Below are positions 1-64,000 of a stretch of 64,000 nucleotides of DNA, one piece after another. How positions within the stretch are numbered: position 1 is the first letter of the stretch; every line of letters starts with the position of its first letter. Below the pieces are notes generated by a model. The model made no database searches, was not told the origin of the DNA, and saw nothing but the letters and a program-made list of their open reading frames with translations. Position numbers and translations under genes: made by a program. The stretch is from Streptomyces sp. NBC_00443 (lineage in GTDB: Bacteria; Actinomycetota; Actinomycetes; Streptomycetales; Streptomycetaceae), in NCBI RefSeq assembly GCF_036014175.1, contig NZ_CP107917.1, positions 7,378,001 through 7,442,000 of the forward strand. Direction: 5' to 3'.

Positions 1-645
1 GGCGTCGCGGACCTCGACCTGAAGCCGGCCCTGGAGGCGATGCTCATGGTCGTGGACGAGCCCGCGACCGAGGAGCGCCTCGCGAAGCTCCTGGAGCGGC
101 CCCGTCGGCGGATCGCCGATGCCCTGCGGGAGCTGGCCGACGAGTACGCCGTGCAGGGGCGGGGCTTCGAGCTGCGGTTCGTGGCCGGCGGCTGGCGTTT
201 CTACACCCGCGCCGAGTACGCGGCCGCCGTCGAACGGCTCGTGCTCGACGGGCAGACGGCCCGGCTCACGCAGGCCGCCCTGGAGACGCTCGCGGTCGTC
301 GCCTACCGCCAGCCGGTCAGCCGTAGCCGGGTCTCGGCCGTGCGCGGAGTGAACTGTGACGGTGTGATGCGCACCCTCCTGCAGCGCGGGCTGGTCGAGG
401 AGGCGGGCACGGAACCCGAAACAGGTGCGATCCTGTACAGGACGACGAACTACTTCCTGGAGCGGATGGGCCTGCGCGGTCTGGACGAGCTCCCGGAGCT
501 GGCGCCCTTCCTCCCGGAGGCGGAGGCGATCGAGGCCGAGACCCAGGAAGGCGTTCCGTCGTTCGACCCGGACGCTCCCGATGACGGTCCGGGCGTCCCG
601 GCACCCCGGGGCACCGACGACGTAGACGACCAGACGGAACTTTGA
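1..645 (+). CDS. scpB: Segregation and condensation protein ScpB (5' end outside window)
   Basis: This is the kleisin-partner subunit of the Smc-ScpA-ScpB complex, which compacts and segregates the chromosome in the cytoplasm. The reading frame is open from base 1 (GVADLDLKPALEAML...), so the true start lies upstream; the first internal ATG is at base 40. The paired winged-helix architecture is visible: one wHTH near the start (EERLAKLLERPRRRIADALREL) and a second containing TQAALETLAVVAYRQPVSR and NCDGVMRTLLQRGL, a family hallmark. An acidic, Asp/Pro-rich tail of about 50 residues follows, as is common in actinomycetes. The stop overlaps the next start (TGATG), indicating coupling with the pseudouridine synthase, a standard scpA-scpB-rluB arrangement. 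Function is by family; confidence is high. Confidence 0.5.
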   Translation, partial: GVADLDLKPALEAMLMVVDEPATEERLAKLLERPRRRIADALRELADEYAVQGRGFELRFVAGGWRFYTRAEYAAAVERLVLDGQTARLTQAALETLAVVAYRQPVSRSRVSAVRGVNCDGVMRTLLQRGLVEEAGTEPETGAILYRTTNYFLERMGLRGLDELPELAPFLPEAEAIEAETQEGVPSFDPDAPDDGPGVPAPRGTDDVDDQTEL

Positions 646-1766
646 TGCGAAGCAGCAGCGGCAGGAACAGCAGCGGAAACAACGGCGGGAGCCGTGGTGG
701 CAACAGCGGCGGCCGCGGCGGAAGCAGCGGTGGCCGCGGCAACCACCGCGGCGCCGGTAGCAACCGCGACGACACGCAGGGCGGCCGGCCGAAGAACCCG
801 CGCCCGGAGGAGCGGCGCTACGACGTGGGCCCCGGCGCCACCCAGGACGGCCCGAAGTCGGGACGTGGCGCCTCGGCGCGCGGCGGCGCCAAGGGCGGCC
901 CCAAGCAGGCCCAGGGCACCGGCCGGGGCCGTTCGGTTCCGGCGACGTCCCGCGAGTACGACGCGCGGGCCGAGGAGCGCAACCGCGAGCGCTACGCCGG
1001 CAAGAAGGACGTCAAGCTGCCCAAGACCTTCCCGGGCGCCGAGCAGGAGGGCGAGCGGCTGCAGAAGGTCCTCGCGCGCGCGGGCTACGGCTCGCGGCGG
1101 GCCTGCGAGGAGCTGATCGAGCAGGCCCGGGTCGAGGTCAACGGCGAGATCGTCCTCGAGCAGGGCAAGCGCGTCGACACGGAGAAGGACGAGGTCAAGG
1201 TCGACGGCCTGACCGTCGCGACGCAGTCGTACCAGTTCTTCTCGCTGAACAAGCCCGCCGGTGTCGTCTCGACGATGGAGGACAACGAGGGCCGGCAGTG
1301 CCTCGGTGACTACGTCACCAACCGGGAGACGCGGCTCTTCCACGTCGGGCGGCTCGACACCGAGACCGAGGGCGTGATCCTGCTCACCAACCACGGCGAG
1401 CTGGCCCACCGGCTGACCCACCCCCGGTACGGCGTGAAGAAGGTCTACCTCGCGCACATCGTGGGCCCGATCCCGCGTGACCTGGGCAAGCAGCTCAAGG
1501 ACGGCATCCAGCTGGAGGACGGGTACGCGCGCGCGGACCACTTCCGGGTCGTCGAGCAGACCGGCAAGAACTACCTGGTCGAGGTCACCCTGCACGAGGG
1601 CCGCAAGCACATCGTGCGCCGGATGCTCGCCGAGGCGGGCTTCCCGGTCGACAAGCTGGTGCGCGTCGCCTTCGGCCCGATCACGCTGGGCGACCAGAAG
1701 TCGGGCTGGCTGCGGCGGCTGTCGAACACCGAGGTCGGCATGCTGATGCAGGAAGTCGATCTGTAG
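645..1766 (+). CDS. rluB: 23S rRNA pseudouridine synthase, RluB/RsuA family
   Basis: This enzyme isomerises a uridine in large-subunit rRNA to pseudouridine. I chose ATG at 645 (373 aa) because it overlaps the scpB stop; a TTG lies one codon upstream. Residues 1-120 are a low-complexity Gly/Arg/Ser/Asn-rich extension, probably an RNA-binding tail and typical of actinomycete homologues. An S4 RNA-binding domain follows (about 138-185, ERLQKVLARAGYGSRRACEE). The catalytic domain carries FFSLNKPAGVVST and the signature HVGRLDTETEGVILLTN, with the catalytic Asp at about residue 238. The gene is coupled to scpB and the unit ends at a strong terminator. Which uridine is modified is inferred from family only. 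Confidence 0.5.
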   Translation: MRSSSGRNSSGNNGGSRGGNSGGRGGSSGGRGNHRGAGSNRDDTQGGRPKNPRPEERRYDVGPGATQDGPKSGRGASARGGAKGGPKQAQGTGRGRSVPATSREYDARAEERNRERYAGKKDVKLPKTFPGAEQEGERLQKVLARAGYGSRRACEELIEQARVEVNGEIVLEQGKRVDTEKDEVKVDGLTVATQSYQFFSLNKPAGVVSTMEDNEGRQCLGDYVTNRETRLFHVGRLDTETEGVILLTNHGELAHRLTHPRYGVKKVYLAHIVGPIPRDLGKQLKDGIQLEDGYARADHFRVVEQTGKNYLVEVTLHEGRKHIVRRMLAEAGFPVDKLVRVAFGPITLGDQKSGWLRRLSNTEVGMLMQEVDL

Positions 1767-1789
1767 GACGGACCTCGGTCCCACACGCG

Positions 1790-1836
1790 CGAATCGGCCG
1801 GTTCCGGATGTGCTCCGGGGCCGGCCGATTCGTTTT
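1790..1836 (+). terminator. Intrinsic terminator after scpB-rluB
   Basis: A perfect 12-bp stem is formed by CGAATCGGCCGG (1790-1801) and CCGGCCGATTCG (1821-1832), followed by TTTT. The 19-base loop can itself form a small CCGGA/TCCGG stem. It lies 24 bases after the rluB stop and separates this operon from the sigma-factor operon. Confidence 0.5.
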
Positions 1837-1877
1837 CGCCGCTCCGCCGGTCTGTATCAGGGACGGAGGGAGCGGGG

Positions 1878-2843
1878 ATGAGTACGACCACTGCGGACCG
1901 TGACGAGTTCGTCCGGCTGACCGGCCCGTACCGGCGGGAGCTGCTCGCGCACTGCTACCGGATGCTGGGCTCGGTAGACGAGGCCGAGGACCTGGTGCAG
2001 GAGACGTATCTGCGGGCCTGGCGGTCCTACGACGGCTTCGAGGGCCGGGCGTCCCTGCGGACGTGGCTGCACCGGATCGCCACCAACACGTGTCTGACGG
2101 CGCTGGAGGGCCGTGCGCGCCGTCCGCTGCCCTCGGGGCTCGGTGGGCCCGCCGAGGCGCCTGAGGAGCCGCTGAGGGCCCCTGTGACGGACGTTCCGTG
2201 GCTCCAGCCGCTGCCCGACGCGCTGGTCGACCCGGCGGGCGTCGTCGCCGCGCGGGGAAGTCTGCGCCTCGCCCTGGTCGCGGCCCTTCAGCACCTGCCC
2301 GCGCGGCAGCGTGCCGTCCTCATCCTGCGGGACGTGCTGGCCTGGCGGGCGGCCGAGGTGGCGGCGCTGCTCGGCACGTCGACGGCGGCGGTGAAGAGCA
2401 GCCTCCAGCGCGCGCGTGCCCGTCTCGACGAGGTGGCTCCCGACGAGGACCTCGTCGAGGAACCGGAGGACGCCGCAGACCGCGAGGTGCTCGAACGGTA
2501 CGTGGCCGCCTTCGAGAACGCCGACCTGGACACCCTGATCGGGCTCCTCCAAGAGGGCGTCGAGCTGGAGATGCCGCCCTTCCTGGAGTGGTACCGCGGC
2601 AAGGAGGACGTGCTGCGGTTCCTGCACGCGCGTGTCCACGAGAAGGGCACCCTGCGCATGTTGCGCACGCGCGCGAACGGGCAGCCGGCCGTGGCGATGT
2701 ACGTCCGCGGGGAGGACGACGTCCTGCGCGCGCACTCCCTGCAGGTGCTCACGGTGCACAAAGGCCTCCTGGCCCGGATCACGGCCTTCCTCGATCCGGC
2801 GGACCTGCTCGACCGGTTCGGGCTGCCCGAGGAGCTGTCATGA
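1878..2843 (+). CDS. ECF sigma-70 factor with C-terminal SnoaL-like domain
   Basis: This is a 321-residue extracytoplasmic-function sigma factor of the long type (SigG/SigJ-like, TIGR02960-type by my reading). Region 2 spans about residues 15-75 (HCYRMLGSVDEAEDLVQETY, then LRTWLHRIATN). Region 4 spans about 130-185 (LPARQRAVLILRDVLAW and TAAVKSSLQRARARL). From about 195 to the end there is a SnoaL/NTF2-like domain, which in related ECF groups modulates activity instead of a classical anti-sigma factor. ATG 1878 is preceded by GGAGGGAG at 1865. The stop overlaps the next start (ATGA), so the downstream MDMPI-fold protein is co-translated and may be a functional partner (inference). No membrane anti-sigma gene is adjacent. 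Confidence 0.5.
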   Translation: MSTTTADRDEFVRLTGPYRRELLAHCYRMLGSVDEAEDLVQETYLRAWRSYDGFEGRASLRTWLHRIATNTCLTALEGRARRPLPSGLGGPAEAPEEPLRAPVTDVPWLQPLPDALVDPAGVVAARGSLRLALVAALQHLPARQRAVLILRDVLAWRAAEVAALLGTSTAAVKSSLQRARARLDEVAPDEDLVEEPEDAADREVLERYVAAFENADLDTLIGLLQEGVELEMPPFLEWYRGKEDVLRFLHARVHEKGTLRMLRTRANGQPAVAMYVRGEDDVLRAHSLQVLTVHKGLLARITAFLDPADLLDRFGLPEELS

Positions 2844-3388
2844 ACTCCGGGGAACTGCTGGAGCGTTCGCTCGCCTACGCACTGGGCAGCGTCGCCGGGT
2901 CCGAGTCCGCGAGCCTGATGGGCGCGACGCCCTGCGCCGAGTGGGACCTCGGGGAGCTGCTCGGGCATCTCGACGACTCGCTGGACGCGCTGTACGAGGG
3001 CCTGACCGGCGGGCGGATCGGGCTGCTCCCGCGTGCCGACCGGGCCTGCGGCTTCCGTACGCGCGCGTGCGCGGTGCTCGGCGCCTGGACGGCCGGGCCC
3101 GCCGAGGAGCGTGTCCTGGTCGGTGAACGGCCGCTGGACGTACGGGTGATGGCCGCTGTGGGCGCCGTCGAGATCGCCGTGCACGGGTGGGACGTCGCCC
3201 AGGCCAGCGGCCGGCCCAGGCCCATCCCGCTTCCGCTCGCCGCCGAGCTGCTGAGCATCGCCCGCTGTGTGGTCGCGGAGGAGGACCGGGGCGTGCGGTT
3301 CGGCGCGCTGCTCCAGGTGCCGCCCCGCGCGCGTGCCGACGTCCGGCTGCTGGCCTTCCTGGGACGCCGCGATTCCTTTGCGGAGTGA
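2840..3388 (+). CDS. DinB/mycothiol-dependent maleylpyruvate isomerase-fold protein (TIGR03086-like)
   Basis: The 182-residue protein resembles the MDMPI_N/DinB four-helix bundle family. The N-terminal segment (CAEWDLGELLGHLDDSLDAL) has the helix-one histidine region and a later EIAVHGWDVAQASG segment contains the typical E-x3-H-x-WD metal-site motif. Proteins of this fold use a divalent metal and often a low-molecular-weight thiol such as mycothiol, but many are uncharacterised. The ATG at 2840 overlaps the sigma-factor stop by four bases, so expression is coupled to the ECF sigma factor. A role in sensing or detoxifying the signal for that sigma factor is inference only. Confidence 0.5.
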   Translation: MNSGELLERSLAYALGSVAGSESASLMGATPCAEWDLGELLGHLDDSLDALYEGLTGGRIGLLPRADRACGFRTRACAVLGAWTAGPAEERVLVGERPLDVRVMAAVGAVEIAVHGWDVAQASGRPRPIPLPLAAELLSIARCVVAEEDRGVRFGALLQVPPRARADVRLLAFLGRRDSFAE

Positions 3389-3397
3389 GCCCGGTCT

Positions 3398-3435
3398 GCC
3401 TTCCGTGAGTGACCCCCAGTGATCTCACGGAAGGC
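3398..3435 (+). promoter_or_regulatory. Inverted repeat covering the ribosome binding site of the DHA2 exporter
   Basis: Perfect 12-base arms GCCTTCCGTGAG (3398-3409) and CTCACGGAAGGC (3424-3435) surround a 14-base spacer. The right arm contains GGAAGG, the ribosome binding site for the ATG at 3442. It could be a repressor operator (two half-sites), a terminator for the sigma-factor operon, or an RNA hairpin that hides the ribosome binding site; sequence alone does not decide. No T-tract follows, which argues against a simple terminator. Confidence 0.5.
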
Positions 3436-3441
3436 ATCGTC

Positions 3442-4857
3442 ATGACCGAGACCCTGAAAGCCCCTCTCCTGTCGGCGTCCGCCGCGCAGGCGCCCCCGCG
3501 CCGCGGGTGGACGGTCGCCCTCGCCGGGCTAGGCGCGCTGTTGTGCTCCCTCGACGTCGTGGTCGTAGCCACCGCGCTGCCCGCGCTGCAGGCCGACTTC
3601 GGGGCCAGCCTGTCCGAGCTGGAGTGGACGATCAACGCCTACAACCTCGTGTTCGCGTGCCTCACCCTGACCGGCGCCGCGCTGGGCGACCGGTTCGGCC
3701 GGCGGCGGATGTACGTCGTGGGCCTCGCCGTCTTCACGCTCGCCTCGGCCGCGGCTGCCCTCGCCTCGGGCCCTGGTCAGCTCATCGGCGCGCGCCTGCT
3801 GCAGGGCGCAGGAGCCGCCGTACTGCTGCCGCTCACGCTGACCCGGATCAGTGAGGCGTTCCCGGCCGAGAGGCGGGGCGTCGCCATCGGCCTGTGGGGC
3901 GGGGTGACCGGACTCGGCGTGGCCGCCGGGCCGGTGCTGGGCGGGGCCGTCACCGAGGGCCTGTCCTGGCAGTGGATCTTCTGGCTGAACGTGCCCATCG
4001 GGCTGGCCATGATCCCCCTCGCCGCCCGCATGCTGCGCGAGAGCCACGGCACCCGCCCCCAGCTCGACCTCGTCGGGCTGGTGCTGGCGGCCGTGGGCCT
4101 GACGGGCCTGGCCTGGGCGCCGGTGCGGGCACCCGAGGCGGGCTGGGGGAGCGCCGAGGTGCTGACCGCGCTGGCCGCCGGGATCGTGTTCGTCGCGGCA
4201 TTCCTGGGCTGGGAGAAGAACGGGGCCCGCTATCCGATGCTGCCGCTGTCCCACTTCCGGCGGCGTGGGTTCTCGACCGCAAACGCCTCCGCGTTCCTCC
4301 TCTTCGCCTCGCTGCTCGGCGCCCTGTTCATGATCACGCAGCTCTTCCAGCTCGGCCTCGGCTACTCCCCGCTGGAGGCAGGTGTCCGGATCCTGGTCTG
4401 GAACGCCACGCCCCTGCTGATCGCGCCGGTCGCCGGAGCGCTCGCCGACCGGTTCGGGACCCGGCCGTTCATGCTGGGCGGCCTGGTGCTCCAGGCGACT
4501 GGCCTCGCGCTGCTGGCCTGGCTGGTCGAACCCGGCGTCGGATACGGCAGCCTCGTCGTCCCGCTGATCGTCGCGGGCGTCGGCATCTCCATGGTGTTCC
4601 CGAGCGTGGCCAACGCCGTGACCTCGTCCGTCCCGCTGGGCGACGCGGGCGTCGCGGCAGGCGTCAACAACGCGCTGCGCGAGCTGGGCGGCGTCTTCGG
4701 GATCGCCATCGCCGCGGCCGTGTTCACGACGTACGGCGGCTACGGCTCGCCGGAGGCGTTCATCGACGGAGCCGGGGCGGCGCTGTGGGTGACGGCGGCC
4801 GCGGCGGCCGTGGGGGCGGGGGTGGCGGCGTTTGCGCCCTCCCGCGCGCGGGCCTAG
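3442..4857 (+). CDS. MFS multidrug exporter, DHA2 (EmrB/QacA) family
   Basis: This 471-residue, 14-TM type proton-driven drug exporter has the DHA2 layout: the TM1 acidic-residue motif (LCSLDVVVVATALPAL), motif A after TM2 (GDRFGRRRMYVVGL) and the motif-C-like glycine-rich segment in TM5 (GGVTGLGVAAGPVLGG). I chose ATG 3442 because GGAAGG lies 7 bases upstream; an in-frame GTG at 3409 lies inside the inverted repeat and has no ribosome binding site. The gene stands downstream of the sigma-factor pair but is separated by the inverted repeat at 3398-3435, which probably controls it. Substrate is unknown. Confidence 0.5.
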   Translation: MTETLKAPLLSASAAQAPPRRGWTVALAGLGALLCSLDVVVVATALPALQADFGASLSELEWTINAYNLVFACLTLTGAALGDRFGRRRMYVVGLAVFTLASAAAALASGPGQLIGARLLQGAGAAVLLPLTLTRISEAFPAERRGVAIGLWGGVTGLGVAAGPVLGGAVTEGLSWQWIFWLNVPIGLAMIPLAARMLRESHGTRPQLDLVGLVLAAVGLTGLAWAPVRAPEAGWGSAEVLTALAAGIVFVAAFLGWEKNGARYPMLPLSHFRRRGFSTANASAFLLFASLLGALFMITQLFQLGLGYSPLEAGVRILVWNATPLLIAPVAGALADRFGTRPFMLGGLVLQATGLALLAWLVEPGVGYGSLVVPLIVAGVGISMVFPSVANAVTSSVPLGDAGVAAGVNNALRELGGVFGIAIAAAVFTTYGGYGSPEAFIDGAGAALWVTAAAAAVGAGVAAFAPSRARA

Positions 4858-4897
4858 CCGTTACCGGGTCAGGGCTTGCGGCACCCACCCCACCCTC

Positions 4898-4920
4898 TTT
4901 ATAGTCGTACTGACTATTAA
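4898..4920 (+). promoter_or_regulatory. Palindromic operator ahead of the Nudix/ADP-ribosylglycohydrolase operon
   Basis: ATAGTCGTACTGACTAT (4901-4917) is a perfect inverted repeat with arms ATAGTC/GACTAT and a 5-base centre; it extends outward to TTTATAGTC/GACTATTAA with one mismatch. It lies 15 bases before the start codon of the NrtR-like gene and overlaps the only AT-rich, promoter-like stretch. NrtR/NdnR-type Nudix regulators bind TAGT...ACTA-type palindromes, so autoregulation by the adjacent protein is a reasonable inference. Confidence 0.5.
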
Positions 4921-4934
4921 GGGGGTGGGTTCGC

Positions 4935-5651
4935 ATGGCCTACGACAAGTACGCCCACGAACCTTTCGCCGTCACCGCCGACCTCGCCGTCCTCACCATC
5001 CGCGACGGCGTCCTGCACGTCCTGCTCGTCGAGCGCGGGCAGGAGCCGTACAAGGGCAACTGGGCGCTCCCCGGCGGGTTCGTGCAGCCGGACGAGTCGG
5101 CGGAGACCGCCGCCCGGCGTGAACTCGCCGAGGAGACCGGCCTGTCGGACGTCTCCGGACTGCACCTGGAGCAGCTGCGGACCTACAGCGAACCCGACCG
5201 CGACCCCCGCATGCGGGTCGTGACGGTCGCCTTCGCCGCCCTGCTGCCCCACCCGCCCGAACCGCACGGCGGCAGCGACGCCGCGCAGGCGCGCTGGGTG
5301 CCGTACGACACGGCAGGTCCGCTCGCCTTCGACCACGACCGGATCCTGGCCGACGCCCATGAACGCGTCGGCGCCAAGCTCGAGTACGTCGGCCTCGCCA
5401 CCGCCTTCTGCCCGCCCGAGTTCACGCTCGGCGAGCTGCAACAGGTCTACGAGACGGTGTGGGGGACCGCCCTCGACCGGCCCAACTTCCGCCGCAAGGT
5501 GCTCGCCACACCGGGCTTCGTCGAACCCGTGCCCGGCGCGGCCCGGCTCACCGGCGGCCGCGGCAAGCCGGCCGCGCTGTACCGCGCGGGCAGCGCCGCC
5601 ACCCTCCATCCGCCCCTGCTGCGGCCCACCCCGGAAGGACCCCCCGCATGA
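4935..5651 (+). CDS. NrtR-like Nudix protein with C-terminal winged helix
   Basis: Residues about 10-140 form a Nudix fold. The Nudix box is fully intact (G48-x5-E54-x7-R62-E63-L64-x-E66-E67-x-G69-L70), so ADP-ribose/NAD-type pyrophosphatase activity is possible. Residues about 150-225 (FTLGELQQVYETVWGTALDR then NFRRKVLATPGF) match the winged-helix DNA-binding domain of NrtR regulators, which sense ADP-ribose and control NAD metabolism genes. Regulatory NrtR proteins often have degenerate Nudix boxes; here both functions could persist. The start is ATG 4935, with GGGGGTGGG upstream. It overlaps the next gene by ATGA and is headed by the palindrome at 4898-4920. The regulator role is inference from architecture and context. 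Confidence 0.5.
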   Translation: MAYDKYAHEPFAVTADLAVLTIRDGVLHVLLVERGQEPYKGNWALPGGFVQPDESAETAARRELAEETGLSDVSGLHLEQLRTYSEPDRDPRMRVVTVAFAALLPHPPEPHGGSDAAQARWVPYDTAGPLAFDHDRILADAHERVGAKLEYVGLATAFCPPEFTLGELQQVYETVWGTALDRPNFRRKVLATPGFVEPVPGAARLTGGRGKPAALYRAGSAATLHPPLLRPTPEGPPA

Positions 5652-6670
5652 CCACGACCACCGTCCGCAAGCGCGCCGCCACCGGCGCCCTGCTCGGCCT
5701 CGCCCTCGGGGACGCGCTCGGCTTCCCGACCGAGTTCAACGACGTGCCGTCGATCCTCGCCAAGTGCGGGCCGTGGCGCGAGATGGAATTGCCGACGCCG
5801 GCCATCGTCACCGACGACACGCAGATGACGCTCGCCTTGGGGAAGGGGCTGCGGACGGCGACGGACCTGGGCGTGCTCGGACCCGAGGCGATGACGGAGC
5901 CGGTGCGGGCGGAGTTCGTGGCATGGAACCGCTCCCCGGAGAACAACCGGGCCCCGGGCAACACCTGCCTGAGAGCCTGTGACCTGCTGGAGCGGCCCGA
6001 CATGCCCTGGCAGGACGCCAGCCAGACCGGCTCCAAGGGCTGCGGCGCCAACATGCGCGTCGCGCCGATCGGGCTCGTCCCCGGCCTCAGCGACGAACAG
6101 CGCGCGGGCGCCGCCCAGTTGCAGTCCGCGCTCACCCACGGGCACCCGACAGCCCTCGCCGCCTCCGACCTGACCGCGCACGCCGTACGACTGCTCGCCC
6201 AGGGAGCCGAACCGACCGGACTGGTCGGGCTGCTGCGGTCGTATGCCTACGAGAACCGCACCCGCTACCACGAGCGCTGGCTCGGTGACCTGTGGACCCG
6301 CAGCCAGGACCCCACCCCCGAGCACTTCATCACGCGAGGCTGGGACGAGTGCCTGGGGATCCTGGACCGGGTCCAGGAGGCCGTACGGACCGTCTCGCCC
6401 GAGACCGATCCGTGCCTGGCCACGGGCGAGGGCTGGATCGCCGAAGAGGCCATGGCCTCGGGCCTGTTGTGCTTCCTGTGGTTCGTCGACGAGCCGCTGA
6501 CGGCGCTGCGCCGGGCCGCCTGCACGTCGGGCGACTCGGACTCGATCGCGTGTCTGACGGGGGCCTTCGCGGGCGCGTATCTGGGCGCCGACGCCTGGCC
6601 GACCCGGTGGGCGGACCGGATCGAGTACCGGGGTGACCTGCTGACCCTCGGAGCGCTCTGGGACGCTTGA
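5648..6670 (+). CDS. ADP-ribosylglycohydrolase (DraG/ARH family)
   Basis: This 340-residue enzyme hydrolyses ADP-ribosyl bonds on protein, nucleic acid or small-molecule substrates. Both di-magnesium motifs are present: GALLGLALGDALG near the N-terminus with TDDTQMT at about 55-61, and GDSDSIACLTGAFAGA at about 295. An asparagine-rich loop (NRSPENNRAPGNTCLRA) matches the substrate-side segment of this family. ATG 5648 overlaps the Nudix stop, and the next gene starts 3 bases after its stop, so this is a tight operon. Pairing with an ADP-ribose-sensing Nudix regulator suggests a role in turnover of ADP-ribosylation or NAD-derived modifications (inference). Confidence 0.5.
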   Translation: MTTTTVRKRAATGALLGLALGDALGFPTEFNDVPSILAKCGPWREMELPTPAIVTDDTQMTLALGKGLRTATDLGVLGPEAMTEPVRAEFVAWNRSPENNRAPGNTCLRACDLLERPDMPWQDASQTGSKGCGANMRVAPIGLVPGLSDEQRAGAAQLQSALTHGHPTALAASDLTAHAVRLLAQGAEPTGLVGLLRSYAYENRTRYHERWLGDLWTRSQDPTPEHFITRGWDECLGILDRVQEAVRTVSPETDPCLATGEGWIAEEAMASGLLCFLWFVDEPLTALRRAACTSGDSDSIACLTGAFAGAYLGADAWPTRWADRIEYRGDLLTLGALWDA

Positions 6671-6673
6671 CGG

Positions 6674-7441
6674 ATGATCGACGCCCTGGACATCGACCTC
6701 ACGCCCGTCGTCGCCGAGCAGCCCGACCCGGTGCTGTTCGCGACCGTCTCCGGCGCGCATCTGTACGGCTTTCCGTCACGCGACTCGGACGTGGACCTGC
6801 GGGGCGTGCACCTGCTGCCGGCCGCCGACCTCGTCGGGCTGCGGGAGCCGGACGAGACGCGGTCACGGATGTGGGTCCGGGAAGGCGTCGAGATGGACCT
6901 GGTCACGCACGACCTGCGCAAGTTCGTACGGCTGATACTGCGCCGCAACGGCTACGTGCTGGAGCAGCTGCTCTCGCCGCTCGTCGTGCACACCACGGAC
7001 GCCCACCGGGAGCTGGCCGAGCTCGCGCCCGGCGTCCTCACCAGCCACCACGCGCATCACTACCGGGGTTTCGCGAACACGCAGTGGCGGCTCTTCGAGA
7101 AGACCGGGGAGCTCAAGCCGCTGCTCTACACCTTCCGGGTGCTGCTCACCGGCATCCATCTGATGCGCAGCGGTGAGGTGCAGCCGCATCTGCCCACGCT
7201 GGTCGGGGCGGCCGCCTCGGACGGGAAAACCGACGCGCCCGGCTATCTGCCGGAGCTGATCGCGGCCAAGGCGGAGCAGGAGCACGGGCCCGCCGACGTC
7301 GAGCACGCGCGTGTGGCAGCCGACGTCGAGCGGCTGCACGGTGTGCTGGACGAGGCGCAGGCGGCCTCAGCGCTGCCCGACGCCCCGAGCACCTACGACG
7401 CCCTGCACGCCTTCGTCGTACGGACCCGGCTGGAGAGCTGA
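6674..7441 (+). CDS. Pol-beta superfamily nucleotidyltransferase (COG3541-type), copy 1
   Basis: The 255-residue protein has a minimal nucleotidyltransferase fold: SGAHLYGFPSRDSDVDLRG at residues 26-44 supplies the glycine loop and the two metal-binding aspartates (D39, D41), and EGVEMDLVTHD downstream could give the third. The canonical GS dipeptide is changed to SG. A helical C-terminal half follows (THHYRGFANTQWR-like segment after LTSHHAH). The family (YcgL-like, predicted nucleotidyltransferases) has no settled biochemical role. It is the third gene of the Nudix operon, starting 3 bases after the ADP-ribosylglycohydrolase stop. Its 3' end overlaps the convergent paralogue by 75 bases. 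Confidence 0.5.
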   Translation: MIDALDIDLTPVVAEQPDPVLFATVSGAHLYGFPSRDSDVDLRGVHLLPAADLVGLREPDETRSRMWVREGVEMDLVTHDLRKFVRLILRRNGYVLEQLLSPLVVHTTDAHRELAELAPGVLTSHHAHHYRGFANTQWRLFEKTGELKPLLYTFRVLLTGIHLMRSGEVQPHLPTLVGAAASDGKTDAPGYLPELIAAKAEQEHGPADVEHARVAADVERLHGVLDEAQAASALPDAPSTYDALHAFVVRTRLES

Positions 7442-8110
7442 CGCGCGGCGGACGCGGATCAGGAAGTCCTCGACCCGGCGGCGGTCCGGCTCGGCCGGGA
7501 GCGGACTGCGGTGGGCGGCCTCCTCCGCCTCCCTCGCCAGGCGGGTCATCCGGGACTCGACCTCCGGCCAGGGGACCTCGCCGCGCTTGACCTCCAGCAG
7601 CGCCTCGCGCCCGTCACCCACGTCGATCGTCAGGTGGCCGCTGCGCAGCAGGTCGCGGGCGCTCCTCAGGAGGCGGAGGAGGTGCATCGCGTGCTTCCAG
7701 CGCGGGGCGCCGTGGGAGCGGACGTCCGCCTCCAGCTTCTTGCGCTGGCCCAGTGCGTAGCGCGTGAACGTCTCGAAGGCCTGGCGGGACAGGAACGCCT
7801 CGCGCAGGGCGAGGAGCTCGCGGCCCGTGTCGTCGACGTGCTCCACGAGCGGGGAGTGCAGGCACTCCAGGATGTTCGGGTTGGCGCGCAGGGCGAGCTC
7901 GCAGAAGCGCTCCAGTTCCCAGCTGAACTGCTCCTCCAGCGGGCCGTCGATGTGCGTCGGCGGCTTGTCGAAGCGCCAGAAGAGCGGCGTAGGAGCGAGG
8001 AAGACGCCCCTGCGGTCGGTGTCGCTGCCCTCCGTCGCCAGACCGAAGGCGCGCGAGCCCATCACACAGGCGTAGATCGTGTGGTCGCGGACCAGGGTCT
8101 CGGGGCGCAT
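7367..8110 (-). CDS. Pol-beta superfamily nucleotidyltransferase (COG3541-type), copy 2
   Basis: This 247-residue paralogue of the preceding gene has the canonical motif VMGSRAFGLATEGSDTDRRG (G18, S19; metal aspartates D30 and D32). A helical domain with ANPNILECLHSPLVEHVDD and RYALGQRKKLEADV follows. It is transcribed toward copy 1, and the last 25 codons run antisense to the end of copy 1. Start is ATG 8110; no strong ribosome binding site is visible. Two diverged nucleotidyltransferases beside an ADP-ribosylglycohydrolase suggest either complementary activities or a heterodimer (inference). Substrate is unknown. Confidence 0.5.
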   Translation of the reverse strand: MRPETLVRDHTIYACVMGSRAFGLATEGSDTDRRGVFLAPTPLFWRFDKPPTHIDGPLEEQFSWELERFCELALRANPNILECLHSPLVEHVDDTGRELLALREAFLSRQAFETFTRYALGQRKKLEADVRSHGAPRWKHAMHLLRLLRSARDLLRSGHLTIDVGDGREALLEVKRGEVPWPEVESRMTRLAREAEEAAHRSPLPAEPDRRRVEDFLIRVRRASALQPGPYDEGVQGVVGARGVGQR

Positions 8111-8132
8111 GCCCCGGAGCGTACGCGGCGGA

Positions 8133-8561
8133 TCACACCAGCCGGATCGAATTTCCCTCCACGACGATGTTCTTCGCCGGCAGCGGCTTCGTGGCCGGCG
8201 GGTTGGCCACCGCGCCGTCCGTGATCTCGAACTTGCTGCCGTGGCACGGGCAGTTGATCGTCCCGTCCGAAACGCTGCCGACCAGGCACTGCTGGTGGGT
8301 GCAGATGGCGGAGAAGGCCTTGAACTCGCCCTGCTCGGGCTGGGTCACCACGACCTTCTCGTCCTTGAAGATCGTGCCGCCGCCCACCGGGATGTCGGAC
8401 GTGCGGGCCAGCTCGTCGCCGTCCTGGCCGGGAGAGACGGTGGTCGACGTCGGCGACGAGTCGCCGTCGCCGTCGGAATCGCCGCAGCCGGTGACGAGCG
8501 CCGTCGCACCCGTCACGCCGGTCGCGATGAGGATCGTGCGCCGCGTCGGACGGTAGGTCAT
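8133..8561 (-). CDS. Tat-exported Rieske [2Fe-2S] lipoprotein
   Basis: This 142-residue protein has a twin-arginine signal (R7R8TILIATG) and a lipobox LVTGC with Cys26, so it should be folded before export and lipid-anchored outside the membrane. After a low-complexity Ser/Thr/Asp linker the Rieske domain carries CTHQQC (C87, H89, C92) and CPCHG (C104, C106, H107): two Cys and two His ligands plus the disulfide pair typical of high-potential Rieske proteins. GGAGTG precedes the ATG. No quinol oxidase or cytochrome b gene is adjacent, so its redox partner is not evident; similar small Rieske lipoproteins are common in Streptomyces. Confidence 0.5.
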   Translation of the reverse strand: MTYRPTRRTILIATGVTGATALVTGCGDSDGDGDSSPTSTTVSPGQDGDELARTSDIPVGGGTIFKDEKVVVTQPEQGEFKAFSAICTHQQCLVGSVSDGTINCPCHGSKFEITDGAVANPPATKPLPAKNIVVEGNSIRLV

Positions 8562-8804
8562 GTCGTCACTCCGAAAGTGCGGAAGAACCAGCGGAAGAAC
8601 CAGGGAGGCGGAAGCGCTCCAAGCGGATCAACAGCATCTTTGCACTGAAAACGCCATAGAAGAAGCAAGCTAGTGCTGAGTGCAGGAAAACGTGCATTTC
8701 GTATGTCGATGTCTCAGCGAGCGGGCGACATGACCGGGCCGCACCCGGGCTGACTAGGCTGGACAGCCGAAGAGTCGATCCGTACGTCAGCAAGGAGCAG
8801 CGCC

Positions 8805-9173
8805 GTGGCGGTACGAGCGGTCCGGGGGGCCGTCCAACTGGAGCGGGACGAGGCCGGCAACATGGACGAGCAGGTCGGTGCCCTGCTCACCGCGATCCTG
8901 GAACGGAACGACCTCACCGCGGACGATCTGATCAGCATCTGGTTCACGGCCACGCCCGACCTGCACAGCGACTTCCCGGCAGCCGCCGCCCGCAAGCTCG
9001 GCGACGGCTTCGCCGACGTACCGCTGATCTGCGCCCAGGAACTCGGCATAGAAGGCGCCATGCCCCGGGTCGTACGGGTCCTCGCGCACATCGAGTCCGA
9101 CAAGCCCCGCGCCGACATCGCGCACGTCTACCTCGGTGCGGCGGCCGCCCTGCGCAAGGACATCGCCCAGTGA
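8805..9173 (+). CDS. aroH: Chorismate mutase, AroH class
   Basis: The 122-residue protein is the trimeric pseudo-alpha/beta-barrel type of chorismate mutase that converts chorismate to prephenate in the cytoplasm. Family features visible are VRAVRGAVQLERDEAGNM at the N-terminus, FTATPDLHSDFPAAAARKLG, and CAQELGIEGAMPRVVRVL. GTG 8805 is used with AAGGAG 8 bases upstream. The gene overlaps tyrA by GTGA, so the two tyrosine-branch steps are translationally coupled. Confidence is high. Confidence 0.5.
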   Translation: MAVRAVRGAVQLERDEAGNMDEQVGALLTAILERNDLTADDLISIWFTATPDLHSDFPAAAARKLGDGFADVPLICAQELGIEGAMPRVVRVLAHIESDKPRADIAHVYLGAAAALRKDIAQ

Positions 9174-10255
9174 GAACCGCACTCGTCATCGGCACCGGCC
9201 TCATCGGCACGTCCGCCGCCCTCGCACTGGCGGGGCGGGGCGTCGTCGTCCACCTCGCCGACCACGACCCCGAGCAGGCCCGCACGGCGGCCGCGCTCGG
9301 CGCCGGCACGGACGAGGCGCCCGAGGGCCCCGTCGACCTCGCGATCATCGCCGCCCCGCCCGCGCACGTGGCCGGCGTGCTCGCCGACGCCATGCGCCGG
9401 GGTGTGGCCCGCGGCTACCTCGACGTGGCCAGCGTCAAGGGCGGGCCACGCCGTGAGCTGGAGGCGCTCGGGCTCGACCTGTCGTCGTACATCGGTACGC
9501 ATCCCATGTCGGGGCGTGAGAAGTCCGGCCCCCTGGCCGCGAGCGCCGACCTCTTCGAGGGCCGCCCCTGGGTGCTGACGCCGACCCGCGACACCGACAC
9601 CGAGGTGCTGAACCTCGCCCTGGAGCTGGTCTCGCACTGCCGGGCCGTGCCGGTGGTGATGGATGCCGACGCCCACGACCGTGCGGTGGCCCTCGTGTCC
9701 CACATGCCGCACTTGATGTCCAGCATGGTCGCCGCACGTCTGGAGAACGCGGAGGAGACGGCTGTACGCCTGTGCGGTCAGGGCATCCGTGATGTGACGA
9801 GGATCGCGGCCTCCGATCCCGGGATGTGGATCGACATCCTTTCCGCGAACCCGGGGCCCGTCGCCGACCTGCTCACCGATGTCGCGACCGACCTGGAGGA
9901 GACCGTGCGGGCGCTGCGGGCGCTGCAGTCGTCCGACGAGGACAAGCGGCTGGAGGGCACGTCCGGCATCGAGGGCGTGCTGCGGCGGGGGAACGCCGGG
10001 CAGGTGCGCGTCCCCGGCAAGCACGGGGCGGCTCCTCGGATGTACGAGGTCGTCGCCGTGCTCATCGACGACCAGCCGGGACAGCTGGCGCGGATCTTCG
10101 CGGACGCGGGGCTGGCCGGGGTCAACATCGAGGACGTACGGATCGAGCATGCGACCGGGCAGCAGGCGGGTCTGGTCCAGCTGATGGTGGAGCCGAAGGC
10201 GGCGCCGGTGCTGTCGGCGGCGTTGCGGGAGCGGGGCTGGGCGATCCGCCAGTAG
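9170..10255 (+). CDS. tyrA: Prephenate dehydrogenase
   Basis: This 361-residue NAD-dependent enzyme oxidatively decarboxylates prephenate to 4-hydroxyphenylpyruvate for tyrosine synthesis. The Rossmann motif GTGLIGTSAALAL is at the N-terminus, followed by GTHPMSGREKSGP, the family's prephenate-site motif with the conserved His. A C-terminal ACT domain (about 285-355, YEVVAVLIDDQPGQLARI) suggests feedback control by an amino acid, probably tyrosine. The GTG start overlaps the aroH stop, so substrate is handed from chorismate mutase. The gene is followed by about 140 bases before cmk. Confidence 0.5.
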   Translation: MRTALVIGTGLIGTSAALALAGRGVVVHLADHDPEQARTAAALGAGTDEAPEGPVDLAIIAAPPAHVAGVLADAMRRGVARGYLDVASVKGGPRRELEALGLDLSSYIGTHPMSGREKSGPLAASADLFEGRPWVLTPTRDTDTEVLNLALELVSHCRAVPVVMDADAHDRAVALVSHMPHLMSSMVAARLENAEETAVRLCGQGIRDVTRIAASDPGMWIDILSANPGPVADLLTDVATDLEETVRALRALQSSDEDKRLEGTSGIEGVLRRGNAGQVRVPGKHGAAPRMYEVVAVLIDDQPGQLARIFADAGLAGVNIEDVRIEHATGQQAGLVQLMVEPKAAPVLSAALRERGWAIRQ

Positions 10256-10398
10256 GGGCCCGACCCCCACTGCCCCGCCCCGTGGCAGCCCGGTCGGTTC
10301 CCGGGCGGCCGGACGAGTGACGCGCACCCAGTAACCTTGTGCGGGGCGCCCTCGGGTCCCCACACTCCCGTCACACCGCATCTGGAAGGTGTCCTCCC

Positions 10399-11085
10399 GT
10401 GGAAAACGGTGCCGCCAAGCCCGTGATTGTCGCCATCGACGGCCCCTCCGGCACGGGCAAGTCGAGCACGTCGAAGGCCGTTGCCGCGCAGCTCGGGCTG
10501 AGCTACCTCGACACCGGCGCCCAGTACCGGGCGATCACCTGGTGGATGGTGGCCAACGGGATCGACATCGAGGACCCGACCGCGATCGCCGCCGTGGCCG
10601 GCAAGCCGGAGATCGTCTCCGGCACCGAGCCTGGCAACCCGACGATCACCGTCGACGGCACCGACGTGTCCGGCCCGATCCGCACCCAGGAGGTCACCTC
10701 CAAGGTCAGCGCGGTCAGCGCGGTGCCCGACGTGCGGGCCCGGATCACCGAGCTGCAGCGCTCCCTGGCGACCTCCGCGGAGGTCGGCATGGTCGTCGAG
10801 GGCCGTGACATCGGTACGACCGTGCTGCCCGATGCCGACCTGAAGATCTTCCTCACCGCCTCCCCGGAGGCCCGCGCGGCCCGCCGCAGCGGTGAGCTGA
10901 AGGGCGCCGACGTGCACACGACCCGCGAGGCGCTGCTGAAGCGGGACGCGGCCGACTCCAGCCGCAAGACCTCGCCGCTCGCCAAGGCGGACGACGCGGT
11001 CGAGGTGGACACCAGCGAGCTCACGCTGCAGCAGGTCATCGAGTGCGTCATCACGCTCGTCGAGGAGAAGCGGGCCGGAAAGTGA
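10399..11085 (+). CDS. cmk: Cytidylate kinase
   Basis: This enzyme phosphorylates CMP and dCMP. It is 228 residues from GTG 10399, with GGAAGG upstream; an in-frame ATG at 10339 gives an unsupported longer N-terminus. Motifs seen are the P-loop DGPSGTGKSS (about 14-23), LDTGAQYRA (CMP-binding), VVEGRDIGTTVLPDADLKIF with the conserved RD, and the LID segment with SRKTSPLAKADDAV. The stop overlaps the acyltransferase start (GTGA). The order tyrA-cmk-plsC-der is conserved in actinomycetes. Confidence is high. Confidence 0.5.
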   Translation: MENGAAKPVIVAIDGPSGTGKSSTSKAVAAQLGLSYLDTGAQYRAITWWMVANGIDIEDPTAIAAVAGKPEIVSGTEPGNPTITVDGTDVSGPIRTQEVTSKVSAVSAVPDVRARITELQRSLATSAEVGMVVEGRDIGTTVLPDADLKIFLTASPEARAARRSGELKGADVHTTREALLKRDAADSSRKTSPLAKADDAVEVDTSELTLQQVIECVITLVEEKRAGK

Positions 11086-11726
11086 TCCCACCTTCCGAGA
11101 GAGGTGCCGACGTCGGGCGGCGCATCGGCGTCGGCCTGATGTACGGGCTGTGGCGCCCCCGGGTCCTGGGTGCCTGGAAGGTGCCCCCGACCGGGCCGGT
11201 GATCTACGCGGTCAACCACAGCCACAACATCGACGGGCCGATGGTGATGGGAGTGTCGCCCCGGCCCGTGCACTTCCTGATCAAGAAGGAAGCCTTCATC
11301 GGCCCGCTCGACCCCTTCCTGACCGGCATCGGCCAGCTGAAGGTGGACCGGCACTCCGCCGACCGCACGGCGATAACGCAGTCCCTCGACGTGCTGTCCA
11401 ACGGCGGGGTCCTCGGCATCTTCCCCGAGGGCACCCGCGGTGAGGGCGACTTCGCCTCGCTGCGTGCCGGGCTCGCCTACTTCGCCGTGCGCGCCGGGGC
11501 GCCCGTCGTCCCGGTCGCGGTGCTGGGAAGTTCCGAGAAGCGGGGACGGTTGATAAAGGGGCTGCCGCCGCTGCGCACCCGCGTGGACGTCGTGTTCGGC
11601 GACCCCTTCGAGGCGGGCGACGGCAGCGGACGGCGTACGCGCAAGGCGCTCGACGAGGCGACAGAGCGCATCCAGAAGCAGCTCACCGCGCACCTGGAAA
11701 ACGCAAGGCGACTGACCGGTCGCTAG
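11082..11726 (+). CDS. 1-acyl-sn-glycerol-3-phosphate acyltransferase (PlsC-like)
   Basis: This 214-residue, membrane-associated acyltransferase has the family blocks in order: NHSHNIDGPMVM (the NHxxxxD catalytic variant, His and Asp present), a KKEAFIGPL segment, FPEGTRGEG (substrate binding) and PVVPVAVLG. The enzyme acylates lysophosphatidate or a related lysolipid. GTG 11082 overlaps the cmk stop. No transmembrane segment is obvious, typical of the short actinomycete type. Exact acceptor is not decidable. Confidence 0.5.
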   Translation: MIPPSERGADVGRRIGVGLMYGLWRPRVLGAWKVPPTGPVIYAVNHSHNIDGPMVMGVSPRPVHFLIKKEAFIGPLDPFLTGIGQLKVDRHSADRTAITQSLDVLSNGGVLGIFPEGTRGEGDFASLRAGLAYFAVRAGAPVVPVAVLGSSEKRGRLIKGLPPLRTRVDVVFGDPFEAGDGSGRRTRKALDEATERIQKQLTAHLENARRLTGR

Positions 11727-11806
11727 GCGACACTGAGTAGTGGATCAGCAGGGCGACAGCCGCGCGGTCCACCGATCACCACGATGAACGACGAGGTACG
11801 GACTTC

Positions 11807-13285
11807 ATGAACGACCACATCCACTCCGAGGGCTCGCCCGACGGGCACGACCACGGAGAGCTTGGCGACGCCGAGTACGCGGAGTTCATGGAGCTCGCCG
11901 CGGAAGAGGGCTTCGACCTCGAGGACGTCGAGGGCGCCATCGAGGCGGCCGGTCACGGGCCGCTGCCCGTCCTCGCCGTCGTCGGCCGGCCGAATGTCGG
12001 CAAGTCGACTCTCGTCAACCGCATCATCGGTCGCCGCGAGGCCGTCGTCGAGGACAAGCCCGGCGTCACCCGCGACCGTGTGACCTACGAGGCCGAGTGG
12101 GCCGGCCGCCGCTTCAAGGTCGTCGACACCGGCGGCTGGGAGCAGGACGTCCTCGGCATCGACGCCTCCGTGGCCGCGCAGGCCGAGTACGCGATCGAGG
12201 CCGCCGACGCCGTCGTCTTCGTCGTCGACGCCAAGGTGGGCGCCACCGACACCGACGAGGCCGTCGTACGACTGCTGCGCAAGGCCGGCAAGCCCGTGGT
12301 GCTGTGCGCCAACAAGGTGGACGGCCCGAGCGCCGAGGCCGACGCGACCTACCTGTGGTCCCTGGGCCTCGGCGAGCCGCACCCCGTCTCCGCGCTGCAC
12401 GGCCGTGGCACCGGCGACATGCTGGACTCCGTTCTGGAGGCCCTGCCCGACGCGCCCGAGCAGACCTTCGGCGGCGCCGGGATCGGCGGCCCCCGCCGGA
12501 TCGCGCTCATCGGCCGCCCGAACGTCGGCAAGTCCTCCCTGCTGAACAAGGTGGCCGGCGAGGAGCGCGTCGTCGTCAACGAGCTGGCCGGCACCACCCG
12601 TGACCCGGTCGACGAGCTCATCGAACTGGGCGGCGTGATCTGGAAGTTCGTCGACACGGCGGGCATCCGCAAGCGCGTCCACCTCCAGCAGGGCGCCGAC
12701 TACTACGCCTCGCTGCGCACCGCGGCCGCCGTGGAGAAGGCCGAGGTGGCGGTCATCCTGATCGACGCCTCCGAGTCCATCTCGGTCCAGGACCAGCGCA
12801 TCGTGACGATGGCCGTCGAGGCGGGCCGCGCGATGGTCATCGCCTACAACAAGTGGGACACCCTCGACGAGGAGCGCCGCTACTACCTGGAGCGGGAGAT
12901 CGAGACCGAGTTCGGCCAGGTCGCCTGGGCGCCCCGGGTGAACGTCTCGGCGTCCACCGGCCGCCACATGGAGAAGCTGGTCCCGGCGATCGAGACGGCC
13001 CTCGCGGGCTGGGAGACCCGGGTCCCGACCGGGCGGCTCAACGCCTTCCTCGGCGAACTGGTCGCCGCCCACCCCCACCCGATCCGCGGCGGCAAGCAGC
13101 CCCGCATCCTCTTCGGCACCCAGGCCGGCACCAAGCCCCCGCGGTTCGTGCTCTTCGCCTCCGGTTTCATCGAGGCGGGCTACCGCCGGTTCATCGAGCG
13201 CCGGCTGCGCGAGGAGTTCGGCTTCGAGGGCACGCCGATCCACATCTCGGTGCGGGTGCGCGAGAAGCGCGGCAAGAAGAAGTAG
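11807..13285 (+). CDS. der: Ribosome biogenesis GTPase Der (EngA)
   Basis: This 492-residue double GTPase assists 50S ribosome maturation. Two G domains are seen, each with P-loop GRPNVGKS (first at about 60-67, second about 233) and a G3 motif ([14 protein letters not shown]), with NKVD and NKWD as G4 motifs. The C-terminal KH-like domain contains [18 protein letters not shown] and [10 protein letters not shown]-like segment [13 protein letters not shown]. An acidic, His-rich N-terminal extension of about 50 residues ([15 protein letters not shown]) is typical of streptomycetes. ATG 11807 has GAGG upstream. The transcript ends at the 18-bp stem terminator. Confidence 0.5.
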
Positions 13286-13303
13286 CGGCAAGAGGCACTT
13301 GCG

Positions 13304-13350
13304 CACACGTCAAAGGGGCGGCCCTCATCGGACCGCCCCTTTGACGTGTG
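13304..13350. terminator. Bidirectional terminator between der and the convergent small gene
   Basis: Perfect 18-base arms CACACGTCAAAGGGGCGG (13304-13321) and CCGCCCCTTTGACGTGTG (13333-13350) with an 11-base loop sit between two convergent genes. The length and symmetry suit termination in both directions. Confidence 0.5.
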
Positions 13351-13351
13351 C

Positions 13352-13705
13352 TCAGCCCCTGCGTGCCGGCGGCAGCGCGGCCGGGACGTGATGCATCCCC
13401 GCGCCCTGCGGGCTGATGTGCCCGACGCGCTGCCACTGCGGCTGCTGGCCGTTGCTGCCGTGCCGGGCGCTGTGGGCCCCCGCGCTGTAGGCGCTGTACG
13501 AGCTGCTGAACGACCCCGGGCGGTGGCCGCCGTACGAGCCCGTGCCGCGCTGCATGTTCCCGAACGCGACGAACCCCATGTCCTCCTCCCCGCTGCGATC
13601 ACCCGGCAGCGAGCGGAAGGACTTGACGTACTCGGCGTAGAGCGCGTCGTAGATCGGCGTGGGCGATGAGCTGCCCTGGAGGCGGGGAACGTCGTATGCA
13701 TGCAC
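13352..13705 (-). CDS. Conserved small Streptomyces protein of unknown function
   Basis: I do not recognise a function for this 117-residue protein. The N-terminus has a segment PIYDALYAEYVKSFRSLPGD that recurs in many small streptomycete proteins, often followed by low-complexity sequence. Here the C-terminal two-thirds is Gly/Ser/Tyr/His/Gln-rich (SYGGHRPGSFSSSYSAYSAG) and looks disordered. The start is GTG 13705; no ribosome binding site is evident and a leaderless start is possible. The stop lies one base from the shared terminator. Confidence 0.5.
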   Translation of the reverse strand: MHAYDVPRLQGSSSPTPIYDALYAEYVKSFRSLPGDRSGEEDMGFVAFGNMQRGTGSYGGHRPGSFSSSYSAYSAGAHSARHGSNGQQPQWQRVGHISPQGAGMHHVPAALPPARRG

Positions 13706-13817
13706 GTATGTCCAAACGACCCCGCGCTCGAAGAGATGCGGCCGGGGTGAAGGGTCGCCTGCTCATCGGAGGCGCGGGCGACGCACTACACGAGCAGCCC
13801 CCAGTCGGCCGGCTCCC

Positions 13818-14599
13818 TCAGGTCCCCGCCAGCGGCATCGCGGCTCCGACCAACTTCCCGTTGGCCGCCGCCTTGTCCAGCGCCCCCGGAGCAGGTCCTC
13901 CCTGGGCTGGCGTCCGATGGAACCCACCGGCGCCGCGAACATCAGCACCTGCTGGTGCTTGTTCGCGGCGGCCCGCCACCCGTCGGTCACCTGAAGAGGC
14001 TGATGCGCCTGCCACCATGCGACCGGCTGCCCCCCGGTCGGTCCCGGCTGCAGAACCGCGTGCAGCTGCCCCATGGCCAGCAGTACGGACCACCCGTGCA
14101 GCACCGGCGGCACATCGGCCAGCTCCGACAGCGGCATGAACCCCTGCTCGATGAGCAGCGGCAGGAAGTCGTCCCCGGCACCGGTCGCCCCGGGCCGCAC
14201 GATGGGCCCGGTCGGCTCGACCACGAGGGCGGGGTGCAACTCCCCGGCGATCAGCGCCAGTCCGCTGGTGACCCCGAGCACGGCCTGCTCCGGCACGATC
14301 GACTCCGGCTCCAGGTCGACCCGGTCGCCGGTGATGGACTTCACGGCGCCCTGCAACTGCGCCTCGGTGACCTGGACGACCTGGGAGGGCAGACAGGTGG
14401 CGTGGGCGAAGGCGAGGACGGCGGTCTCGTCCCCGATGAACAGGACGGTGCTGGTGCGCTCCTGTTCGGAGTCGCCCGGGGTGCGGCAGGAGGTGCAGTC
14501 GTAACTGCCCGGGGCGTTCTCTCCGGCGAGCAGCCGGTCGGCCTCTTCGTCGCCGATCTCGGCACGTACCTCGTCGCTGACGTCGAGCATGCGCGGCAC
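13818..14599 (-). pseudogene. SseB-like conserved actinomycete protein, frameshifted near its C-terminus
   Basis: The conserved product starts at GTG 14599 (GAGGGAG 6 bases upstream), reading MPRMLDVSDEVRAEIGDEEA. A Cys pair (DCTSCRTPGD) follows, then VTSGLALIAGELHPALVVEP and HGWSVLLAMGQLHAVLQPGP. The domain resembles SseB-like proteins but the role is unknown. After SIGRQPREDLLR the frame changes: the expected tail ALDKAAANGKLVGAAMPLAGT is found one frame away, ending at 13818, whereas the uninterrupted frame runs to 13763 with an unrelated Arg-rich tail. One base appears lost in the run CCCCC at about 13883-13887. It could be a recent mutation or a sequencing error. Confidence 0.5.
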
Positions 14600-15813
<1,214 letters not shown>

Positions 15814-15836
15814 GCGGCGCTCCCTGCCCACGCTTC

Positions 15837-15872
15837 GGTGCCCCGCCCGGTCCGCCGACCGGGTGGGGCACC
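15837..15872 (+). terminator. Terminator after the Rpf-LysM gene
   Basis: Fifteen-base arms GGTGCCCCGCCCGGT (15837-15851) and ACCGGGTGGGGCACC (15858-15872) pair with one G-T wobble and a 6-base loop, 24 bases after the stop. Confidence 0.5.
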
Positions 15873-15920
15873 GGTGTTCGTCGGACGCGCCGCGCGGGAT
15901 GGCCGCAATCGGCTGCCTAG

Positions 15921-17081
<1,161 letters not shown>

Positions 17082-17085
<4 letters not shown>

Positions 17086-19772
17086 GCGGGTGCCTCCTGG
17101 GAGCCTGCCGCGTCGAGTACGCGGTCGGGAGGGCCGGAGGCGACGATGCGGCCCGCCGCCATGACGTGCACGGTGTCGGCGAGGTCGGCGACCAGGTCGA
17201 GGTCGTGCTCGACGACGAGCAGGGCGGTGCCGTCGGCGGCGAGTGCCTTCAGGACGCGGGCCAGTGCGGTGACCTCGGCGGTGTCGAGGCCGGCGGCGGG
17301 TTCGTCGAGGAGCAGCACGCGTGGGCTGCCCGCGAGGGCCCTGGCGAGTTCCACGCGTCTCAGTGTGCCGGTGGGCAGGCCCGCGGCCGGCAGGGCCCTC
17401 ACCGGGCCGTCGAGTCCGAGGAGTCTGAGGGCCCGCTCCACGGCCGAGGGGTCTCGCAGCCGTCCCTGCTCTGCGCCCACGCGGACGTTCTCGGCCACGG
17501 TCAGGGAGGGGAAGACGGCCAGTTGCTGGAAGGTGCGGGCGATGCCGAGACGGGTTCGGGCGTGTGCGGGGAGGCGGGTGATGTCGCGGGTGCCGAGCAG
17601 GACTTGGCCGTGGGTGGGGCGGTGGGTGCCGGCCAGGCAGTGGAACAGGGTGCTCTTTCCTGCGCCGTTGGGGCCGACGATGGCGGTGACCTGGCCGGGG
17701 TGGACGGTGAGGGTGATGTCGTCCAGGGCGGTGAAGTTGTCGTAGCGGGCCTGGAGGTGGTGGGTGGTCAGGGGTGCGCGGCGGGTGGGTGTGGGCTGTG
17801 CCCGATCCCGCTCCCGTGGCGTCTCCACGGCCGCCGCATGCTCGTCCCGGCGTGCCGTCCCCGCGACCCCCGACGCGGTCGAGCCCGTCAACGTCGGCCG
17901 AAATGCAGCCCCCTGCCCCACCGGCCGCAGTCGCCTCCGTACCCCCACCCCCACCGCCGTAAGCCTCGCCCCGCGCCGCAGGCGCAGCCTCCCTGCCGCC
18001 GTCCGCAGTGCCTCGTACGGCCCGCCGGGGAAGCGGCCCACCAGTACCGCCAGGATGCCGATCAGGGCCGCCGCCACACCACCGCGGGCCCCCGCGTCGA
18101 GGCCGACCAGGAGGGCCGCGGCGGCCAGGGCGCCGAGGGTGCTGTCGGCGCCCAGGACCACCACAGCGGCGAACCAGAGGAGGCCGCGGACGGGGTCGTA
18201 GGCGGCCGGGTCGAAGGCGCGCAGGCCCATGCCGAGCATTCCGCCGCCCAGGGCAGCCAGGGCGGCGCCCGAGACGAAGGCCAGCAGTTTGAGGGAGGGC
18301 ACCTGGACGCCTGCCGCCGACGCCCCGGACTCGTGGTCCCGCATCGCCGCCAGGGCCCGGCCCGTGCGGCCTCGGCGCAGCAGCCAGGTCGTCAGCAGGG
18401 CCGCGGCCAGGAGGGCCAGTTCAAGGACGTAGTAGGCGCGGTCGCCCTCGAAGCCCGCCGGACGGCCGAGGGACAGACCCGAGATCGCGTACGGCTGCGC
18501 GAAGACGAAGCGGCTCACGCCGACGCCGACCGCGAAGGTCGCCAGCGCAAGGGCCAGGCCCCGGCGGCTGATGGCCGGCCAGCCGGTGAGGAGGCCGAGA
18601 GGGGCCACCAGGACGACCGCCAGCGCGAGGGCCGCGAGCTCCGGCAGCCGGGGGAGGCCCGGGAAGCGGCCCGCCGCCAGCAGGGCCGTGAACAGGGCGC
18701 CAAGGCCCGCGTACGCCGCCTGACCGAGGGAGATCTGGCCGCCGCGGCCCGTGACGACGACCAGGGAGAGCAGCACCACGCCCAGCGCCGGCACCTGCAC
18801 CGACGTATGCAGGTCCGCGCCCGCGAAGCCCAGGGGGAGCAGGAAGAGCACCATCGCCACGATCCAGGCGCCCGGAGGGGTCGGCACGCGCGCGGTGGCC
18901 GAGCGGGGGAGAGCGTCACGGGTGCCGACGCGGGGGAGGGCCAGGGCCGCGATCAGCAGGGCGACGACGAAGAGGTTCGTGCTGACGGCCTGCAGGAGCG
19001 GGGCGCCCCAGCCCGTCGGGTGCAGGCGCGTCAGCTGGCTCTGCGCCACCCCGATGGCCAGCGCCGTCAGCACGGCGACCGGCAGGCTGCGCATCCGTGC
19101 GGCCACCGCGACCGCGACCACCTCCATGACCAGCAGCGGCAGGCCGTACGGGTCCAGGCGCACGTACGGGGCCAGCAGCACGCCCGTCAGGCCCGCCGTG
19201 AACGAGCCGAACGCCCAGCCCGACGCCGCCACCCGGTCCGCGTCGATACCGCCGAGGACCGCCAGCCGGCGGTCGTCGACGACGGCACGCAGTTCCCGGC
19301 CGAAGCGGGTCCAGCGGATCACCGCACCGACCCCGGCCGCCAGCAGCAGCGCCACCGTCAGCTGCCCCCAGGGCTCCGCCGACATCAGCTCCGGCGCGTC
19401 GGCCCGCGCCCCCTGGCCCCACAGCAGTACCGCGCCGCCCACCAGCAGGACGAAGACGCCGATCGACGCGACCAGGGTCTGCGCCGGGTCGCTGCCCAGG
19501 ACCGCCAGCGGCCGGAAGACGAACCGTTCCAGCGCCATCCCGATCCCCGGCGCGAGGACCAGCAGCGTCACGGTCGCGCCCGCCCACAGCGGCCAGCCCC
19601 ACTCCACCACGCACTGCCGCAGCGCGTACGCGCACACCATCGCGATCGCCCCGTGCGCGAAGTTCAGCACACCGGTCGCCCGGTACGTCACGACCAGACC
19701 GATCCCGCTGAGCGCGGCGGCGCTGCCGACCGCCAGACCGGCCAGCGTGAGGTCGTACGTCAGGGAGGACAC
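17082..19772 (-). CDS. LivH-LivM-LivG fusion: two permease domains and an ATPase in one polypeptide
   Basis: This 896-residue protein joins three subunits of a branched-chain amino acid-type ABC importer. Residues about 1-285 are a LivH-type permease (YRATGVLNFAHGAIAMV). Residues about 300-600 are a LivM-type permease (GRGGQISLGQAAYAGLGA). After a basic Pro/Arg linker, residues about 670-890 are a LivG-type ATPase with Walker A GPNGAGKST and Walker B VLLLDEPAAGLD plus VVEHDLDLV (H-loop His). Its signature motif is degenerate (GLPTGTLRRVELARAL instead of LSGGQ). LivF is translated by overlap downstream, and the binding lipoprotein is divergent at 20973. The transported solute is unknown. Confidence 0.5.
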
Positions 19773-19783
19773 CGGGGCGGACC

Positions 19784-20296
19784 TCAGTCGTCCGCTTCGG
19801 CGGGCTCACAGATCGGGCACGGACCCAGTTCGCCGCTGCGCACCAGCTTCGCGTCGACCGGCACGGCCTCCGCCTTCCCGGCGACCAGCGGGCAGTCCGC
19901 GCGGTGCCAGAGGGTGCCGCCCGGCACCATCAGCAGGTCACCGCTGACCGCTGTCGGCGCTGCGGCCGCCTCCCCGGACTCATTCGCGTCGGCCGGCTCC
20001 ACGGCCACCAGAAGGCCGTACAGCTCCTCCACGCGCGCGGCGGCGAGCGCGCCCCGGCCGTGTGTCAGCAGCAGCGACCCGGCGATGATCAGCGCGGCGC
20101 CGGGGACCGTGCAGGACGCGAGATACGGCAGCTGCCGCTCGGCGAAGCGCTCGCCGGAGACGCCGTACCAGCCGATGACGCACAGCACCGCGCCGGCCGC
20201 GAGTGCGGCCCAGCCGGCCCACAGGACGGGGTGCACGGTCCGCAGTCGGGCTGTCCGCATCGCTGGCTCCCACGCGTCGGGTTCGGGGGCACGCAC
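19784..20296 (-). CDS. Small membrane protein with C-terminal Cys/His cluster
   Basis: I do not recognise a specific function for this 170-residue protein. Two transmembrane helices are visible (VLWAGWAALAAGAVLCVIGW; CTVPGAALIIAGSLLLT). The cytoplasmic C-terminal part contains HRADCPLVAGK and GPCPICEP, a His-Cys...Cys-x2-Cys arrangement that could bind a metal and recurs in streptomycete proteins. The gene ends 12 bases before the Liv fusion on the same strand and may be co-transcribed with it. The start may be ATG 20296 or the ATG 12 codons later. Confidence 0.5.
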   Translation of the reverse strand: MRAPEPDAWEPAMRTARLRTVHPVLWAGWAALAAGAVLCVIGWYGVSGERFAERQLPYLASCTVPGAALIIAGSLLLTHGRGALAAARVEELYGLLVAVEPADANESGEAAAAPTAVSGDLLMVPGGTLWHRADCPLVAGKAEAVPVDAKLVRSGELGPCPICEPAEADD

Positions 20297-20416
20297 ATCG
20301 GGTTTCGGCGCATGTGCCTGTCCATGTCAGCCAATGGCTTGCACTATGCCTCCTGCAAGCTGACCCTGAAAGCACCGGGCGCACACGGCCCGGATCGACA
20401 CCCGGCGGTGAGCCAG

Positions 20417-20998
20417 ATGGTTCTCGGGAGCGACCTCAGGCGGAGCAACGCGCACAGGCGGCACGGCCCGCGGGCGACGGGGCGGGGGACCGCGACGGCC
20501 GCGGCCCTGCTCCTCTTCCTCGCCCCGGCCCTGGCTGCCTGCAGCGACGACGAGGGAGGCGGCGGCAACGAGACCCCGCCGACACCCACCGTCGAGCAGA
20601 CCGAGCCGGGCGAGCAGTCGCCTGCCGCGACGGCGCCCGCCGACGTAGGGGCCGCCGAGACGGAGATCAAGCAGAACTGGCAGAAGTTCTTCGACCCGGC
20701 GACGCCCACGGAGGAGAAGCAGACCGTCCTGGAGAACGGCGACCGGATGGGGCCGGTCCTGCAGGCGTTCAGCGGTGACGAGCGCGGCGGGCAGGTCGAG
20801 GCGAAGGTCTCCAAGGTCGAGTTCACCTCGCCGACCGACGCGAACGTGACGTACGAGCTGACGCTGAAGGGCGCGACCGCCCTGCCGGGCGCCTCAGGCA
20901 CCGCCGTCGAACAGGACGGCACCTGGAAGGTGTCCGCGAAGACACTGTGCGCGCTGGTCCAGTTGAGCGGCAATGGGTCGCCGATCCCGGGGTGCTGA
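20417..20998 (+). CDS. Predicted lipoprotein of unknown function beside the Liv system
   Basis: This 193-residue protein has a basic leader and a lipobox (FLAPALAAC), so it should be lipid-anchored outside the membrane. A Gly/Pro/Thr-rich spacer is followed by a compact domain with IKQNWQKFFDPATPTEEKQ and VTYELTLKG, resembling low-molecular-weight NTF2-like or MTB12-like lipoproteins. I chose ATG 20417; GTG 20408 is also in frame. The stop lies 26 bases into the next gene, the binding lipoprotein, so the two are coupled. A role as accessory subunit is inference. Confidence 0.5.
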   Translation: MVLGSDLRRSNAHRRHGPRATGRGTATAAALLLFLAPALAACSDDEGGGGNETPPTPTVEQTEPGEQSPAATAPADVGAAETEIKQNWQKFFDPATPTEEKQTVLENGDRMGPVLQAFSGDERGGQVEAKVSKVEFTSPTDANVTYELTLKGATALPGASGTAVEQDGTWKVSAKTLCALVQLSGNGSPIPGC

Positions 20999-22268
20999 GG
21001 CGGCGATCGCCGTGGTGGTGCTGGCTCTGAGTACGGCGTGCGGCAGCCGGCTGCCGGAGAGCGACTTCGAGCACCGCGACCCGGGCGGCCCCACCACAAC
21101 AGCGGGCGACCGCGCGCCGATCCGGGTCGGCATCATCGCGAGCGCCACCAGCCCGGTCGGCGGCAACGCCTTCACCGGCCCGCGCGACGGCGCCAAGGCG
21201 TACTTCGACCGCCTCAACGCACGCGGCGGCATCGACGGCCGCCACGTCGAGGTGCGCGAATGCGACGACGGCGGCAGCGGCGTCGGCAACAACGAGTGCG
21301 TGCACAAGCTCATCGACGAGGAGAAGGTCGTCGCCCTGGTCGCCACCACCGCCCTGGACTACGCGGGCGCCTCCCGCGTCTCACGCGCACGCGTGCCCGA
21401 CATCGGCGGCCAGCCCATCGGAACCGCCTACGACACCTACCCGCACCTGTACGGCATCTACGGCAGCCTCGCGCCCCGCAACGGCACCACCGGCTGGGAC
21501 GGCAAGCAGTACGGCGGCACCGAGGTCTACCGCTACTTCAAGCGCGAGCACGGCGCCCGCACGGCCGCCGTCGTCTCGTACAACCAGTCCGCGTCCGCCG
21601 CCTACGCCCGGCTCGTCGAGCGGGGGCTGAAGGCCGAGGGCTACAAGGTCGTGACCGAGCAGGTCGACTTCGCGCTGCCCAACTTCCGCGCGGTGGCGGC
21701 CGATCTGAAGGAGCAGGGCGCCGACCTCGTCTTCGACGCCATCGACACCCACGGCAACGCCCAGCTGTGCAAGGCGATGGACGACGTCGGCGCCGAGGTC
21801 ACCGCCAAGGTCACGAACGTCCAGAACTGGACGTCCACCGTCGCCGATGACTACAAGGACGCTCCGCGCTGCCGCAACGCCCTGTGGGCCACCGGATCGT
21901 CCCGCAACCACGAGGACACCGGCCAGGACGCCGTACGGGAGTTCCGGGACGCCACCAAGGGCCGCAAGACGCACTCCCAGTGGCAGCTGGAGGGCTGGGC
22001 GGCGGCCATGTGGTTCACGGACGCGGCGAAGTCGTGCGCACGCGAGGGCGTCACGCGTGCGTGCGTCGACGACTTCATGAACCGCAACCAGGGATACACC
22101 GCAGACGGCCTGCTGATCCCGGTCCGGTTCGAGCGGTCGGCCGAGCCGCCGGGGACCCGCCGGACGTGTCTGTCCGTGGCCCGCTGGGAGGACGGCCGGG
22201 GCTGGGTCTCCCAAGGAGACATGAACAACACGTGCTTCGACGTCCCACAGCTGTCGTACCAGCCGTGA
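20973..22268 (+). CDS. ABC transporter substrate-binding lipoprotein (LivK family)
   Basis: This 431-residue lipoprotein (lipobox LALSTACGS) is a periplasmic-binding-type receptor of the branched-chain amino acid/amide family. The core begins IRVGIIASATSPVGG and continues with AKAYFDRLNARGGIDGR, typical of LivK-like receptors. Several Cys pairs (RECDD; NNECV; AKSCAREGVTRACVDD; NNTCFD) suggest extracellular disulfides. It starts inside the preceding lipoprotein gene and is divergent from the Liv fusion and LivF, presumably serving that transporter. Ligand is not predictable from the sequence. Confidence 0.5.
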   Translation: MGRRSRGAEAAIAVVVLALSTACGSRLPESDFEHRDPGGPTTTAGDRAPIRVGIIASATSPVGGNAFTGPRDGAKAYFDRLNARGGIDGRHVEVRECDDGGSGVGNNECVHKLIDEEKVVALVATTALDYAGASRVSRARVPDIGGQPIGTAYDTYPHLYGIYGSLAPRNGTTGWDGKQYGGTEVYRYFKREHGARTAAVVSYNQSASAAYARLVERGLKAEGYKVVTEQVDFALPNFRAVAADLKEQGADLVFDAIDTHGNAQLCKAMDDVGAEVTAKVTNVQNWTSTVADDYKDAPRCRNALWATGSSRNHEDTGQDAVREFRDATKGRKTHSQWQLEGWAAAMWFTDAAKSCAREGVTRACVDDFMNRNQGYTADGLLIPVRFERSAEPPGTRRTCLSVARWEDGRGWVSQGDMNNTCFDVPQLSYQP

Positions 22269-22337
22269 CGCGCAACCAAAAGGCGGTGTCGCCGGTCCAA
22301 CCGACAGAGCCGAGAGCCGAGGGAGGAACCGCAGCGC

Positions 22338-22730
22338 ATGACGCCCGTGTCGCAGGCAGTACCACTGCGCGCCGACTGCATCGCGGATTCGGCGGGCGGG
22401 CTGACCTTTGACGTGACCGCGGTCGTGGCCACCGAGGCTGCCCACCTCGTGCTGCGCCACCGCGAGGGCGAAGAGGAGGTCACCCTGCCCCTGACCCCGG
22501 CCACCACGGGCCGGCTGCGCGCCGCGCTCCCCAGCAGTGTGGCCCTGCCGGAGGGCCACTGGGACGCGTACGCCAGCGTGACGGAGGAGGAGTCGGACCA
22601 CCGACTGGCGCCGGGTGACATGGACGTGCACCCCTCCGCCTCCCGGGTCCCGTACGAAACCCGGCAAGGCAACCTGAGCGTCGAATCCCGGGTCCCGGCA
22701 ACGCTGTTAGGGGCCCTCCCGAGCTCCTAG
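22338..22730 (+). CDS. Hypothetical beta-rich protein (transferase-domain-like)
   Basis: This 130-residue protein lacks a recognisable catalytic motif. It is predicted to be beta-rich, with repeated hydrophobic/charged alternation (GGLTFDVTAVV, AHLVLRHREGEEEVTLPL, GHWDAYASVTEEES), similar to the small domains found in polysaccharide-modifying proteins. GGAGGAA lies 10 bases before ATG 22338. It follows the binding protein by 69 bases and precedes the WYL regulator by 18 bases, so it may be transcribed with either. Function is unknown. Confidence 0.5.
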   Translation: MTPVSQAVPLRADCIADSAGGLTFDVTAVVATEAAHLVLRHREGEEEVTLPLTPATTGRLRAALPSSVALPEGHWDAYASVTEEESDHRLAPGDMDVHPSASRVPYETRQGNLSVESRVPATLLGALPSS

Positions 22731-22748
22731 GCGAGGCAAGATCGGATC

Positions 22749-23789
22749 ATGTTGGAGACCTCGGCAAGACTCCTGCGACTGCTCTCCCTGCTCCAGGCCC
22801 ACCGCGAGTGGTCCGGCGCCGACCTGGCCGACCGTCTCGGCGTCACCCCGCGCACGATCCGGCGGGACGTCGACCGGCTGCGTGAGCTGGGCTACCCGGT
22901 CAACGCCAGCCCCGGCACCGGCGGTGGCTACCAGCTCGGCGCCGGTGCCGAGCTGCCGCCCCTGCTGCTGGACGACGACGAGGCGGTCGCCGTGGCCGTA
23001 GGGCTGCGCACGGCCGCGGGCCAGGGCATCGAGGGCATCGGCGAGACCTCGGTGCGGGCCCTCGCCAAGCTGGAGCAGGTCCTGCCGAACCGGCTGCGCC
23101 GCCGCGTGGGTGCCCTGAACGCCTTCACCGTGCCGATGCTGCGGGGCCCCCAGCCCTCCGCCGCCGACCCGGCCGTGCTGACCGAGCTGGCCAACCTCTG
23201 CCGGGACGCCGAACGCCTGCGCTTCGAGTACCGCGATCACGACGGCGCCCCCACCCGCCGTACCGTCGAGCCGCACCGCCTCGTGTGCAGCGAACGGCGC
23301 TGGTACCTGGTCGCGTGGGACCTCGACCGCGAGGACTGGCGTACGTTCCGCGTCGACCGCATCACCCCCAGGCCACCGCACGGCCCGCGCTTCACTCCGC
23401 GCACTCCGCCCGCCGAGGACCTCGCCGCGTACGTGTCCCAGGGCGTCTCCACGCGCGCGTACGCCTCGCACGCCGTCGTCCGGCTGCTGGTGCCCCTGGA
23501 GGAGGCCGCCGCGAGCATCTCGCCCACCACGGGGCAGCTGGAGGCGGACGGTCCCGACAGCTGCCTCCTGCGCACCGGCGCCGGGAGCCTCGACGTGATG
23601 GTGATCCACGTGATGCTGCTGGGCTTCGAGTTCGAGGTCCTGGAACCGGACGGGCTGGTCGAGGCGATCAGGACCGCTCAGGGCCGGCTTGCTCGCTCTT
23701 TGGCTCGGGCTGCGGAGCCTCCAGCGCGTGCTCCGGGTGGTGCAGGTCGAACGCCGGGGACTCGGAGCGGATCTTCGGCAGCGCGTTGA
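22749..23789 (+). CDS. WYL-domain transcriptional regulator (HTH_11 + WYL)
   Basis: This 346-residue cytoplasmic regulator has an N-terminal winged helix (residues about 5-58: [20 protein letters not shown]) and a WYL domain (about 140-215: [34 protein letters not shown]), followed by a C-terminal extension domain. WYL proteins often sense nucleic-acid ligands or stress; PafB and PafC belong here, but this single-unit type usually controls a neighbouring gene. The last 40 codons run antisense to the 3' end of ctaD, giving a 122-base convergent overlap, and the Pro/Arg-rich tail looks like the product of that overlap rather than domain sequence. Target genes are unknown. Confidence 0.5.
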
Positions 23790-25362
23790 AGTTGTGCCGC
23801 GGGGGCGGGCAGGAGGTGGCCCACTCCAGGGAGCGGCCGTACCCCCAGGGGTCGTCGACCTCGACCTTCTTGCCGTACTTCGTGGTCTTCCAGACGTTGT
23901 AGAGGAACGGCAGCGTCGACATGCCGAGCAGGAACGCGCCGATCGTCGAGACCGTGTTCAGCGCCGTGAAGCCGTCGGCGGCGAGATAGTCGGCGTAGCG
24001 GCGCGGCATCCCCTCGGCGCCCAGCCAGTGCTGCACCAGGAACGTGGTGTGGAAGCCCACGAACAGGGTCCAGAAGTGGATCTTGCCCAGCCGTTCGTCG
24101 AGCATCTTCCCGGTGAACTTGGGCCACCAGAAGTGGAACCCGGCGAAGATCGCGAAGACGACGGTGCCGAAGACGACGTAGTGGAAGTGGGCCACGACGA
24201 AGTACGAGTCGGAGACGTGGAAGTCCATGGGCGGCGACGCCAGGATCACCCCGGTCAGCCCGCCGAACAGGAACGTCATCAGGAAGCCGATGGACCACAG
24301 CATCGGCGTCTCGAAGGACAGCGAGCCCTTGATCATGGTCCCGGTCCAGTTGAAGAACTTCACACCGGTCGGCACCGCGATCAGGAAGCTCATGAACGAG
24401 AAGAACGGCAGCAGCACCGCGCCCGTGACGAACATGTGGTGCGCCCACACCACGATCGACAGACCGGTGATCGCCATCGTCGCCCCGACCAGCGTCAGAT
24501 AGCCGAACAGCGGCTTGCGCGAGAAGACCGGGATGATCTCGCTGATGATGCCGAAGAACGGCAGCGCGATGATGTAGACCTCGGGATGCCCGAAGAACCA
24601 GAACAGGTGCTGCCACAGCAGCGCCCCGCCGTTGGCCGCCTCGAACACCACCGAGCCGAACCGCCGGTCCGCCTCCAGCACCAGCAGCGCGGCCGCGAGC
24701 ACCGGGAACGCCATCAGGATCAGGATCGACGTGAACAGCGTGTTCCACACGAAGATCGGCATCCGGAACATCGTCATGCCGGGTCCGCGCATCCCGATGA
24801 TCGTGGTGATGAAGTTGACCGCGCCGAGGATGGTGCCGAAGCCCGCCAGCGCGAGGCCCATGATCCACAGGTCGGGTCCGATGCCGGGGGAACGCTCCAG
24901 GCTGTTGAGCGGCGCGTAGGCGAACCAGCCGTAGGAGGCGGGCCCGTCCGGCACGATCAGCGAGCCCATCACGATCAGGCCGCCGAACAGGAACAGCCAG
25001 TACGAGAACATGTTCAGCCGTGGGAACGCCACGTCCGGGGCGCCGATCTGCAGCGGCATCAGCTCGTTGGCGAAGCCCGCGAAGGTCGGGGTCGCGAACA
25101 GCAGCAGCATGATCGTGCCGTGCATGGTGAACAGCTGGTTGAACTGCTCGTTGCTCAGGATCTGCATCCCCGGCCTGGCCAGTTCGGCCCGCATCAGCAG
25201 GGCCATGACACCGCCGGCCAGGAAGAACCCGAACGACGTGATCAGGTAGAGGTGCCCGATCTTCTTGTGGTCCGTGGTGGTCAGCCAGTCGACGACCACC
25301 CGGCCGCCCGGCTGTTTGCTCCGCATGGGCCCTGCCGTCGCCTGTGCGGTGTGCGTCCCCAT
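23668..25362 (-). CDS. ctaD: Cytochrome c oxidase subunit I (aa3-type), stand-alone copy
   Basis: This 564-residue, 12-TM catalytic subunit of the terminal oxidase binds haem a, haem a3 and CuB. Motifs are present: the haem a ligand His in [29 protein letters not shown] with the CuB His and Tyr, WAHHMFVTG, and HFHYVVFG with haem ligands. I chose ATG 25362 because AAGGGG precedes it; the upstream in-frame extension is Arg/Pro-rich. No ctaC, ctaE or ctaF gene is adjacent, so this is probably a second copy beside the main operon elsewhere. Its 3' end overlaps the WYL regulator. Confidence 0.5.
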
Positions 25363-25831
25363 CGCTCGCTCGCCCCTTCGCTCGTAGCGCCCCGGGCCCA
25401 CTGAAGCCCGCGCCGCACGCGCCGACGCGAGCTCACGCCATGATGCTCGCGTCGGCGGCGCTCCGACAGAGGGCGTACGGGGATTCTGTGGTGGAACCAT
25501 GGACTTTCTGTGCGGTACCGACTCTCGCGGTCCGTGCGCCCGCTGCCGCAGCAGCTAATGTCGTGTGGAGGGAAAAGGGGTCCGGCGGCAGTTCCCCGGG
25601 AACTTTTCCTCCGCGCTATTGGCCGGATCGTGGCGACACGCAGGAATTACGATCGAATGCCCGCGGAAGGCCTACGAAACCGCTCATTCGTGTGACGAAG
25701 AGTGGTCGAAACGCTTGTCGTGGTTCTGTGACAAAAGCGTGACCCCAGAGGTACGTGTGACCTCGATGGCCGCTACAAAGGATCCCTGTCCGCTCTGGCC
25801 CTGTCCCTCGGGCAGGCCCTAGCGTGGCGGC
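25363..25831. other. Intergenic region upstream of ctaD and the I78-like gene
   Basis: This 469-base region separates divergent genes and is distinctly less GC-rich between about 25550 and 25760 (stretches such as AATTACGATCG and GACAAAAGCGTGACC). It must contain the ctaD promoter and that of the small I78-like gene. I see no tRNA, no riboswitch and no convincing open frame with a ribosome binding site. Confidence 0.5.
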
Positions 25832-26047
25832 ATGGCACCCATTCCGAAACCCCCCGCCGAACCACAGGACAGCCCGGACACATATGTCGGTCTCGACGCC
25901 GACCGGGCCGAGCGCCTTGCCCGTGACCGAGGGTGGTCGACGGTGCGTTCCCTGCCCCCGGGGGCGATCATCACCATGGAATACAGGAGCGGTCGCCTGA
26001 ACTTCGAGGTGCGGGACGGCCAGGTGGCGCGGGCCTGGAAGGGCTGA
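25832..26047 (+). CDS. Peptidase inhibitor I78-like small protein
   Basis: This 71-residue protein matches the small I78 inhibitor-type fold: YVGLDADRAERLARDRGW followed by the loop VRSLPPGAIITMEYRSGRLN and a terminal strand VRDGQVARAW. There is no signal peptide, so it acts in the cytoplasm unless exported by another route. ATG 25832 follows GCGGC with a weak ribosome binding site. The gene is a single-gene unit closed by a perfect terminator. Inhibitory activity is inferred from the family only. Confidence 0.5.
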   Translation: MAPIPKPPAEPQDSPDTYVGLDADRAERLARDRGWSTVRSLPPGAIITMEYRSGRLNFEVRDGQVARAWKG

Positions 26048-26050
26048 CGA

Positions 26051-26098
26051 ACGGGCGAAGGCCCCGGTTCCTGCCTAGGAACCGGGGCCTTCGCCCGT
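26051..26098. terminator. Long perfect hairpin terminator after the I78-like gene
   Basis: Arms of 21 bases (26051-26071 and 26078-26098; core GGGCGAAGGCCCCGGTTCC paired with its complement) flank a 6-base loop TGCCTA. It begins 4 bases after the stop and lies between convergent genes, so it may serve both. Confidence 0.5.
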
Positions 26099-26138
26099 GC
26101 CGGGGTGGTTGTGCGTACCGAACCCCGCTGTCCGGGCG

Positions 26139-27179
26139 TCAGCCGCCCGTGAGGGGGCGGGCGGCCGTCTGGGGCGTGCTGCGGGTGACGCGGTCCGTGT
26201 GCGGCGGCCGACGGCTGCCGGCCGGGGTCACGGGGGTGCGCTCCGCCCGTGCCGTGTGCGGGCCGGGGGCCAGGTAGACGGGCGGGTGGACGGGCGTGCG
26301 CGCGGAGCGGGCGGCGGAGGCCGCTTCCCCTGCCGCGGTCTCGCTTTCGGCAGCCACGGGACGCGGCTTGAGCCGCACCGGAGCCTCGACGGGGGCGGTC
26401 GGCACGGCGACAGTGCCGGCCCGGCGCTCGCGCAGACGGTCGCGCAGGGCGAAGATCCAGGCCTCGGACCGGGTGATCAGCGGCTCGAACCACGGCAGGG
26501 CGAGCAGGATCAGCAGGCCGGCGGCCCAGCCGAGCAGCACATCGCTCAGCCAGTGCGTACCGAGGTACACGGTGGACAGGCCGACGCCCAGCGAGGTCAC
26601 CGCCGACAGGGCCGACAACCAGCGGCGCGCTCTCGGGGTCGAGGCCAGATAGGCCAGGATTCCCCAGGTCACCACGGCGTTGGCGGTGTGGCCGCTGGGA
26701 AATATATCGCCGCCGAGCCACATCTCGTTGGAGCCGACGTTAGTCGCGTAGTGCGGGCCGAGGCGGCCCATGCCGAGCTTGGCGGCACCCACGGTGACGT
26801 TCAGCAGCAGCAGGGAGACGCCGAGCGCGAGCAGCGGTCGCAGCGTGTGCTGCCGCCAGGAGCGCCAGCCGAGCCAGGCCGCGACCATCACCGCGGTGGG
26901 GCCGCGCTGGCCGAGCACCACGTAGTAGTCGACGAAGGCGTGGATCTCCGACCACTGCTGATACGGCCGGAAGAACATGACCTGCCAGTCCAGCCGGACC
27001 AGCCAGGAGGTGATCACGATGGCCCACACGATGGCCAGGTAGAAGGCCAGGGTCGCGCCGAGGAGCACGATCCGGTGTCGGCTCATCCTCGGCACACTGA
27101 TGTGTGCCGGTCGTTCCGGCTCACGATCCAGTCTGGCGAACACCCGGTCCAGACGGGTGGGCTTCGGTTTGGTACGCAC
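26139..27179 (-). CDS. PAP2-family membrane phosphatase
   Basis: This multi-pass protein belongs to the lipid phosphatase/PAP2 superfamily, acting on phospholipid- or undecaprenyl-type phosphates at the outer face of the membrane. Six hydrophobic segments are visible. The family motifs are KLGMGRLGP (a KxxxGR variant of motif 1), PSGHTANAVVTW (motif 2, catalytic His) and STVYLGTHWLSDVLLGW (motif 3, His and Asp). A disordered Arg/Pro/Thr-rich C-terminal tail of about 90 residues follows. I chose GTG 27179 (VRTKPKPTRLDRVF); an in-frame GTG at 27224 gives a longer N-terminus and neither has a clear ribosome binding site, so a leaderless start is possible. Confidence 0.5.
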   Translation of the reverse strand: MRTKPKPTRLDRVFARLDREPERPAHISVPRMSRHRIVLLGATLAFYLAIVWAIVITSWLVRLDWQVMFFRPYQQWSEIHAFVDYYVVLGQRGPTAVMVAAWLGWRSWRQHTLRPLLALGVSLLLLNVTVGAAKLGMGRLGPHYATNVGSNEMWLGGDIFPSGHTANAVVTWGILAYLASTPRARRWLSALSAVTSLGVGLSTVYLGTHWLSDVLLGWAAGLLILLALPWFEPLITRSEAWIFALRDRLRERRAGTVAVPTAPVEAPVRLKPRPVAAESETAAGEAASAARSARTPVHPPVYLAPGPHTARAERTPVTPAGSRRPPHTDRVTRSTPQTAARPLTGG

Positions 27180-27418
27180 CCAATCGACGTTACAGCGAGT
27201 GAGCTCGGATCCCGGGCGATTCACCGGCTTTGTGATGACGATGTGATGTGGGATTCCTCTCAGGCGAAGGTTTATTCCCCATGAATCAGTTATCGCCGGA
27301 GCCTGCGGCCTTCAATTCTTTTGATCGTTCTGGACCGAGGGTTTATCGCGCTTTTAGATTTGTTCACCGGCTCATAATGCGGAATTATCCCTGAGCTTCC
27401 CGGCGCGCTCACCCGCGG
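27180..27418. other. AT-rich intergenic region between PAP2 and PIG-V-like genes
   Basis: The 239 bases between two minus-strand genes are unusually AT-rich for this chromosome (TTTTGATCG, TTTATCGCGC, TTTTAGATTTG, TAATGCGGAATTATCC at 27317-27390). They probably carry the PAP2 promoter. I see no gene in it. Confidence 0.5.
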
Positions 27419-28609
27419 TCAGGGCGGACCGCTGCCGTTCAGCCAGAACCCCCCATACGTCGCCGAGGCCATGGCCACAGCGCCCACCAGTAGCGCCGAC
27501 CTGCGCGTACGCAGGCCGGCGAGGGACCGGGCGAGCGGCAGGAGCAACGGGAAGGCGGGCAGCAGCAGCCGCGGCTTCGAGCCGAAGTAGCTCGACGCGC
27601 ACAGGGCCAGTGCGGTGACGACCCCCGCGTACACCAGCAGCGGCAACGGCTGGCGCTGCCGTATGCAGACGACATACAGCCAGACCACCAGGCCGACGCC
27701 GACCAGCAGCCCGGCCCCTGCCAGGGCCGACGGGAACGACGTGAACTTCTCGGCGACGAACCGGGCGAAGGCGTATCCGCCGTCGAAACCGTTGCGCCAG
27801 CCCGCCTGGACGTCGAGATAGCCCAGCGGGCCCTTGCCGGTGCGATGGCCGACCCACAGGACGTAGCCGGCGGCGCCGAGCGGGGCGAGCAGCATCCCGA
27901 GGACGCGGCGCACCGCAACGCCGCGGGGGAGTCCCGCGACGTCCGCGCCCGGTGTCCGGCCCGCCCTGCGGTCCTGTACGAACGAGGCGATGGCCGCCGC
28001 CCACACCGCCGCGACCACGGCCAGCCCCACCGGGCGGGTCAGTCCGGTCAGCAGGGCCAGGGTGCCCGCCGTGATCCAGCGGCCGGTCAGGACCGCGTAC
28101 AGCGACCAGGCGGCCAGCGCCGTGAAGAGTGACTCGCTGTACGCCATCGACTGCACGATCCCGATGGGCAGGACCGCCCACAGCAGGACCGCGCAGACAC
28201 CGACGCGGCGGCCGTACACGTGGTCCGCCACCGCGAAGATCCCCCAGGCCGCGGCGAGCGAGGCGAGCAGGCTGACGGCGAAGCCGCCATCGGCGTACGA
28301 CAGCGGGGACACCTCCGCGACCAGCCGCTCCAGCCAGGGCAGGAGCGGGAAGAACGCGAGATTCGAGTGCACGTCGCCGTTGGACAGGCGCACCTCATAG
28401 CCGTAGCCCAGCTCGGCGATCCTCGTGTACCAGAGCGCGTCCCAGCGGGCGGTCAGCAGGGTGTACGCGTCCTTGTCGCGCACCGCGCTCCACAGGGCCA
28501 GCGCGAGCAGGCCCAGGGCGCGGACGGCCGCATACCCGAGGAGCGCCGGGGCGGCCCGGCGCAGCGCCTCGGAACGGGCCGGAGCCACGCGCATCGCAAG
28601 ATCGGTCAC
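27419..28609 (-). CDS. PIG-V-like GT-C membrane glycosyltransferase
   Basis: This 396-residue, about 10-TM protein has the PIG-V/GT-C signature ARWDALWYTRIAELGY in the first extracellular loop, where the Asp would be the catalytic base, followed by NLAFFPLLPWLERLV. Such enzymes transfer mannose or similar sugars from polyprenyl-phosphate donors on the outer face of the membrane. I chose GTG 28609 (VTDLAMRVAPARSEAL); ATG 28594 is also possible and no strong ribosome binding site is seen. It is divergent from the second DHA2 exporter and transcribed toward the PAP2 gene. Acceptor and donor are unknown. Confidence 0.5.
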   Translation of the reverse strand: MTDLAMRVAPARSEALRRAAPALLGYAAVRALGLLALALWSAVRDKDAYTLLTARWDALWYTRIAELGYGYEVRLSNGDVHSNLAFFPLLPWLERLVAEVSPLSYADGGFAVSLLASLAAAWGIFAVADHVYGRRVGVCAVLLWAVLPIGIVQSMAYSESLFTALAAWSLYAVLTGRWITAGTLALLTGLTRPVGLAVVAAVWAAAIASFVQDRRAGRTPGADVAGLPRGVAVRRVLGMLLAPLGAAGYVLWVGHRTGKGPLGYLDVQAGWRNGFDGGYAFARFVAEKFTSFPSALAGAGLLVGVGLVVWLYVVCIRQRQPLPLLVYAGVVTALALCASSYFGSKPRLLLPAFPLLLPLARSLAGLRTRRSALLVGAVAMASATYGGFWLNGSGPP

Positions 28610-28734
28610 GGGCCCGATTATCGGCACGGGACGGACGGGGAGGTCACCAGGGGCGTGACGCAAGGGGGCGGGAGTGGCGTACGCCACACTCGTTCCGCGG
28701 GGGTGTGAGAGGTCCGCCACTCGGCACCGACGTG

Positions 28735-28756
28735 GACTCGCGTACTCTGACGAGTC
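28735..28756 (+). promoter_or_regulatory. Inverted repeat in the divergent promoter region of the second exporter
   Basis: GACTCG (28735-28740) and CGAGTC (28751-28756) form 6-base arms around a 10-base spacer, 110 bases before the exporter start and within the divergent promoter region. It has the size of a TetR/MarR-type half-site pair, but no regulator gene is adjacent, so this is tentative. Confidence 0.5.
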
Positions 28757-28867
28757 ACTCGCCTTCGTTGCGCGGGCCGGAGACCACCGCTCCTCTCCGG
28801 CCGAGTCACGGGGAGTCCCCACCCCGTGTGCCCGCCCAGGGCGAGGGAACATCTGGGAGGTACGTAC

Positions 28868-30469
28868 ATGTCCGGGACGACCACGGCTGCCGCTGCGCTG
28901 CGCCGTCGGGCGGCCGGGGCCGGTGCCAACCGCTGGGTCGTCCTCGTCGTCCTCTGTGCCAGCCTGCTGCTCGTCGCGGTCGACGCGACCGTGCTGCACG
29001 TGGCGGTGCCGGCTGTCACCGAGGACCTCAGGCCCGGCGCGATAGAGCTGCTCTGGATCGTCGACATCTATCCGCTGGTCTGCGCCTCGCTGCTGATCCT
29101 CTTCGGCACGCTCGGTGACCGGGTGGGCCGCAGACGGATCCTGCTGCTGGGGTACGGCCTCTTCGGCGTCGCCTCCGGCCTCGCGGCCCTCGCGCACGAC
29201 CCACAGGTGCTGATCCTGGCCCGCGCCCTGCTCGGGGTCGGCGGCGCGATGATCATGCCCGCGACCCTGTCGATCCTGCGCCAGGTCTTCCCCGACCGGC
29301 GCGAGCGGGCCCTCGCCATCGGCATCTGGAGCGCCGTCGCCGCCGTCGGTGCGGCGGTCGGGCCGCTGCTCGGCGGCTTCCTCCTGGAGCACTTCTGGTG
29401 GGGCTCGGTCTTCCTCGTCAACATCCCGCTGATGCTGATCAGCCTTCCGGTGGGACGCCTGCTGCTGCCCGAGTCGAAGGGCGACGGCAAGGGTCCCTGG
29501 GACGTGGTCGGCGCGCTGCTCGCGGCGGGCGGGCTGTTCGGCATGGTGCTGGGCGTCAAGCGGCTCGGCGGCGGAGAGCCGGTGGGCAGCCTGTTCACCG
29601 TGGTGCCGCTGGTGGTCGGTGTGGTGCTGCTGGTGCTCTTCGTACGACGGCAGCGACGGCGGGCGTATCCGCTGGTCGACCTCGGGATGTTCGCGCGGCC
29701 CGCGTTCAGTACGTCGGTCGGGTGCATCGTGCTGGCGATGCTCGCCCTCGTGGGGCTCGAGCTGATCGCGGCGCAGTATCTGCAGCTGGTGCTGGGCCTG
29801 TCGCCACTGGAGACAGGGCTACGGCTGCTGCCGCTGACGTTCGCCGCGATGGCGGCCGGGCTGGCCGGCGCGCGGATGCTGCGGCGGTTCGGGCCGCGGC
29901 GCATGGTGTGCGCCGGGTTCTGTGTGACGGCCGTCGCGGTGCTGCTGCTGACAGCGATGGGCGGGGAGGACAACCCCGGCCTGCTGCTGTTCGGGTTCGT
30001 GCTGCTGGGCTTCGGGCTGGAGACCACGCTCTTCGGGGCGTACGAGTCGATGCTGAGCGAGGCTCCGCAGGAGCAGGCCGGCGGGGCCGCGGCGATCGGT
30101 GAGACCTCGTACCAGCTCGGCGCCGGCATCGGCATCGCCCTGCTCGGCAGCGTGATGAACGCGGCGTACGCCCCCGGGCTGACGGACGTGTCGGGTGTCC
30201 CGGCATCGTCCTCCACGGCCGCTTCGCACTCGCTGGGTGAGGCATACGAGGTCGCGGCCCAGCTGGGCGGGTCGGCAGGGGTCGCCCTGCGCCATGCGGC
30301 GCAGAACGCCTTCGTGCACGGGCTGCATGTGACGTTGCTGGTGAGCGCGGGACTGTTGCTGCTGGGCGCGGTGATGGCGTTGCGGTTGCCGCGGGTCATG
30401 CAGTGCGACGCGCCGACCGTGGAGCTGCCCAAGCCGAGAGAAGTCGCGGAGTCCCGCGTCTCCGCCTGA
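28868..30469 (+). CDS. MFS exporter, DHA2 family (SmvA/QacA-like)
   Basis: This 533-residue, 14-TM exporter has VAVDATVLHVAVPAV (TM1 acidic motif), GDRVGRRRILLLGYG (motif A) and AVGAAVGPLLGGFLLEHFWW (motif C region). A VDIYPLVCASLLI segment with an Asp in TM2 is typical of the SmvA/LfrA-like subgroup that exports cationic dyes and quaternary ammonium compounds. I chose ATG 28868 since GGGAGG lies 8 bases upstream (28854-28859); an earlier in-frame ATG lacks one. A 47-residue loop with SSSTAASHSLGEAYEVAAQL precedes the last TM. Substrate is inferred only in broad terms. Confidence 0.5.
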   Translation: MSGTTTAAAALRRRAAGAGANRWVVLVVLCASLLLVAVDATVLHVAVPAVTEDLRPGAIELLWIVDIYPLVCASLLILFGTLGDRVGRRRILLLGYGLFGVASGLAALAHDPQVLILARALLGVGGAMIMPATLSILRQVFPDRRERALAIGIWSAVAAVGAAVGPLLGGFLLEHFWWGSVFLVNIPLMLISLPVGRLLLPESKGDGKGPWDVVGALLAAGGLFGMVLGVKRLGGGEPVGSLFTVVPLVVGVVLLVLFVRRQRRRAYPLVDLGMFARPAFSTSVGCIVLAMLALVGLELIAAQYLQLVLGLSPLETGLRLLPLTFAAMAAGLAGARMLRRFGPRRMVCAGFCVTAVAVLLLTAMGGEDNPGLLLFGFVLLGFGLETTLFGAYESMLSEAPQEQAGGAAAIGETSYQLGAGIGIALLGSVMNAAYAPGLTDVSGVPASSSTAASHSLGEAYEVAAQLGGSAGVALRHAAQNAFVHGLHVTLLVSAGLLLLGAVMALRLPRVMQCDAPTVELPKPREVAESRVSA

Positions 30470-30555
30470 GGAGCCTTCGCGCCTTGGGGCCGGCGTGACC
30501 GGGAGTCGTACTGGACGCGCACCGCACCGCGTCGTAGCGTCAGGGCCGAGCCGTG

Positions 30556-30570
30556 ACTAGCGGCGCTAGT
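30556..30570 (+). promoter_or_regulatory. Palindrome upstream of the acyl-CoA dehydrogenase
   Basis: ACTAGCGGCGCTAGT is a perfect 15-base palindrome about the central G, 25 bases before the start codon. Its position over the expected promoter start region suggests a repressor binding site. The cognate regulator is not in the immediate neighbourhood. Confidence 0.5.
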
Positions 30571-30595
30571 TTTAGTCGTTGCCGGAGGGTGTCCC

Positions 30596-31786
30596 ATGTC
30601 CGCGTCCTCGAAGTTGCCCCCGTTCGACCCCGCCGACCCCCTCGGCATCGACGACCTCCTGGAGCCCGAGGATCTGGCGATTCGGAGCACCGTGCGCCAG
30701 TGGGCCGCGGATCGGGTGCTGCCGTACGTGGCCGACTGGTACGAGAAGGGTGAGCTGCCGGAGATCCGTGAGCTCGCCCGGGAGCTCGGGGAGATCGGTG
30801 CGCTCGGGATGTCCCTGAGCGGGTACGGGTGCGCCGGCGCCTCCGCCGTGCAGTACGGGCTCGCCTGTCTGGAGCTGGAGGCCGCCGACTCCGGCATCCG
30901 GTCCCTTGTCTCGGTGCAGGGGTCCCTCGCCATGTACGCCATCCATCGCTTCGGCAGCGAGGAGCAGAAGCAGCAGTGGCTGCCGCGCATGGCCTCCGGA
31001 GAGGTCATCGGGTGCTTCGGGCTGACCGAGCCGGACCACGGGTCCGACCCGGCGTCCATGCGGACCTACGCCAAGCGTGACGGGTCCGACTGGGTGCTCA
31101 CCGGGCGCAAGATGTGGATCACCAACGGGTCCGTCTCCGGCGTCGCCGTCGTGTGGGCGCAGACCGACGAGGGGATCCGCGGGTTCGTCTTGCCGACCGA
31201 CAGCGCCGGGTTCTCCGCTCCGGAGATCAAGCACAAGCTGTCGCTGCGCGCCTCCGTCACCAGTGAGCTCGTCATGGACGACGTACGGCTGCCCGCGGAT
31301 GCCGTGCTTCCCGATGTCGTCGGGCTGAAGGGGCCGCTCAGCTGTCTCTCGCACGCCCGGTTCGGGATCGTGTGGGGGGCCATGGGTGCGGCGCGGTCCT
31401 GTTTCGAGGCCGCTGTCGACTACTCGAAGTCGCGGGAGCAGTTCGGCCGGCCGATCGGGGGCTTCCAGCTCACCCAGGCCAAGCTCGCGGACATGGCGCT
31501 CGAACTGCACAAGGGGATTCTGCTCGCCCATCATCTGGGGCGGCGCATGGACGCCGGCCGCCTGCGTCCCGAACAGGTCAGCTTCGGCAAGCTCAACAAC
31601 GTCCGCGAGGCCATCGACATCTGCCGTACGGCGCGGACGATCCTCGGTGCCAACGGGATCTCGCTCGAGTACCCCGTGATGCGGCACGCGACCAACCTCG
31701 AATCGGTGCTCACCTACGAGGGCACCGTCGAGATGCACCAGCTCGTGCTGGGCAAGGCACTCACCGGGCTCGACGCCTTCCGCTGA
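30596..31786 (+). CDS. Acyl-CoA dehydrogenase, glutaryl-CoA dehydrogenase-like
   Basis: This 396-residue FAD enzyme oxidises acyl-CoA. It resembles glutaryl-CoA dehydrogenases more than fatty acyl types: FGLTEPDHGSDPASM (flavin binding), WITNGSVSGVAVVWAQ, SREQFGRPIGGFQLTQAKLADM and the C-terminal VLTYEGTVEMHQLVLG, with the catalytic Glu in YEGT. That would place it in lysine/tryptophan breakdown, converting glutaryl-CoA to crotonyl-CoA. GGAGGG precedes ATG 30596. It is a single-gene unit with a palindrome in front and a bidirectional terminator behind. Confidence 0.5.
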   Translation: MSASSKLPPFDPADPLGIDDLLEPEDLAIRSTVRQWAADRVLPYVADWYEKGELPEIRELARELGEIGALGMSLSGYGCAGASAVQYGLACLELEAADSGIRSLVSVQGSLAMYAIHRFGSEEQKQQWLPRMASGEVIGCFGLTEPDHGSDPASMRTYAKRDGSDWVLTGRKMWITNGSVSGVAVVWAQTDEGIRGFVLPTDSAGFSAPEIKHKLSLRASVTSELVMDDVRLPADAVLPDVVGLKGPLSCLSHARFGIVWGAMGAARSCFEAAVDYSKSREQFGRPIGGFQLTQAKLADMALELHKGILLAHHLGRRMDAGRLRPEQVSFGKLNNVREAIDICRTARTILGANGISLEYPVMRHATNLESVLTYEGTVEMHQLVLGKALTGLDAFR

Positions 31787-31798
31787 ACCCCACCAGGG

Positions 31799-31823
31799 GG
31801 CAGGGCCGATGAGCGGCCCTGCC
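31799..31823. terminator. Bidirectional terminator between the acyl-CoA dehydrogenase and sepF-like genes
   Basis: Arms GGCAGGGCCG (31799-31808) and CGGCCCTGCC (31814-31823) with a 5-base loop fill the 37-base gap between two convergent genes, directly against the minus-strand stop codon. Confidence 0.5.
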
Positions 31824-32261
31824 TCAGCTCTGGTTGTAGAAGCCGTCCGAACGGTGAGCCGACGCGTCCCCGCTGATGATCTCCGTGTCGGCCGGAGTCA
31901 GCAGGAACACGCGGTTGGACACGCGGTCGATCGAACCGCGCAGACCGAAGATGAGCCCCGCCGCGAAGTCGACGACACGCTTGGCGTCGGCCGGCTCCAT
32001 GGCCGTGAGGTTCATGATGACCGGGACCCCGTCCCGGAACAGCTCGCCGATGGCGCGGGCGTCCCGGAAGCTGTCCGGGGTGACCGTGCCGATCCGGCGG
32101 CCCTTCTCCTCGGCGACGTCCGTGGCCACCTTGACCCTCGGGTCGGTGACCCAGGCATCCCCGGGCTCGGTCCCTTCGGAGTAGTCGTCGTCGTAGTAGC
32201 GCTCGTCATCGTTGTCGTCAACGAGGCCCAGCCAGGCACTCGCCTTGCGCACCGATCCCAT
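31824..32261 (-). CDS. sflA: SepF-like cell division protein (SflA-type paralogue)
   Basis: This 145-residue protein has an N-terminal amphipathic helix region ([16 protein letters not shown]), an acidic linker ([20 protein letters not shown]) and a SepF core ([27 protein letters not shown], then [20 protein letters not shown]). SepF tethers FtsZ to the membrane; streptomycetes carry two extra SepF-like proteins, SflA and SflB, that modulate septation. From recalled gene order this should be SflA, as it is not in an ftsZ cluster. GAGAGGAGG precedes ATG 32261. Assignment to SflA rather than another paralogue rests on context. Confidence 0.5.
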
Positions 32262-32582
32262 GGACGCCTCCTCTCACAGCGGTCTTCTTACATTCCGCAT
32301 CCCTATGGTCATCCATGATGCGGACGTCGCGCCAAGTGGATAGACGCCGCGCGGGGGGTTTGTGACGGTACTGGTGCACAGCGAATACGTCGAGAGCCCG
32401 TGTCCCCCAAGGGGCATGCCACGTACGGCTGCTGACTGTGAGTGAAATATGATTCTTCACGGCGTATGGGTGATGCGGGGTGCGTACGGGTGAACGAGTC
32501 GGCCATGGCGATCTGTGCCACGGTCGGTACGATGCGGCAGCTCAGCGTCGTTGCAGCGTCGCAAGAACCACGGGGGAGCATC
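32262..32582. other. Divergent promoter region, sflA and the DUF5685 gene
   Basis: The 321 bases hold the sflA ribosome binding site and promoter on the minus strand and the leader of the DUF5685 gene on the plus strand. A modestly AT-rich stretch lies at 32285-32320 (TTCTTACATTCCGCATCCC) and another at 32440-32460. No gene is supported; an in-frame upstream ATG at 32442 has no ribosome binding site. Confidence 0.5.
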
Positions 32583-33845
32583 GTGTTCGGAATCGTCAGA
32601 CCCTGTCGTCATCGGCTCGGAGACAAGCTCACCGGTCAATGGATGGCGCATTTGTGCGGGTTGTGCCTCTCGTTGCGTGGGGATCACGGTCAGTTCGCGC
32701 GGATCGTGACGAACTACGACGGGCTCCTTATCTCCGTTCTGACGGAAGCTCAAGCCGAAAAAGACGGCGGATTGCGGCGTACGGCGGGACCGTGCCCACT
32801 GCGCGGGATGCGAACCGCGTCCGTGGCGCAGGGTGAGGGCGCCCGGCTCGCCGCCGCCGTCTCGCTGGTGCTGGCCTCGGCCAAGGTGCGTGACCATGTG
32901 GCCGACGGGGACGGGCTGCTGGCCCGCAGGCCGCTGGCGCTCGCCGCTCGCCGGGTGGCCACCGGGTGGGGTGCCGCGGGCGCGCGCAGCGGCTCGGCCG
33001 TCGGGTTCGACACCGCCGTACTGGTCGACGCCGTGGACCGGCAGGTCGGCATCGAGGCGCTCGCCGGGCCCGGGACGCCGATCCTCGCGGTCACCGAACC
33101 GACCGAGACGGCGACCGCCGCCGCCTTCGCCCACACCGCGATCCTGGCCGGACGGCCCGACAACGCCGAACCGCTCGCCGAGGCCGGACGCCTCTTCGGA
33201 CGGCTCGCGCACCTCCTGGATGCCGTGGAGGACCAGACGGCCGACGCCGCGGCCGGTGCGTGGAACCCACTGACGGCCACGGGGACCTCGCTCGCCGAGG
33301 CGCGGCGGCTCGCCGACGACGCCGTGCACGGGGTGCGGCTGGCGCTGCGCGAGGCCGAGTTCTCCGACGCCGAGCTCGCGCACCTGCTGCTCGTGCACGA
33401 GTTGCGGCGCTCGGTGGACCGGGCGTTCGGCACGGTGCCGACTTGTGGGTCCCATCAGCCGGGGCCGTACGGTCAGCCGCATCAGCATGGGCATGGGCAC
33501 GGACAGGGATACGGGCAGGGGCCTGGGGCGTATGGGGCGCCGCAGAATCCGTACGGCGGGCAGAACCCGTACGCGGGCGGGAATCCGTACGCCGGCGGTG
33601 GGGGAGTGCCCGGCGGTGGTGGCGGTGGTGGCGGTGGTGACTTCGGCGGGTTCGGTGGTGGGCCGGCGCCCCAGCCCCGTGGGCGGCGTGGGTTCTGGGC
33701 CGGCTGCGGGATGTTCTGGCTGCTGTGCTGCACCTGCAAGCTGTGCTGTGCGAAGGAGTACGAGGGCCCGTGGTCCCGTAAGAAGCGCGAGGGCTGCTGC
33801 CGTGACTGTGACTGCGGCGACTGCTGCCCCTGCGACAGCTGCTAG
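32583..33845 (+). CDS. DUF5685-family protein with a Cys-rich tail
   Basis: This 420-residue protein starts at GTG 32583 (GGGGGAG upstream) with VFGIVRPCRHRLGDKLTGQW and HLCGLCLSLRGDHG, the CxxC-containing head of this actinomycete family. Residues about 60-290 are Ala/Asp-rich helical sequence. A 110-residue Gly/Pro/Tyr/His/Gln-rich segment follows (QPGPYGQPHQHGHGHGQGYG). The last 50 residues contain 14 cysteines (LLCCTCKLCC, GCCRDCDCGDCCPCDSC) among basic residues, suggesting metal clusters, lipidation or a disulfide knot. Family function is unknown. The low-complexity region is encoded by imperfect GGN repeats around 33540-33650, a site where length could vary between strains. Confidence 0.5.
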   Translation: MFGIVRPCRHRLGDKLTGQWMAHLCGLCLSLRGDHGQFARIVTNYDGLLISVLTEAQAEKDGGLRRTAGPCPLRGMRTASVAQGEGARLAAAVSLVLASAKVRDHVADGDGLLARRPLALAARRVATGWGAAGARSGSAVGFDTAVLVDAVDRQVGIEALAGPGTPILAVTEPTETATAAAFAHTAILAGRPDNAEPLAEAGRLFGRLAHLLDAVEDQTADAAAGAWNPLTATGTSLAEARRLADDAVHGVRLALREAEFSDAELAHLLLVHELRRSVDRAFGTVPTCGSHQPGPYGQPHQHGHGHGQGYGQGPGAYGAPQNPYGGQNPYAGGNPYAGGGGVPGGGGGGGGGDFGGFGGGPAPQPRGRRGFWAGCGMFWLLCCTCKLCCAKEYEGPWSRKKREGCCRDCDCGDCCPCDSC

Positions 33846-33907
33846 GTCCTGGGGGCTCCTGGAGCCCGATATCGGAAATTTCAGCCCGGTAGGGAAGGGT
33901 TGACGGC

Positions 33908-34687
33908 ATGACCCCGGACTCGGTCGACGCCTGGCAGCAGTGGCACGAGCATCGCGTCGCGTCGGTTTCGGCGCCCTACGGGCCGCTCGCACTGACCGGG
34001 ACCCACTGGCTGGAGGACTTTCCGCAGAGGCGACTTCCGGACATCCCTGGGGCATGGGCCGCAGACGGTGACGAGGTCGTCCTCTCGGCCGCCGAGGCGG
34101 ACGGGCTGACCTTGGACGGGCAGCCCTTCGAGGGTGTGGTCGGGCTGGTGGCCGATCCGGGGCCCGCGAGCGGGGCGCGCGTGGCGTACGGGGAGCGCCG
34201 GCTGGTCGTGTTGAGGCGCGACGGGGCGTGGGGCGTACGCGACTTCGACCCCGCCGCCGAGGCGCGCCGGGCGTTCCGGGGCATCGAGGCCACGCCGTAC
34301 GATCCGCGCTGGTCGGTGCCAGGGCACTTCACGCCGTACGGCGAGGACCGGATCGTGCGGGTCGAGAACGTCGACGGGCGTCGGCGCGGGCTCGGGCTCG
34401 GCGGAAAACTGGGGTTCGCCCTGGACGGGCAGGAGTTCGCGCTTCAGGTCACCGTCGAGGGCGACGGTTCGCTGTGGGCCGTCTTCGCCGATGTGACCAG
34501 CGACAGCAGTTACCGCTTCCGTTTCCTGCGGCCCGCCGCGCCCGACGCCGACGGCCGGACGACGGTCGACTTCAACCGTGCCCTGCTGCCGCCGTGCGCC
34601 TTCGCCGACCACTTCGTGTGCCCCTTCCCGCCGCCGGGGAACACGCTCGGACTCGCGATCCCGGCGGGGGAGCGCAACCTGCGCTGA
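33908..34687 (+). CDS. DUF1684 domain protein
   Basis: This 259-residue cytoplasmic protein belongs to the DUF1684 family: WQQWHEHRVASVSAPYGPLA at the start, LALTGTHWL, and the conserved DFNRALLPPCAFADHFVCPFPPPGN-type block near the end, where the conserved Asn, Cys and Pro residues sit. Biochemical function is not established. AGGGAAGGG lies 9 bases before ATG 33908. It follows the DUF5685 gene by 62 bases on the same strand and could be co-transcribed. Confidence 0.5.
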   Translation: MTPDSVDAWQQWHEHRVASVSAPYGPLALTGTHWLEDFPQRRLPDIPGAWAADGDEVVLSAAEADGLTLDGQPFEGVVGLVADPGPASGARVAYGERRLVVLRRDGAWGVRDFDPAAEARRAFRGIEATPYDPRWSVPGHFTPYGEDRIVRVENVDGRRRGLGLGGKLGFALDGQEFALQVTVEGDGSLWAVFADVTSDSSYRFRFLRPAAPDADGRTTVDFNRALLPPCAFADHFVCPFPPPGNTLGLAIPAGERNLR

Positions 34688-34915
34688 GGTGCCGAGAGTG
34701 GGCTGACCGGGACAGGGACAGCCAACTCATACAGATCGTTCAAAGATTGACGGCCGAAAGGCGCCCTTGCGGCTACCCGCCGTTCGGCCGAATACTCCCC
34801 CTCAGCGCTTGTCAGGGGCACGGCATGTTCGGAATCCGGACATTCTGCCGTCTGACTGCGCCTCACGGGCCCCGACCCCACGCGGGCCCCCGACTTCCCT
34901 TGGAGGGAACGAAAC

Positions 34916-35821
34916 GTGAGGATCAAGCGCACCACCCCCCGCAGTGGCTATGCGAGACGGACCCGGCTGATCGCCGTATCCACCGGACTCGTGGCCGCAG
35001 CCGCGATCGCGATCCCCAACGCGACCGCCGCGGAGACCCCCGACACCTTCAGCGCCGCCCAGCTCAAGAGCGCCAGCGGCTCCGTGCTGAAGGCCGACAT
35101 CCCGGGCACCGCCTGGGCCGTCGACAGCAAGACCAACCGCGTCACGGTGACCGTGGACTCCACGGTCTCCCAGGCGGAGCTAGCGAAGATCAAGGAGCAG
35201 GCCGGCACCAACGCCGACGCGCTCACGATCAAGCGCACCGCCGGCAAGTTCAGCAAGTTCATCCAGGGCGGCGACGCCATCTATGCGAGTAGCTGGCGCT
35301 GCTCGCTCGGCTTCAACGTCCAGGACAGCAGCGGCAACCAGTACTTCCTGACCGCCGGCCACTGCACCGACGGTGCGGGCACCTGGTACTCCAACTCCGG
35401 CCGCACCACGGTCATCGGCTCGACCGCCGGCTCCAGCTTCCCGGGCAACGACTACGGCATCGTGCGGTACTCCGGGTCCGTCAGCCGGCCCGGCACCGCG
35501 AACGGCGTGGACATCACCCGCGCGGCCACGCCGAGCGTGGGCACCACCGTCATCCGTGACGGCTCCACCACCGGTACGCACAGCGGCCGGGTCACCGCCC
35601 TGAACGCGACCGTCAACTACGGCGGCGGCGACGTCGTCGGCGGCCTGATCCAGACCACCGTCTGCGCCGAGCCCGGCGACTCCGGCGGTTCGCTCTACGG
35701 CAGCAACGGCACCGCGTACGGTCTGACCTCCGGCGGCAGCGGCAACTGCTCCTCCGGCGGCACGACCTTCTTCCAGCCGGTGACCGAGGCCCTCAGCGCG
35801 TACGGCGTCAGCGTCTACTGA
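34916..35821 (+). CDS. Secreted streptogrisin-type serine protease (S1E), copy 1
   Basis: This 301-residue preproprotease has a signal peptide ([22 protein letters not shown]), a short alpha-lytic-type prodomain (about 40-115) and a mature domain from about I116 ([20 protein letters not shown]). The triad is H149 (TAGHC), D179 (PGNDYG) and S256 (GDSGGS), with four Cys in the usual disulfide positions. This type is secreted and self-processing. GTG 34916 has TTGGAGGGAAC upstream. Mature length and motifs match Streptomyces proteases A/B; the shorter prodomain separates it from copy 2. A terminator follows. Confidence 0.5.
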
Positions 35822-35858
35822 CACCTCGGTTCGGCCTGAACGGCAGCCAGCAGCATGT

Positions 35859-35891
35859 GAGCCCCCGCACGCAACTGTCGTGCGGGGGCTC
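35859..35891 (+). terminator. Terminator after streptogrisin copy 1
   Basis: Arms GAGCCCCCGCACG (35859-35871) and CGTGCGGGGGCTC (35879-35891) with a 7-base loop lie 38 bases after the stop. Confidence 0.5.
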
Positions 35892-35976
35892 GCCCTTGTT
35901 CCCGTGCCGGGGTTACCGTCGATGTGCAGGCAGTACTCCCCTGTAGTGCGCCCACGTCGGACCCTGGGGGTCGGTG

Positions 35977-36627
35977 ATGGCCGAGGAGCTGGTGGCGGCG
36001 GGAGTGACGCTCGCGTCCGCCGGTGTGGTCCATGTGGCGGCGGCCGCGCGGGTCGTCAAACAGTACGAACGGGGCGTGGTCTTCCACCTCGGGAAGCTCC
36101 GGCCCCAAGTGCGCGGGGCCGGGCTGGACGATCTGCTGTCCAACCGCGAAAAGCTCAACCAGGGGCTGGAGTTGATGATCGACAGTCCGGCGGTGGAGTG
36201 GGGCGTGACGATCGACCGGGTGGACATCAAGGACGTGTCGCTGCCCGAGACCATGAAGCGGTCGATGGCCCGGCAGGCGGAGGCCGACCGCGAGCGGCGG
36301 GCGCGGGTGATCCACGCCGACGCGGAACTCCAGGCCTCCAAGAAGCTGGCGGAGGCGGCACATCAGATGGCCGATGCGCCGGCGGCCCTTCAGCTTCGGT
36401 TGCTGCAGACGGTGATGGCGGTGGCGGCCGAGAAGAACTCCACGCTGGTTCTTCCGATTCCGGTGGAGTTGTTGCGATTTCTGGAGAAGGGGACGCAGGT
36501 GTCTGCGGAGGCTGCCGGTGCGCAGCGGGCGCCGTCCGTCGAGCCGCGGGCCGCGCAGGAGGAACTTCCGCCGCTCGAACCACGCTTGGACTCGGACCCC
36601 GAAGGGTCGATTTCGAGACAGGAGTAG
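35977..36627 (+). CDS. Band-7 (SPFH/slipin) protein lacking most of the SPFH core
   Basis: The 216-residue product starts with a membrane segment (GVTLASAGVVHVAAAARVV) and the stomatin/slipin entry VVKQYERGVVFHLGKLRP. It then jumps after about residue 48 directly to LDDLLSNREKLNQGLELM, a segment normally found about 80 residues later. The rest is canonical (VTIDRVDIKDVSLPETMKRS, ADRERRARVIHADAELQASK, EKNSTLVLPIPVELLRFL). The reading frame is kept, so this is an in-frame internal deletion of roughly 240 bases at about 36117-36126. Slipins form membrane scaffolds, and loss of the SPFH beta-domain may abolish or change that role. I chose ATG 35977; a GTG directly upstream is too near GGGGG. Confidence 0.5.
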   Translation: MAEELVAAGVTLASAGVVHVAAAARVVKQYERGVVFHLGKLRPQVRGAGLDDLLSNREKLNQGLELMIDSPAVEWGVTIDRVDIKDVSLPETMKRSMARQAEADRERRARVIHADAELQASKKLAEAAHQMADAPAALQLRLLQTVMAVAAEKNSTLVLPIPVELLRFLEKGTQVSAEAAGAQRAPSVEPRAAQEELPPLEPRLDSDPEGSISRQE

Positions 36628-36903
36628 ACCTTACGCGCTGCGTATGGTTCCCTCGCTTGCAGTGTTTGCTGTGCGAATAGGCCCCGCGTGACTGTGCACG
36701 GTCAAGGTGGCGGGGGCGTGCAACCGTGTTCTACGCGCGTCCTGAAGTCGACCTTGTGCGCTCCCTGTGGGCCTAGGAATAGTGAGCGTTGTTCAACCGG
36801 CACGGGCGTGGCTTTTGTTGTGAGTCGCCTCCGTAGCCGTACGCCTTCCGGTTCGTGAGGTCCCCACAACCTCTCGGGCCGACCCCCCACAGGAGGACGT
36901 AAG

Positions 36904-37986
36904 TTGAAGCATCGACGCATACCCAAGCGGCGTGCAGCCGTGGCAGGTGCGGGCATCGCCGCACTGGTTGCCGCGGGAGTGACCTTGCAGAGTGCGAACG
37001 CGAGTGAGACACCTGAGCCGTCCGCGCCGAAGACCCTCTCGGTCGGCGCGGCCGGAAAGCTCGCCTCGACGCTCGCCAAGGACCTCGGCGCCGACGCCGC
37101 CGGTACCTACTACGATGCGCAGACCAAGAGCCTTGTCGTGAACGTCCTCGACGAGGTCGCCGCCAACGCCGTCGAGGCGGCCGGCGCCAAGGCCAGAGTC
37201 GTCGAGAACTCGCTCGCCGAGCTGAAGAGCGCCCGTACGACGCTCAAGCAGGACGCGACCATCCCCGGCACCGCCTGGGTGACGGACCCGGCGACCAACA
37301 AGGTTGTCGTCACCGCCGACCGCACGGTCTCCAAGGCCGAGTGGACCACGCTCGGCAAGGTCGTCGACGGGCTGGGTGCCACGGTCGAACTCAAGCGGTC
37401 GAAGGGGGAGTTCAAGCCCTTCATCGCGGGTGGTGACGCCATCACCGACGGCAGCGGCCGTTGCTCGCTCGGCTTCAACGTCGTCAAGGGCGGCGAGCCG
37501 TTCTTCCTGACCGCCGGGCACTGCACCGAGGGCATCACGAACTGGTCGGACTCCGAGGGCAACGCGCTCGGCACCAACGAGACGTCCAGCTTCCCGGACA
37601 ACGACTACGGGCTGGTGAAGTACACCGGCGAGGTCGACCACCCGAGCGAGGTCAACCTCTACAACGGCTCCACGCAGGCCATCAGTGGTGCCGCCGAGGC
37701 CACCGTCGGCATGGAGGTCACCCGGAGCGGGTCGACCACCCAGGTGCACGACGGCAAGGTCACCGGGCTGGACGCCACCGTGAACTACGGCAACGGTGAC
37801 ATCGTCAACGGGCTGATCCAGACCGACGTCTGCGCCGAGCCCGGCGACAGTGGCGGCTCGCTGTTCTCCGGCGACAAGGCGATCGGGCTCACCTCCGGGG
37901 GCAGCGGTGACTGCACCTCCGGTGGGGAGACGTTCTTCCAGCCGGTGACCGAGGCGCTGTCGGCCACGGGTACTGAGATCGGCTGA
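36904..37986 (+). CDS. Secreted streptogrisin-type serine protease (S1E), copy 2
   Basis: This 360-residue preproprotease begins at TTG 36904, with GGAGGA 6 bases upstream. A signal peptide ([18 protein letters not shown]) precedes a long alpha-lytic-type prodomain (about 40-173) that folds and inhibits the mature enzyme. The mature domain starts near I174 (IAGGDAI). The triad is H206 (TAGHC), D234 (PDNDYG) and S316 (GDSGGS). The larger prodomain is like streptogrisin C/D. The mature part is closely related to copy 1 (same [19 protein letters not shown]), so the two arose by duplication. A G-T wobble stem terminator follows. Confidence 0.5.
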
Positions 37987-38004
37987 CGGTTCGTCGCTTT
38001 TGTG

Positions 38005-38035
38005 GAGTCCCGTCCCTCTTGTGGGGGCGGGGCTC
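38005..38035. terminator. Terminator after streptogrisin copy 2
   Basis: Arms GAGTCCCGTCCC (38005-38016) and GGGGCGGGGCTC (38024-38035) pair with two G-T wobbles over a 7-base loop. It lies between convergent genes. Confidence 0.5.
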
Positions 38036-38064
38036 TTCGTCGTTTCCAGGGCGGCTTTGTGCCG

Positions 38065-39105
38065 CTACGGCGTTTTGGTGCTGCCTGTTCGTAGTTTCGC
38101 CGCCAGTAGCGTGATCGCGATCCCTGCTGCTGCCCATGCCGAGAGGACCAGCAGGGAGCCGGTCATGTCGTTGCCGTTGAAGTAGGCGATCGAGCGGGTG
38201 GCCCAGGTGCCTGCGCCCGGGGGCAGGGCCGGGCCGATCTCCTTCCAGAACGGTGGGAGCAGCGGGAGCGGGAGGGCGCCGCCTGCGCTCGGGTTGCCCA
38301 GGATCACCACGATCAGGATGGCCAGGCCGATGCCGGCCATGCCGAAGATGGCCTGGAAGGCGAGGGTGGCCGCGCCCACCGCGAAGACGGTCAGGGCGCC
38401 GACGCCCCACAGGGCGGCGAGGCTGCCCGGTAGTGCGCCCAGGATGGGGCCGATGATCAGGGCGCCGCCCAGGCCGCCGACGATCGCTACGAGAGCCATG
38501 GCCATGAGGCGGATCGCCGAGCGCCTCGGGGTGGGCCGGCCGGCGCCCGAGCTGATCGTCATGATCGACGCGCAGAGGTAGCCGCCCACGCACGAGCCCA
38601 CGGTGGCGTAGAAGGACGTGAGCCCGTTGGCGTCGTGCCGGTCGGCCGGGGCCACGTCGATGGTGCGCAGGGTGCGTGCCTCGGTTCTCTCCAGGGCGGC
38701 GACCAGGGACTCCAGGGTGGCGGCCAGCACCCTTCCGCCTCCGGTGGCGACCAGGAGGGTGTCGGTGGTGCCGTTCGGGTCGATCAGCAGGGCGCCGTCG
38801 ATCTCGCGGTTCAGGATCTGCTTCCTTGCCGTCGCCGCATCGGCCACCACACGCGGGTCCAGGGGGTCGCCGGGCAGGTTGCCCAGCCGGTCCGCCGTCT
38901 GCTGGGCGGCGACCTCGGGCGCCACGACTCCCAGCGGCACGTTCTTGGGTTTCGGGTCGTGGAGCGCGCCCACGTAGGAGGCGATGAAGAGCAGGGCGAG
39001 GCCGACGACGCCGGTCACGAGCAGCGTGGCCCGCGGGGTGACGGCGTCCTTCACCTCGGTGAGGAAGGGGCTGCGGGAGGTGTCGGCGCCGGGCGTCTGC
39101 GTCAT
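38065..39105 (-). CDS. ABC-2/YhgE-like multi-pass membrane protein
   Basis: This 346-residue protein has one N-terminal membrane helix (LLVTGVVGLALLFIASYVG), a 150-residue extracellular domain with short repeats typical of YhgE/Pip-like proteins (VPLGVVAPEVAAQQTADRLG, REIDGALLIDPNG), and five C-terminal helices. That is an ABC-2-type permease layout without an ATPase next to it. Homologues are often annotated as phage-infection-protein-like or DUF3533; function is not established. I chose ATG 39105 (GGGGG upstream, on the coding strand); earlier in-frame codons lack a ribosome binding site. It is convergent with streptogrisin copy 2 and divergent from dnaE2. Confidence 0.5.
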   Translation of the reverse strand: MTQTPGADTSRSPFLTEVKDAVTPRATLLVTGVVGLALLFIASYVGALHDPKPKNVPLGVVAPEVAAQQTADRLGNLPGDPLDPRVVADAATARKQILNREIDGALLIDPNGTTDTLLVATGGGRVLAATLESLVAALERTEARTLRTIDVAPADRHDANGLTSFYATVGSCVGGYLCASIMTISSGAGRPTPRRSAIRLMAMALVAIVGGLGGALIIGPILGALPGSLAALWGVGALTVFAVGAATLAFQAIFGMAGIGLAILIVVILGNPSAGGALPLPLLPPFWKEIGPALPPGAGTWATRSIAYFNGNDMTGSLLVLSAWAAAGIAITLLAAKLRTGSTKTP

Positions 39106-39221
39106 GCCCCCACAGTCCGGGTGGCCAGGCGTTTGCGCAGGTGGGAGGCGACCGAACGGATGTCGCACGAGTGTTCGAGAAACGGTCTGGAAATGGTCTA
39201 TGGTGGGGGTGGGAGAGTTGG

Positions 39222-39233
39222 GAACTGATGTTC
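39222..39233 (+). promoter_or_regulatory. LexA-type SOS box upstream of dnaE2
   Basis: GAACTGATGTTC is a perfect match to the actinobacterial and Bacillus-type SOS box GAAC-N4-GTTC, centred about 35 bases before the GTG start of dnaE2. A second, imperfect GAAC-N4-GTCG lies near 39153-39164. This indicates LexA repression and DNA-damage induction of dnaE2 and the downstream gene. Known for actinobacterial dnaE2 genes; here inferred from the motif. Confidence 0.5.
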
Positions 39234-39261
39234 GAGCGGCTCATGAGTGCGGGAGGTGCGT

Positions 39262-42200
39262 GTGCCAGGGTTCACGCATCTGCACACCGTCTCCGGGTTC
39301 TCCCTGAGGTACGGGGCCTCGCACCCGGAGCGGCTGGCCGAGCGTGCCTCCGAGCGGGGCATGGACGCCCTGGCTCTCACCGATCGCGACACGCTCGGGG
39401 GTGCTGTTCGATTTGCCAAGGCCTGTGCGAAGGCGGGCGTGCGTCCGTTGTTCGGCGTGGAGCTGGCCGTGGAGGACTTCGGGCTCTCGGAGGCGGGTGA
39501 GTCCGCGGGGCGGCGACGTCGGGCTCCGGTGCGGGGCGGCGCCTTTGTCGACGACTCGACGCCCCGTGTCACCTTTCTTGCCCGGGACGGGGCCCGTGGG
39601 TGGGGCGATCTGTGCCGGATCGTTTCGGCTGCGCATGCGGGGGAGGGGCCGCCGATGCTGCCCCGGGGGGACAACCGAGGGGACGGTCTGATCGTTCTGC
39701 TCGGCTCCGACTCCGATGTCGGCCGTGCGCTCGCCGCCGGTCGTCCCGATCGGGCGGCCAGGCTGCTCGGGCCCTGGCGGGAGGTCTACGGCGACTCCCT
39801 GCGGCTGGAGGCCGTCTGGCACGGGCGCAAGGGCACCGGCCCGGGGTCGTTGCGGCTGGCCGCCCGGACCGTCGGCTTCGCCGCCGAGCAGCGGGTGCGG
39901 CCTGTGCTGAGCAATGCCGTCCGGTACGCGGATTCCGGTCTGGGGCCGGTCGCCGATGTGCTGGACGCCGCGCGGCGGCTCGTGCCCATCGACTCCACCA
40001 AGGAACTGGACTCCGGCGAGGCCTGGCTCAAGGGTGCGGGGGAGATGGCGAAGGTCGCCGAGCGCGTCGTCGAGGCCGCGGGCTTCCGGCGCGACACCGC
40101 GCACCGGCTGCTGGAGCAGACCCGGGCGACCGCTTCCGAGTGTCTCGTCGATCCCGAGGACGACCTCGGGATCGGCAGCGTCCACTTTCCCGAGCCGTAT
40201 CTCGTCGGCGCCGGGCAGCGCACCGCCCAGCGGGCGCTCGCCTCACGGGCGGTGGCGGGCATGGTGCAGCGCGGCCATGACGGGCGGCGGGCGTACTGGG
40301 AGCGGATGCACCAGGAGCTGGACATCATCGCCCACCACGGGTTCGCCTCCTACTTCCTGACGGTCGCCCAAGTCGTCGATGACGTACGGAAGATGGGGAT
40401 CCGGGTGGCCGCGCGTGGCTCCGGCGCGGGGTCGCTCGTCAACCATCTGCTCGGCATCGCGCACGCCGATCCCGTGGAGCACGGGCTGTTGATGGAGCGC
40501 TTCCTGTCCAAGCGCCGGCTGGTGCTGCCCGACATCGACATCGACGTGGAGTCCGCGCGTCGGCTGGAGGTCTACCGCGCGATCATCGACCGGTTCGGGA
40601 CCGAGCGGGTCGCCACTGTGTCGATGCCGGAGACCTATCGGGTGCGGCATGCGATCCGGGACGTGGGCGCCGCCCTGTCCATGGACCCCGCCGACATCGA
40701 CCGTATCGCCAAGTCCTTCCCGCACATCCGGGCGCGCGATGCCCGGGCGGCGCTGGAGGAACTGCCCGAGCTGCGGCAACTGGCCGGGGAGCGGGAGCGG
40801 TACGGCAGGTTGTGGGAGCTGGTGGAGGGCCTGGACGCCCTTCCGCGCGGTATCGCCATGCATCCGTGCGGGGTGCTTCTGTCCGACGCCTCCTTGCTTT
40901 CCCGTACGCCCGTCATGCCGACCAGCGGCGAGGGCTTCCCCATGTCGCAGTTCGACAAGGAGGACGTCGAGGACCTCGGGCTGCTGAAGCTCGACGTGCT
41001 GGGCGTGCGGATGCAGTCGGCGATGGCGCACGCGGTCGCGGAGGTGAAGCGGGTCACGGGGGAGCGGGTCGATCTGGACGCGCTCGACTTCGAGCGGGGG
41101 GACGGCGATCCGGCGACGTATCAGCTGATCCGGTCCGCCGAGACGCTGGGCTGCTTCCAGATCGAGTCGCCGGGGCAGCGGGACCTGGTCGGGCGGCTTC
41201 AGCCGGCCACCTTCCATGATCTTGTCGTCGACATCTCGCTCTTCCGGCCCGGCCCGGTCGCCGCCGACATGGTGCGGCCGTTCATCGAGGCACGGCACGG
41301 GCGGGCGCCGATGCGCTATCCGCACCCGGATCTGGAGGAGCCGCTGCGGGAGACGTACGGGGTCGTCGTCTTCCATGAGCAGATCATCGACATCGTGCAC
41401 ATCATGACCGGGTGCGGACGGGACGAGGCGGACCGGGTGCGGCGCGGGCTGTCCGATCCGGAGTCGCAGGGGCGGATCCGGGTGTGGTTCGCACAGCACG
41501 CGGCGGCCAAGGGGTATGACGCGGAGACCATCCGGCGGACCTGGGAGATCGTCGAGGCCTTCGGGTCGTACGGCTTCTGCAAGGCGCACGCCGTCGCCTT
41601 CGCCGTGCCGACCTATCAGTCGGCCTGGCTGAAGGCCCATCACCCGGCCGCTTTCTATGCGGGGCTGCTCACCCATGACCCCGGGATGTATCCGAAGCGG
41701 CTGTTGCTGGCGGACGCGCGGCGGCGTGGGGTGCCGATCCTGCCGTTGGACGTGAATGTGTCGGGGGTCGCACACGGGATCGAACTGGTGTCTGAATCTG
41801 GGAGGAGTGGGGGGACTTGGGGACTGCGGCTCGCGCTCTCCGACGTGCATGGCATCAGCGAGGCCGAGGCGGCACGGATCGCGCAGGGGCAGCCGTATAC
41901 CTCGCTGCTCGACTTCTGGGAGCGGGGGCGGCCGAGCCGACCGCTCGCTCAACGGCTCGCGCAAGTGGGCGCGTTGGACGCCTTCGGGGCCAACCGGCGT
42001 GATCTGCAACTGCATCTGACCGAGCTGCACCGGGGCGCCCGGGGTGGCGGCGGGGGACAGCTTCCGCTGGCCGGTGGGCGGAAGACGGCCCCGGCCGGGC
42101 TGCCCGACCTCAGCTCGGCGGAGCGGCTCAGTGCCGAGCTGGGTGTGCTGTCGATGGACGCCTCGCGCAATCTGATGGACGACCACCGGGCGTTTCTCGA

Positions 42201-42675
42201 CGAGCTGGGCGTCGTCTCGGCGCGGCGGCTGCGCGATGCCCGGCACGGCGAGACAGTGCTGGTCGCGGGCGCCAAGGCGGCCACCCAGACGCCGCCGATC
42301 CGGTCCGGCAAGCGGGTCATCTTCAGCACGCTGGACGACGGGACGGGGCTGGTGGACCTCGCCTTCTTCGACGACTCGCACGACGCCTGCGCCCACACCG
42401 TCTTCCATTCCTGGCTGCTGCTGGTGCGCGGGGTGGTGCAACGCCGCGGTCCGCGCAGTCTGAGCGTGGTGGGCTCCGCCGCCTGGAACCTCGCCGAGCT
42501 GGTCGAACTGCGCGCCGAGGGCGGCCTGGACGTGGTGGCGGCGCGGCTGGCGGAGCCCATGGCGGAGGGGACGGAGACGATCCGACGCGCGGCCGGCGAA
42601 TCCAAATGCCGACCGGATACGAAATGCACCCGTGGGCCGATCTGCGACCGGCGGGTCAAGAGCCTTCACAGGTAA
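39262..42675 (+). CDS. dnaE2: Error-prone DNA polymerase III alpha subunit DnaE2
   Basis: This 1137-residue C-family polymerase performs mutagenic translesion synthesis after DNA damage. The N-terminal PHP domain (FTHLHTVSGFSLRYGASHPE) is followed by the palm with YLVGAGQRTAQRALA region, PDIDIDVES (catalytic aspartates), the GRGRGS-like loop seen as AARGSGAGSLVNHLLGI, and FHEQIIDIVHIMTG. Near the C-terminus an OB fold (KRVIFSTLDDGTGLVDLAFF) is present. The sequence is shorter than DnaE1, as expected for DnaE2. I chose GTG 39262, since GGGAGG sits 5 bases upstream; GTG 39247 is in frame but lies before that ribosome binding site. It carries an SOS box and is followed, after 34 bases, by the ImuB-like gene. 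Confidence 0.5.
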   Translation: MPGFTHLHTVSGFSLRYGASHPERLAERASERGMDALALTDRDTLGGAVRFAKACAKAGVRPLFGVELAVEDFGLSEAGESAGRRRRAPVRGGAFVDDSTPRVTFLARDGARGWGDLCRIVSAAHAGEGPPMLPRGDNRGDGLIVLLGSDSDVGRALAAGRPDRAARLLGPWREVYGDSLRLEAVWHGRKGTGPGSLRLAARTVGFAAEQRVRPVLSNAVRYADSGLGPVADVLDAARRLVPIDSTKELDSGEAWLKGAGEMAKVAERVVEAAGFRRDTAHRLLEQTRATASECLVDPEDDLGIGSVHFPEPYLVGAGQRTAQRALASRAVAGMVQRGHDGRRAYWERMHQELDIIAHHGFASYFLTVAQVVDDVRKMGIRVAARGSGAGSLVNHLLGIAHADPVEHGLLMERFLSKRRLVLPDIDIDVESARRLEVYRAIIDRFGTERVATVSMPETYRVRHAIRDVGAALSMDPADIDRIAKSFPHIRARDARAALEELPELRQLAGERERYGRLWELVEGLDALPRGIAMHPCGVLLSDASLLSRTPVMPTSGEGFPMSQFDKEDVEDLGLLKLDVLGVRMQSAMAHAVAEVKRVTGERVDLDALDFERGDGDPATYQLIRSAETLGCFQIESPGQRDLVGRLQPATFHDLVVDISLFRPGPVAADMVRPFIEARHGRAPMRYPHPDLEEPLRETYGVVVFHEQIIDIVHIMTGCGRDEADRVRRGLSDPESQGRIRVWFAQHAAAKGYDAETIRRTWEIVEAFGSYGFCKAHAVAFAVPTYQSAWLKAHHPAAFYAGLLTHDPGMYPKRLLLADARRRGVPILPLDVNVSGVAHGIELVSESGRSGGTWGLRLALSDVHGISEAEAARIAQGQPYTSLLDFWERGRPSRPLAQRLAQVGALDAFGANRRDLQLHLTELHRGARGGGGGQLPLAGGRKTAPAGLPDLSSAERLSAELGVLSMDASRNLMDDHRAFLDELGVVSARRLRDARHGETVLVAGAKAATQTPPIRSGKRVIFSTLDDGTGLVDLAFFDDSHDACAHTVFHSWLLLVRGVVQRRGPRSLSVVGSAAWNLAELVELRAEGGLDVVAARLAEPMAEGTETIRRAAGESKCRPDTKCTRGPICDRRVKSLHR

Positions 42676-42709
42676 GGAAGTTGTGGCACCAGAGTCCGGG
42701 GAGTGCGGG

Positions 42710-43684
42710 ATGACCATCCTCTGCGTACGTTTCCAGCTGCCGCCGGCGGGCGAGGCGGCCCTGCCCGGGCTGCTCGGACTGCTGGAGGACTTCACCCCGG
42801 TCGTCCAGGCGCTGCCACCGGACGGAGCACTGGCCGATCTGCGGGGCGCCGAGCGGTACTTCGGGCGCGACGCGGTCGAACTGGCGTCGGTGATCCGGGT
42901 GCGCGCCCTCGCCCACCACGGGGTCGACTGCGTGATCGGCGCCGGGCCCGGCCCGATGCTGGCCCGCGTGGCACTGGGGGACGCCCGGCCCGGGGTGACG
43001 TGTGCCGTTCCCGAGGAGCCGGACGCCGTCACGGAATTCCTCGCCGACAAGCCCGTCGCGGCGCTGCCCGGCGTCGGCGCCGCGATCGCCCGCACCCTGT
43101 GCGAGTACGGCCTCGACACCCTCGGCCTGGTCGCCGCCGCCCCCCTGTCCACGCTCCAGCGCCTGATCGGCGCGAAGGCCGGCCGCGAGCTGCGCGAGAA
43201 GGCGGGCGGCATCGACCGGGGCCGGGTGGTGCCGAACGCAGTGTCGCGCTCGCTGGCCACCGAACGTCCCTTCACCCGCGACGAGCTGGACCCCGGCCGG
43301 CACCGCCGCGCCCTGCTCTCGGCCGCCGAGGAACTGGGCTCCCGGCTGCGCGCCCTGGACAAGGTCTGCCGCACCCTGACCCTCACCGTCCGCTACGCCG
43401 ACCGCTCTTCGACGACCCGCAGCCGCACCCTGAAGGAGCCGACGGCCCACTCACCGGCGCTGACCAGGGCGGCGTACGACATGTACGAGGCCCTCGGCCT
43501 CCAGCGCGCCCGCGTCCGCGCCCTCGCCCTGCGCGCCGAGGGCCTCGACCCCGCCGAGCAGGCCTCCTACCAGCTCACGTTCGACCCGCTCGACGAGAAG
43601 GCCCGCCGCATCGAGGAGGTCGCGGACCGCGCGCGAGCGAAGTTCGGGCCGCATGCGGTGATGCCGGGGTCGCTGGCCGCCTGA
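42710..43684 (+). CDS. Y-family DNA polymerase-like protein lacking catalytic acidic residues (ImuB-like)
   Basis: This 324-residue protein matches DinB/ImuB-type Y-family proteins over its length: N-terminal strand ILCVRFQLPPAG, the palm block ALADLRGAERYFG, the HhH segment AALPGVGAAIARTLCEYGL and a little-finger domain ending KARRIEEVADRARAKFG. The metal-binding residues are missing: the expected VDMDAF at strand 1 reads VRFQLP, and the SIDE-type motif reads PPDGALAD without the second acid. That is the pattern of ImuB, which recruits DnaE2 without polymerising. Pairing with dnaE2 supports this. No imuA-like gene is present here. ATG 42710 follows GGGGAG. Confidence 0.5.
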   Translation: MTILCVRFQLPPAGEAALPGLLGLLEDFTPVVQALPPDGALADLRGAERYFGRDAVELASVIRVRALAHHGVDCVIGAGPGPMLARVALGDARPGVTCAVPEEPDAVTEFLADKPVAALPGVGAAIARTLCEYGLDTLGLVAAAPLSTLQRLIGAKAGRELREKAGGIDRGRVVPNAVSRSLATERPFTRDELDPGRHRRALLSAAEELGSRLRALDKVCRTLTLTVRYADRSSTTRSRTLKEPTAHSPALTRAAYDMYEALGLQRARVRALALRAEGLDPAEQASYQLTFDPLDEKARRIEEVADRARAKFGPHAVMPGSLAA

Positions 43685-43701
43685 CTCCCCTCACGCGGAG
43701 G

Positions 43702-44076
43702 TCAGTTGGCCCAGGGCGGCGTGATGCGCGTGCCGTCGGCCAGCTCCGCCGTCAGGCCGATGGAGGTGGTGACCCAGGTGACGGCGGTCCGCTCGGTCGG
43801 GTTCTCGACGGTCAGCGTCGCACCCGGGTTGATGATCAGGGTGTCGCCCGCCGCGATCCGGTCCGTACGGTCGTCGAGCGTGACCAGCAGCTCGCCGTCG
43901 AGCAGATGGAGGATCTCCTCCCGGTTGACGGTATGCGCGGGGGCTTTGGTCCCGGCCGGGATCTCGCCGCGCCAGGCGCACAGCTCCTTGCTGCCGCTGT
44001 CGGGGGTGGCGTACGAGACGAAGCGGGCGCCGTGGATTTCGTGGGTGACGGCTTCGGACGCGCGGATCACAGGCAT
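43702..44076 (-). CDS. Cupin-domain protein
   Basis: This 124-residue single-domain cupin has PAGTKAPAHTVNREEILHLL (motif 1, with a reduced set of His/Glu ligands) and IAAGDTLIINPGATLTVEN (motif 2). Metal-binding capacity is plausible but substrate is unknown. I chose ATG 44076 since GAGGAGG is at its upstream side; an in-frame ATG at 44103 lies over the operator. It is divergent from the MarR regulator, a common regulator-target arrangement. Confidence 0.5.
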   Translation of the reverse strand: MPVIRASEAVTHEIHGARFVSYATPDSGSKELCAWRGEIPAGTKAPAHTVNREEILHLLDGELLVTLDDRTDRIAAGDTLIINPGATLTVENPTERTAVTWVTTSIGLTAELADGTRITPPWAN

Positions 44077-44108
44077 CGGTGCCTCCTCGGAATAGATGGT
44101 CAAGTAGG

Positions 44109-44130
44109 TTGACTACATGACTATGGTCAA
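44109..44130. promoter_or_regulatory. Probable operator between the cupin and MarR genes
   Basis: TTGAC-N12-GTCAA (44109-44130) is an inverted repeat in the divergent promoter region. A nearby direct copy, ATGGTCAAG at 44096-44104 and 44123-44131, adds a second half-site. MarR proteins usually bind such 20-22-base palindromes in their own promoter, so autoregulation and control of the cupin gene are likely (inference). Confidence 0.5.
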
Positions 44131-44169
44131 GCCGCTTGATCAATACGTCAAGGGTGTTTCAATGCCTGC

Positions 44170-44616
44170 GTGCAGAACTCCGAAGCCATGGCCCTGTCCG
44201 CCACCCTGCTCGCCGTCGCCGGTGAGCTCACGCAGCGCATCCATGACGGCGTGGTCGCCCGGGGCTTCGAAGGGCTGCGGCCCGCGCACGGATTCGCGTT
44301 CGCGCGGCTCGCCCCGGACGGTGCGACGGCCACCGACCTCGCCGGTCACCTCGGCGTGACCAAGCAGGCGGCGAGTCAGCTGGTCGACGAGATCGTGCGC
44401 AAGGGGTACGCCGAGCGCCGGCCGCATCCCGATGACGCGCGCGCCCGGCTGGTCGTGCTGACCGAACGGGGGTGGGCCTGCACCCGTGCGGCCGAGGAGG
44501 CGGCCTCGGATGCCGTCCGGGCTTGGGTCGGCGTGCTCGGTGAGAGCGAAGTGCAGGCGCTGCTCCGGCAGTTGGTGCGCATCGCACCCCATGGCCCCAT
44601 CAGGCCCACTTGGTGA
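44170..44616 (+). CDS. MarR-family transcriptional regulator
   Basis: This 148-residue regulator has a winged helix at about residues 45-105: GATATDLAGHLGVTKQAASQLVDEI (recognition helix) and the wing with DDARARLVVLTERG, which matches the conserved MarR wing motif. Flanking helices form the dimer domain. Start is GTG 44170 or ATG 44188 six codons later; neither has a strong ribosome binding site, so a leaderless or re-initiated start is possible. It is divergent from the cupin gene and probably represses it and itself. Confidence 0.5.
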   Translation: MQNSEAMALSATLLAVAGELTQRIHDGVVARGFEGLRPAHGFAFARLAPDGATATDLAGHLGVTKQAASQLVDEIVRKGYAERRPHPDDARARLVVLTERGWACTRAAEEAASDAVRAWVGVLGESEVQALLRQLVRIAPHGPIRPTW

Positions 44617-44789
44617 TGGTTCATCAGTGGATGTAACCGGCCACTGGTTATCACTGGAAGTTTTTACTGACGCGTAACTTCACACGTCTACTACTCGCCC
44701 GTAACTTGACGGGTGAACAGCATCCTCGTGATCCGGATCACAGGGCGTAAGGCCGTCGCAACTCCCTTGAGCCGCAAGGAGATCACACG

Positions 44790-45659
44790 ATGCTGCCCTG
44801 GAAACGAGTGCTCAGACCCCTGGCCGCGCTGCTGCTGACCGCCGCGGTCGCCGTCGTCCCCGCCACCACGGCCCAGGCGGCCGAAGCGGCGGCGACCACG
44901 CACAGTGGCTGGAACGACTACTCCTGCAAGCCCTCCGCCGCCCATCCCCGCCCCGTCGTCCTCGTGCACGGCACCTTCGCGAACTCCGTGGACAACTGGC
45001 TGGGCCTCGCGCCCTACCTGACGAACCGCGGCTACTGCGTCTTCTCCCTCGACTACGGCCAGCTGCCCGGCGTGCCGTTCTTCCACGCCCTGGGACCCAT
45101 CGACAAGTCGGCGGAGCAACTGTCCGCCCATGTGGACACGGTGCTCGCCGCCACCGGCGCCGCCGAGGCCGACCTCGTCGGCCACTCGCAGGGCGGCATG
45201 ATGCCCCGCTACTACGTCAAGTTCCTCGGCGGTGCCGCCAAGGTGAACGCCCTCGTCGGCATCGCGCCCAACAACCACGGCACCACGCTCGGAGGGCTCG
45301 CCAACCTGCTGCCGTACTTCCCCGGCGCTCAGGACCTGCTCAGCACCGCCACTCCCGCCCTGGCCCAGCAGATGGCCGGATCCGCCTTCATGACCAAGCT
45401 CAACGAGGGCGGCGACACCGTTCCCGGCGTCCGCTACACGGTCATCGCCACCAAGTACGACGAGGTGGTCACGCCGTACCGGACCCAGTTCCTGACCGGC
45501 CCCGGCGTGAACAACGTCCTGATCCAGGACCGGTGCGCGGTCGACCTGTCCGAGCACGCGCTCCTCGGGCTGACCGACCGGATCGCCTTCCACGAGGTGG
45601 TCAACGCGCTCGACCCGGCCCGTGCCACGCCCACCACCTGTGCGTCCGTGATCGGCTGA
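44790..45659 (+). CDS. Secreted lipase/esterase (alpha/beta hydrolase)
   Basis: This 289-residue secreted lipase has a signal peptide (LAALLLTAAVAVVPATTAQA). Motifs are the oxyanion segment VVLVHGTFANSVDNW (HG), the nucleophile elbow DLVGHSQGGMMPRYYV with S133, an Asp in VIATKYDEVVTPY, and the His in DLSEHALLG. Cys46, Cys83 and two C-terminal Cys probably form disulfides. It belongs to the actinomycete class-2 lipase type (LipA/EstA-like, recalled SCO1735-like). A perfect terminator follows. Confidence 0.5.
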   Translation: MLPWKRVLRPLAALLLTAAVAVVPATTAQAAEAAATTHSGWNDYSCKPSAAHPRPVVLVHGTFANSVDNWLGLAPYLTNRGYCVFSLDYGQLPGVPFFHALGPIDKSAEQLSAHVDTVLAATGAAEADLVGHSQGGMMPRYYVKFLGGAAKVNALVGIAPNNHGTTLGGLANLLPYFPGAQDLLSTATPALAQQMAGSAFMTKLNEGGDTVPGVRYTVIATKYDEVVTPYRTQFLTGPGVNNVLIQDRCAVDLSEHALLGLTDRIAFHEVVNALDPARATPTTCASVIG

Positions 45660-45667
45660 GCACGCCG

Positions 45668-45706
45668 CCGGGGCCTGACCGGCCTGAGCCGCCGGTCAGG
45701 CCCCGG
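45668..45706. terminator. Terminator between the lipase and LPMO genes
   Basis: Perfect 16-base arms CCGGGGCCTGACCGGC (45668-45683) and GCCGGTCAGGCCCCGG (45691-45706) with a 7-base loop separate two convergent genes and should act in both directions. Confidence 0.5.
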
Positions 45707-45731
45707 AGTTGTGGGGCGGTTCAGCCGCGGG

Positions 45732-46772
45732 TCAGCGGCCGTGGCGAGCGCCGGCCGCGCGGCGGCGCACCGACGCGAACAGGACCGCCGAGCCGAGCGC
45801 GAGGGTCGCCGCACCGCCCATCGCGAGATACGCCGTGCTGCTGTCCCCGCCGGTCTCGGCGAGGTTCTCGGTCGCGCCGGCGGCCTTCGGCCGGTTGGCC
45901 GGTGCGGACTGTTCGTCCGCGGCCGCCGCGACCGGCTCCGCCGAGGTGCCGGCGTCCTGGTCACCGTGGCCGTTGTGCTCGATCGTCGACTTGTCGGCAC
46001 CGTCCTCGATCTGCTCCTCGGAGGGCGCGGAGGCGCTCGGTGCGGGCGCGGCCTCGCCGCCGGTGCTGTCGTTGCCGCCGCCCGAGTTGTCGGTGCCGGC
46101 GCCACCGTCGCCGCTGCCCGAACCGCCCCCGCTCGCGCCGCCGAAAGTGACGTCCGAGCAGGAGTAGAACGCCTCCGGGCTGTCCGAGCGCTGCCAGACC
46201 GCGTACAGCAGCTGCTTGCCGGAGCGCTGCGGCAGGGCGCCGGAGAAGGTGTAGAAGCCGCCCGAGGCCGCCGGGTCGGTGGACGTCGCCACCGGGTTCG
46301 CCAGGTCCAGGTCGTCCCAGGCCAGCGGCTTCGACGGGTCGTACCCCTGCTTCGTGATGTAGACCTTGAAGGTGCCCTTGTGCGGTGCGGTCACGCGGTA
46401 CTTGAACGTGTACGACCCGCTGCTCACGCTCGTCGCCGGCCAGTCGGTGCGAGCCAGGTCGAGGCCCTTGAACGCCTCGCTGTTCGCGCTGCACAGCTTG
46501 CCGTCCGGGATCAGCTCCTGGTGCCGGCCGTCCGCGTTGCCGATGCGTATGCCGTTCCAGTCGTAGAGGGCCTGCGTACCGCCCGCAGCGACCGCCGCCT
46601 TGCACGCGTCGGACGTCGGGCTCTCGGGGCCCTCCGCGTAACACTGCGAGACCCGGCTGACCGGGTCGCCCATCGAGCCGTGCGCCGACGCGGGCGCGGT
46701 GGCCAGGGCGGTGAGGGCGAGCGGGGTCAGGCCCAGGGCGGCGACGGTGGCGGCCTTGCGGCGTGCGGGCAT
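45732..46772 (-). CDS. AA10 lytic polysaccharide monooxygenase with sortase anchor
   Basis: This 346-residue copper enzyme oxidatively cleaves crystalline polysaccharides such as chitin or cellulose, or acts on cell-surface glycans. The signal peptide is removed after ASA30, exposing H31 (HGSMGDPVSR), and the second histidine-brace residue is H131 in TAPHKGTFKVY. A C-terminal catalytic signature with FYSCSDVTF ends the domain. A Gly/Ser/Asp linker of about 90 residues leads to LAETG (304-308), a hydrophobic segment and RRR: a sortase-E cell-wall anchor. So this LPMO is fixed on the cell surface instead of released. No carbohydrate-binding module follows. Confidence 0.5.
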   Translation of the reverse strand: MPARRKAATVAALGLTPLALTALATAPASAHGSMGDPVSRVSQCYAEGPESPTSDACKAAVAAGGTQALYDWNGIRIGNADGRHQELIPDGKLCSANSEAFKGLDLARTDWPATSVSSGSYTFKYRVTAPHKGTFKVYITKQGYDPSKPLAWDDLDLANPVATSTDPAASGGFYTFSGALPQRSGKQLLYAVWQRSDSPEAFYSCSDVTFGGASGGGSGSGDGGAGTDNSGGGNDSTGGEAAPAPSASAPSEEQIEDGADKSTIEHNGHGDQDAGTSAEPVAAAADEQSAPANRPKAAGATENLAETGGDSSTAYLAMGGAATLALGSAVLFASVRRRAAGARHGR

Positions 46773-46913
46773 GGGGGATCTCCTCGGAACCGGAACTGAT
46801 GAGTGCCGGATCCAAGAAACCGTGAAAACGCCTGGCGCAGGGGGTTCACGGCGATCTTTAGGGGTGCCTTAAGGGAGTGCTCAGGCGGAGATCAGGTAGA
46901 TACGGTTCCTGGC

Positions 46914-47375
46914 ATGACCGATGAGGGAATCCGGCCCGCCGTCGCCGCCGACGTGCCGGCCGTCAAAGCCGTCACCGATGCCGCCTACCACCACTACATC
47001 GAGCGGATCGGCAGGGTTCCGCAGCCCATGGAGCGGGACCACGCGGCAAACGTGTCCGACGGGAAGGTGTTCGTCACGGAGGAACCCGGCACGGGGCGCG
47101 TGGTCGGGCTCGTCGTGGTCGAGGCGTACGAGGATCACCTGTACCTCGACAACATCGCCGTCCACCCGGACGCCCAAGGGCAGGGCGTGGGGCGGCGGCT
47201 GCTGCACTTCGTGGACGCACACGCGCGTGCGCTGCGTCTGCCCGAGGTCAGGCTCTACACGAACGCGCTGATGTGGGAGAACCAGAAGATCTACCCGAAG
47301 TACGGCTACGAGGTCATCGAGCGTCGCGTGGAAGGGCCGTACGACCGCATCCACTACCGCAAGCGGCTCGACTGA
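46914..47375 (+). CDS. GNAT-family N-acetyltransferase
   Basis: This 153-residue enzyme transfers an acetyl group from acetyl-CoA. The acetyl-CoA-binding motif is IAVHPDAQGQGVGRRLLHFV (Q/RxxGxG/A), with DHLYLDNIAV before it and LYTNALMWENQKIYPKYGYEVIERR after. I chose ATG 46914 because homology-type sequence starts there; upstream in-frame codons give an unrelated Arg-rich leader. No ribosome binding site is obvious, so it may be leaderless. Acceptor is unknown. Confidence 0.5.
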   Translation: MTDEGIRPAVAADVPAVKAVTDAAYHHYIERIGRVPQPMERDHAANVSDGKVFVTEEPGTGRVVGLVVVEAYEDHLYLDNIAVHPDAQGQGVGRRLLHFVDAHARALRLPEVRLYTNALMWENQKIYPKYGYEVIERRVEGPYDRIHYRKRLD

Positions 47376-47402
47376 CGTGTCTGACGGGGCCGACGGGGCG
47401 TT

Positions 47403-47540
47403 TCAGCCGTCCGGCCACCAGGTGCGTGCGATGTCCTTGCGGACCTCGGGTCGTCCCGAGGGGCGCTCGTCCGCCTCCTCGCGGACGCGGCCGGCATCGG
47501 ACTTCCTCTTCAGGGGCTTCTGCACGGTCATACGGCGCAT
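47403..47540 (-). CDS. Small 45-residue basic protein
   Basis: A 45-codon open frame runs from ATG 47540 to TGA 47403, with GGAGG 6 bases upstream of the start, a strong signal. The product begins MRRMTVQKPLKRKSDAG, passes through an Arg/Glu-rich stretch and ends ARTWWPDG. It is highly charged, with no membrane segment. I do not recognise the family. It is convergent with the acetyltransferase (stop 28 bases away) and divergent from the methyltransferase. Confidence 0.5.
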   Translation of the reverse strand: MRRMTVQKPLKRKSDAGRVREEADERPSGRPEVRKDIARTWWPDG

Positions 47541-47623
47541 GGCTGCCTCCTTCAGGGGCCACCGAGTTCCTCGTTCTCACGGAGGTAGACCCTTGCGGGG
47601 AGAGTTCCTCATCGCCGCTGGTC

Positions 47624-47670
47624 CTGTCAGTGGCCGCTGTCACGATTCGACTGTCAGTGGCGGGTGTCAC
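47624..47670 (+). promoter_or_regulatory. Tandem 20-base repeats at the methyltransferase promoter
   Basis: CTGTCAGTGGCCGCTGTCAC (47624-47643) and CTGTCAGTGGCGGGTGTCAC (47651-47670) are direct copies 27 bases apart. CTGTCAGTG resembles the -35-like half of the DNA-damage promoter motif of actinobacteria (TTGTCAGTG-N8-TAGNNT, PafBC/RecA-NDp type), but the -10 half is poor. The second copy would place the transcription start near the ATG at 47681, that is a leaderless message. Binding by a dimeric regulator is an alternative. Confidence 0.5.
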
Positions 47671-47680
47671 TCTTGGCCGC

Positions 47681-48304
47681 ATGACCGACATGACGAACGG
47701 TGAACAGGCCGTCACAGGGCAGGCCGTGGACTGGGACGCGGCCGCCGCCTCCTTCGACGACGAGCCGGACCACGGCCTGCGCGACGCCCAGGTGCGCCAG
47801 GCCTGGTCTTCCCGGCTGCGCTCCTGGCTGCCCGAGCGCGCGTCCGACGTCCTCGACCTCGGCTGCGGCACCGGAAGCCTGTCGCTCCTCGCCGCCGAGC
47901 AGGGACACCGGGTCACAGGAGTGGACCGGTCCCCGGCGATGGTGGACCTGGCCCGCGCCAAGCTGGCCGGGCGTGACGCGGTGTTCCTCGTAGGTGACGC
48001 GGCGGCGCCCCCGGTGGGGGAGGAGCGGTTCGACGTCGTGCTCGTACGGCACGTCCTGTGGGCGCTGCCCGACCCGGGCCGGGTGCTGCGGCACTGGCGC
48101 GGGCTGCTGCGCCCGGGAGGACGGTTCGTGCTGGTCGAGGGCGTGTGGGGGACGGTCGACGCCGCCGGCATCCCGGCGGACCGGCTCACCGGGCTGCTCG
48201 CCCCGCACGTCGGGCACGTGCGCGTGGAGCGCCTGTCGGACGACGAACCGCTGTGGGGGAAGGCCGTGGCCGACGAGCGGTACGCCGTGGTGGCGAAGCT
48301 CTAG
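47681..48304 (+). CDS. Class I SAM-dependent methyltransferase
   Basis: This 207-residue enzyme has the SAM-binding motif VLDLGCGTGSLSLLAAEQ, the second acidic residue in VTGVDRSPAMVDLARAKL, and LLRPGGRFVLVEGVWG as motif III. The acceptor cannot be predicted. I chose ATG 47681 (ATG 47690 is three codons inside). Its stop overlaps that of the convergent DUF402 gene by four bases (CTCTAGA region), and tandem repeats lie directly upstream. Confidence 0.5.
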   Translation: MTDMTNGEQAVTGQAVDWDAAAASFDDEPDHGLRDAQVRQAWSSRLRSWLPERASDVLDLGCGTGSLSLLAAEQGHRVTGVDRSPAMVDLARAKLAGRDAVFLVGDAAAPPVGEERFDVVLVRHVLWALPDPGRVLRHWRGLLRPGGRFVLVEGVWGTVDAAGIPADRLTGLLAPHVGHVRVERLSDDEPLWGKAVADERYAVVAKL

Positions 48305-48804
48305 ACCAGCAGGGACTCCAGACCGCCCTCGACGGTGGCGAACGCCTCCAGCTCGTCCAGGGCCGCCACGGCCGCCGCTGCCGCCTCGGGGTCCGTCACC
48401 GCCAGACCGCTCTCGGCGAACTCGTCCTCGTCCAGGCGGCGTACGTCCGTGCCGTCCGCGGAGCGCCACAGGTCCAGGTCGAGGTCCTCGACGACCAGCT
48501 CGGTGCCGGACAGCGTGGCCGGGCGGGTGACGTCGCAGTACCAGCCCTTGAGGGCACCCGAGGCGTCCCGGACCTCCTTCACGGCGTACCAGCGGTCGCG
48601 CCAGTAGTACTCCGTGAAGACGTCGCCCGGTTGGAAGCGGACGAATCCGAAGTCGCGGACCCCGTCGCCGGACCAGGGGGCCCGGACGGTGATCCGGGTG
48701 CCGTCGTCGGCGACCAGCTCGGCCTCGTAACGGATCTTCGTACGGCCGCCCTTGACGAGGACCACGTCCAGCGGGCGTCCCTGCTCAGCCGAGTTCACGG
48801 ACAT
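48301..48804 (-). CDS. DUF402-domain protein
   Basis: This 167-residue cytoplasmic protein is of the DUF402 type: VVLVKGGRTKIRYEAELV, FVRFQPGDVFTEYYWRDRWY and the conserved VVEDLDLDLWRSADG block with clustered Asp, where a metal could bind. FomD and related nucleotide hydrolases carry this fold. Exact substrate is not known here. Its start overlaps the end of the tandem-GNAT gene by 20 bases, suggesting coupling. Confidence 0.5.
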   Translation of the reverse strand: MSVNSAEQGRPLDVVLVKGGRTKIRYEAELVADDGTRITVRAPWSGDGVRDFGFVRFQPGDVFTEYYWRDRWYAVKEVRDASGALKGWYCDVTRPATLSGTELVVEDLDLDLWRSADGTDVRRLDEDEFAESGLAVTDPEAAAAAVAALDELEAFATVEGGLESLLV

Positions 48805-49714
48805 GGCGCACCTCCGTCGCGCAGACCTCGTAGCCGAACCACTTGTTGATCGCGAGCATCGGGCCGTTGCCGGCGTCGTTGCCCGTGAACGCCTCCGTGT
48901 ACCCGGCGGCGCGGGCGCGATGCAGCGAGTCGTTCTTGGCCAGCTTGGCCAGGCCGCGGCCGCGGAAGGCGCGGGCGCTGCCGGTCATGGTGGTGCCGTA
49001 GCGGGTGGCGCCGTCCGTGCGGGCGGCGCTGAAGGCGGCGGGGCGGCTGTCCACGAGGACCACCGAGGTCAGCTCGTGGCTGTTCAGCGGGTGCCGCCAG
49101 GTCTCCTCCAGCCAGGCCTCGTAGTCCGTGAACTCGGCCTCGACGTCACCGGGTTCGTCCAGCGTCGTCTCCGCGTCCAGTTCGAACAGCGGGCGGGGAT
49201 CGTCCGCGAAGTCGGCGGCCGTGCGCAGTTCCACACCGGGCGGGAGCGCCTGCAGCGGCGGCAGCGTGCCGTTCGCCAGGTCGAGGCGCAGGAAGTGCGC
49301 GGAGCGGCTCGCGCGATAGCCGTGCCGTTCGGCGAAGGCGCGGTTGTCCGGCTCGTCTAGCACCCAGGCGAACAGCGTGGTCGCGCCCACGGCGGCCAGG
49401 TGTTCCTCGGCGGTGCGGAGCAGGAGCGCGCCGGCGCCGCGGCGCGTGCGCTCCGGGTGCACGTACACGTTGACGAAGCCCTGCCCGGGCTCCGGGCTGT
49501 CGTGGGCGATGCCGACCTGGGCCGTACCGATGATCTCGCCGTTCTCCTCGGCGAGGAGAGGCCGGGCATGCGCGTCGGGGTGGGCACGGGTGGCACCGTG
49601 GACGACGGCCTCCGGGGTGACCACGAGATACGGGAGAGCGCGGTGCCAGACGCCGACGAATCCCTCGACATCGGCCGGGACTTCAGGACGCAGATCGCGG
49701 ACGGAGACGGTCAT
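48785..49714 (-). CDS. Tandem GNAT-domain acetyltransferase
   Basis: This 309-residue protein carries two GNAT folds. The N-terminal one has VNVYVHPERTRRGAGALLLRTAEEHL (acetyl-CoA-binding loop RRGAG) and the C-terminal one TGSARAFRGRGLAKLAKNDSLHRAR (RGRG) with MLAINKWFGYEV. The layout resembles mycothiol-synthase-type double GNATs but lacks other MshD features I would expect. Acceptor is unknown. It is transcribed with the DUF402 gene and divergent from the GntR regulator. Confidence 0.5.
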   Translation of the reverse strand: MTVSVRDLRPEVPADVEGFVGVWHRALPYLVVTPEAVVHGATRAHPDAHARPLLAEENGEIIGTAQVGIAHDSPEPGQGFVNVYVHPERTRRGAGALLLRTAEEHLAAVGATTLFAWVLDEPDNRAFAERHGYRASRSAHFLRLDLANGTLPPLQALPPGVELRTAADFADDPRPLFELDAETTLDEPGDVEAEFTDYEAWLEETWRHPLNSHELTSVVLVDSRPAAFSAARTDGATRYGTTMTGSARAFRGRGLAKLAKNDSLHRARAAGYTEAFTGNDAGNGPMLAINKWFGYEVCATEVRHVRELG

Positions 49715-49785
49715 GTGGCCGCACGCTACGCGGGCGATGTGCCGGGGTGCCTCTCATTTTCCGCCGGGTACGGGACAATCGGCCT

Positions 49786-50154
49786 GTGACATTGAAGATC
49801 CACATCGACGACAGTGCCGCGCCGTACGAGCAGGTGCGGGCGCAGATCTCGGAGCAGGCGCGCTCGGGGGTGCTGCCGGTGGGGTACCGGCTGCCTACCG
49901 TGCGGGGGCTGGCGGAGTCGCTGGGCCTGGCGGCCAACACGGTCGCCAAGGCCTACCGCGCGCTGGAGAGCGACGGGGTGATCGAGACGCGCGGGCGTAA
50001 CGGCACGTTCGTGGCCGCGGCGGGCTCCGCGGCGGAACGGGAGCTCGCGTCGGCCGCCCAGACGTACGTCGAGCGTGCTCGTCGGCTGGGGCTGACGGAG
50101 GCGGATGCGCTGGCCGCGGTGCGGGATGCCCTGCGGGCGGCCTACCGGGGCTGA
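49786..50154 (+). CDS. Short GntR-family (YtrA-type) regulator
   Basis: This 122-residue regulator has a winged helix at about 12-70 (APYEQVRAQISEQARSGVLPVG, LAESLGLAANTVAKAYRALES) and only a short helical C-terminal segment, as in YtrA-subfamily GntR proteins. Those usually control an adjacent ABC transporter or drug pump. GTG 49786 is preceded by a GACAAT -10-like element 8 bases upstream, so the message may be leaderless. The neighbouring double-GNAT gene is divergent and may be its target (inference). Confidence 0.5.
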   Translation: MTLKIHIDDSAAPYEQVRAQISEQARSGVLPVGYRLPTVRGLAESLGLAANTVAKAYRALESDGVIETRGRNGTFVAAAGSAAERELASAAQTYVERARRLGLTEADALAAVRDALRAAYRG

Positions 50155-50197
50155 GCGCTCCGCCGGAAGGGCCGAGTCGGGTGGGTGGTCGGCCGCG

Positions 50198-50276
50198 GCG
50201 CCGTCGTGGCTGGTCGCGCCCACGCGGCGGAGCCGCAAATAGAACACGGCCCCGCGCCCCTTCCCGGCCCGCTTGG
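50198..50276. repeat. Dispersed streptomycete intergenic repeat
   Basis: The block CGTGGCTGGTCGCGCCCACG, then CGGCGGAGCCGC, then GCCCCGCGCCCCTTC (about 50203-50268) resembles a sequence I recall as repeated in many streptomycete intergenic regions between convergent genes. It contains short stems (GGCGGAGCCGC; CGCGGGGC/GCCCCGCG-like halves). It lies between the GntR and DUF72 stops and probably acts as terminator/3' end structure. Repeat status rests on memory. Confidence 0.5.
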
Positions 50277-51047
50277 TCAGCGCCGGGCCGCGAACTCCGG
50301 CGTTCGCGTCACCGTCAGGCCCGCCCGCGTCGCCGCCCGCCCGAAGGCCACCGCGTCCGCCACCGCCGCCCCGCCGGGGTCGTTGTTGAAGTACGCGTAC
50401 ATGTCCTCGGCGTCGGACCAGGTGGTCGCGATGCGGTCGACCCAGGTCTCCAGGGAGCGCCGGCCGTAGCGGGGCCAGGGGTGGGCGCGGCCCTCGTGGA
50501 AGCGGACGTAGCCCCAGTCAGTGGTGCGCCACAGGGGCGTCACCGGGCGGGCCTGCACATCGGCCCAGCACAGGGCGGCACCCCGGGACTCCAGCACCTT
50601 GCGGGTGCCGGACACCCACCAGGACTCGTGGCGGGGCTCGACCGCGATCCGCGTCCCGGACGGGAAGCAGGCCAGGCAGGCGTCGAGGAGGCCGGGGTCG
50701 GCGCGCAGGGTCGGCGGGAGCTGGAGGAGGACCGGTCCCAGGCGGTCACCCAGGCCCGCCGCATGGGACATCAGACGGTGGACCGGCTCCTCGGGGTCCT
50801 TGAGGCGCTTGATGTGGGTGAGGTAGCGGCTCGCCTTCACCCCGACCACGAAGTCCCCCGGCACCCGGTCACGCCAGGCCTCGAAGTTCTCCCGCGTGGG
50901 CAGCCGGTAGAAGGCGTTGTTGATCTCCACCGTGGCGAAGTGCCGCGTGTACTCCTCCAGCCACAGCCGCATGGGCACATCGGCGGGATAGAGGCCACCC
51001 CGCCAGTCCCGGTACTGCCACCCCGACGTCCCGAGGAACAGGGTCAT
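50277..51047 (-). CDS. DUF72 (YecE-like) TIM-barrel protein
   Basis: This 256-residue protein matches DUF72: FLGTSGWQYRDWRGGLYPAD at the start, EINNAFYRLPTRENFEAWRDRVP, FVVGVKASRYLTHIKRL, VLLQLPPTLRADPGLL, and VYAYFNNDPGGAAVADA-type end (seen as MYAYFNNDPGGAAVADA). The fold is a TIM barrel similar to endonuclease IV and sugar isomerases. A function in DNA or sugar metabolism has been suggested for the family, but none is proved. Start is ATG 51047. It is followed, on the same strand, by a repeat-like region and shares the direction of the upstream AAA ATPase. Confidence 0.5.
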   Translation of the reverse strand: MTLFLGTSGWQYRDWRGGLYPADVPMRLWLEEYTRHFATVEINNAFYRLPTRENFEAWRDRVPGDFVVGVKASRYLTHIKRLKDPEEPVHRLMSHAAGLGDRLGPVLLQLPPTLRADPGLLDACLACFPSGTRIAVEPRHESWWVSGTRKVLESRGAALCWADVQARPVTPLWRTTDWGYVRFHEGRAHPWPRYGRRSLETWVDRIATTWSDAEDMYAYFNNDPGGAAVADAVAFGRAATRAGLTVTRTPEFAARR

Positions 51048-51070
51048 ACGACCATCAAAGCACCGGAAGG

Positions 51071-52165
51071 CTAGAGGTACAGCCCCGCGTCCGCCCCGTC
51101 CCGCGGGTCCGGCAGCGACGTCGGGGACGTGCCCCGCTTCAGTGCGTACAGCTCCGCCAGTGTGGCGCCCTCACGGCCGACGCCCTCCTCCGCGCCCAGC
51201 CAGGTGGTCGCCTCCCGGCGGGTCAGCGGACCCACCTCGATGCGGGCCAGACAGCGGCCCGGGCGGACGACGGCTGGGTGGAGGCGCTCCAGGTCCTCGT
51301 TGGTGGTGACGCCGACCAGGACGTTGCGGCCCTGGCCGAGCAGGCCGTCCGTCAGGTTCAGCAGCCGCGACAGCGCCTGGCCCGCCGTGTGCTTCGCCTC
51401 GCCGCGGATCAGCTCGTCGCAGTCCTCCAGGAGCAGCAGCCGCCAGCGGCCCTTGCCCGTCGAGTCGTCCTCGCCGATCGCGATGTCCATCAGATAGCCG
51501 ACGTCGCTGAAGAGCCGCTCCGGGTCCAGGACGCAGTCCACCTGGCACCAGTCCCGCCAGGAGCGGGCCAGCGTCCGCAGCGCCGACGTCTTGCCCGTGC
51601 CCGGCGGGCCGTGCAGCAGGAGCAGCCGGCCCGCGATGTCCTCCGGGGTCGTCTTCATCAGGCGGTCCATCGCGTCCGCCACCGGCGCGGTGTAGTTGGC
51701 GCGCACCTCGTCCCAGGTGCCCGCGGAGATCTGCCGGGTCGTGCGGTAAGGGCCGCGCCTGGGGGAGACGTACCAGAAGCCCATGGTGACGTTCTCCGGC
51801 TGCGGTTCGGGCTCGTCCGCCGCGCCGTCCGTCGCCTCGCCCAGGACGCGCTCCGCCAGTTCCTCGCTGGTCGCCGTCACCGTGACGTCGGCGCCCCGGT
51901 TCCAGCGGGAGATCAGCACGGTCCAGCCGTCGCCCTCCGCCAGCGTCGCGCTGCGGTCGTCGTCGCGGGCGGTGCGCAGCACGCGGGCGCCCGGCGGCAG
52001 GAGCGTCACACCGGACCGTACGCGGTCGATGTTCGCCGCGTGCGAGTACGGCTGCTCGCCCGTCGCGAAGCGGCCGAGGAACAGCGCGTCGACGACGTCG
52101 GACGGCGAGTCGCTGTCGTCGACGTTGAGCCGGATCGGCAGAGCGTCGTGTGGGTTCGCAGACAT
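51071..52165 (-). CDS. AAA-family ATPase (DUF5925-type)
   Basis: This 364-residue protein has an N-terminal beta-rich domain (about 1-120) and an AAA core: Walker A LLHGPPGTGKTSALRTLA, Walker B RLLLLEDCDELIRG, sensor 1 VLVGVTTNEDLERLHPAVV and arginine finger VRPGRCL. Homologues are often annotated as DUF5925 ATPases. The role is not established; chaperone-like remodelling is inference. I chose ATG 52165; GTG 52183 is in frame and possible, and neither has a clear ribosome binding site. Confidence 0.5.
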   Translation of the reverse strand: MSANPHDALPIRLNVDDSDSPSDVVDALFLGRFATGEQPYSHAANIDRVRSGVTLLPPGARVLRTARDDDRSATLAEGDGWTVLISRWNRGADVTVTATSEELAERVLGEATDGAADEPEPQPENVTMGFWYVSPRRGPYRTTRQISAGTWDEVRANYTAPVADAMDRLMKTTPEDIAGRLLLLHGPPGTGKTSALRTLARSWRDWCQVDCVLDPERLFSDVGYLMDIAIGEDDSTGKGRWRLLLLEDCDELIRGEAKHTAGQALSRLLNLTDGLLGQGRNVLVGVTTNEDLERLHPAVVRPGRCLARIEVGPLTRREATTWLGAEEGVGREGATLAELYALKRGTSPTSLPDPRDGADAGLYL

Positions 52166-52343
52166 GCGGCCATGATCCGTCACGCGGAGGGCCCGTGCAC
52201 CCGGTTTCCGTGCCACACTCCGCCAACGGACGATGCCCGCCACCCGTGCCGACGCTCCCGGCGTATCCCCTCCGCCCTGTTACAGGACCGTGCACTGCCG
52301 AAACCTGCCCGCGCGGATGCCGCCGCCGTTACCGTTGTCCTTG

Positions 52344-53756
52344 ATGGGACGTCATGGGTGGAATTCGGGGGCAGGGCGGTGGCGGCTCACCGCGCTGCTC
52401 GGGGTGGGCGCGGTGGCTCTGGCGCTGGTGGTGACGCTCCTCAGCACGCTACCGGGCAACGGTGTGAACACGGACGGCACCTCACGCGACGGCGACAAGG
52501 TGCACGGCAATCCGACCGCCACGCCGGACGCCGAGAATCCGGAGGTGGGCTGGGGGTTCACGCACACCCAGTACAGCGCCGACGAGGGCGACTCCGCCGC
52601 CGTAGAGCGCGTCGAGGGACGGCTCGCGGACGCCGGAGGACTGCCACAGATCCAGCACATCATGGGCTGGGGCTCCGACAACCCCGAGCCGGTCGAGGGG
52701 CGTTACGACTTCGAGGCGATGGACCGCCGTATCGACTTCATCCGCGCCTCCGGCAGCACCCCCGTCGTCACCCTGTGCTGCGCCCCCGACTGGATGAAGG
52801 GCGGCAAGGCCGGCGTCGACAACACGAACTGGAGCCAGGCCGCCCTGGAGACGCCGCCCGAGCCCGAGCACTTCGAGGACTTCGCCGCGCTCGCCGCGAC
52901 CGTCGCCAAGCGCTATCCGGACGTACGGCACTTCATCGTGTGGAACGAGTTCAAGGGCTTCTGGAACGACACCGAGGCCCGCTGGGACTACGAGGGCTAC
53001 ACCCGGCTCTACAACCTGATCTACAACGCGCTGAAGAAGGTCAACCCCGACATCATGGTCGGCGGGCCGTACCTCGTGATGGACAGCGTCGACCCGCGCG
53101 CGCAGGAGGCCTCGACGGAGCTGAAGGGCTCGTGGGGCGCCATGGACCAGCGCACGATCGACGCCTTCGAGTACTGGAACCGCCACAAGGCAGGCGCCGA
53201 TTTCGTCGTCGTGGACGGCTCCAGCTACACCCGGGACGACGAGCTGCTGCCCGACGAGTTCACGGCCACCGACAAGTTCACGGCCGTCAGCCAGTGGGTG
53301 CGGCGGCAGACCGGTGACCTGCCGCTGTGGTGGGCCGAGTACTACGTCGAGCCCGCCGACGGCAACGACGACCGCAAGGGCTGGTCCGAGACCCGCCGGG
53401 TCGCCGTACAGGCCACCGGGATGATCGCGCTGGCCAAGGGCGGCGCCTCCTCCGCCTTCTACTGGAACCCGCAGGAGGAGCGGGGCACCGAATGCGCCGG
53501 CTGCCTGTGGACGCCGACCGACACCGCGGACGGCGGCGAGAAGCTGCCCATGTACGACCTGGTCGCCCGCTTCGGCAAGGAGTTCCGGCCGGGCACCGAC
53601 TACCAGAAGGTGTCCGTGGACAAGCCCGACGTGCGGGTCCTGGCCACGGACAGGACGGTCCTCGTCGTGAACACCCTCGACCGGCAGACCAGCGCGAAGA
53701 TCGACGGCGAGAAGGTCGAGCTGCAGGCGTACGGGGTCAAGTGGCTCAAGCGCTGA
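52344..53756 (+). CDS. Secreted/membrane-anchored GH39-like glycoside hydrolase
   Basis: This 470-residue protein has an N-terminal membrane anchor (TALLGVGAVALALVVTLL) and a TIM-barrel glycosidase domain. It has FIVWNEFKGFWNDTE, with the acid/base Glu after Asn as in clan-A GH39 enzymes, and LPLWWAEYYVEPADG, with the likely nucleophile Glu. Cys pairs (LCCAPDW; ECAGCLW) suggest extracellular disulfides. Family GH39 includes beta-xylosidases and exopolysaccharide hydrolases. It is convergent with the polysaccharide flippase operon, so a role in processing that polysaccharide is likely (inference). Start is ATG 52344; TTG is adjacent. Confidence 0.5.
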   Translation: MGRHGWNSGAGRWRLTALLGVGAVALALVVTLLSTLPGNGVNTDGTSRDGDKVHGNPTATPDAENPEVGWGFTHTQYSADEGDSAAVERVEGRLADAGGLPQIQHIMGWGSDNPEPVEGRYDFEAMDRRIDFIRASGSTPVVTLCCAPDWMKGGKAGVDNTNWSQAALETPPEPEHFEDFAALAATVAKRYPDVRHFIVWNEFKGFWNDTEARWDYEGYTRLYNLIYNALKKVNPDIMVGGPYLVMDSVDPRAQEASTELKGSWGAMDQRTIDAFEYWNRHKAGADFVVVDGSSYTRDDELLPDEFTATDKFTAVSQWVRRQTGDLPLWWAEYYVEPADGNDDRKGWSETRRVAVQATGMIALAKGGASSAFYWNPQEERGTECAGCLWTPTDTADGGEKLPMYDLVARFGKEFRPGTDYQKVSVDKPDVRVLATDRTVLVVNTLDRQTSAKIDGEKVELQAYGVKWLKR

Positions 53757-53777
53757 GCCACTTGACCGTCACCGTCC

Positions 53778-56700
53778 TCACTTGATGGTCAGGAACCGCT
53801 GCACCAGCGAGGCCAGCAGCACCGCCAGCAGCGGCAGCGAGAACCAGAAGCTGCTCTGCAGCCAGCGCAGTTGCCGCACGCTGGGCGCCATCGCCACCCG
53901 GACGAGCTCGCGGGCCATCAGCAGCACGATCAGCGCGAGTGCCGCGAGCCCCCCGACCACCGACCACGGCGTCCAGGTCACCTGCGGCCCGATCGGACCG
54001 GGATCGGCCTTCGGGACCTCACCGGCCGGCTGCTTGCGCAGCGCGTACATCGTCACGTCGGCGTTGGCGAAGACTTTCTCCAGCTCCTGCCGCTTGTCCA
54101 GGTTCTGGATCAGCCGCGGCTCCCAGCTCGCCGAATAGCCCACGTCCATCCGCAGATAGGTGACCTGACCCCGGTTTATCATCAGATACGAGTTCGGACC
54201 CGCATCCTTGAGGGCCTTGACCAGCCCCGACACCAGCACCGGGTCGGTCGGCGCCAGCGTGGGCAGGTACTCCACCTTCTCCATGTCCTGCGAGCCCCAC
54301 GGCATCGACGGAGTCACGACGTTGACCGGGTCGTTGCTCAGCCACAGCAACCGCACCGTCGGATCGTCATGGGCGTACACGTACTCCATGGCGGCGACCT
54401 CGCCGGGCCGGATCCGCTCGAACGGCTCGTTGCCCCAGCGGGCCACCAGGAAGCCGCCCATGAGCACCAGGCCCGCCATGAGCGCGGCCAGCGGCGCGAG
54501 GCTCACCCGGTCCTTGTCGCGCTCCTTCGTGGTGATGCCGGTGCGCGGGAACAGGGCGAGTCCGGCCAGCAGGGCCGCGCCGGGCAGGGCGAACATGAAG
54601 ACGCGCAGCGCCATCTCACCGCCGTACGACTGCATGCCGAAGCCCAGGAACGGCACAAAGGTGAGGACGAGCAGCGAGCGCTCCCGGTAGTGGTGGAAGC
54701 GCCGCCGCCACCAGCCCCAGCAGGCGAAGGCCATCACACCGCCGGCCAGCAGCACGCGCGTGTAGAGGACGAGCTTGTGCGTCGAACTGCCGCCCTCGAT
54801 ACGACCCGACACCGACGACGACACATTGGAGCCGACGCCGCCGACCCCGCCGAAGAGCTCGTCGAAGTGTCCCGACCAGTACGGCTCGGCCAGGAAGCCG
54901 ATCCAGACCGTCACCATGACGCCGAACAGGATCGGCAGGCCGCGCAGTTCGGACTTGCCGATCAGGACGAGGGCCGTCAGCACGCCCAGCATCACGAACG
55001 GGGTGAGCTGGTGGGCCGGCACGCTCGCCGCGAACAAGCCGATCACGACCATCAGCAGCACGGCCCGCTGCCGCCGGTCCGTCGGTTCGACCTCCACCTC
55101 GCCGGGCCGCCGCTTCGTCCAGAGCACGCGTGGCGCGCGGAACCAGACCAGCAGGATCGCCGCGAAGACCAGATACAGCAGATACGTGAAGCCCTGCGGC
55201 GAGAAGTAGTCCTGGCCCACCCAGCCGCTCAGCACGAAGATCCAGACACCGGTCCACTTGGCACGCCAGCTCGCCCGCATCGAGCGCACGAGCAGGAACA
55301 TCGGGACCAGGTACAGCAGTTGCATGGTCAGCGGCCACCAGCGGATGACCTCGCTGAGATCGCTGACTCCGCAGGCCTTCGCGGCGAACGCGGCCACCGC
55401 GAAGAAGCCCGGCCAGCTCCAGCGCGCGTCCAGGTCGGGCACCGCCGACCCGGTGCGGTCGATGTAGTCGAGGAAGCCGAGGTGCTGCCAGGCCGTCGCG
55501 AACCGCGGCTCGGTCTCGATCAGGGCGGGCAGGGCGTGCAGCGAAACGACCGTCGCGACCAGCGTGACCAGCAGCAGTGCCCGATGCTCGCGGCCCAGCC
55601 ACAGCAGCGAGGCGAACACCACCGTGAGCAGCGCGGCCCCGACCAGGGTGGGCAGCGGCAGCACGGAGATCAGCCCGAGCCCGCCCATCCCGTCCAGGTC
55701 GCTCTCGCCGAGTCGCAGCGCGGGCACCCAGTACAGCAGCAGCGCGGCGATCAGCAGACAGCCGAGGACGACCCCGAGGCGGGTGGGCAGCAGCCGCTCA
55801 CGCCAGGTGAGCGCGGGCACCGCGGGCTGTCGTACGGCCTCTTCGTGCATGGGCGGCTCTTCCCGTACGACAGCCTCCTCGCGCTCCTCCGGTGCGGCCT
55901 CGTCGAACGGGGCGTCCACCTCGGCCGGCCCCAGCGACGCCTCCGAGCCGGGCTCCCTCCCCCACGCTCGAATTCGCTCGAGCGGGGGGACCCCCATGTC
56001 GACCGGCAACCCCACTTCCGGTGTGCGTGCCCAGGCCGGGCGGTGGTCCGGGCGTACCGGCGGGGTGCCCGTGGGCGGCGTACCGGGGCCGGGGCGGACA
56101 TCGGGCCGGCGTTCCAGGTGGTCGAAGTCGACGTGGATGCCGAGGGCGAGCGTGTCGGTGTCGAGCGCCCAGCCCGGCCCCCGCTTTCGCGTCCCCTCGG
56201 CCACCTCGCGCGCCCCCAGGTCGGCGAGGTCACCGTCGGGAGCCGCGCCCGCGGGAACCTCGGCCGAGGTCGCCCGCACCGTCTTGAACAGCTTGGGCGC
56301 GGCGATCGCGACGATCACCGCGAGGGCCACGATCTCGGCGACACCGGCGCCGGTCAGGCCCATGCGGGGGAGCAGCAGCAGCGTCAGACCGAGCACCAGG
56401 GCACACAGCAGGCCCTGCAGCCAGGCCAGTCCGGCGGTGCGGCTCTGCGCGCGCAGGACCGCGAAGTACGTCTCCATCACGACCCGCAGCAGCGCGCCGG
56501 CCGCGAACCAGCGCAGCAGCGGCGTGGCCGCGTCCGCGTAGCCCTGGCCGAAGACGCCCAGGATCCAGGGCGCCCCGAAGAACAGGATCGCGGCGACCGG
56601 CACCATGATCCGCGCCATGCGCTTCAGCGCGGCCCGGGTGTTGGCGGCCAGCCGCCCCGGGTCGTGCGAGCCCTCGACCGTGAGGGAGGCGCCCATGTTG

Positions 56701-57605
56701 ATGGCGAGCAGATTGACCGTGCCGCCGATGGTGGCCGTGATGTAGAAGTACGCGTTGTCCTCGGCGGAGACCTGCGCGGCCACGATCACGGGAATCAGAT
56801 ACACCACGGCGAGGGAGAACAGGGAGCCGGTGTAGTCACCGGCCAGGAACTTCCCGATCTCCTTCAGGGACGGGGGACTGATGCGGTCCTCGGTCGCCTT
56901 CACATGGCGCGGCACCAGACGCCGGAACACCAGCCAGCCCAGCGGCAGTACGGACACCGCGATCGCCGCGACCCACGACACGAAGACACCGGCGGTGGGG
57001 ATCGCCACCGCGAAGGCCACCAGCAGAGCCAGCTTCACCGCGGAGAACACGGTGTTGCCGACCGGCACCCACACCGCGCTGCGCAGCCCGGTCAGCACGC
57101 CGTCCTGCAGGGTGAGCAGATTCCAGGCGATGACGGCCACGACGAAGAACAGCCCGTTGACCGGCCCGCCCAGGAACCGGTACGACGGCCCCCACAGGTC
57201 CAGCGTCAGCAGGAAGATCCCCGCGGCCAGGGCCACGACCACGCAACTGCCCGCGTACGTCCGGAAGATCAGCCGGCCGATCCTGCGCCCCGCGACCGGG
57301 ATGAACCGGGCCAGCGCGCCCGTCAGTGTCACCGCGGTCAGACCCGCGAGGAACTTCATCGCGGCGATCGCGGCGGACCCCTGGCCGACCGCGGACTCGG
57401 AGTAGTAGCGGGCGGCGGCCAGCCAGAAGCCGAGCCCCAGCACCGCTGAGACACCGGTGTTGATCATCAGGGCATAGGCGTTGCGGAACAGCTGGCTGCC
57501 CCCGGAGGACCCGCCCATGCCGGGCAGGCGAAGGCGGCGCCCCGACTGCTCGGGCGCCGGCGCGTCGGTCGATGCGGGCTCGGTCGTGGTCGTCGTGTCA
57601 GACAC
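53778..57605 (-). CDS. Polysaccharide flippase fused to a membrane glycosyltransferase-like domain
   Basis: This 1275-residue protein has two parts. Residues about 40-460 are a Wzx/MurJ-type flippase (AYALMINTGVSAVLGLGFWL, then about 12 helices). After a 150-residue soluble Arg/Pro/Glu linker, residues about 610-1240 form a second multi-pass domain with an extracellular segment (STHKLVLYTR...; EYVYAHDDPTVRLLWLSNDP) resembling GT-C-type polymerases or O-antigen-ligase-like proteins. GTG 57605 overlaps the deacetylase stop by 8 bases. The linker contains the palindromic repeat at 55959-55989. Together with the two GT2 enzymes and the deacetylase it would export and polymerise a surface glycan (inference). 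Confidence 0.5.
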   Translation of the reverse strand: MSDTTTTTEPASTDAPAPEQSGRRLRLPGMGGSSGGSQLFRNAYALMINTGVSAVLGLGFWLAAARYYSESAVGQGSAAIAAMKFLAGLTAVTLTGALARFIPVAGRRIGRLIFRTYAGSCVVVALAAGIFLLTLDLWGPSYRFLGGPVNGLFFVVAVIAWNLLTLQDGVLTGLRSAVWVPVGNTVFSAVKLALLVAFAVAIPTAGVFVSWVAAIAVSVLPLGWLVFRRLVPRHVKATEDRISPPSLKEIGKFLAGDYTGSLFSLAVVYLIPVIVAAQVSAEDNAYFYITATIGGTVNLLAINMGASLTVEGSHDPGRLAANTRAALKRMARIMVPVAAILFFGAPWILGVFGQGYADAATPLLRWFAAGALLRVVMETYFAVLRAQSRTAGLAWLQGLLCALVLGLTLLLLPRMGLTGAGVAEIVALAVIVAIAAPKLFKTVRATSAEVPAGAAPDGDLADLGAREVAEGTRKRGPGWALDTDTLALGIHVDFDHLERRPDVRPGPGTPPTGTPPVRPDHRPAWARTPEVGLPVDMGVPPLERIRAWGREPGSEASLGPAEVDAPFDEAAPEEREEAVVREEPPMHEEAVRQPAVPALTWRERLLPTRLGVVLGCLLIAALLLYWVPALRLGESDLDGMGGLGLISVLPLPTLVGAALLTVVFASLLWLGREHRALLLVTLVATVVSLHALPALIETEPRFATAWQHLGFLDYIDRTGSAVPDLDARWSWPGFFAVAAFAAKACGVSDLSEVIRWWPLTMQLLYLVPMFLLVRSMRASWRAKWTGVWIFVLSGWVGQDYFSPQGFTYLLYLVFAAILLVWFRAPRVLWTKRRPGEVEVEPTDRRQRAVLLMVVIGLFAASVPAHQLTPFVMLGVLTALVLIGKSELRGLPILFGVMVTVWIGFLAEPYWSGHFDELFGGVGGVGSNVSSSVSGRIEGGSSTHKLVLYTRVLLAGGVMAFACWGWWRRRFHHYRERSLLVLTFVPFLGFGMQSYGGEMALRVFMFALPGAALLAGLALFPRTGITTKERDKDRVSLAPLAALMAGLVLMGGFLVARWGNEPFERIRPGEVAAMEYVYAHDDPTVRLLWLSNDPVNVVTPSMPWGSQDMEKVEYLPTLAPTDPVLVSGLVKALKDAGPNSYLMINRGQVTYLRMDVGYSASWEPRLIQNLDKRQELEKVFANADVTMYALRKQPAGEVPKADPGPIGPQVTWTPWSVVGGLAALALIVLLMARELVRVAMAPSVRQLRWLQSSFWFSLPLLAVLLASLVQRFLTIK
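55959..55989. repeat. Palindromic repeat element inserted in frame in the flippase-fusion gene
   Basis: A stem with CCCCC-A-CGCTCGA (55959-55971), a 6-base loop ATTCGC and TCGAGCG-GGGGG (55978-55989) has one bulged A. Read on the minus strand it encodes GVPPLERIRAWGRE in the soluble linker. I recall closely similar GVPP...GRE peptides and palindromes at many sites in streptomycete genomes, suggesting a mobile small repeat tolerated in coding linkers. Confidence 0.5.
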
Positions 57606-58398
57606 GGGAACGGATGGCCTTCCGGCGGACCTGTCGGGCTCTGCGGACGACGGCGTACCCCTTGGTGAGGGCACGGTCCCTGGCGAAGGTACGGGCGATG
57701 GCACGGCCCTCGACCATCCGCCCGAACTCCTCGATTCCGGTGGTGCGGCGCACGGTCAGCCGGGTGAGGGCGTACGGCCCCTGCCGGCGCTGCGCGAGGC
57801 CGTTGTTGACGGCGAGCGCCTGGGCGTACCCCGTCTCGCGCACCGCCTCGCGCACCCGGCGGCTGGAGTAGCCGTACGGGTAGGCGAAGGAGGCGGGGAC
57901 GGTGCCCAGCCGGTCCGAGATGATCTCCTTGCACAGGATCAGCTCGGAGCGCAGATGGTCGTCCGGGAGCTGGTCGAGCTGCGGATGCGTATGGCTGTGG
58001 CCGCCGATCTCGACGTCCGCCCCGGCGAGTTCGCGGACCTGGTCCCAGTCGAGCATGGTGTCCAGGCCGCCGCCCATGTCGTGCGGGCCCTTCAGCCAGC
58101 CCGTGGAGACGAACACCGTGGCGGCGAAGCCGTACTTGGCGAGCACGGGCAGGGCGTGCCGGTGCACGCCCTCGTAGCCGTCGTCGAAGGTGATCAGCAC
58201 CGGCCGCTCGGGCAAGGGCTTGCCCGAGCGCCAGCGTGCGGCGAGATCGGCGGTCCGGACGGGCGTGAGGCCCAGGTCGCCGATCAGCGCCATCTGCTCC
58301 GCGAACGCCTCCGGCGCCACCGACAGATCGCGGGTGGCGTCGTTCGGCGAGGTGGAGACGGCGTGGTACATCAGGATCGGCACGCGCGTGTCGGTCAT
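57598..58398 (-). CDS. Polysaccharide deacetylase (NodB-like)
   Basis: This 266-residue enzyme has the carbohydrate esterase 4 fold: VPILMYHAVS at the start, motif 1 LITFDDGYEGVH (metal-binding Asp-Asp), motif 2 EIGGHSHTHPQLDQL (HSHTH; His metal ligands), motif 3 FAYPYGYSSRRVREAV. No signal peptide is seen, so it may act in the cytoplasm or by another export route. Its start overlaps the upstream GT2 stop by 4 bases and its stop overlaps the flippase fusion, so all are one operon. It probably removes acetyl groups from sugar units of the polymer. Confidence 0.5.
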   Translation of the reverse strand: MTDTRVPILMYHAVSTSPNDATRDLSVAPEAFAEQMALIGDLGLTPVRTADLAARWRSGKPLPERPVLITFDDGYEGVHRHALPVLAKYGFAATVFVSTGWLKGPHDMGGGLDTMLDWDQVRELAGADVEIGGHSHTHPQLDQLPDDHLRSELILCKEIISDRLGTVPASFAYPYGYSSRRVREAVRETGYAQALAVNNGLAQRRQGPYALTRLTVRRTTGIEEFGRMVEGRAIARTFARDRALTKGYAVVRRARQVRRKAIRSRV

Positions 58399-59417
58399 CT
58401 GCTGCCCCCCTCGACGCCGGCCGCCCCCTCGCTGCCGGCTCCCGCTCCGGTCCCCGCCACCGAGTACGTAACGCCGCCCCGGCGGACCCGGACACTCCCC
58501 ACCACGTACCCACCGGCGGCCGTGAGCACCCCGGCGACGATCGCACCGGCCCGCCCCGCACCGCCCGGCCGGGCGAGCACGGCGTCCCGCAGCCCGCGCG
58601 CGACCCCGGCAGGCAAGACCCGGGTGGCGTACCGGCGCTCCGACTCAAGTCCCTTGTCCGCGCCGACACTTCGGGCCACCAGCGCCTTCGACAGGCCCTC
58701 GGCGTAGGTGCGGGTACGGAAGTACCGGAAGTGCTCGCGCACCGAGGGCACCCGGTGGTGGATCACCGCGCGGTCATCGATCAGCAGGACCGCCTCGGGC
58801 CGGGCCCGGGTGAGCCGGATGCACAGCTCCGTCTCCTCGCAGCCCAGCGGCAGCCGGTCGCCGTCGCGCCCGATGCCGCTGGCGAAGCCGCCAGCGAAGT
58901 CGAACGCCGTACGCCGGAAGGAGGCGTTGCCGCCGAGGACGTTGCGCACCTTCACGCGCCCGTGCGGCAGGCCGCGGTAGGTGCAGCCGACCACCCAGTC
59001 GAACTCCTCAGGGAACCAGGCCGGCCGCCGCCCCGACGCCCAGATCGGCTCGGTGCGCCCGCCGACGGCCATGACGTCCGGATCGGCGTACCCGGCCGCG
59101 AAGTGCTTCAGCCAGTCCCGCTCGGCCACCGCGTCGTCGTCGAGGAACGCGATGACCTCGCCGTACGAGGCGGCGATGCCGGTGTTGCGGCCGGCGGACA
59201 GGCCACGGGGGCCCGCGTTGGCGAACACCCGCACATCGGTTGCTTCCTTGTACTCCTTGGTCAGCCGGTCCAGGAGCGCCTCGTTGTGGTCGACGACCAG
59301 CAGCGTCTCCAGGGCCGGATACGACTGCGCCCGCACCGAGGAGACCGCCGCGAGGATGTCCTCCCAGCGGTCCTCGGTGTACACGCAGATCACGACGGAG
59401 ATGTCGGGACCGCTCAA
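58395..59417 (-). CDS. Family 2 glycosyltransferase, membrane-associated
   Basis: This 340-residue GT2 enzyme has the GT-A fold: ISVVICVYTEDRW, LLVVDHNEALL, SAGRNTGIAASYGEVIAFLDDDAVAERDW (DDD metal motif) and FAGGFASGIGRDGDRL with CEETELC as the acceptor-side ED motif. A hydrophobic C-terminal segment (AGAIVAGVLTAAGGYVVGSV) may hold it to the membrane. I chose TTG 59417 since GGGGAG is 7 bases upstream and it overlaps the preceding gene by 4 bases; the longer frame adds unrelated residues. Donor and acceptor sugars are not predictable. Confidence 0.5.
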   Translation of the reverse strand: MSGPDISVVICVYTEDRWEDILAAVSSVRAQSYPALETLLVVDHNEALLDRLTKEYKEATDVRVFANAGPRGLSAGRNTGIAASYGEVIAFLDDDAVAERDWLKHFAAGYADPDVMAVGGRTEPIWASGRRPAWFPEEFDWVVGCTYRGLPHGRVKVRNVLGGNASFRRTAFDFAGGFASGIGRDGDRLPLGCEETELCIRLTRARPEAVLLIDDRAVIHHRVPSVREHFRYFRTRTYAEGLSKALVARSVGADKGLESERRYATRVLPAGVARGLRDAVLARPGGAGRAGAIVAGVLTAAGGYVVGSVRVRRGGVTYSVAGTGAGAGSEGAAGVEGGSR

Positions 59418-60295
59418 GACGCTTCTCCCCGGACCGAGTGAACCGGGTGAGCCGGCTGAACCGACGGCACCGACGGCACCGACGGCACCGAGCCGAGCGT
59501 CGGGGAGTGCGCCGCGGCGGTGCGGCGGCGCAGCGCACGCCGGTTGGAGCGCTCCTTGAGGATCACCTTGAGCACCCGCAACCCGTCCCGCACGGCCCGC
59601 AGATTGCTCGTGCCGTGGATGCGGAGGTACTCGTGACTCGGAATCTCCTGCACCTTCAGGCCCGCCTTGACGACCCGGATGTTCATCAGCGTCTCCACCT
59701 CGAAGCCGGTGCAGTCGAGGTCGATCTTGTCGAGGCAGTGCCGCCAGAACGCGTTGTACCCGTAGCAGAGGTCGGTGTAGCGGGCGCCGAACTTGCGGTT
59801 GACGGCCGTGCACAGCGCCCAGTTGCCGAGCTTGCGGATCGGCGTCATGTCGTCCGTGCCGCCGCCGTTGGCGAAGCGGGACCCCTTGGCGAAGTCCGCG
59901 CCCGAGACCAGGGCGGAGACGTAACTGACGATCTCCTGGCCGTCGGCCGAGCCGTCCGCGTCGACCATGACGATGATGTCGCCGGTCGCTGCCTCGAACC
60001 CGGTGATCAGGGCATCCCCCTTGCCCTTGCCACGCTGCCGCACGACCTTGACGTCAGGCCACAGCTCGCGGGCCACTTCGACGGTGTTGTCGGTGGAGTT
60101 GCCGTCGACCAGGACCACTTCGTGTATCCAGTCCGGCAGTGTCTTGAAGACGTACGGAAGGTTCTCCGCCTCGTTCATGGCCGGGATCACCACGCTGACC
60201 GGTGGAGCGATGGCCAGGTGTGTGGAGATCGGCCGGTACTTGCCGGCTGTGGACGGACCTTGGTCCGCTACCGCCGGGCGCAGAAAAGAGCTCAT
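59414..60295 (-). CDS. Family 2 glycosyltransferase (polyprenyl-phosphate sugar synthase-like)
   Basis: This 293-residue enzyme is of the DPM1/GtrB type: VSVVIPAMNEAENLPYVF, EVVLVDGNSTDNTVEVA, GKGDALITGFEAATGDIIVMVDADGSAD (DAD metal motif) and GARYTDLCYGYNAFW. It lacks C-terminal membrane helices, so it probably makes a polyprenyl- or glycolipid-linked sugar for the later steps. ATG 60295 has GAGAGGGA upstream. The C-terminus carries a PSV repeat encoded by 9-base DNA repeats. It is the first gene of the operon, after a 390-base leader region. Confidence 0.5.
   Translation of the reverse strand: MSSFLRPAVADQGPSTAGKYRPISTHLAIAPPVSVVIPAMNEAENLPYVFKTLPDWIHEVVLVDGNSTDNTVEVARELWPDVKVVRQRGKGKGDALITGFEAATGDIIVMVDADGSADGQEIVSYVSALVSGADFAKGSRFANGGGTDDMTPIRKLGNWALCTAVNRKFGARYTDLCYGYNAFWRHCLDKIDLDCTGFEVETLMNIRVVKAGLKVQEIPSHEYLRIHGTSNLRAVRDGLRVLKVILKERSNRRALRRRTAAAHSPTLGSVPSVPSVPSVQPAHPVHSVRGEAS
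59461..59491. repeat. 9-bp tandem repeat inside the GT2 gene
   Basis: CCGACGGCA is repeated three times with a partial fourth (59461-59491), encoding a repeated S-V-P tripeptide (minus strand) in the C-terminal tail of the GT2 enzyme. In-frame length variation is possible here. Confidence 0.5.
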
Positions 60296-60684
60296 GAGTC
60301 TGGTCCCTCTCGTCCGGTGGACCGCCCGCCCCTGGGCGGCCCGGCATTGTGTCCGGTTCGAAAGGGGGGTTCTCACTTACGGCACGGACGCATTGATCTC
60401 CGTGCACGCATGGTGAGCTGGCATATCTGGCCGACCACCGATAATCGGCAGCCGGTCGCGCGGCACGACTCGGTCGCAAGTGCGGACACCTTCACCGAGC
60501 ACCCCCCTACCGCGCCCCGCACCGGGACTGTCGCGGTCTTGAGCCCTCCCCTAGGCCGCTTGATGACAGTCCGATGCGAGTGAGATGTACGACGGTATTG
60601 ATGATTGAGACTGTATGGCAAGAGCTGGAACGAGCTCTCACGTTTTTGTTGTTTTGACCGTAACCGGCCGAGTTGCCCTGACCG
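60296..60684. other. Leader and promoter region of the polysaccharide operon
   Basis: The 389 bases between two minus-strand genes include a less GC-rich patch (60560-60625). On the minus strand TTGCCA (60621-60616) and ATACCG about 17 bases further could form a promoter reading into the GT2 operon, leaving a 290-base leader. A plus-strand terminator-like hairpin lies at 60621-60655. I see no open frame with a ribosome binding site here. Confidence 0.5.
60621..60655 (+). terminator. Plus-strand terminator-like hairpin without an obvious gene
   Basis: AGAGCT (60621-60626), loop GGAACG, AGCTCT (60633-60638), then CACG and TTTTTGTTGTTTT (60643-60655) form a Rho-independent-type terminator in the plus direction. 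The flanking genes are on the minus strand, so it may end a short plus-strand RNA starting within 60300-60600. On the minus strand the T-rich side precedes the stem, so it does not serve those genes. Confidence 0.5.
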
Positions 60685-61781
60685 TCACCGGCGTCCCGAG
60701 CGGATCTTCCCCATGCTCTTCAGCAGACGGTCGGCCGGTTCGAACAGCTCCGGCCGGGTCTGCACGGTGTTGCGCAGCGCCCGGACCGGGGCACGGCGTG
60801 CCCGGTGTCCGAACGCGACCGGGTGACGACGGGTCACCCACCCCTCCGACACCAGCAACTCGCGTGTCTTCAGGGAGTCCTTGTACTCCTTCTGGCCCCG
60901 CCCGAGGTCGAGATAGGCGATGCCGTCGGCAGCGGCCGCCTCGGCCATGCGCAGATGCAGGACCAGACCCGGCGAGTACTTCGAGAACGCCGGGTCGTAC
61001 GCCGGGAACCAGCAGGCCAGCACCCGCTCGGTGCGCAGCCCGAAGTGCGCCGCGATCGGCTTGCCGCCCGCGTACAGCACCGACAGGATCCCCGCGAACG
61101 GCTCGGAACGGGTGTGGAACAGCTGGTCCACCAGCCCCGTGATCCACTCGTGCGCGAACCGGTCGCTGCGCCCGGTCCTGCGGTACTGCGCGGACTTCCA
61201 GGCCATCAGCGTGCGCAGGGCCGCCGGATCGCGCTCGTCGTGCACATAGCGCACACCGTCGTGATCCCGGCCCAGCTTGCGCTCCTTGGCGAGCGTCGAC
61301 TTCGTGAACTTCGGTGACCGCTCGCGCAGTTGGCCCAGATACATCTCGTACCCCTGGTCGATGTCCATGACCGGGGACGGGAACGTGCCGGACGCCGCCT
61401 CCTCGAACGCCGCCTGGCCCTCCACCAGGTGGTCGAACTCCCATACGGCGAGCCCGCACGCCTTCAGCAGCTCCCGGGCGTCCCACGTGAACCCGGGCCG
61501 GTGCACCACCCCTGCGCGTCCGAGACGCCGAGCCCGATGGCTCGGCCGACTCCGGCCGCCGTCCGCTGGAACGGGAAGAACGCCGCCGGTTCGCCGCGCT
61601 CCCGCACGACCGCGATCCGCACCCCGCGCCGGCAGCGGCCGACCGCGAGGGCGAACTCGGGCGAGAGGAAGGGGTTGGCCAGCTCCGGCGAACCCTGAAG
61701 ATGGGCCTTGGACTGCATCGATGTCCACGCCGCCCGGTCGGCGGAGCTGAGCTCGCCGGGGCGGTACACGCTGATGTCCAC
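60685..61781 (-). pseudogene. FemAB/CelD-like GNAT acyltransferase, frameshifted
   Basis: The product is a GNAT-fold protein related to FemAB and CelD/BcsL acyltransferases: ADRAAWTSMQSKAHLQGSPE, FLSPEFALAVGRCRRGVR and FFPFQRTAAGVGRAIGLG in the first frame, then PGFTWDARELLKACGL, TKSTLAKERKLGRD, RFAHEWITGLVDQLF and the GIAYLDLGRGQKEYKDSL end in another. After SDAQG the frame changes; one base seems missing in the run of four C at 61509-61512. Restoring it gives a normal-length protein of about 365 residues. Start is GTG 61781, two bases after the membrane-protein stop, with AAGGCGGA upstream (TTG 61790 is alternative). Its place beside the polysaccharide operon suggests modification of that glycan (inference). 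Confidence 0.5.
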
Positions 61782-61782
61782 G

Positions 61783-62207
61783 TCAGTCAATCCGCCTTCG
61801 CGTCGTACGGCCGCGCAGCCGCCGCACCAGAACCAGCAGGAGAATGAGGGCGCTGATCGCGGTCACGGCCACGATCCCGCCGCGGACCGACCACCGGTGC
61901 ACGGCCAGCATGCCCTGGGCCACCAGCATGTTGACGACGACCGCGCCCGCGACCGCGGCCACGGTCCTGCCGAAGGGTTCCAGTCCGCGCAGCGCCGCGG
62001 CGATCGCCGCGGCGGGTGTCGCGAGCAGGAAGAACAGCGTGAACGGGCCGCGCAGTGGTGACTGCGAGCCGACGAGCGCGAGAACCGCGCCGAATCCCCC
62101 ATGGCCGTCGCGACGCCCGCGAGCAGCGGTGTCAGGTCCCTCCCCGGTCCTGACCGCTCCCGCTCGGCGTCCTGAGACGCACCTGTCTTGCTACGTAAGG
62201 TCTGCAT
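61783..62207 (-). pseudogene. Small multi-pass membrane protein, frameshifted
   Basis: From ATG 62207 (MQTLRSKTGASQDAE) the frame reaches PLLAGVATAMG and then breaks. One frame over, the sequence continues GFGAVLALVGSQSPLRGPF, FLLATPAAAIAAALRG, VAAVAGAVVVNMLVAQ and ISALILLLVLVRRLRG, ending RRRID at 61783. The break coincides with CCCCC at 62096-62100; one added base would restore a four-TM protein of about 141 residues. Function is unknown. The stop is immediately before the FemAB/CelD-like start, so the two genes are coupled. Confidence 0.5.
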
Positions 62208-62278
62208 TGGCGACTTTGCCCCCCGAAGCGCCGGATGCCGGGCTTCAATGTCGCTCAGCTCCGTGGGGGCCGTCAAGA

Positions 62279-62313
62279 CGTTCCCCGGAGACGGCGGGCG
62301 TCTCCGGGGAACG
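62279..62313 (-). terminator. Terminator after the subtilase gene
   Basis: Perfect 15-base arms CGTTCCCCGGAGACG (62279-62293) and CGTCTCCGGGGAACG (62299-62313) with a 5-base loop lie 28 bases downstream of the subtilase stop on the minus strand. The following TTGACG (62276-62271) could be a -35 element for the next gene. Confidence 0.5.
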
Positions 62314-62340
62314 GTTGGTTCTGGTCGTACGGGTGTGCTG

Positions 62341-63549
62341 TTACGGGACGAGCTTCAGCAGCCGGTTGGGTGAGCCGGAGCCCGGGCCGGTGACCACGTT
62401 GGTGGTGGCGCCGCCCGTCAGGGCCGAGGCGACCGCGGCCGGGGTGGCCGAGGTGTGGTTCGCCAGGTAGACCGCCGCCGCGCCCGCGACGTGCGGGGTC
62501 GCCATCGACGTACCGGAGATGGTGTTCGTCGCGGTGTCGCTGGTGTACCAGCCGGCCGTGATGGAGGAGCCGGGCGCGAAGATGTCCAGCACCGAGCCGT
62601 AGTTGGAGTAGCTGGCCCGGGCGTCCGAGCTGGTGGTGGCGCCGACGGTGATCGCCTCGGTCACGCGGGCCGGGGAGTACGAGGAGGCGTTGGCGCTGCT
62701 GTTGCCGGCCGCGACGGCGTAGGTCACGCCGCTGGCGATGGAGTTGCGCACGGCCGTGTCCAGCGAGGCGGAGGCGCCGCCGCCGAGCGACATGTTGGCG
62801 ACCGAGGGGCCGGTGTGGTTGTCGGTCACCCAGTCGATGCCCGCGATGACGCCGGCGGTGGTGCCGGAGCCCGCGTTGTCGAGCACGCGCACCGCCACGA
62901 TCTTCGCCTTCTTGGCGACGCCGTAGGTCGAGCCCGCGATCGTGGTGGCCACATGGGTGCCGTGGCCGTTGCCGTCGGAGGCGGTGGTGTCCCCGTCGAC
63001 CGCGTCGTAGCCGTAACTCGCCCGGCCGCTGATCTGCTGGTGGGTGATGCGCACGCCGGTGTCGATGACGTACGCCGTCACGCCGCCGCCCGCGCTGTCC
63101 GGGTAGGTGTACGTGCCCGAGAGCGGGAGCGCGGACTGGTCGATGCGGTCCAGGCCCCAGGGAGCGCTGGTCTGCGTGGTGTCGGCCAGCTGGACGCGCT
63201 GGTTCTGCTCGACGGAGGCCACGGCCGGGTCGGCGGCGAGTCTCTTGGCCTCGGTTGCGGAGAGGCCGGCGGTGTAGCCGTTCAGCGCCTTGGTGAAGGT
63301 CCTGCTCACCGAGCCGCCGTACTCCTTCACCAGGTCCTTGCCGGCGGCCGAGGACGCCTTGAGGCCGGCGCTCTTCTTGAGCGTGACGATGTAGCTGTCC
63401 TTGATCGCCGTGGGGGAGCCGGCGGCCAGGACCTTGCCCTCGGCCGGAGCGGCGTGGGCGGGGAGGGACGTGAGTCCGCCGACGAGGGCGGCGGTCGCCA
63501 GGCCGGATATCGCGGCGAACCGGATTTTGTTGCTACGCAGTTGTGCCAT
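62341..63549 (-). CDS. Secreted subtilisin-like serine protease (S8, proteinase K type)
   Basis: This 402-residue preproenzyme has a signal peptide ([23 protein letters not shown]), an inhibitor I9 prodomain (about 50-120: [30 protein letters not shown]) and a mature domain beginning near T125 ([14 protein letters not shown]). The triad is D163 (AYVIDTG), H196 (NGHGTHVA) and S348 (SGTSMATPH), with N283 for the oxyanion hole (AAGNSS). No C-terminal extension is present. This enzyme is exported and self-activated. I chose ATG 63549 (GGAGGA upstream); the longer frame is Arg/Pro-rich. A hairpin at 63604-63625 lies in its leader and a terminator follows its stop. Confidence 0.5.
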
Positions 63550-63863
63550 TACGAGGGAGTCCTCCTCAAGGCGGTGCGCAGGTGGTGCGCGCACATGTGG
63601 GGGGTGCGTGCGCGGTCGCACGCACGGCCCTGGAACGTCGCGTTCCCGTTCCGAAGCCGAGGTAAAGGATCTGTGGTCCCGGGGTGACGGACAAGGGAGT
63701 TGACGATCTGTCAACAATCCTGTCATGTACACGAAACGCAACTCATGGCGAACGCACAGGGTGGGAGTCGTGATGCCCGGGAAAGTCTTGGCATGGACAC
63801 TTCCCGTCAACACGCGTAGTTGGTACGACGGTTAAGGCAGAGATCCTGCTATAGGGAGGTTCC
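63550..63863. other. Divergent promoter region, subtilase and GDSL lipase
   Basis: The 314 bases between divergent secreted-enzyme genes hold both promoters. A perfect 9-base stem, GTGCGTGCG/CGCACGCAC (63604-63612 and 63617-63625, 4-base loop), is in the subtilase leader. Bases 63700-63760 are less GC-rich (TGTCAACAATCCTGTCATGTACACG) and look like promoter sequence. No gene is supported. Confidence 0.5.
63604..63625. promoter_or_regulatory. Perfect hairpin/palindrome in the subtilase leader
   Basis: GTGCGTGCG-CGGT-CGCACGCAC forms a 9-bp stem with a 4-base loop, about 55 bases upstream of the subtilase start on the minus strand. It may be a regulator site or an RNA-stabilising stem; nothing in the sequence decides between them. 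Confidence 0.5.
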
Positions 63864-64000
63864 ATGAGACGTTCCCGACTTTCCGCATACGTCGCCTCAC
63901 TCCTCCTCGCCGTCGGCACAGCCCTCACCGGGGCCGCGACAGCGCAGGCCGCCGACAGTGCCGCCGCAGGCGGCTATGTGGCCCTCGGCGACTCCTACTC
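63864..64000 (+). CDS. Secreted SGNH/GDSL lipase (3' end outside window)
   Basis: The first 45 codons are present. A Sec signal peptide (LSAYVASLLLAVGTALTGAATAQA, cleavage near A30) precedes YVALGDSYS, block I of SGNH hydrolases with catalytic Ser44. By recalled gene order this is the extracellular GDSL lipase next to the subtilase in S. coelicolor (SCO1725-like). AGGGAGG is 5 bases upstream of ATG 63864. The rest of the gene, with the Asp and His of the triad, is outside the window. Confidence 0.5.
   Translation, partial: MRRSRLSAYVASLLLAVGTALTGAATAQAADSAAAGGYVALGDSY

Follow-up and report, generated by a model that had tools for sequence, protein, structure and literature searches.

Regulons of NAD metabolism under NrtR control were reportedly laid out by Rodionov in 2008. 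A second group of comparable systems is centred on ARG, and the sections of PMC9503650 used here describe members, actinobacteria included, that have no coupled transferase and carry Nudix or WYL repressors. According to the same sections, a coupled phosphatase occurs in a little over 55% of ARG-centred systems; RlaP is nowhere mentioned in the main text of that paper. In Deinococcus radiodurans, DRB0100-DRB0099-DRB0098 encode a ligase, a PARG and an HD-phosphatase/kinase, and in Streptomyces the ARH-like protein SCO5809 strips phosphate-end ADP-ribose off RNA (both from excerpts of PMC11833690). Excerpts of PMC9411070 name SCO1766 as an uncharacterised DraG homologue, alongside seven others. 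Gene numbers and names suggest that SCO1766 and SCO1767 are the S. coelicolor genes of the cassette treated here; if so, the DraG homologue SCO1766 would gain a likely operon and inducer. Among the literature matches listed for the terms of the cassette components, NrtR is mentioned in one and RlaP in none, which is a statement about those matches and not a claim of its absence from print.

Judged by sequence, an NrtR-type regulator, a predicted ADP-ribosylhydrolase and two predicted RlaP nucleotidyltransferases are a conserved Streptomyces cassette. We read this cassette, at a probability of roughly 0.55, as an NrtR-controlled NAD/ADP-ribose stress operon that would remove ADP-ribose and supply RNA-end nucleotidyltransferases. 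The switch of the cluster is probably a sensor of NAD breakdown, and the cluster as a whole is suggestive of a recovery programme after NAD-consuming damage. If true, this would link NAD/ADP-ribose sensing to bacterial RNA repair, and the RlaP nucleotidyltransferases, which in the excerpted sources are predicted enzymes, would gain a possible trigger.

The four genes and their products

The window is the whole stretch of 64,000 nucleotides analysed, from contig NZ_CP107917.1 of the host, Streptomyces sp. NBC_00443, and the four cassette reading frames are present in it as earlier described. The genes nrtR (4935-5651), draG (5648-6670) and rlaPA (6674-7441) lie on the forward strand. They overlap or nearly touch, as the original prediction had stated: nrtR and draG share an ATGA, and a gap of 3 nt separates draG from rlaPA. 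The fourth gene, rlaPB (7367-8110, reverse strand), is convergent, stands outside the nrtR promoter, and its 3' end overlaps that of rlaPA by 75 bp. The cassette occupies one core site, between scpB-rluB and tyrA-cmk, where Sig-MPI-MFS genes are also inserted. All four genes are under purifying selection, with median dN/dS of 0.19-0.28 (63-80 loci per gene). Pfam found no ADP-ribosyltransferase among the four genes, nor any phosphatase, chaperone or REase domain, nor a HEPN-type partner gene in the cassette.

The NrtR protein combines a Nudix domain (NUDIX 5.6e-24, 85.1 bits) with a winged-helix DNA-binding domain (NrtR_WHD 8.5e-16, 58.3 bits), both over cut-off. Its Nudix box is intact, as had been predicted for an NrtR-like protein, and so are those of 97 of the 98 copies tested in relatives. 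We call the regulator NrtR-type, and not the ADPR-responsive repressor of the NCBIfam equivalog NF050029, because it scores 127.8 bits there against a cut-off of 400. PADLOC returned one match on the cassette, PDC-S07 at 2e-7, covering the Nudix part of NrtR.

The assignment of the second gene to DraG/ARH-type ADP-ribosylglycohydrolases with both metal motifs also holds (ADP_ribosyl_GH, PF03747, 1.2e-63). We take the metal motifs to be [TS]DDTQ, found in 118/120 copies with the remaining two matches spanning only residues 112-340 and 122-340, and GD[ST]D[ST], found in 119/120. The protein is not DraG proper, with 74.9 bits against the TIGR02662 equivalog cut-off of 337 and no DraT-type transferase in the cassette, and it falls below the Tri1 equivalog cut-off as well (62.6 against 490 bits).

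The two predicted Pol-beta-type nucleotidyltransferases are borne out by matches of RlaPA and RlaPB to Pfam RlaP (PF10127) at 4.5e-54 and 3.6e-31, both over cut-off. Residues D39, D41 and D75 of RlaPA and D30, D32 and E60 of RlaPB are invariant over 39 rows, and the acidic motif tests for pol-beta were passed by 103/109 and 108/109 copies of RlaPA and by 114/119 and 119/119 copies of RlaPB. The structure models are middling (pLDDT 75 for RlaPA, 77 for RlaPB), and Foldseek matched neither of them to anything at E<=0.001. In a second structure search, the RlaPA model matched HalB (Z 8.3, rmsd 3.9, 166 aligned), 3c18 (Z 7.8, rmsd 7.9) and antibiotic nucleotidyltransferases (Z 6.3-7.1), and that of RlaPB had no useful matches. 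Such Z scores can reflect common arrangements, so the RlaPA matches are no more than compatible with a pol-beta fold.

On three Deinococcus plasmids, Hen1 is followed by a tandem pair of genes that are the best-match orthologues of the two RlaPs, and on two of the three Pnkp comes next. The RlaP of one phage adjoins an RNA ligase, and that of another adjoins PnuC and a polynucleotide kinase. Overall, RlaP lies near RNA ligase or end-repair genes in Deinococcus, in two phages and at one of 11 other loci of the phylum; such genes are not adjacent in the window. The original prediction treated the role of COG3541 as unknown and had the two enzymes write an ADP-ribose mark. Neither view is supported: Pfam names the family RlaP (RNA repair), its relatives sit in RNA-repair contexts, and best-match orthologues beside Hen1 and Pnkp point to RNA-end repair. 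These neighbours suggest that the RlaP pair are RNA-end nucleotidyltransferases.

Operator, promoter and distribution

A perfect palindrome, ATAGTC-N5-GACTAT (4901-4917, forward strand), lies within TTTATAGTCGTACTGACTATTAA and forms the core of a candidate NrtR-type operator, TTTATAGTC-N5-GACTATTAA (4898-4920), which overlaps the -10 box of a promoter at 4876-4905 (-35 TTGCGG at 4876, spacer of 18 nt, -10 TATAGT at 4900-4905). A generic sigma-70 scan detected no promoter. A TTG placed 17 or 18 nt ahead of TATAGT was found at 50 of 54 loci, versus 13 of 1080 control positions. In the 9.45-Mb host genome, the copy at 4901-4917 is the sole exact one. With up to one mismatch, the palindrome occurs within 250 bp upstream at 54 of 63 named NrtR-carrying loci, against 6 in 970,830 background bases, and therefore is not a matter of chance. 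The other nine loci carry it at two (two loci), three (one) or five to six mismatches (six). In 638 kb around the cassette location, 36 operator sites were counted. All 36 lay no more than 300 bp ahead of whichever cassette gene comes first, and the control gave 0. In sequence, a conserved promoter at the cassette head is overlapped by a conserved palindrome. The predicted palindrome-headed operon is upheld in its operator and shortened in its extent: because rlaPB lies on the opposite strand and overlaps the 3' end of rlaPA, the transcript has room for three cassette genes and not for the fourth.

A second NrtR gene and an SPFH + NAD-kinase-like unit in the host genome also have an operator of this class; neither was part of the original prediction. 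A one-mismatch copy at C1:3431869, near a DeoR-type gene, was taken as chance, because it lacks the TTTAT/ATAAA arms and copies with up to two mismatches number 14 against 15 in the control.

Co-occurrence was followed in Streptomyces at 56 loci, with tyrA as the anchor. DraG is present in 44 and missing from 12, and it accompanies NrtR wherever NrtR occurs (35/35). RlaPA, found in 29 loci, always has RlaPB alongside (29/29, partial hits counted); RlaPB is found in 42, and 13 of these have no RlaPA. DraG occurs without RlaPA in 17/44 loci and RlaPA without DraG in 2/29, giving a Fisher p of 0.0086 for the RlaPA-DraG link, uncorrected for kinship. RlaPA without DraG also lies beside a PcrA/UvrD helicase gene. 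The whole cassette is missing from nine of the 56 loci, and decay is evident in some copies. Two genomes of a related genus have the order RlaPA-DraG-RlaPB, with neither NrtR nor the operator, and in five genomes of a related genus RlaPB is solitary at the cassette site. Co-occurrence within Streptomyces and the conserved palindrome agree with the earlier proposal of a conserved cassette with its own operator and a hydrolase linked to two nucleotidyltransferases.

The pnuC-nadR pair serves nicotinamide riboside uptake and NAD synthesis. It heads the operon in 18 of the 56 loci, ahead of nrtR-draG and behind the same operator, an operon form absent from the original prediction. Two marks of an NrtR regulon are found here: the regulator gene has a palindromic operator over its promoter, and NAD genes join the operon in relatives. 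We lean towards the view that the full operon begins with pnuC-nadR and that the host cassette is a reduced form. In the host genome, pnuC-nadR is not at the cassette site, and no pnuC of the nicotinamide riboside kind was found. The only PnuC-family gene there was rejected as a nicotinamide riboside unit because it is flanked by riboflavin genes and lacks the operator.

Elsewhere in the phylum the association dissolves. The RlaPA profile at E<=1e-20 matched four of 296 genomes, all Streptomyces, although Embleya and Nonomuraea have relatives of RlaPA (68% and 61% identity), and PF10127 at E<=1e-12 matched 18 of 296, 11 of them outside Streptomyces. With profiles and tblastn, none of these 11 RlaP loci gave an NrtR. 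At one (L160) a DraG-like gene lies about 4.5 kb off, taken as chance, and another (L164) has Hen1-Pnkp directly upstream of RlaP. The expected co-occurrence of the genes is thus seen within Streptomyces and not outside the family.

Proposed mechanism and competing readings

In the proposed mechanism, NrtR would bind the palindrome and block the -10 box. Toxins that act as ADP-ribosyltransferases, phage or a KptA-type processing of RNA ends could use up NAD, and free ADP-ribose would then bind the Nudix domain and release NrtR; the intact Nudix box may cleave ADP-ribose too, resetting the switch. DraG would take ADP-ribose off macromolecules, either proteins or RNA ends as for SCO5809. The RlaP pair would put nucleotides back on damaged RNA 3' ends, serving the Pnkp-Hen1 machinery encoded elsewhere, and in the many relatives whose operon includes them, PnuC and NadR would rebuild NAD from imported nicotinamide riboside.

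The host genome encodes Pnkp-Hen1, away from the cassette, as well as KptA. The SPFH/NAD-kinase-like unit with its NrtR-type operator abuts the Pnkp-Hen1 genes of the host and is adjacent to Pnkp in two of seven long loci. Hen1 is near universal (58/61), and its presence is therefore uninformative. A wider proposal, held tentatively, is an undescribed Streptomyces NrtR regulon, in which one ADP-ribose signal would raise PnuC-NadR/NAD-kinase-like functions, DraG, and the RlaP pair with Pnkp-Hen1, for recovery from RNA-ADP-ribosylating or RNA-cleaving toxins or phage.

Several observations count against the stress-operon reading: DraG scores far below the DraG and Tri1 equivalog cut-offs; RlaPB lies outside the NrtR operator and lacks RlaPA in 13/42 loci; there are nine NrtR loci among 63 that have no palindrome at up to one mismatch, decaying copies, and loci free of DraG or of the cassette; RlaPA occurs without DraG, and in two related-genus genomes RlaPA-DraG-RlaPB has neither NrtR nor the operator; the 11 other RlaP loci of the phylum have no NrtR, and a DraG-like gene at just one; and SPFH-Pnkp adjacency stands at 2/7.

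A possible alternative, though short of an even chance, is a counter-conflict system of the ARG-centred type, in which the operon would undo the ADP-ribosylation that toxins of phage or competitors inflict on host macromolecules. The cassette has an ARG and a Nudix repressor and no transferase, as do systems in the sections of PMC9503650 used here, but the phosphatase, chaperone and REase domains are absent from its four genes by Pfam, and the fixed core location and purifying selection are not those of fast turnover. This alternative overlaps the stress-operon reading and does not exclude it.

It is rather unlikely that the operon serves NAD homeostasis only, with NrtR running NAD salvage, DraG recycling the ADP-ribose that endogenous mono-ADP-ribosylation leaves, and the two RlaPs as passengers at a tolerant site. 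The consecutive pnuC-nadR-nrtR-draG of 18/56 loci would fit such an operon, and passengers would fit the 17/44 DraG loci without RlaPA, an RlaPB off the transcript and solitary at the site in five related-genus genomes, the entry of Sig-MPI-MFS into the same site, and the unlinking of RlaP and DraG outside the family. However, rlaPA comes after draG in the same orientation (by 3 nt in the window) and is DraG-less in just 2/29 loci (the Fisher p of 0.0086 being uncorrected for kinship), and the RlaPA-DraG order in two related-genus genomes is a rearrangement that preserved the neighbourhood.

That the RlaPs AMPylate or nucleotidylate proteins or small molecules, like MNT antitoxins or antibiotic nucleotidyltransferases, with DraG and Nudix clearing the products, is improbable: the RlaPA model weakly resembles HalB and aminoglycoside/spectinomycin nucleotidyltransferases, its closest solved folds, but the best-match orthologues in Deinococcus stand after Hen1 and, on 2/3 plasmids, ahead of Pnkp, phage relatives adjoin RNA ligase or polynucleotide kinase, and the cassette showed no HEPN-type partner gene.

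Comparison with known systems

Like the ARG-centred systems in the sections of PMC9503650 used here, the cassette has a hydrolase without an adjacent transferase and a Nudix-HTH repressor, a presumed ADP-ribose sensor. Unlike them, it has no rhodanese phosphatase, peptide-binding chaperone or REase and carries two RlaPs, with pnuC-nadR in relatives. We liken it to these systems and do not file it among them, because no phosphatase or peptide-binding chaperone is found among its four genes.

The putative operon DRB0100-DRB0099-DRB0098, as given in the excerpts of PMC11833690, likewise joins an ADP-ribosylhydrolase to nucleic-acid end-repair enzymes; it differs in having a PARG macrodomain in place of DraG and a ligase and kinase in place of the RlaPs, with no NrtR named in those excerpts. 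The RlaPB-RlaPA pair, by best match, is shared with the RlaP/Hen1-Pnkp RNA-repair operons (excerpts of PMC7824862; Deinococcus plasmids), whereas the Streptomyces pair is convergent and lies apart from Hen1-Pnkp, and its rlaPA adjoins draG downstream of an NrtR-type operator.

With NrtR regulons the cassette shares the Nudix and winged-helix architecture, a palindromic operator at its own operon and NAD-salvage genes in the operon of relatives. For the mycobacterial NrtR of M. smegmatis, the part of PMC6800001 used here gives a different operator, GTTTTCGA-N7-TCGAAAAC. What sets the cassette apart from known NrtR regulons is an operon that holds draG and rlaPA, under a regulator whose Nudix box is intact.

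Genes of the cassette and their conservation

On the evidence of sequence, the cassette is a real, conserved system with a candidate operator; its genes, operator, conservation and RlaP contexts are direct observations. All four genes named in the original prediction were found in the window, bases 7378001-7442000 of a 9.45-Mb contig: nrtR (4935-5651, plus strand; Pfam NUDIX and NrtR_WHD), draG (5648-6670, plus; ADP_ribosyl_GH), rlaPA (6674-7441, plus; RlaP) and, convergent with it, rlaPB (7367-8110, minus; RlaP). Pfam describes both nucleotidyltransferases (NTases) as 'RNA repair pathway DNA polymerase beta family', so the earlier statement that the role of COG3541 NTases is unknown is outdated as to prediction. 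The proposed operon stands for the nrtR transcript, with an ATGA common to the nrtR end and draG start, and fails for rlaPB, which lies on the opposite strand, outside that transcript. Ahead of rlaPB, on its strand and 22 bp away, lies a Rieske-domain gene (both genes, 7367-8561, minus); the two may be co-transcribed.

Conservation was followed in 80 named RlaPA loci (79 labelled Streptomyces, one Kitasatospora), a set biased to close relatives because it holds the 80 best of one scan. Going by these labels, the window is taken to come from a Streptomyces. The Rieske match recurs in 69 of the 80, partial in some, and RlaPB was found in all but two; one of those two loci stops just past RlaPA. 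All four genes are under purifying selection, with median dN/dS of 0.23 (NrtR), 0.28 (DraG), 0.19 (RlaPA) and 0.24 (RlaPB) beside 0.12 for tyrA (63-80 loci each). In 39-row alignments D39, D41 and D75 of RlaPA are invariant, as are D30, D32 and E60 of RlaPB, the last aligned by eye with RlaPA D75. The Nudix box of the window NrtR is canonical, and in the alignment the chain of PDB 3gz5 (Shewanella NrtR) does not keep it; because of this box, the window protein may also destroy its own ligand.

Operator and putative regulon

The candidate operator TTTATAGTCGTACTGACTATTAA (4898-4920) overlaps a -10 box, TATAGT (4900-4905), with TTGCGG 18 nt upstream. NrtR is present in 63 of the 80 loci of the biased set, and 54 of these 63 carry the palindrome at ≤1 mismatch within 250 bp upstream (background, 6 in 970,830 bases); the other nine have two mismatches (two loci), three (one) or five to six (six). 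TTG stands 17 or 18 nt ahead of TATAGT in 50 of the 54, versus 13 of 1080 control positions. In 13 loci DraG comes first and NrtR is absent, and 12 of them could be read. In nine of the 12 the window's palindrome is replaced by a sister form, TTTATTGTC-N5-GACGATAAA, at ≤2 mismatches from the window core; the other three have three mismatches. Four loci lack both NrtR and DraG, and they gave no palindrome match within four mismatches.

In tyrA-anchored loci (637,974 bases), the pattern TTTATHGTC-N5-GACDATAAA, widened after data inspection, gave 36 sites at ≤2 mismatches and 0 when reversed. All lie no more than 300 bp ahead of whichever cassette gene comes first, be it PnuC (18/18), NrtR (11/16), DraG (7/9) or NadR (0/1), and the 12 loci without any of these four genes had no site by the same search.

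Only three sites in the window's own genome fall within three mismatches of TTTATYGTC-N5-GACRATAAA, a pattern derived from the DraG-first class (control, 0): one at the cassette, one in a second NrtR gene's promoter, and one at C1:2249256 on the window's contig. The last precedes two genes, one SPFH/Band 7 and one NAD-kinase-like; the product of the second matched structures of mitochondrial NAD kinase 2 (5.9e-9) and, weakly, the NAD kinases of NCBIfam. The two genes converge with a Pnkp-Hen1 operon for RNA repair (L156:8256-14297 = G000:C1:2249255-2255296), an adjacency seen in two of seven long loci (L156 and L199; not L198, L200-L203). Across 61 genomes, ≤2 mismatches gave 26 forward sites versus 0, placed at the cassette or pnuC-nadR-nrtR (13), the SPFH/NAD-kinase-like unit (8), a second nrtR (1) and elsewhere (4). 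In genome G366 an operator-like site with two mismatches lies 89 bp ahead of a SIR2-like-domain gene (L193:7837-9752).

Distribution of the cassette and contexts of RlaP

TyrA was found in 58 of the 61 genomes of the genus, and 56 loci were fetched, leaving out the window's own genome, G396 (a short fragment) and four TyrA-like matches that were secondary. Presence was scored between rluB and tyrA, with split or partial matches counted as present (e.g. L209, L211, L231, L239, L261). The full PnuC-NadR-NrtR-DraG-RlaPA/RlaPB set occupies 12 loci, NrtR-DraG-RlaPA/RlaPB nine, and nothing of the cassette nine; five each hold NrtR-DraG-RlaPB, DraG-RlaPA/RlaPB or PnuC-NadR-NrtR-DraG-RlaPB, two each DraG, NrtR-DraG, DraG-RlaPB or RlaPA/RlaPB, and one each NadR-NrtR-DraG-RlaPA/RlaPB, PnuC-NadR-NrtR-DraG or RlaPB. 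DraG is thus present in 44 loci, RlaPB in 42, NrtR in 35 (DraG alongside in 35/35) and RlaPA in 29 (RlaPB alongside in 29/29, DraG in 27/29); DraG and RlaPA co-occur with Fisher p=0.0086, kinship not corrected. One empty locus (L254) comes from a genome in which pnuC-nadR-nrtR-draG stands next to scpB-rluB at another place (L192). The many loci without some cassette parts count against the role proposed below, and so do copies in decay, with RlaPA broken in G060 (L057) and split in G048 (L050), RlaPB broken in G056 (L069) and a DraG remnant in G021 (L041); the system is therefore dispensable in some strains.

PnuC and NadR, identified by NCBIfam on one pair, are absent from the cassette site in the window's genome. 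Sigma-factor, MDMPI-type and MFS genes, which only some relatives have, fill the rluB-nrtR gap (1878-4857) where relatives have pnuC-nadR. The only PnuC-family gene found in this genome is flanked by riboflavin genes and has no operator.

Also against the proposed role, two genomes of a related genus have RlaPA-DraG-RlaPB with neither NrtR nor operator, and five have RlaPB alone at the site; among 11 RlaP loci elsewhere in the phylum, outside the family, no link with DraG or NrtR was seen; and the RlaP pair also occurs without DraG, adjoining a PcrA/UvrD helicase gene. In one of the 11 loci (L164) RlaP directly follows Hen1-Pnkp. On three Deinococcus plasmids, one each from D. gobiensis, D. 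ficus and D. taeanensis, tandem NTases directly follow Hen1. The first has RlaPB as its best match (46-49% identity, against 27-30% to RlaPA), the second has RlaPA (49-51%, against 24-28% to RlaPB). Pnkp is directly next in D. gobiensis and one gene later in D. ficus; none is listed near the tandem in D. taeanensis. On that plasmid (L267:3994-8777) a Thg1-family gene lies upstream of Hen1-RlaPB-RlaPA, separated from it by two genes; enzymes for 5' and for 3' ends may thus share one repair island. An RlaP relative adjoins an RNA ligase in Gordonia phage Daredevil.

Several further arrangements were observed. Streptomyces phage GiJojo (L272:4995-6933) has an RlaP-like gene, a PnuC-like transporter and a polynucleotide kinase in a row, which by sequence would place NAD salvage next to RNA repair in one phage genome. 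In Nonomuraea (L270) a Nudix-hydrolase-like gene, recognized by eye, is divergent from and next to an RlaPA relative (7143-7694 and 7983-8729). A third, more distant RlaP group (profile positions ~17-170) occurs in many Streptomycetaceae genomes (L060-L068, L071, L072) and was not found in the window's.

Proposed role and nearest known systems

We infer every activity of the cassette, and its inducer. NrtR proteins sense ADP-ribose, as PMC9503650 describes; here NrtR would repress at 4898-4920 and ADP-ribose would induce the cassette. PMC11833690 describes SCO5809, an ARH-like Streptomyces enzyme that removes ADP-ribose from RNA phosphate ends, and modification of RNA 5' ends by the KptA-like SCO3953. 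Given the SCO5809 activity, and the KptA-family gene and Pnkp-Hen1 carried by the window's genome, the cassette would fit an ADP-ribose-triggered programme in which ADP-ribose is cleaned off and RNA ends are repaired; PnuC-NadR, where present, would rebuild NAD. In PMC7824862 the predicted task of RlaPs is to put back lost nucleotides ahead of ligation. In tables of PMC6637917, SCO1767, probably this NrtR, stands with SOS genes and is up 1.92 and 1.81 log2 with topA held constitutively low or high, a rise that fits a stress role and names no cause.

The three nearest known kinds are ARG-centred (ADP-ribosylglycohydrolase) systems with Nudix repressors, NrtR regulons and RlaP RNA-repair operons; what is new is the combination of their features in one system.
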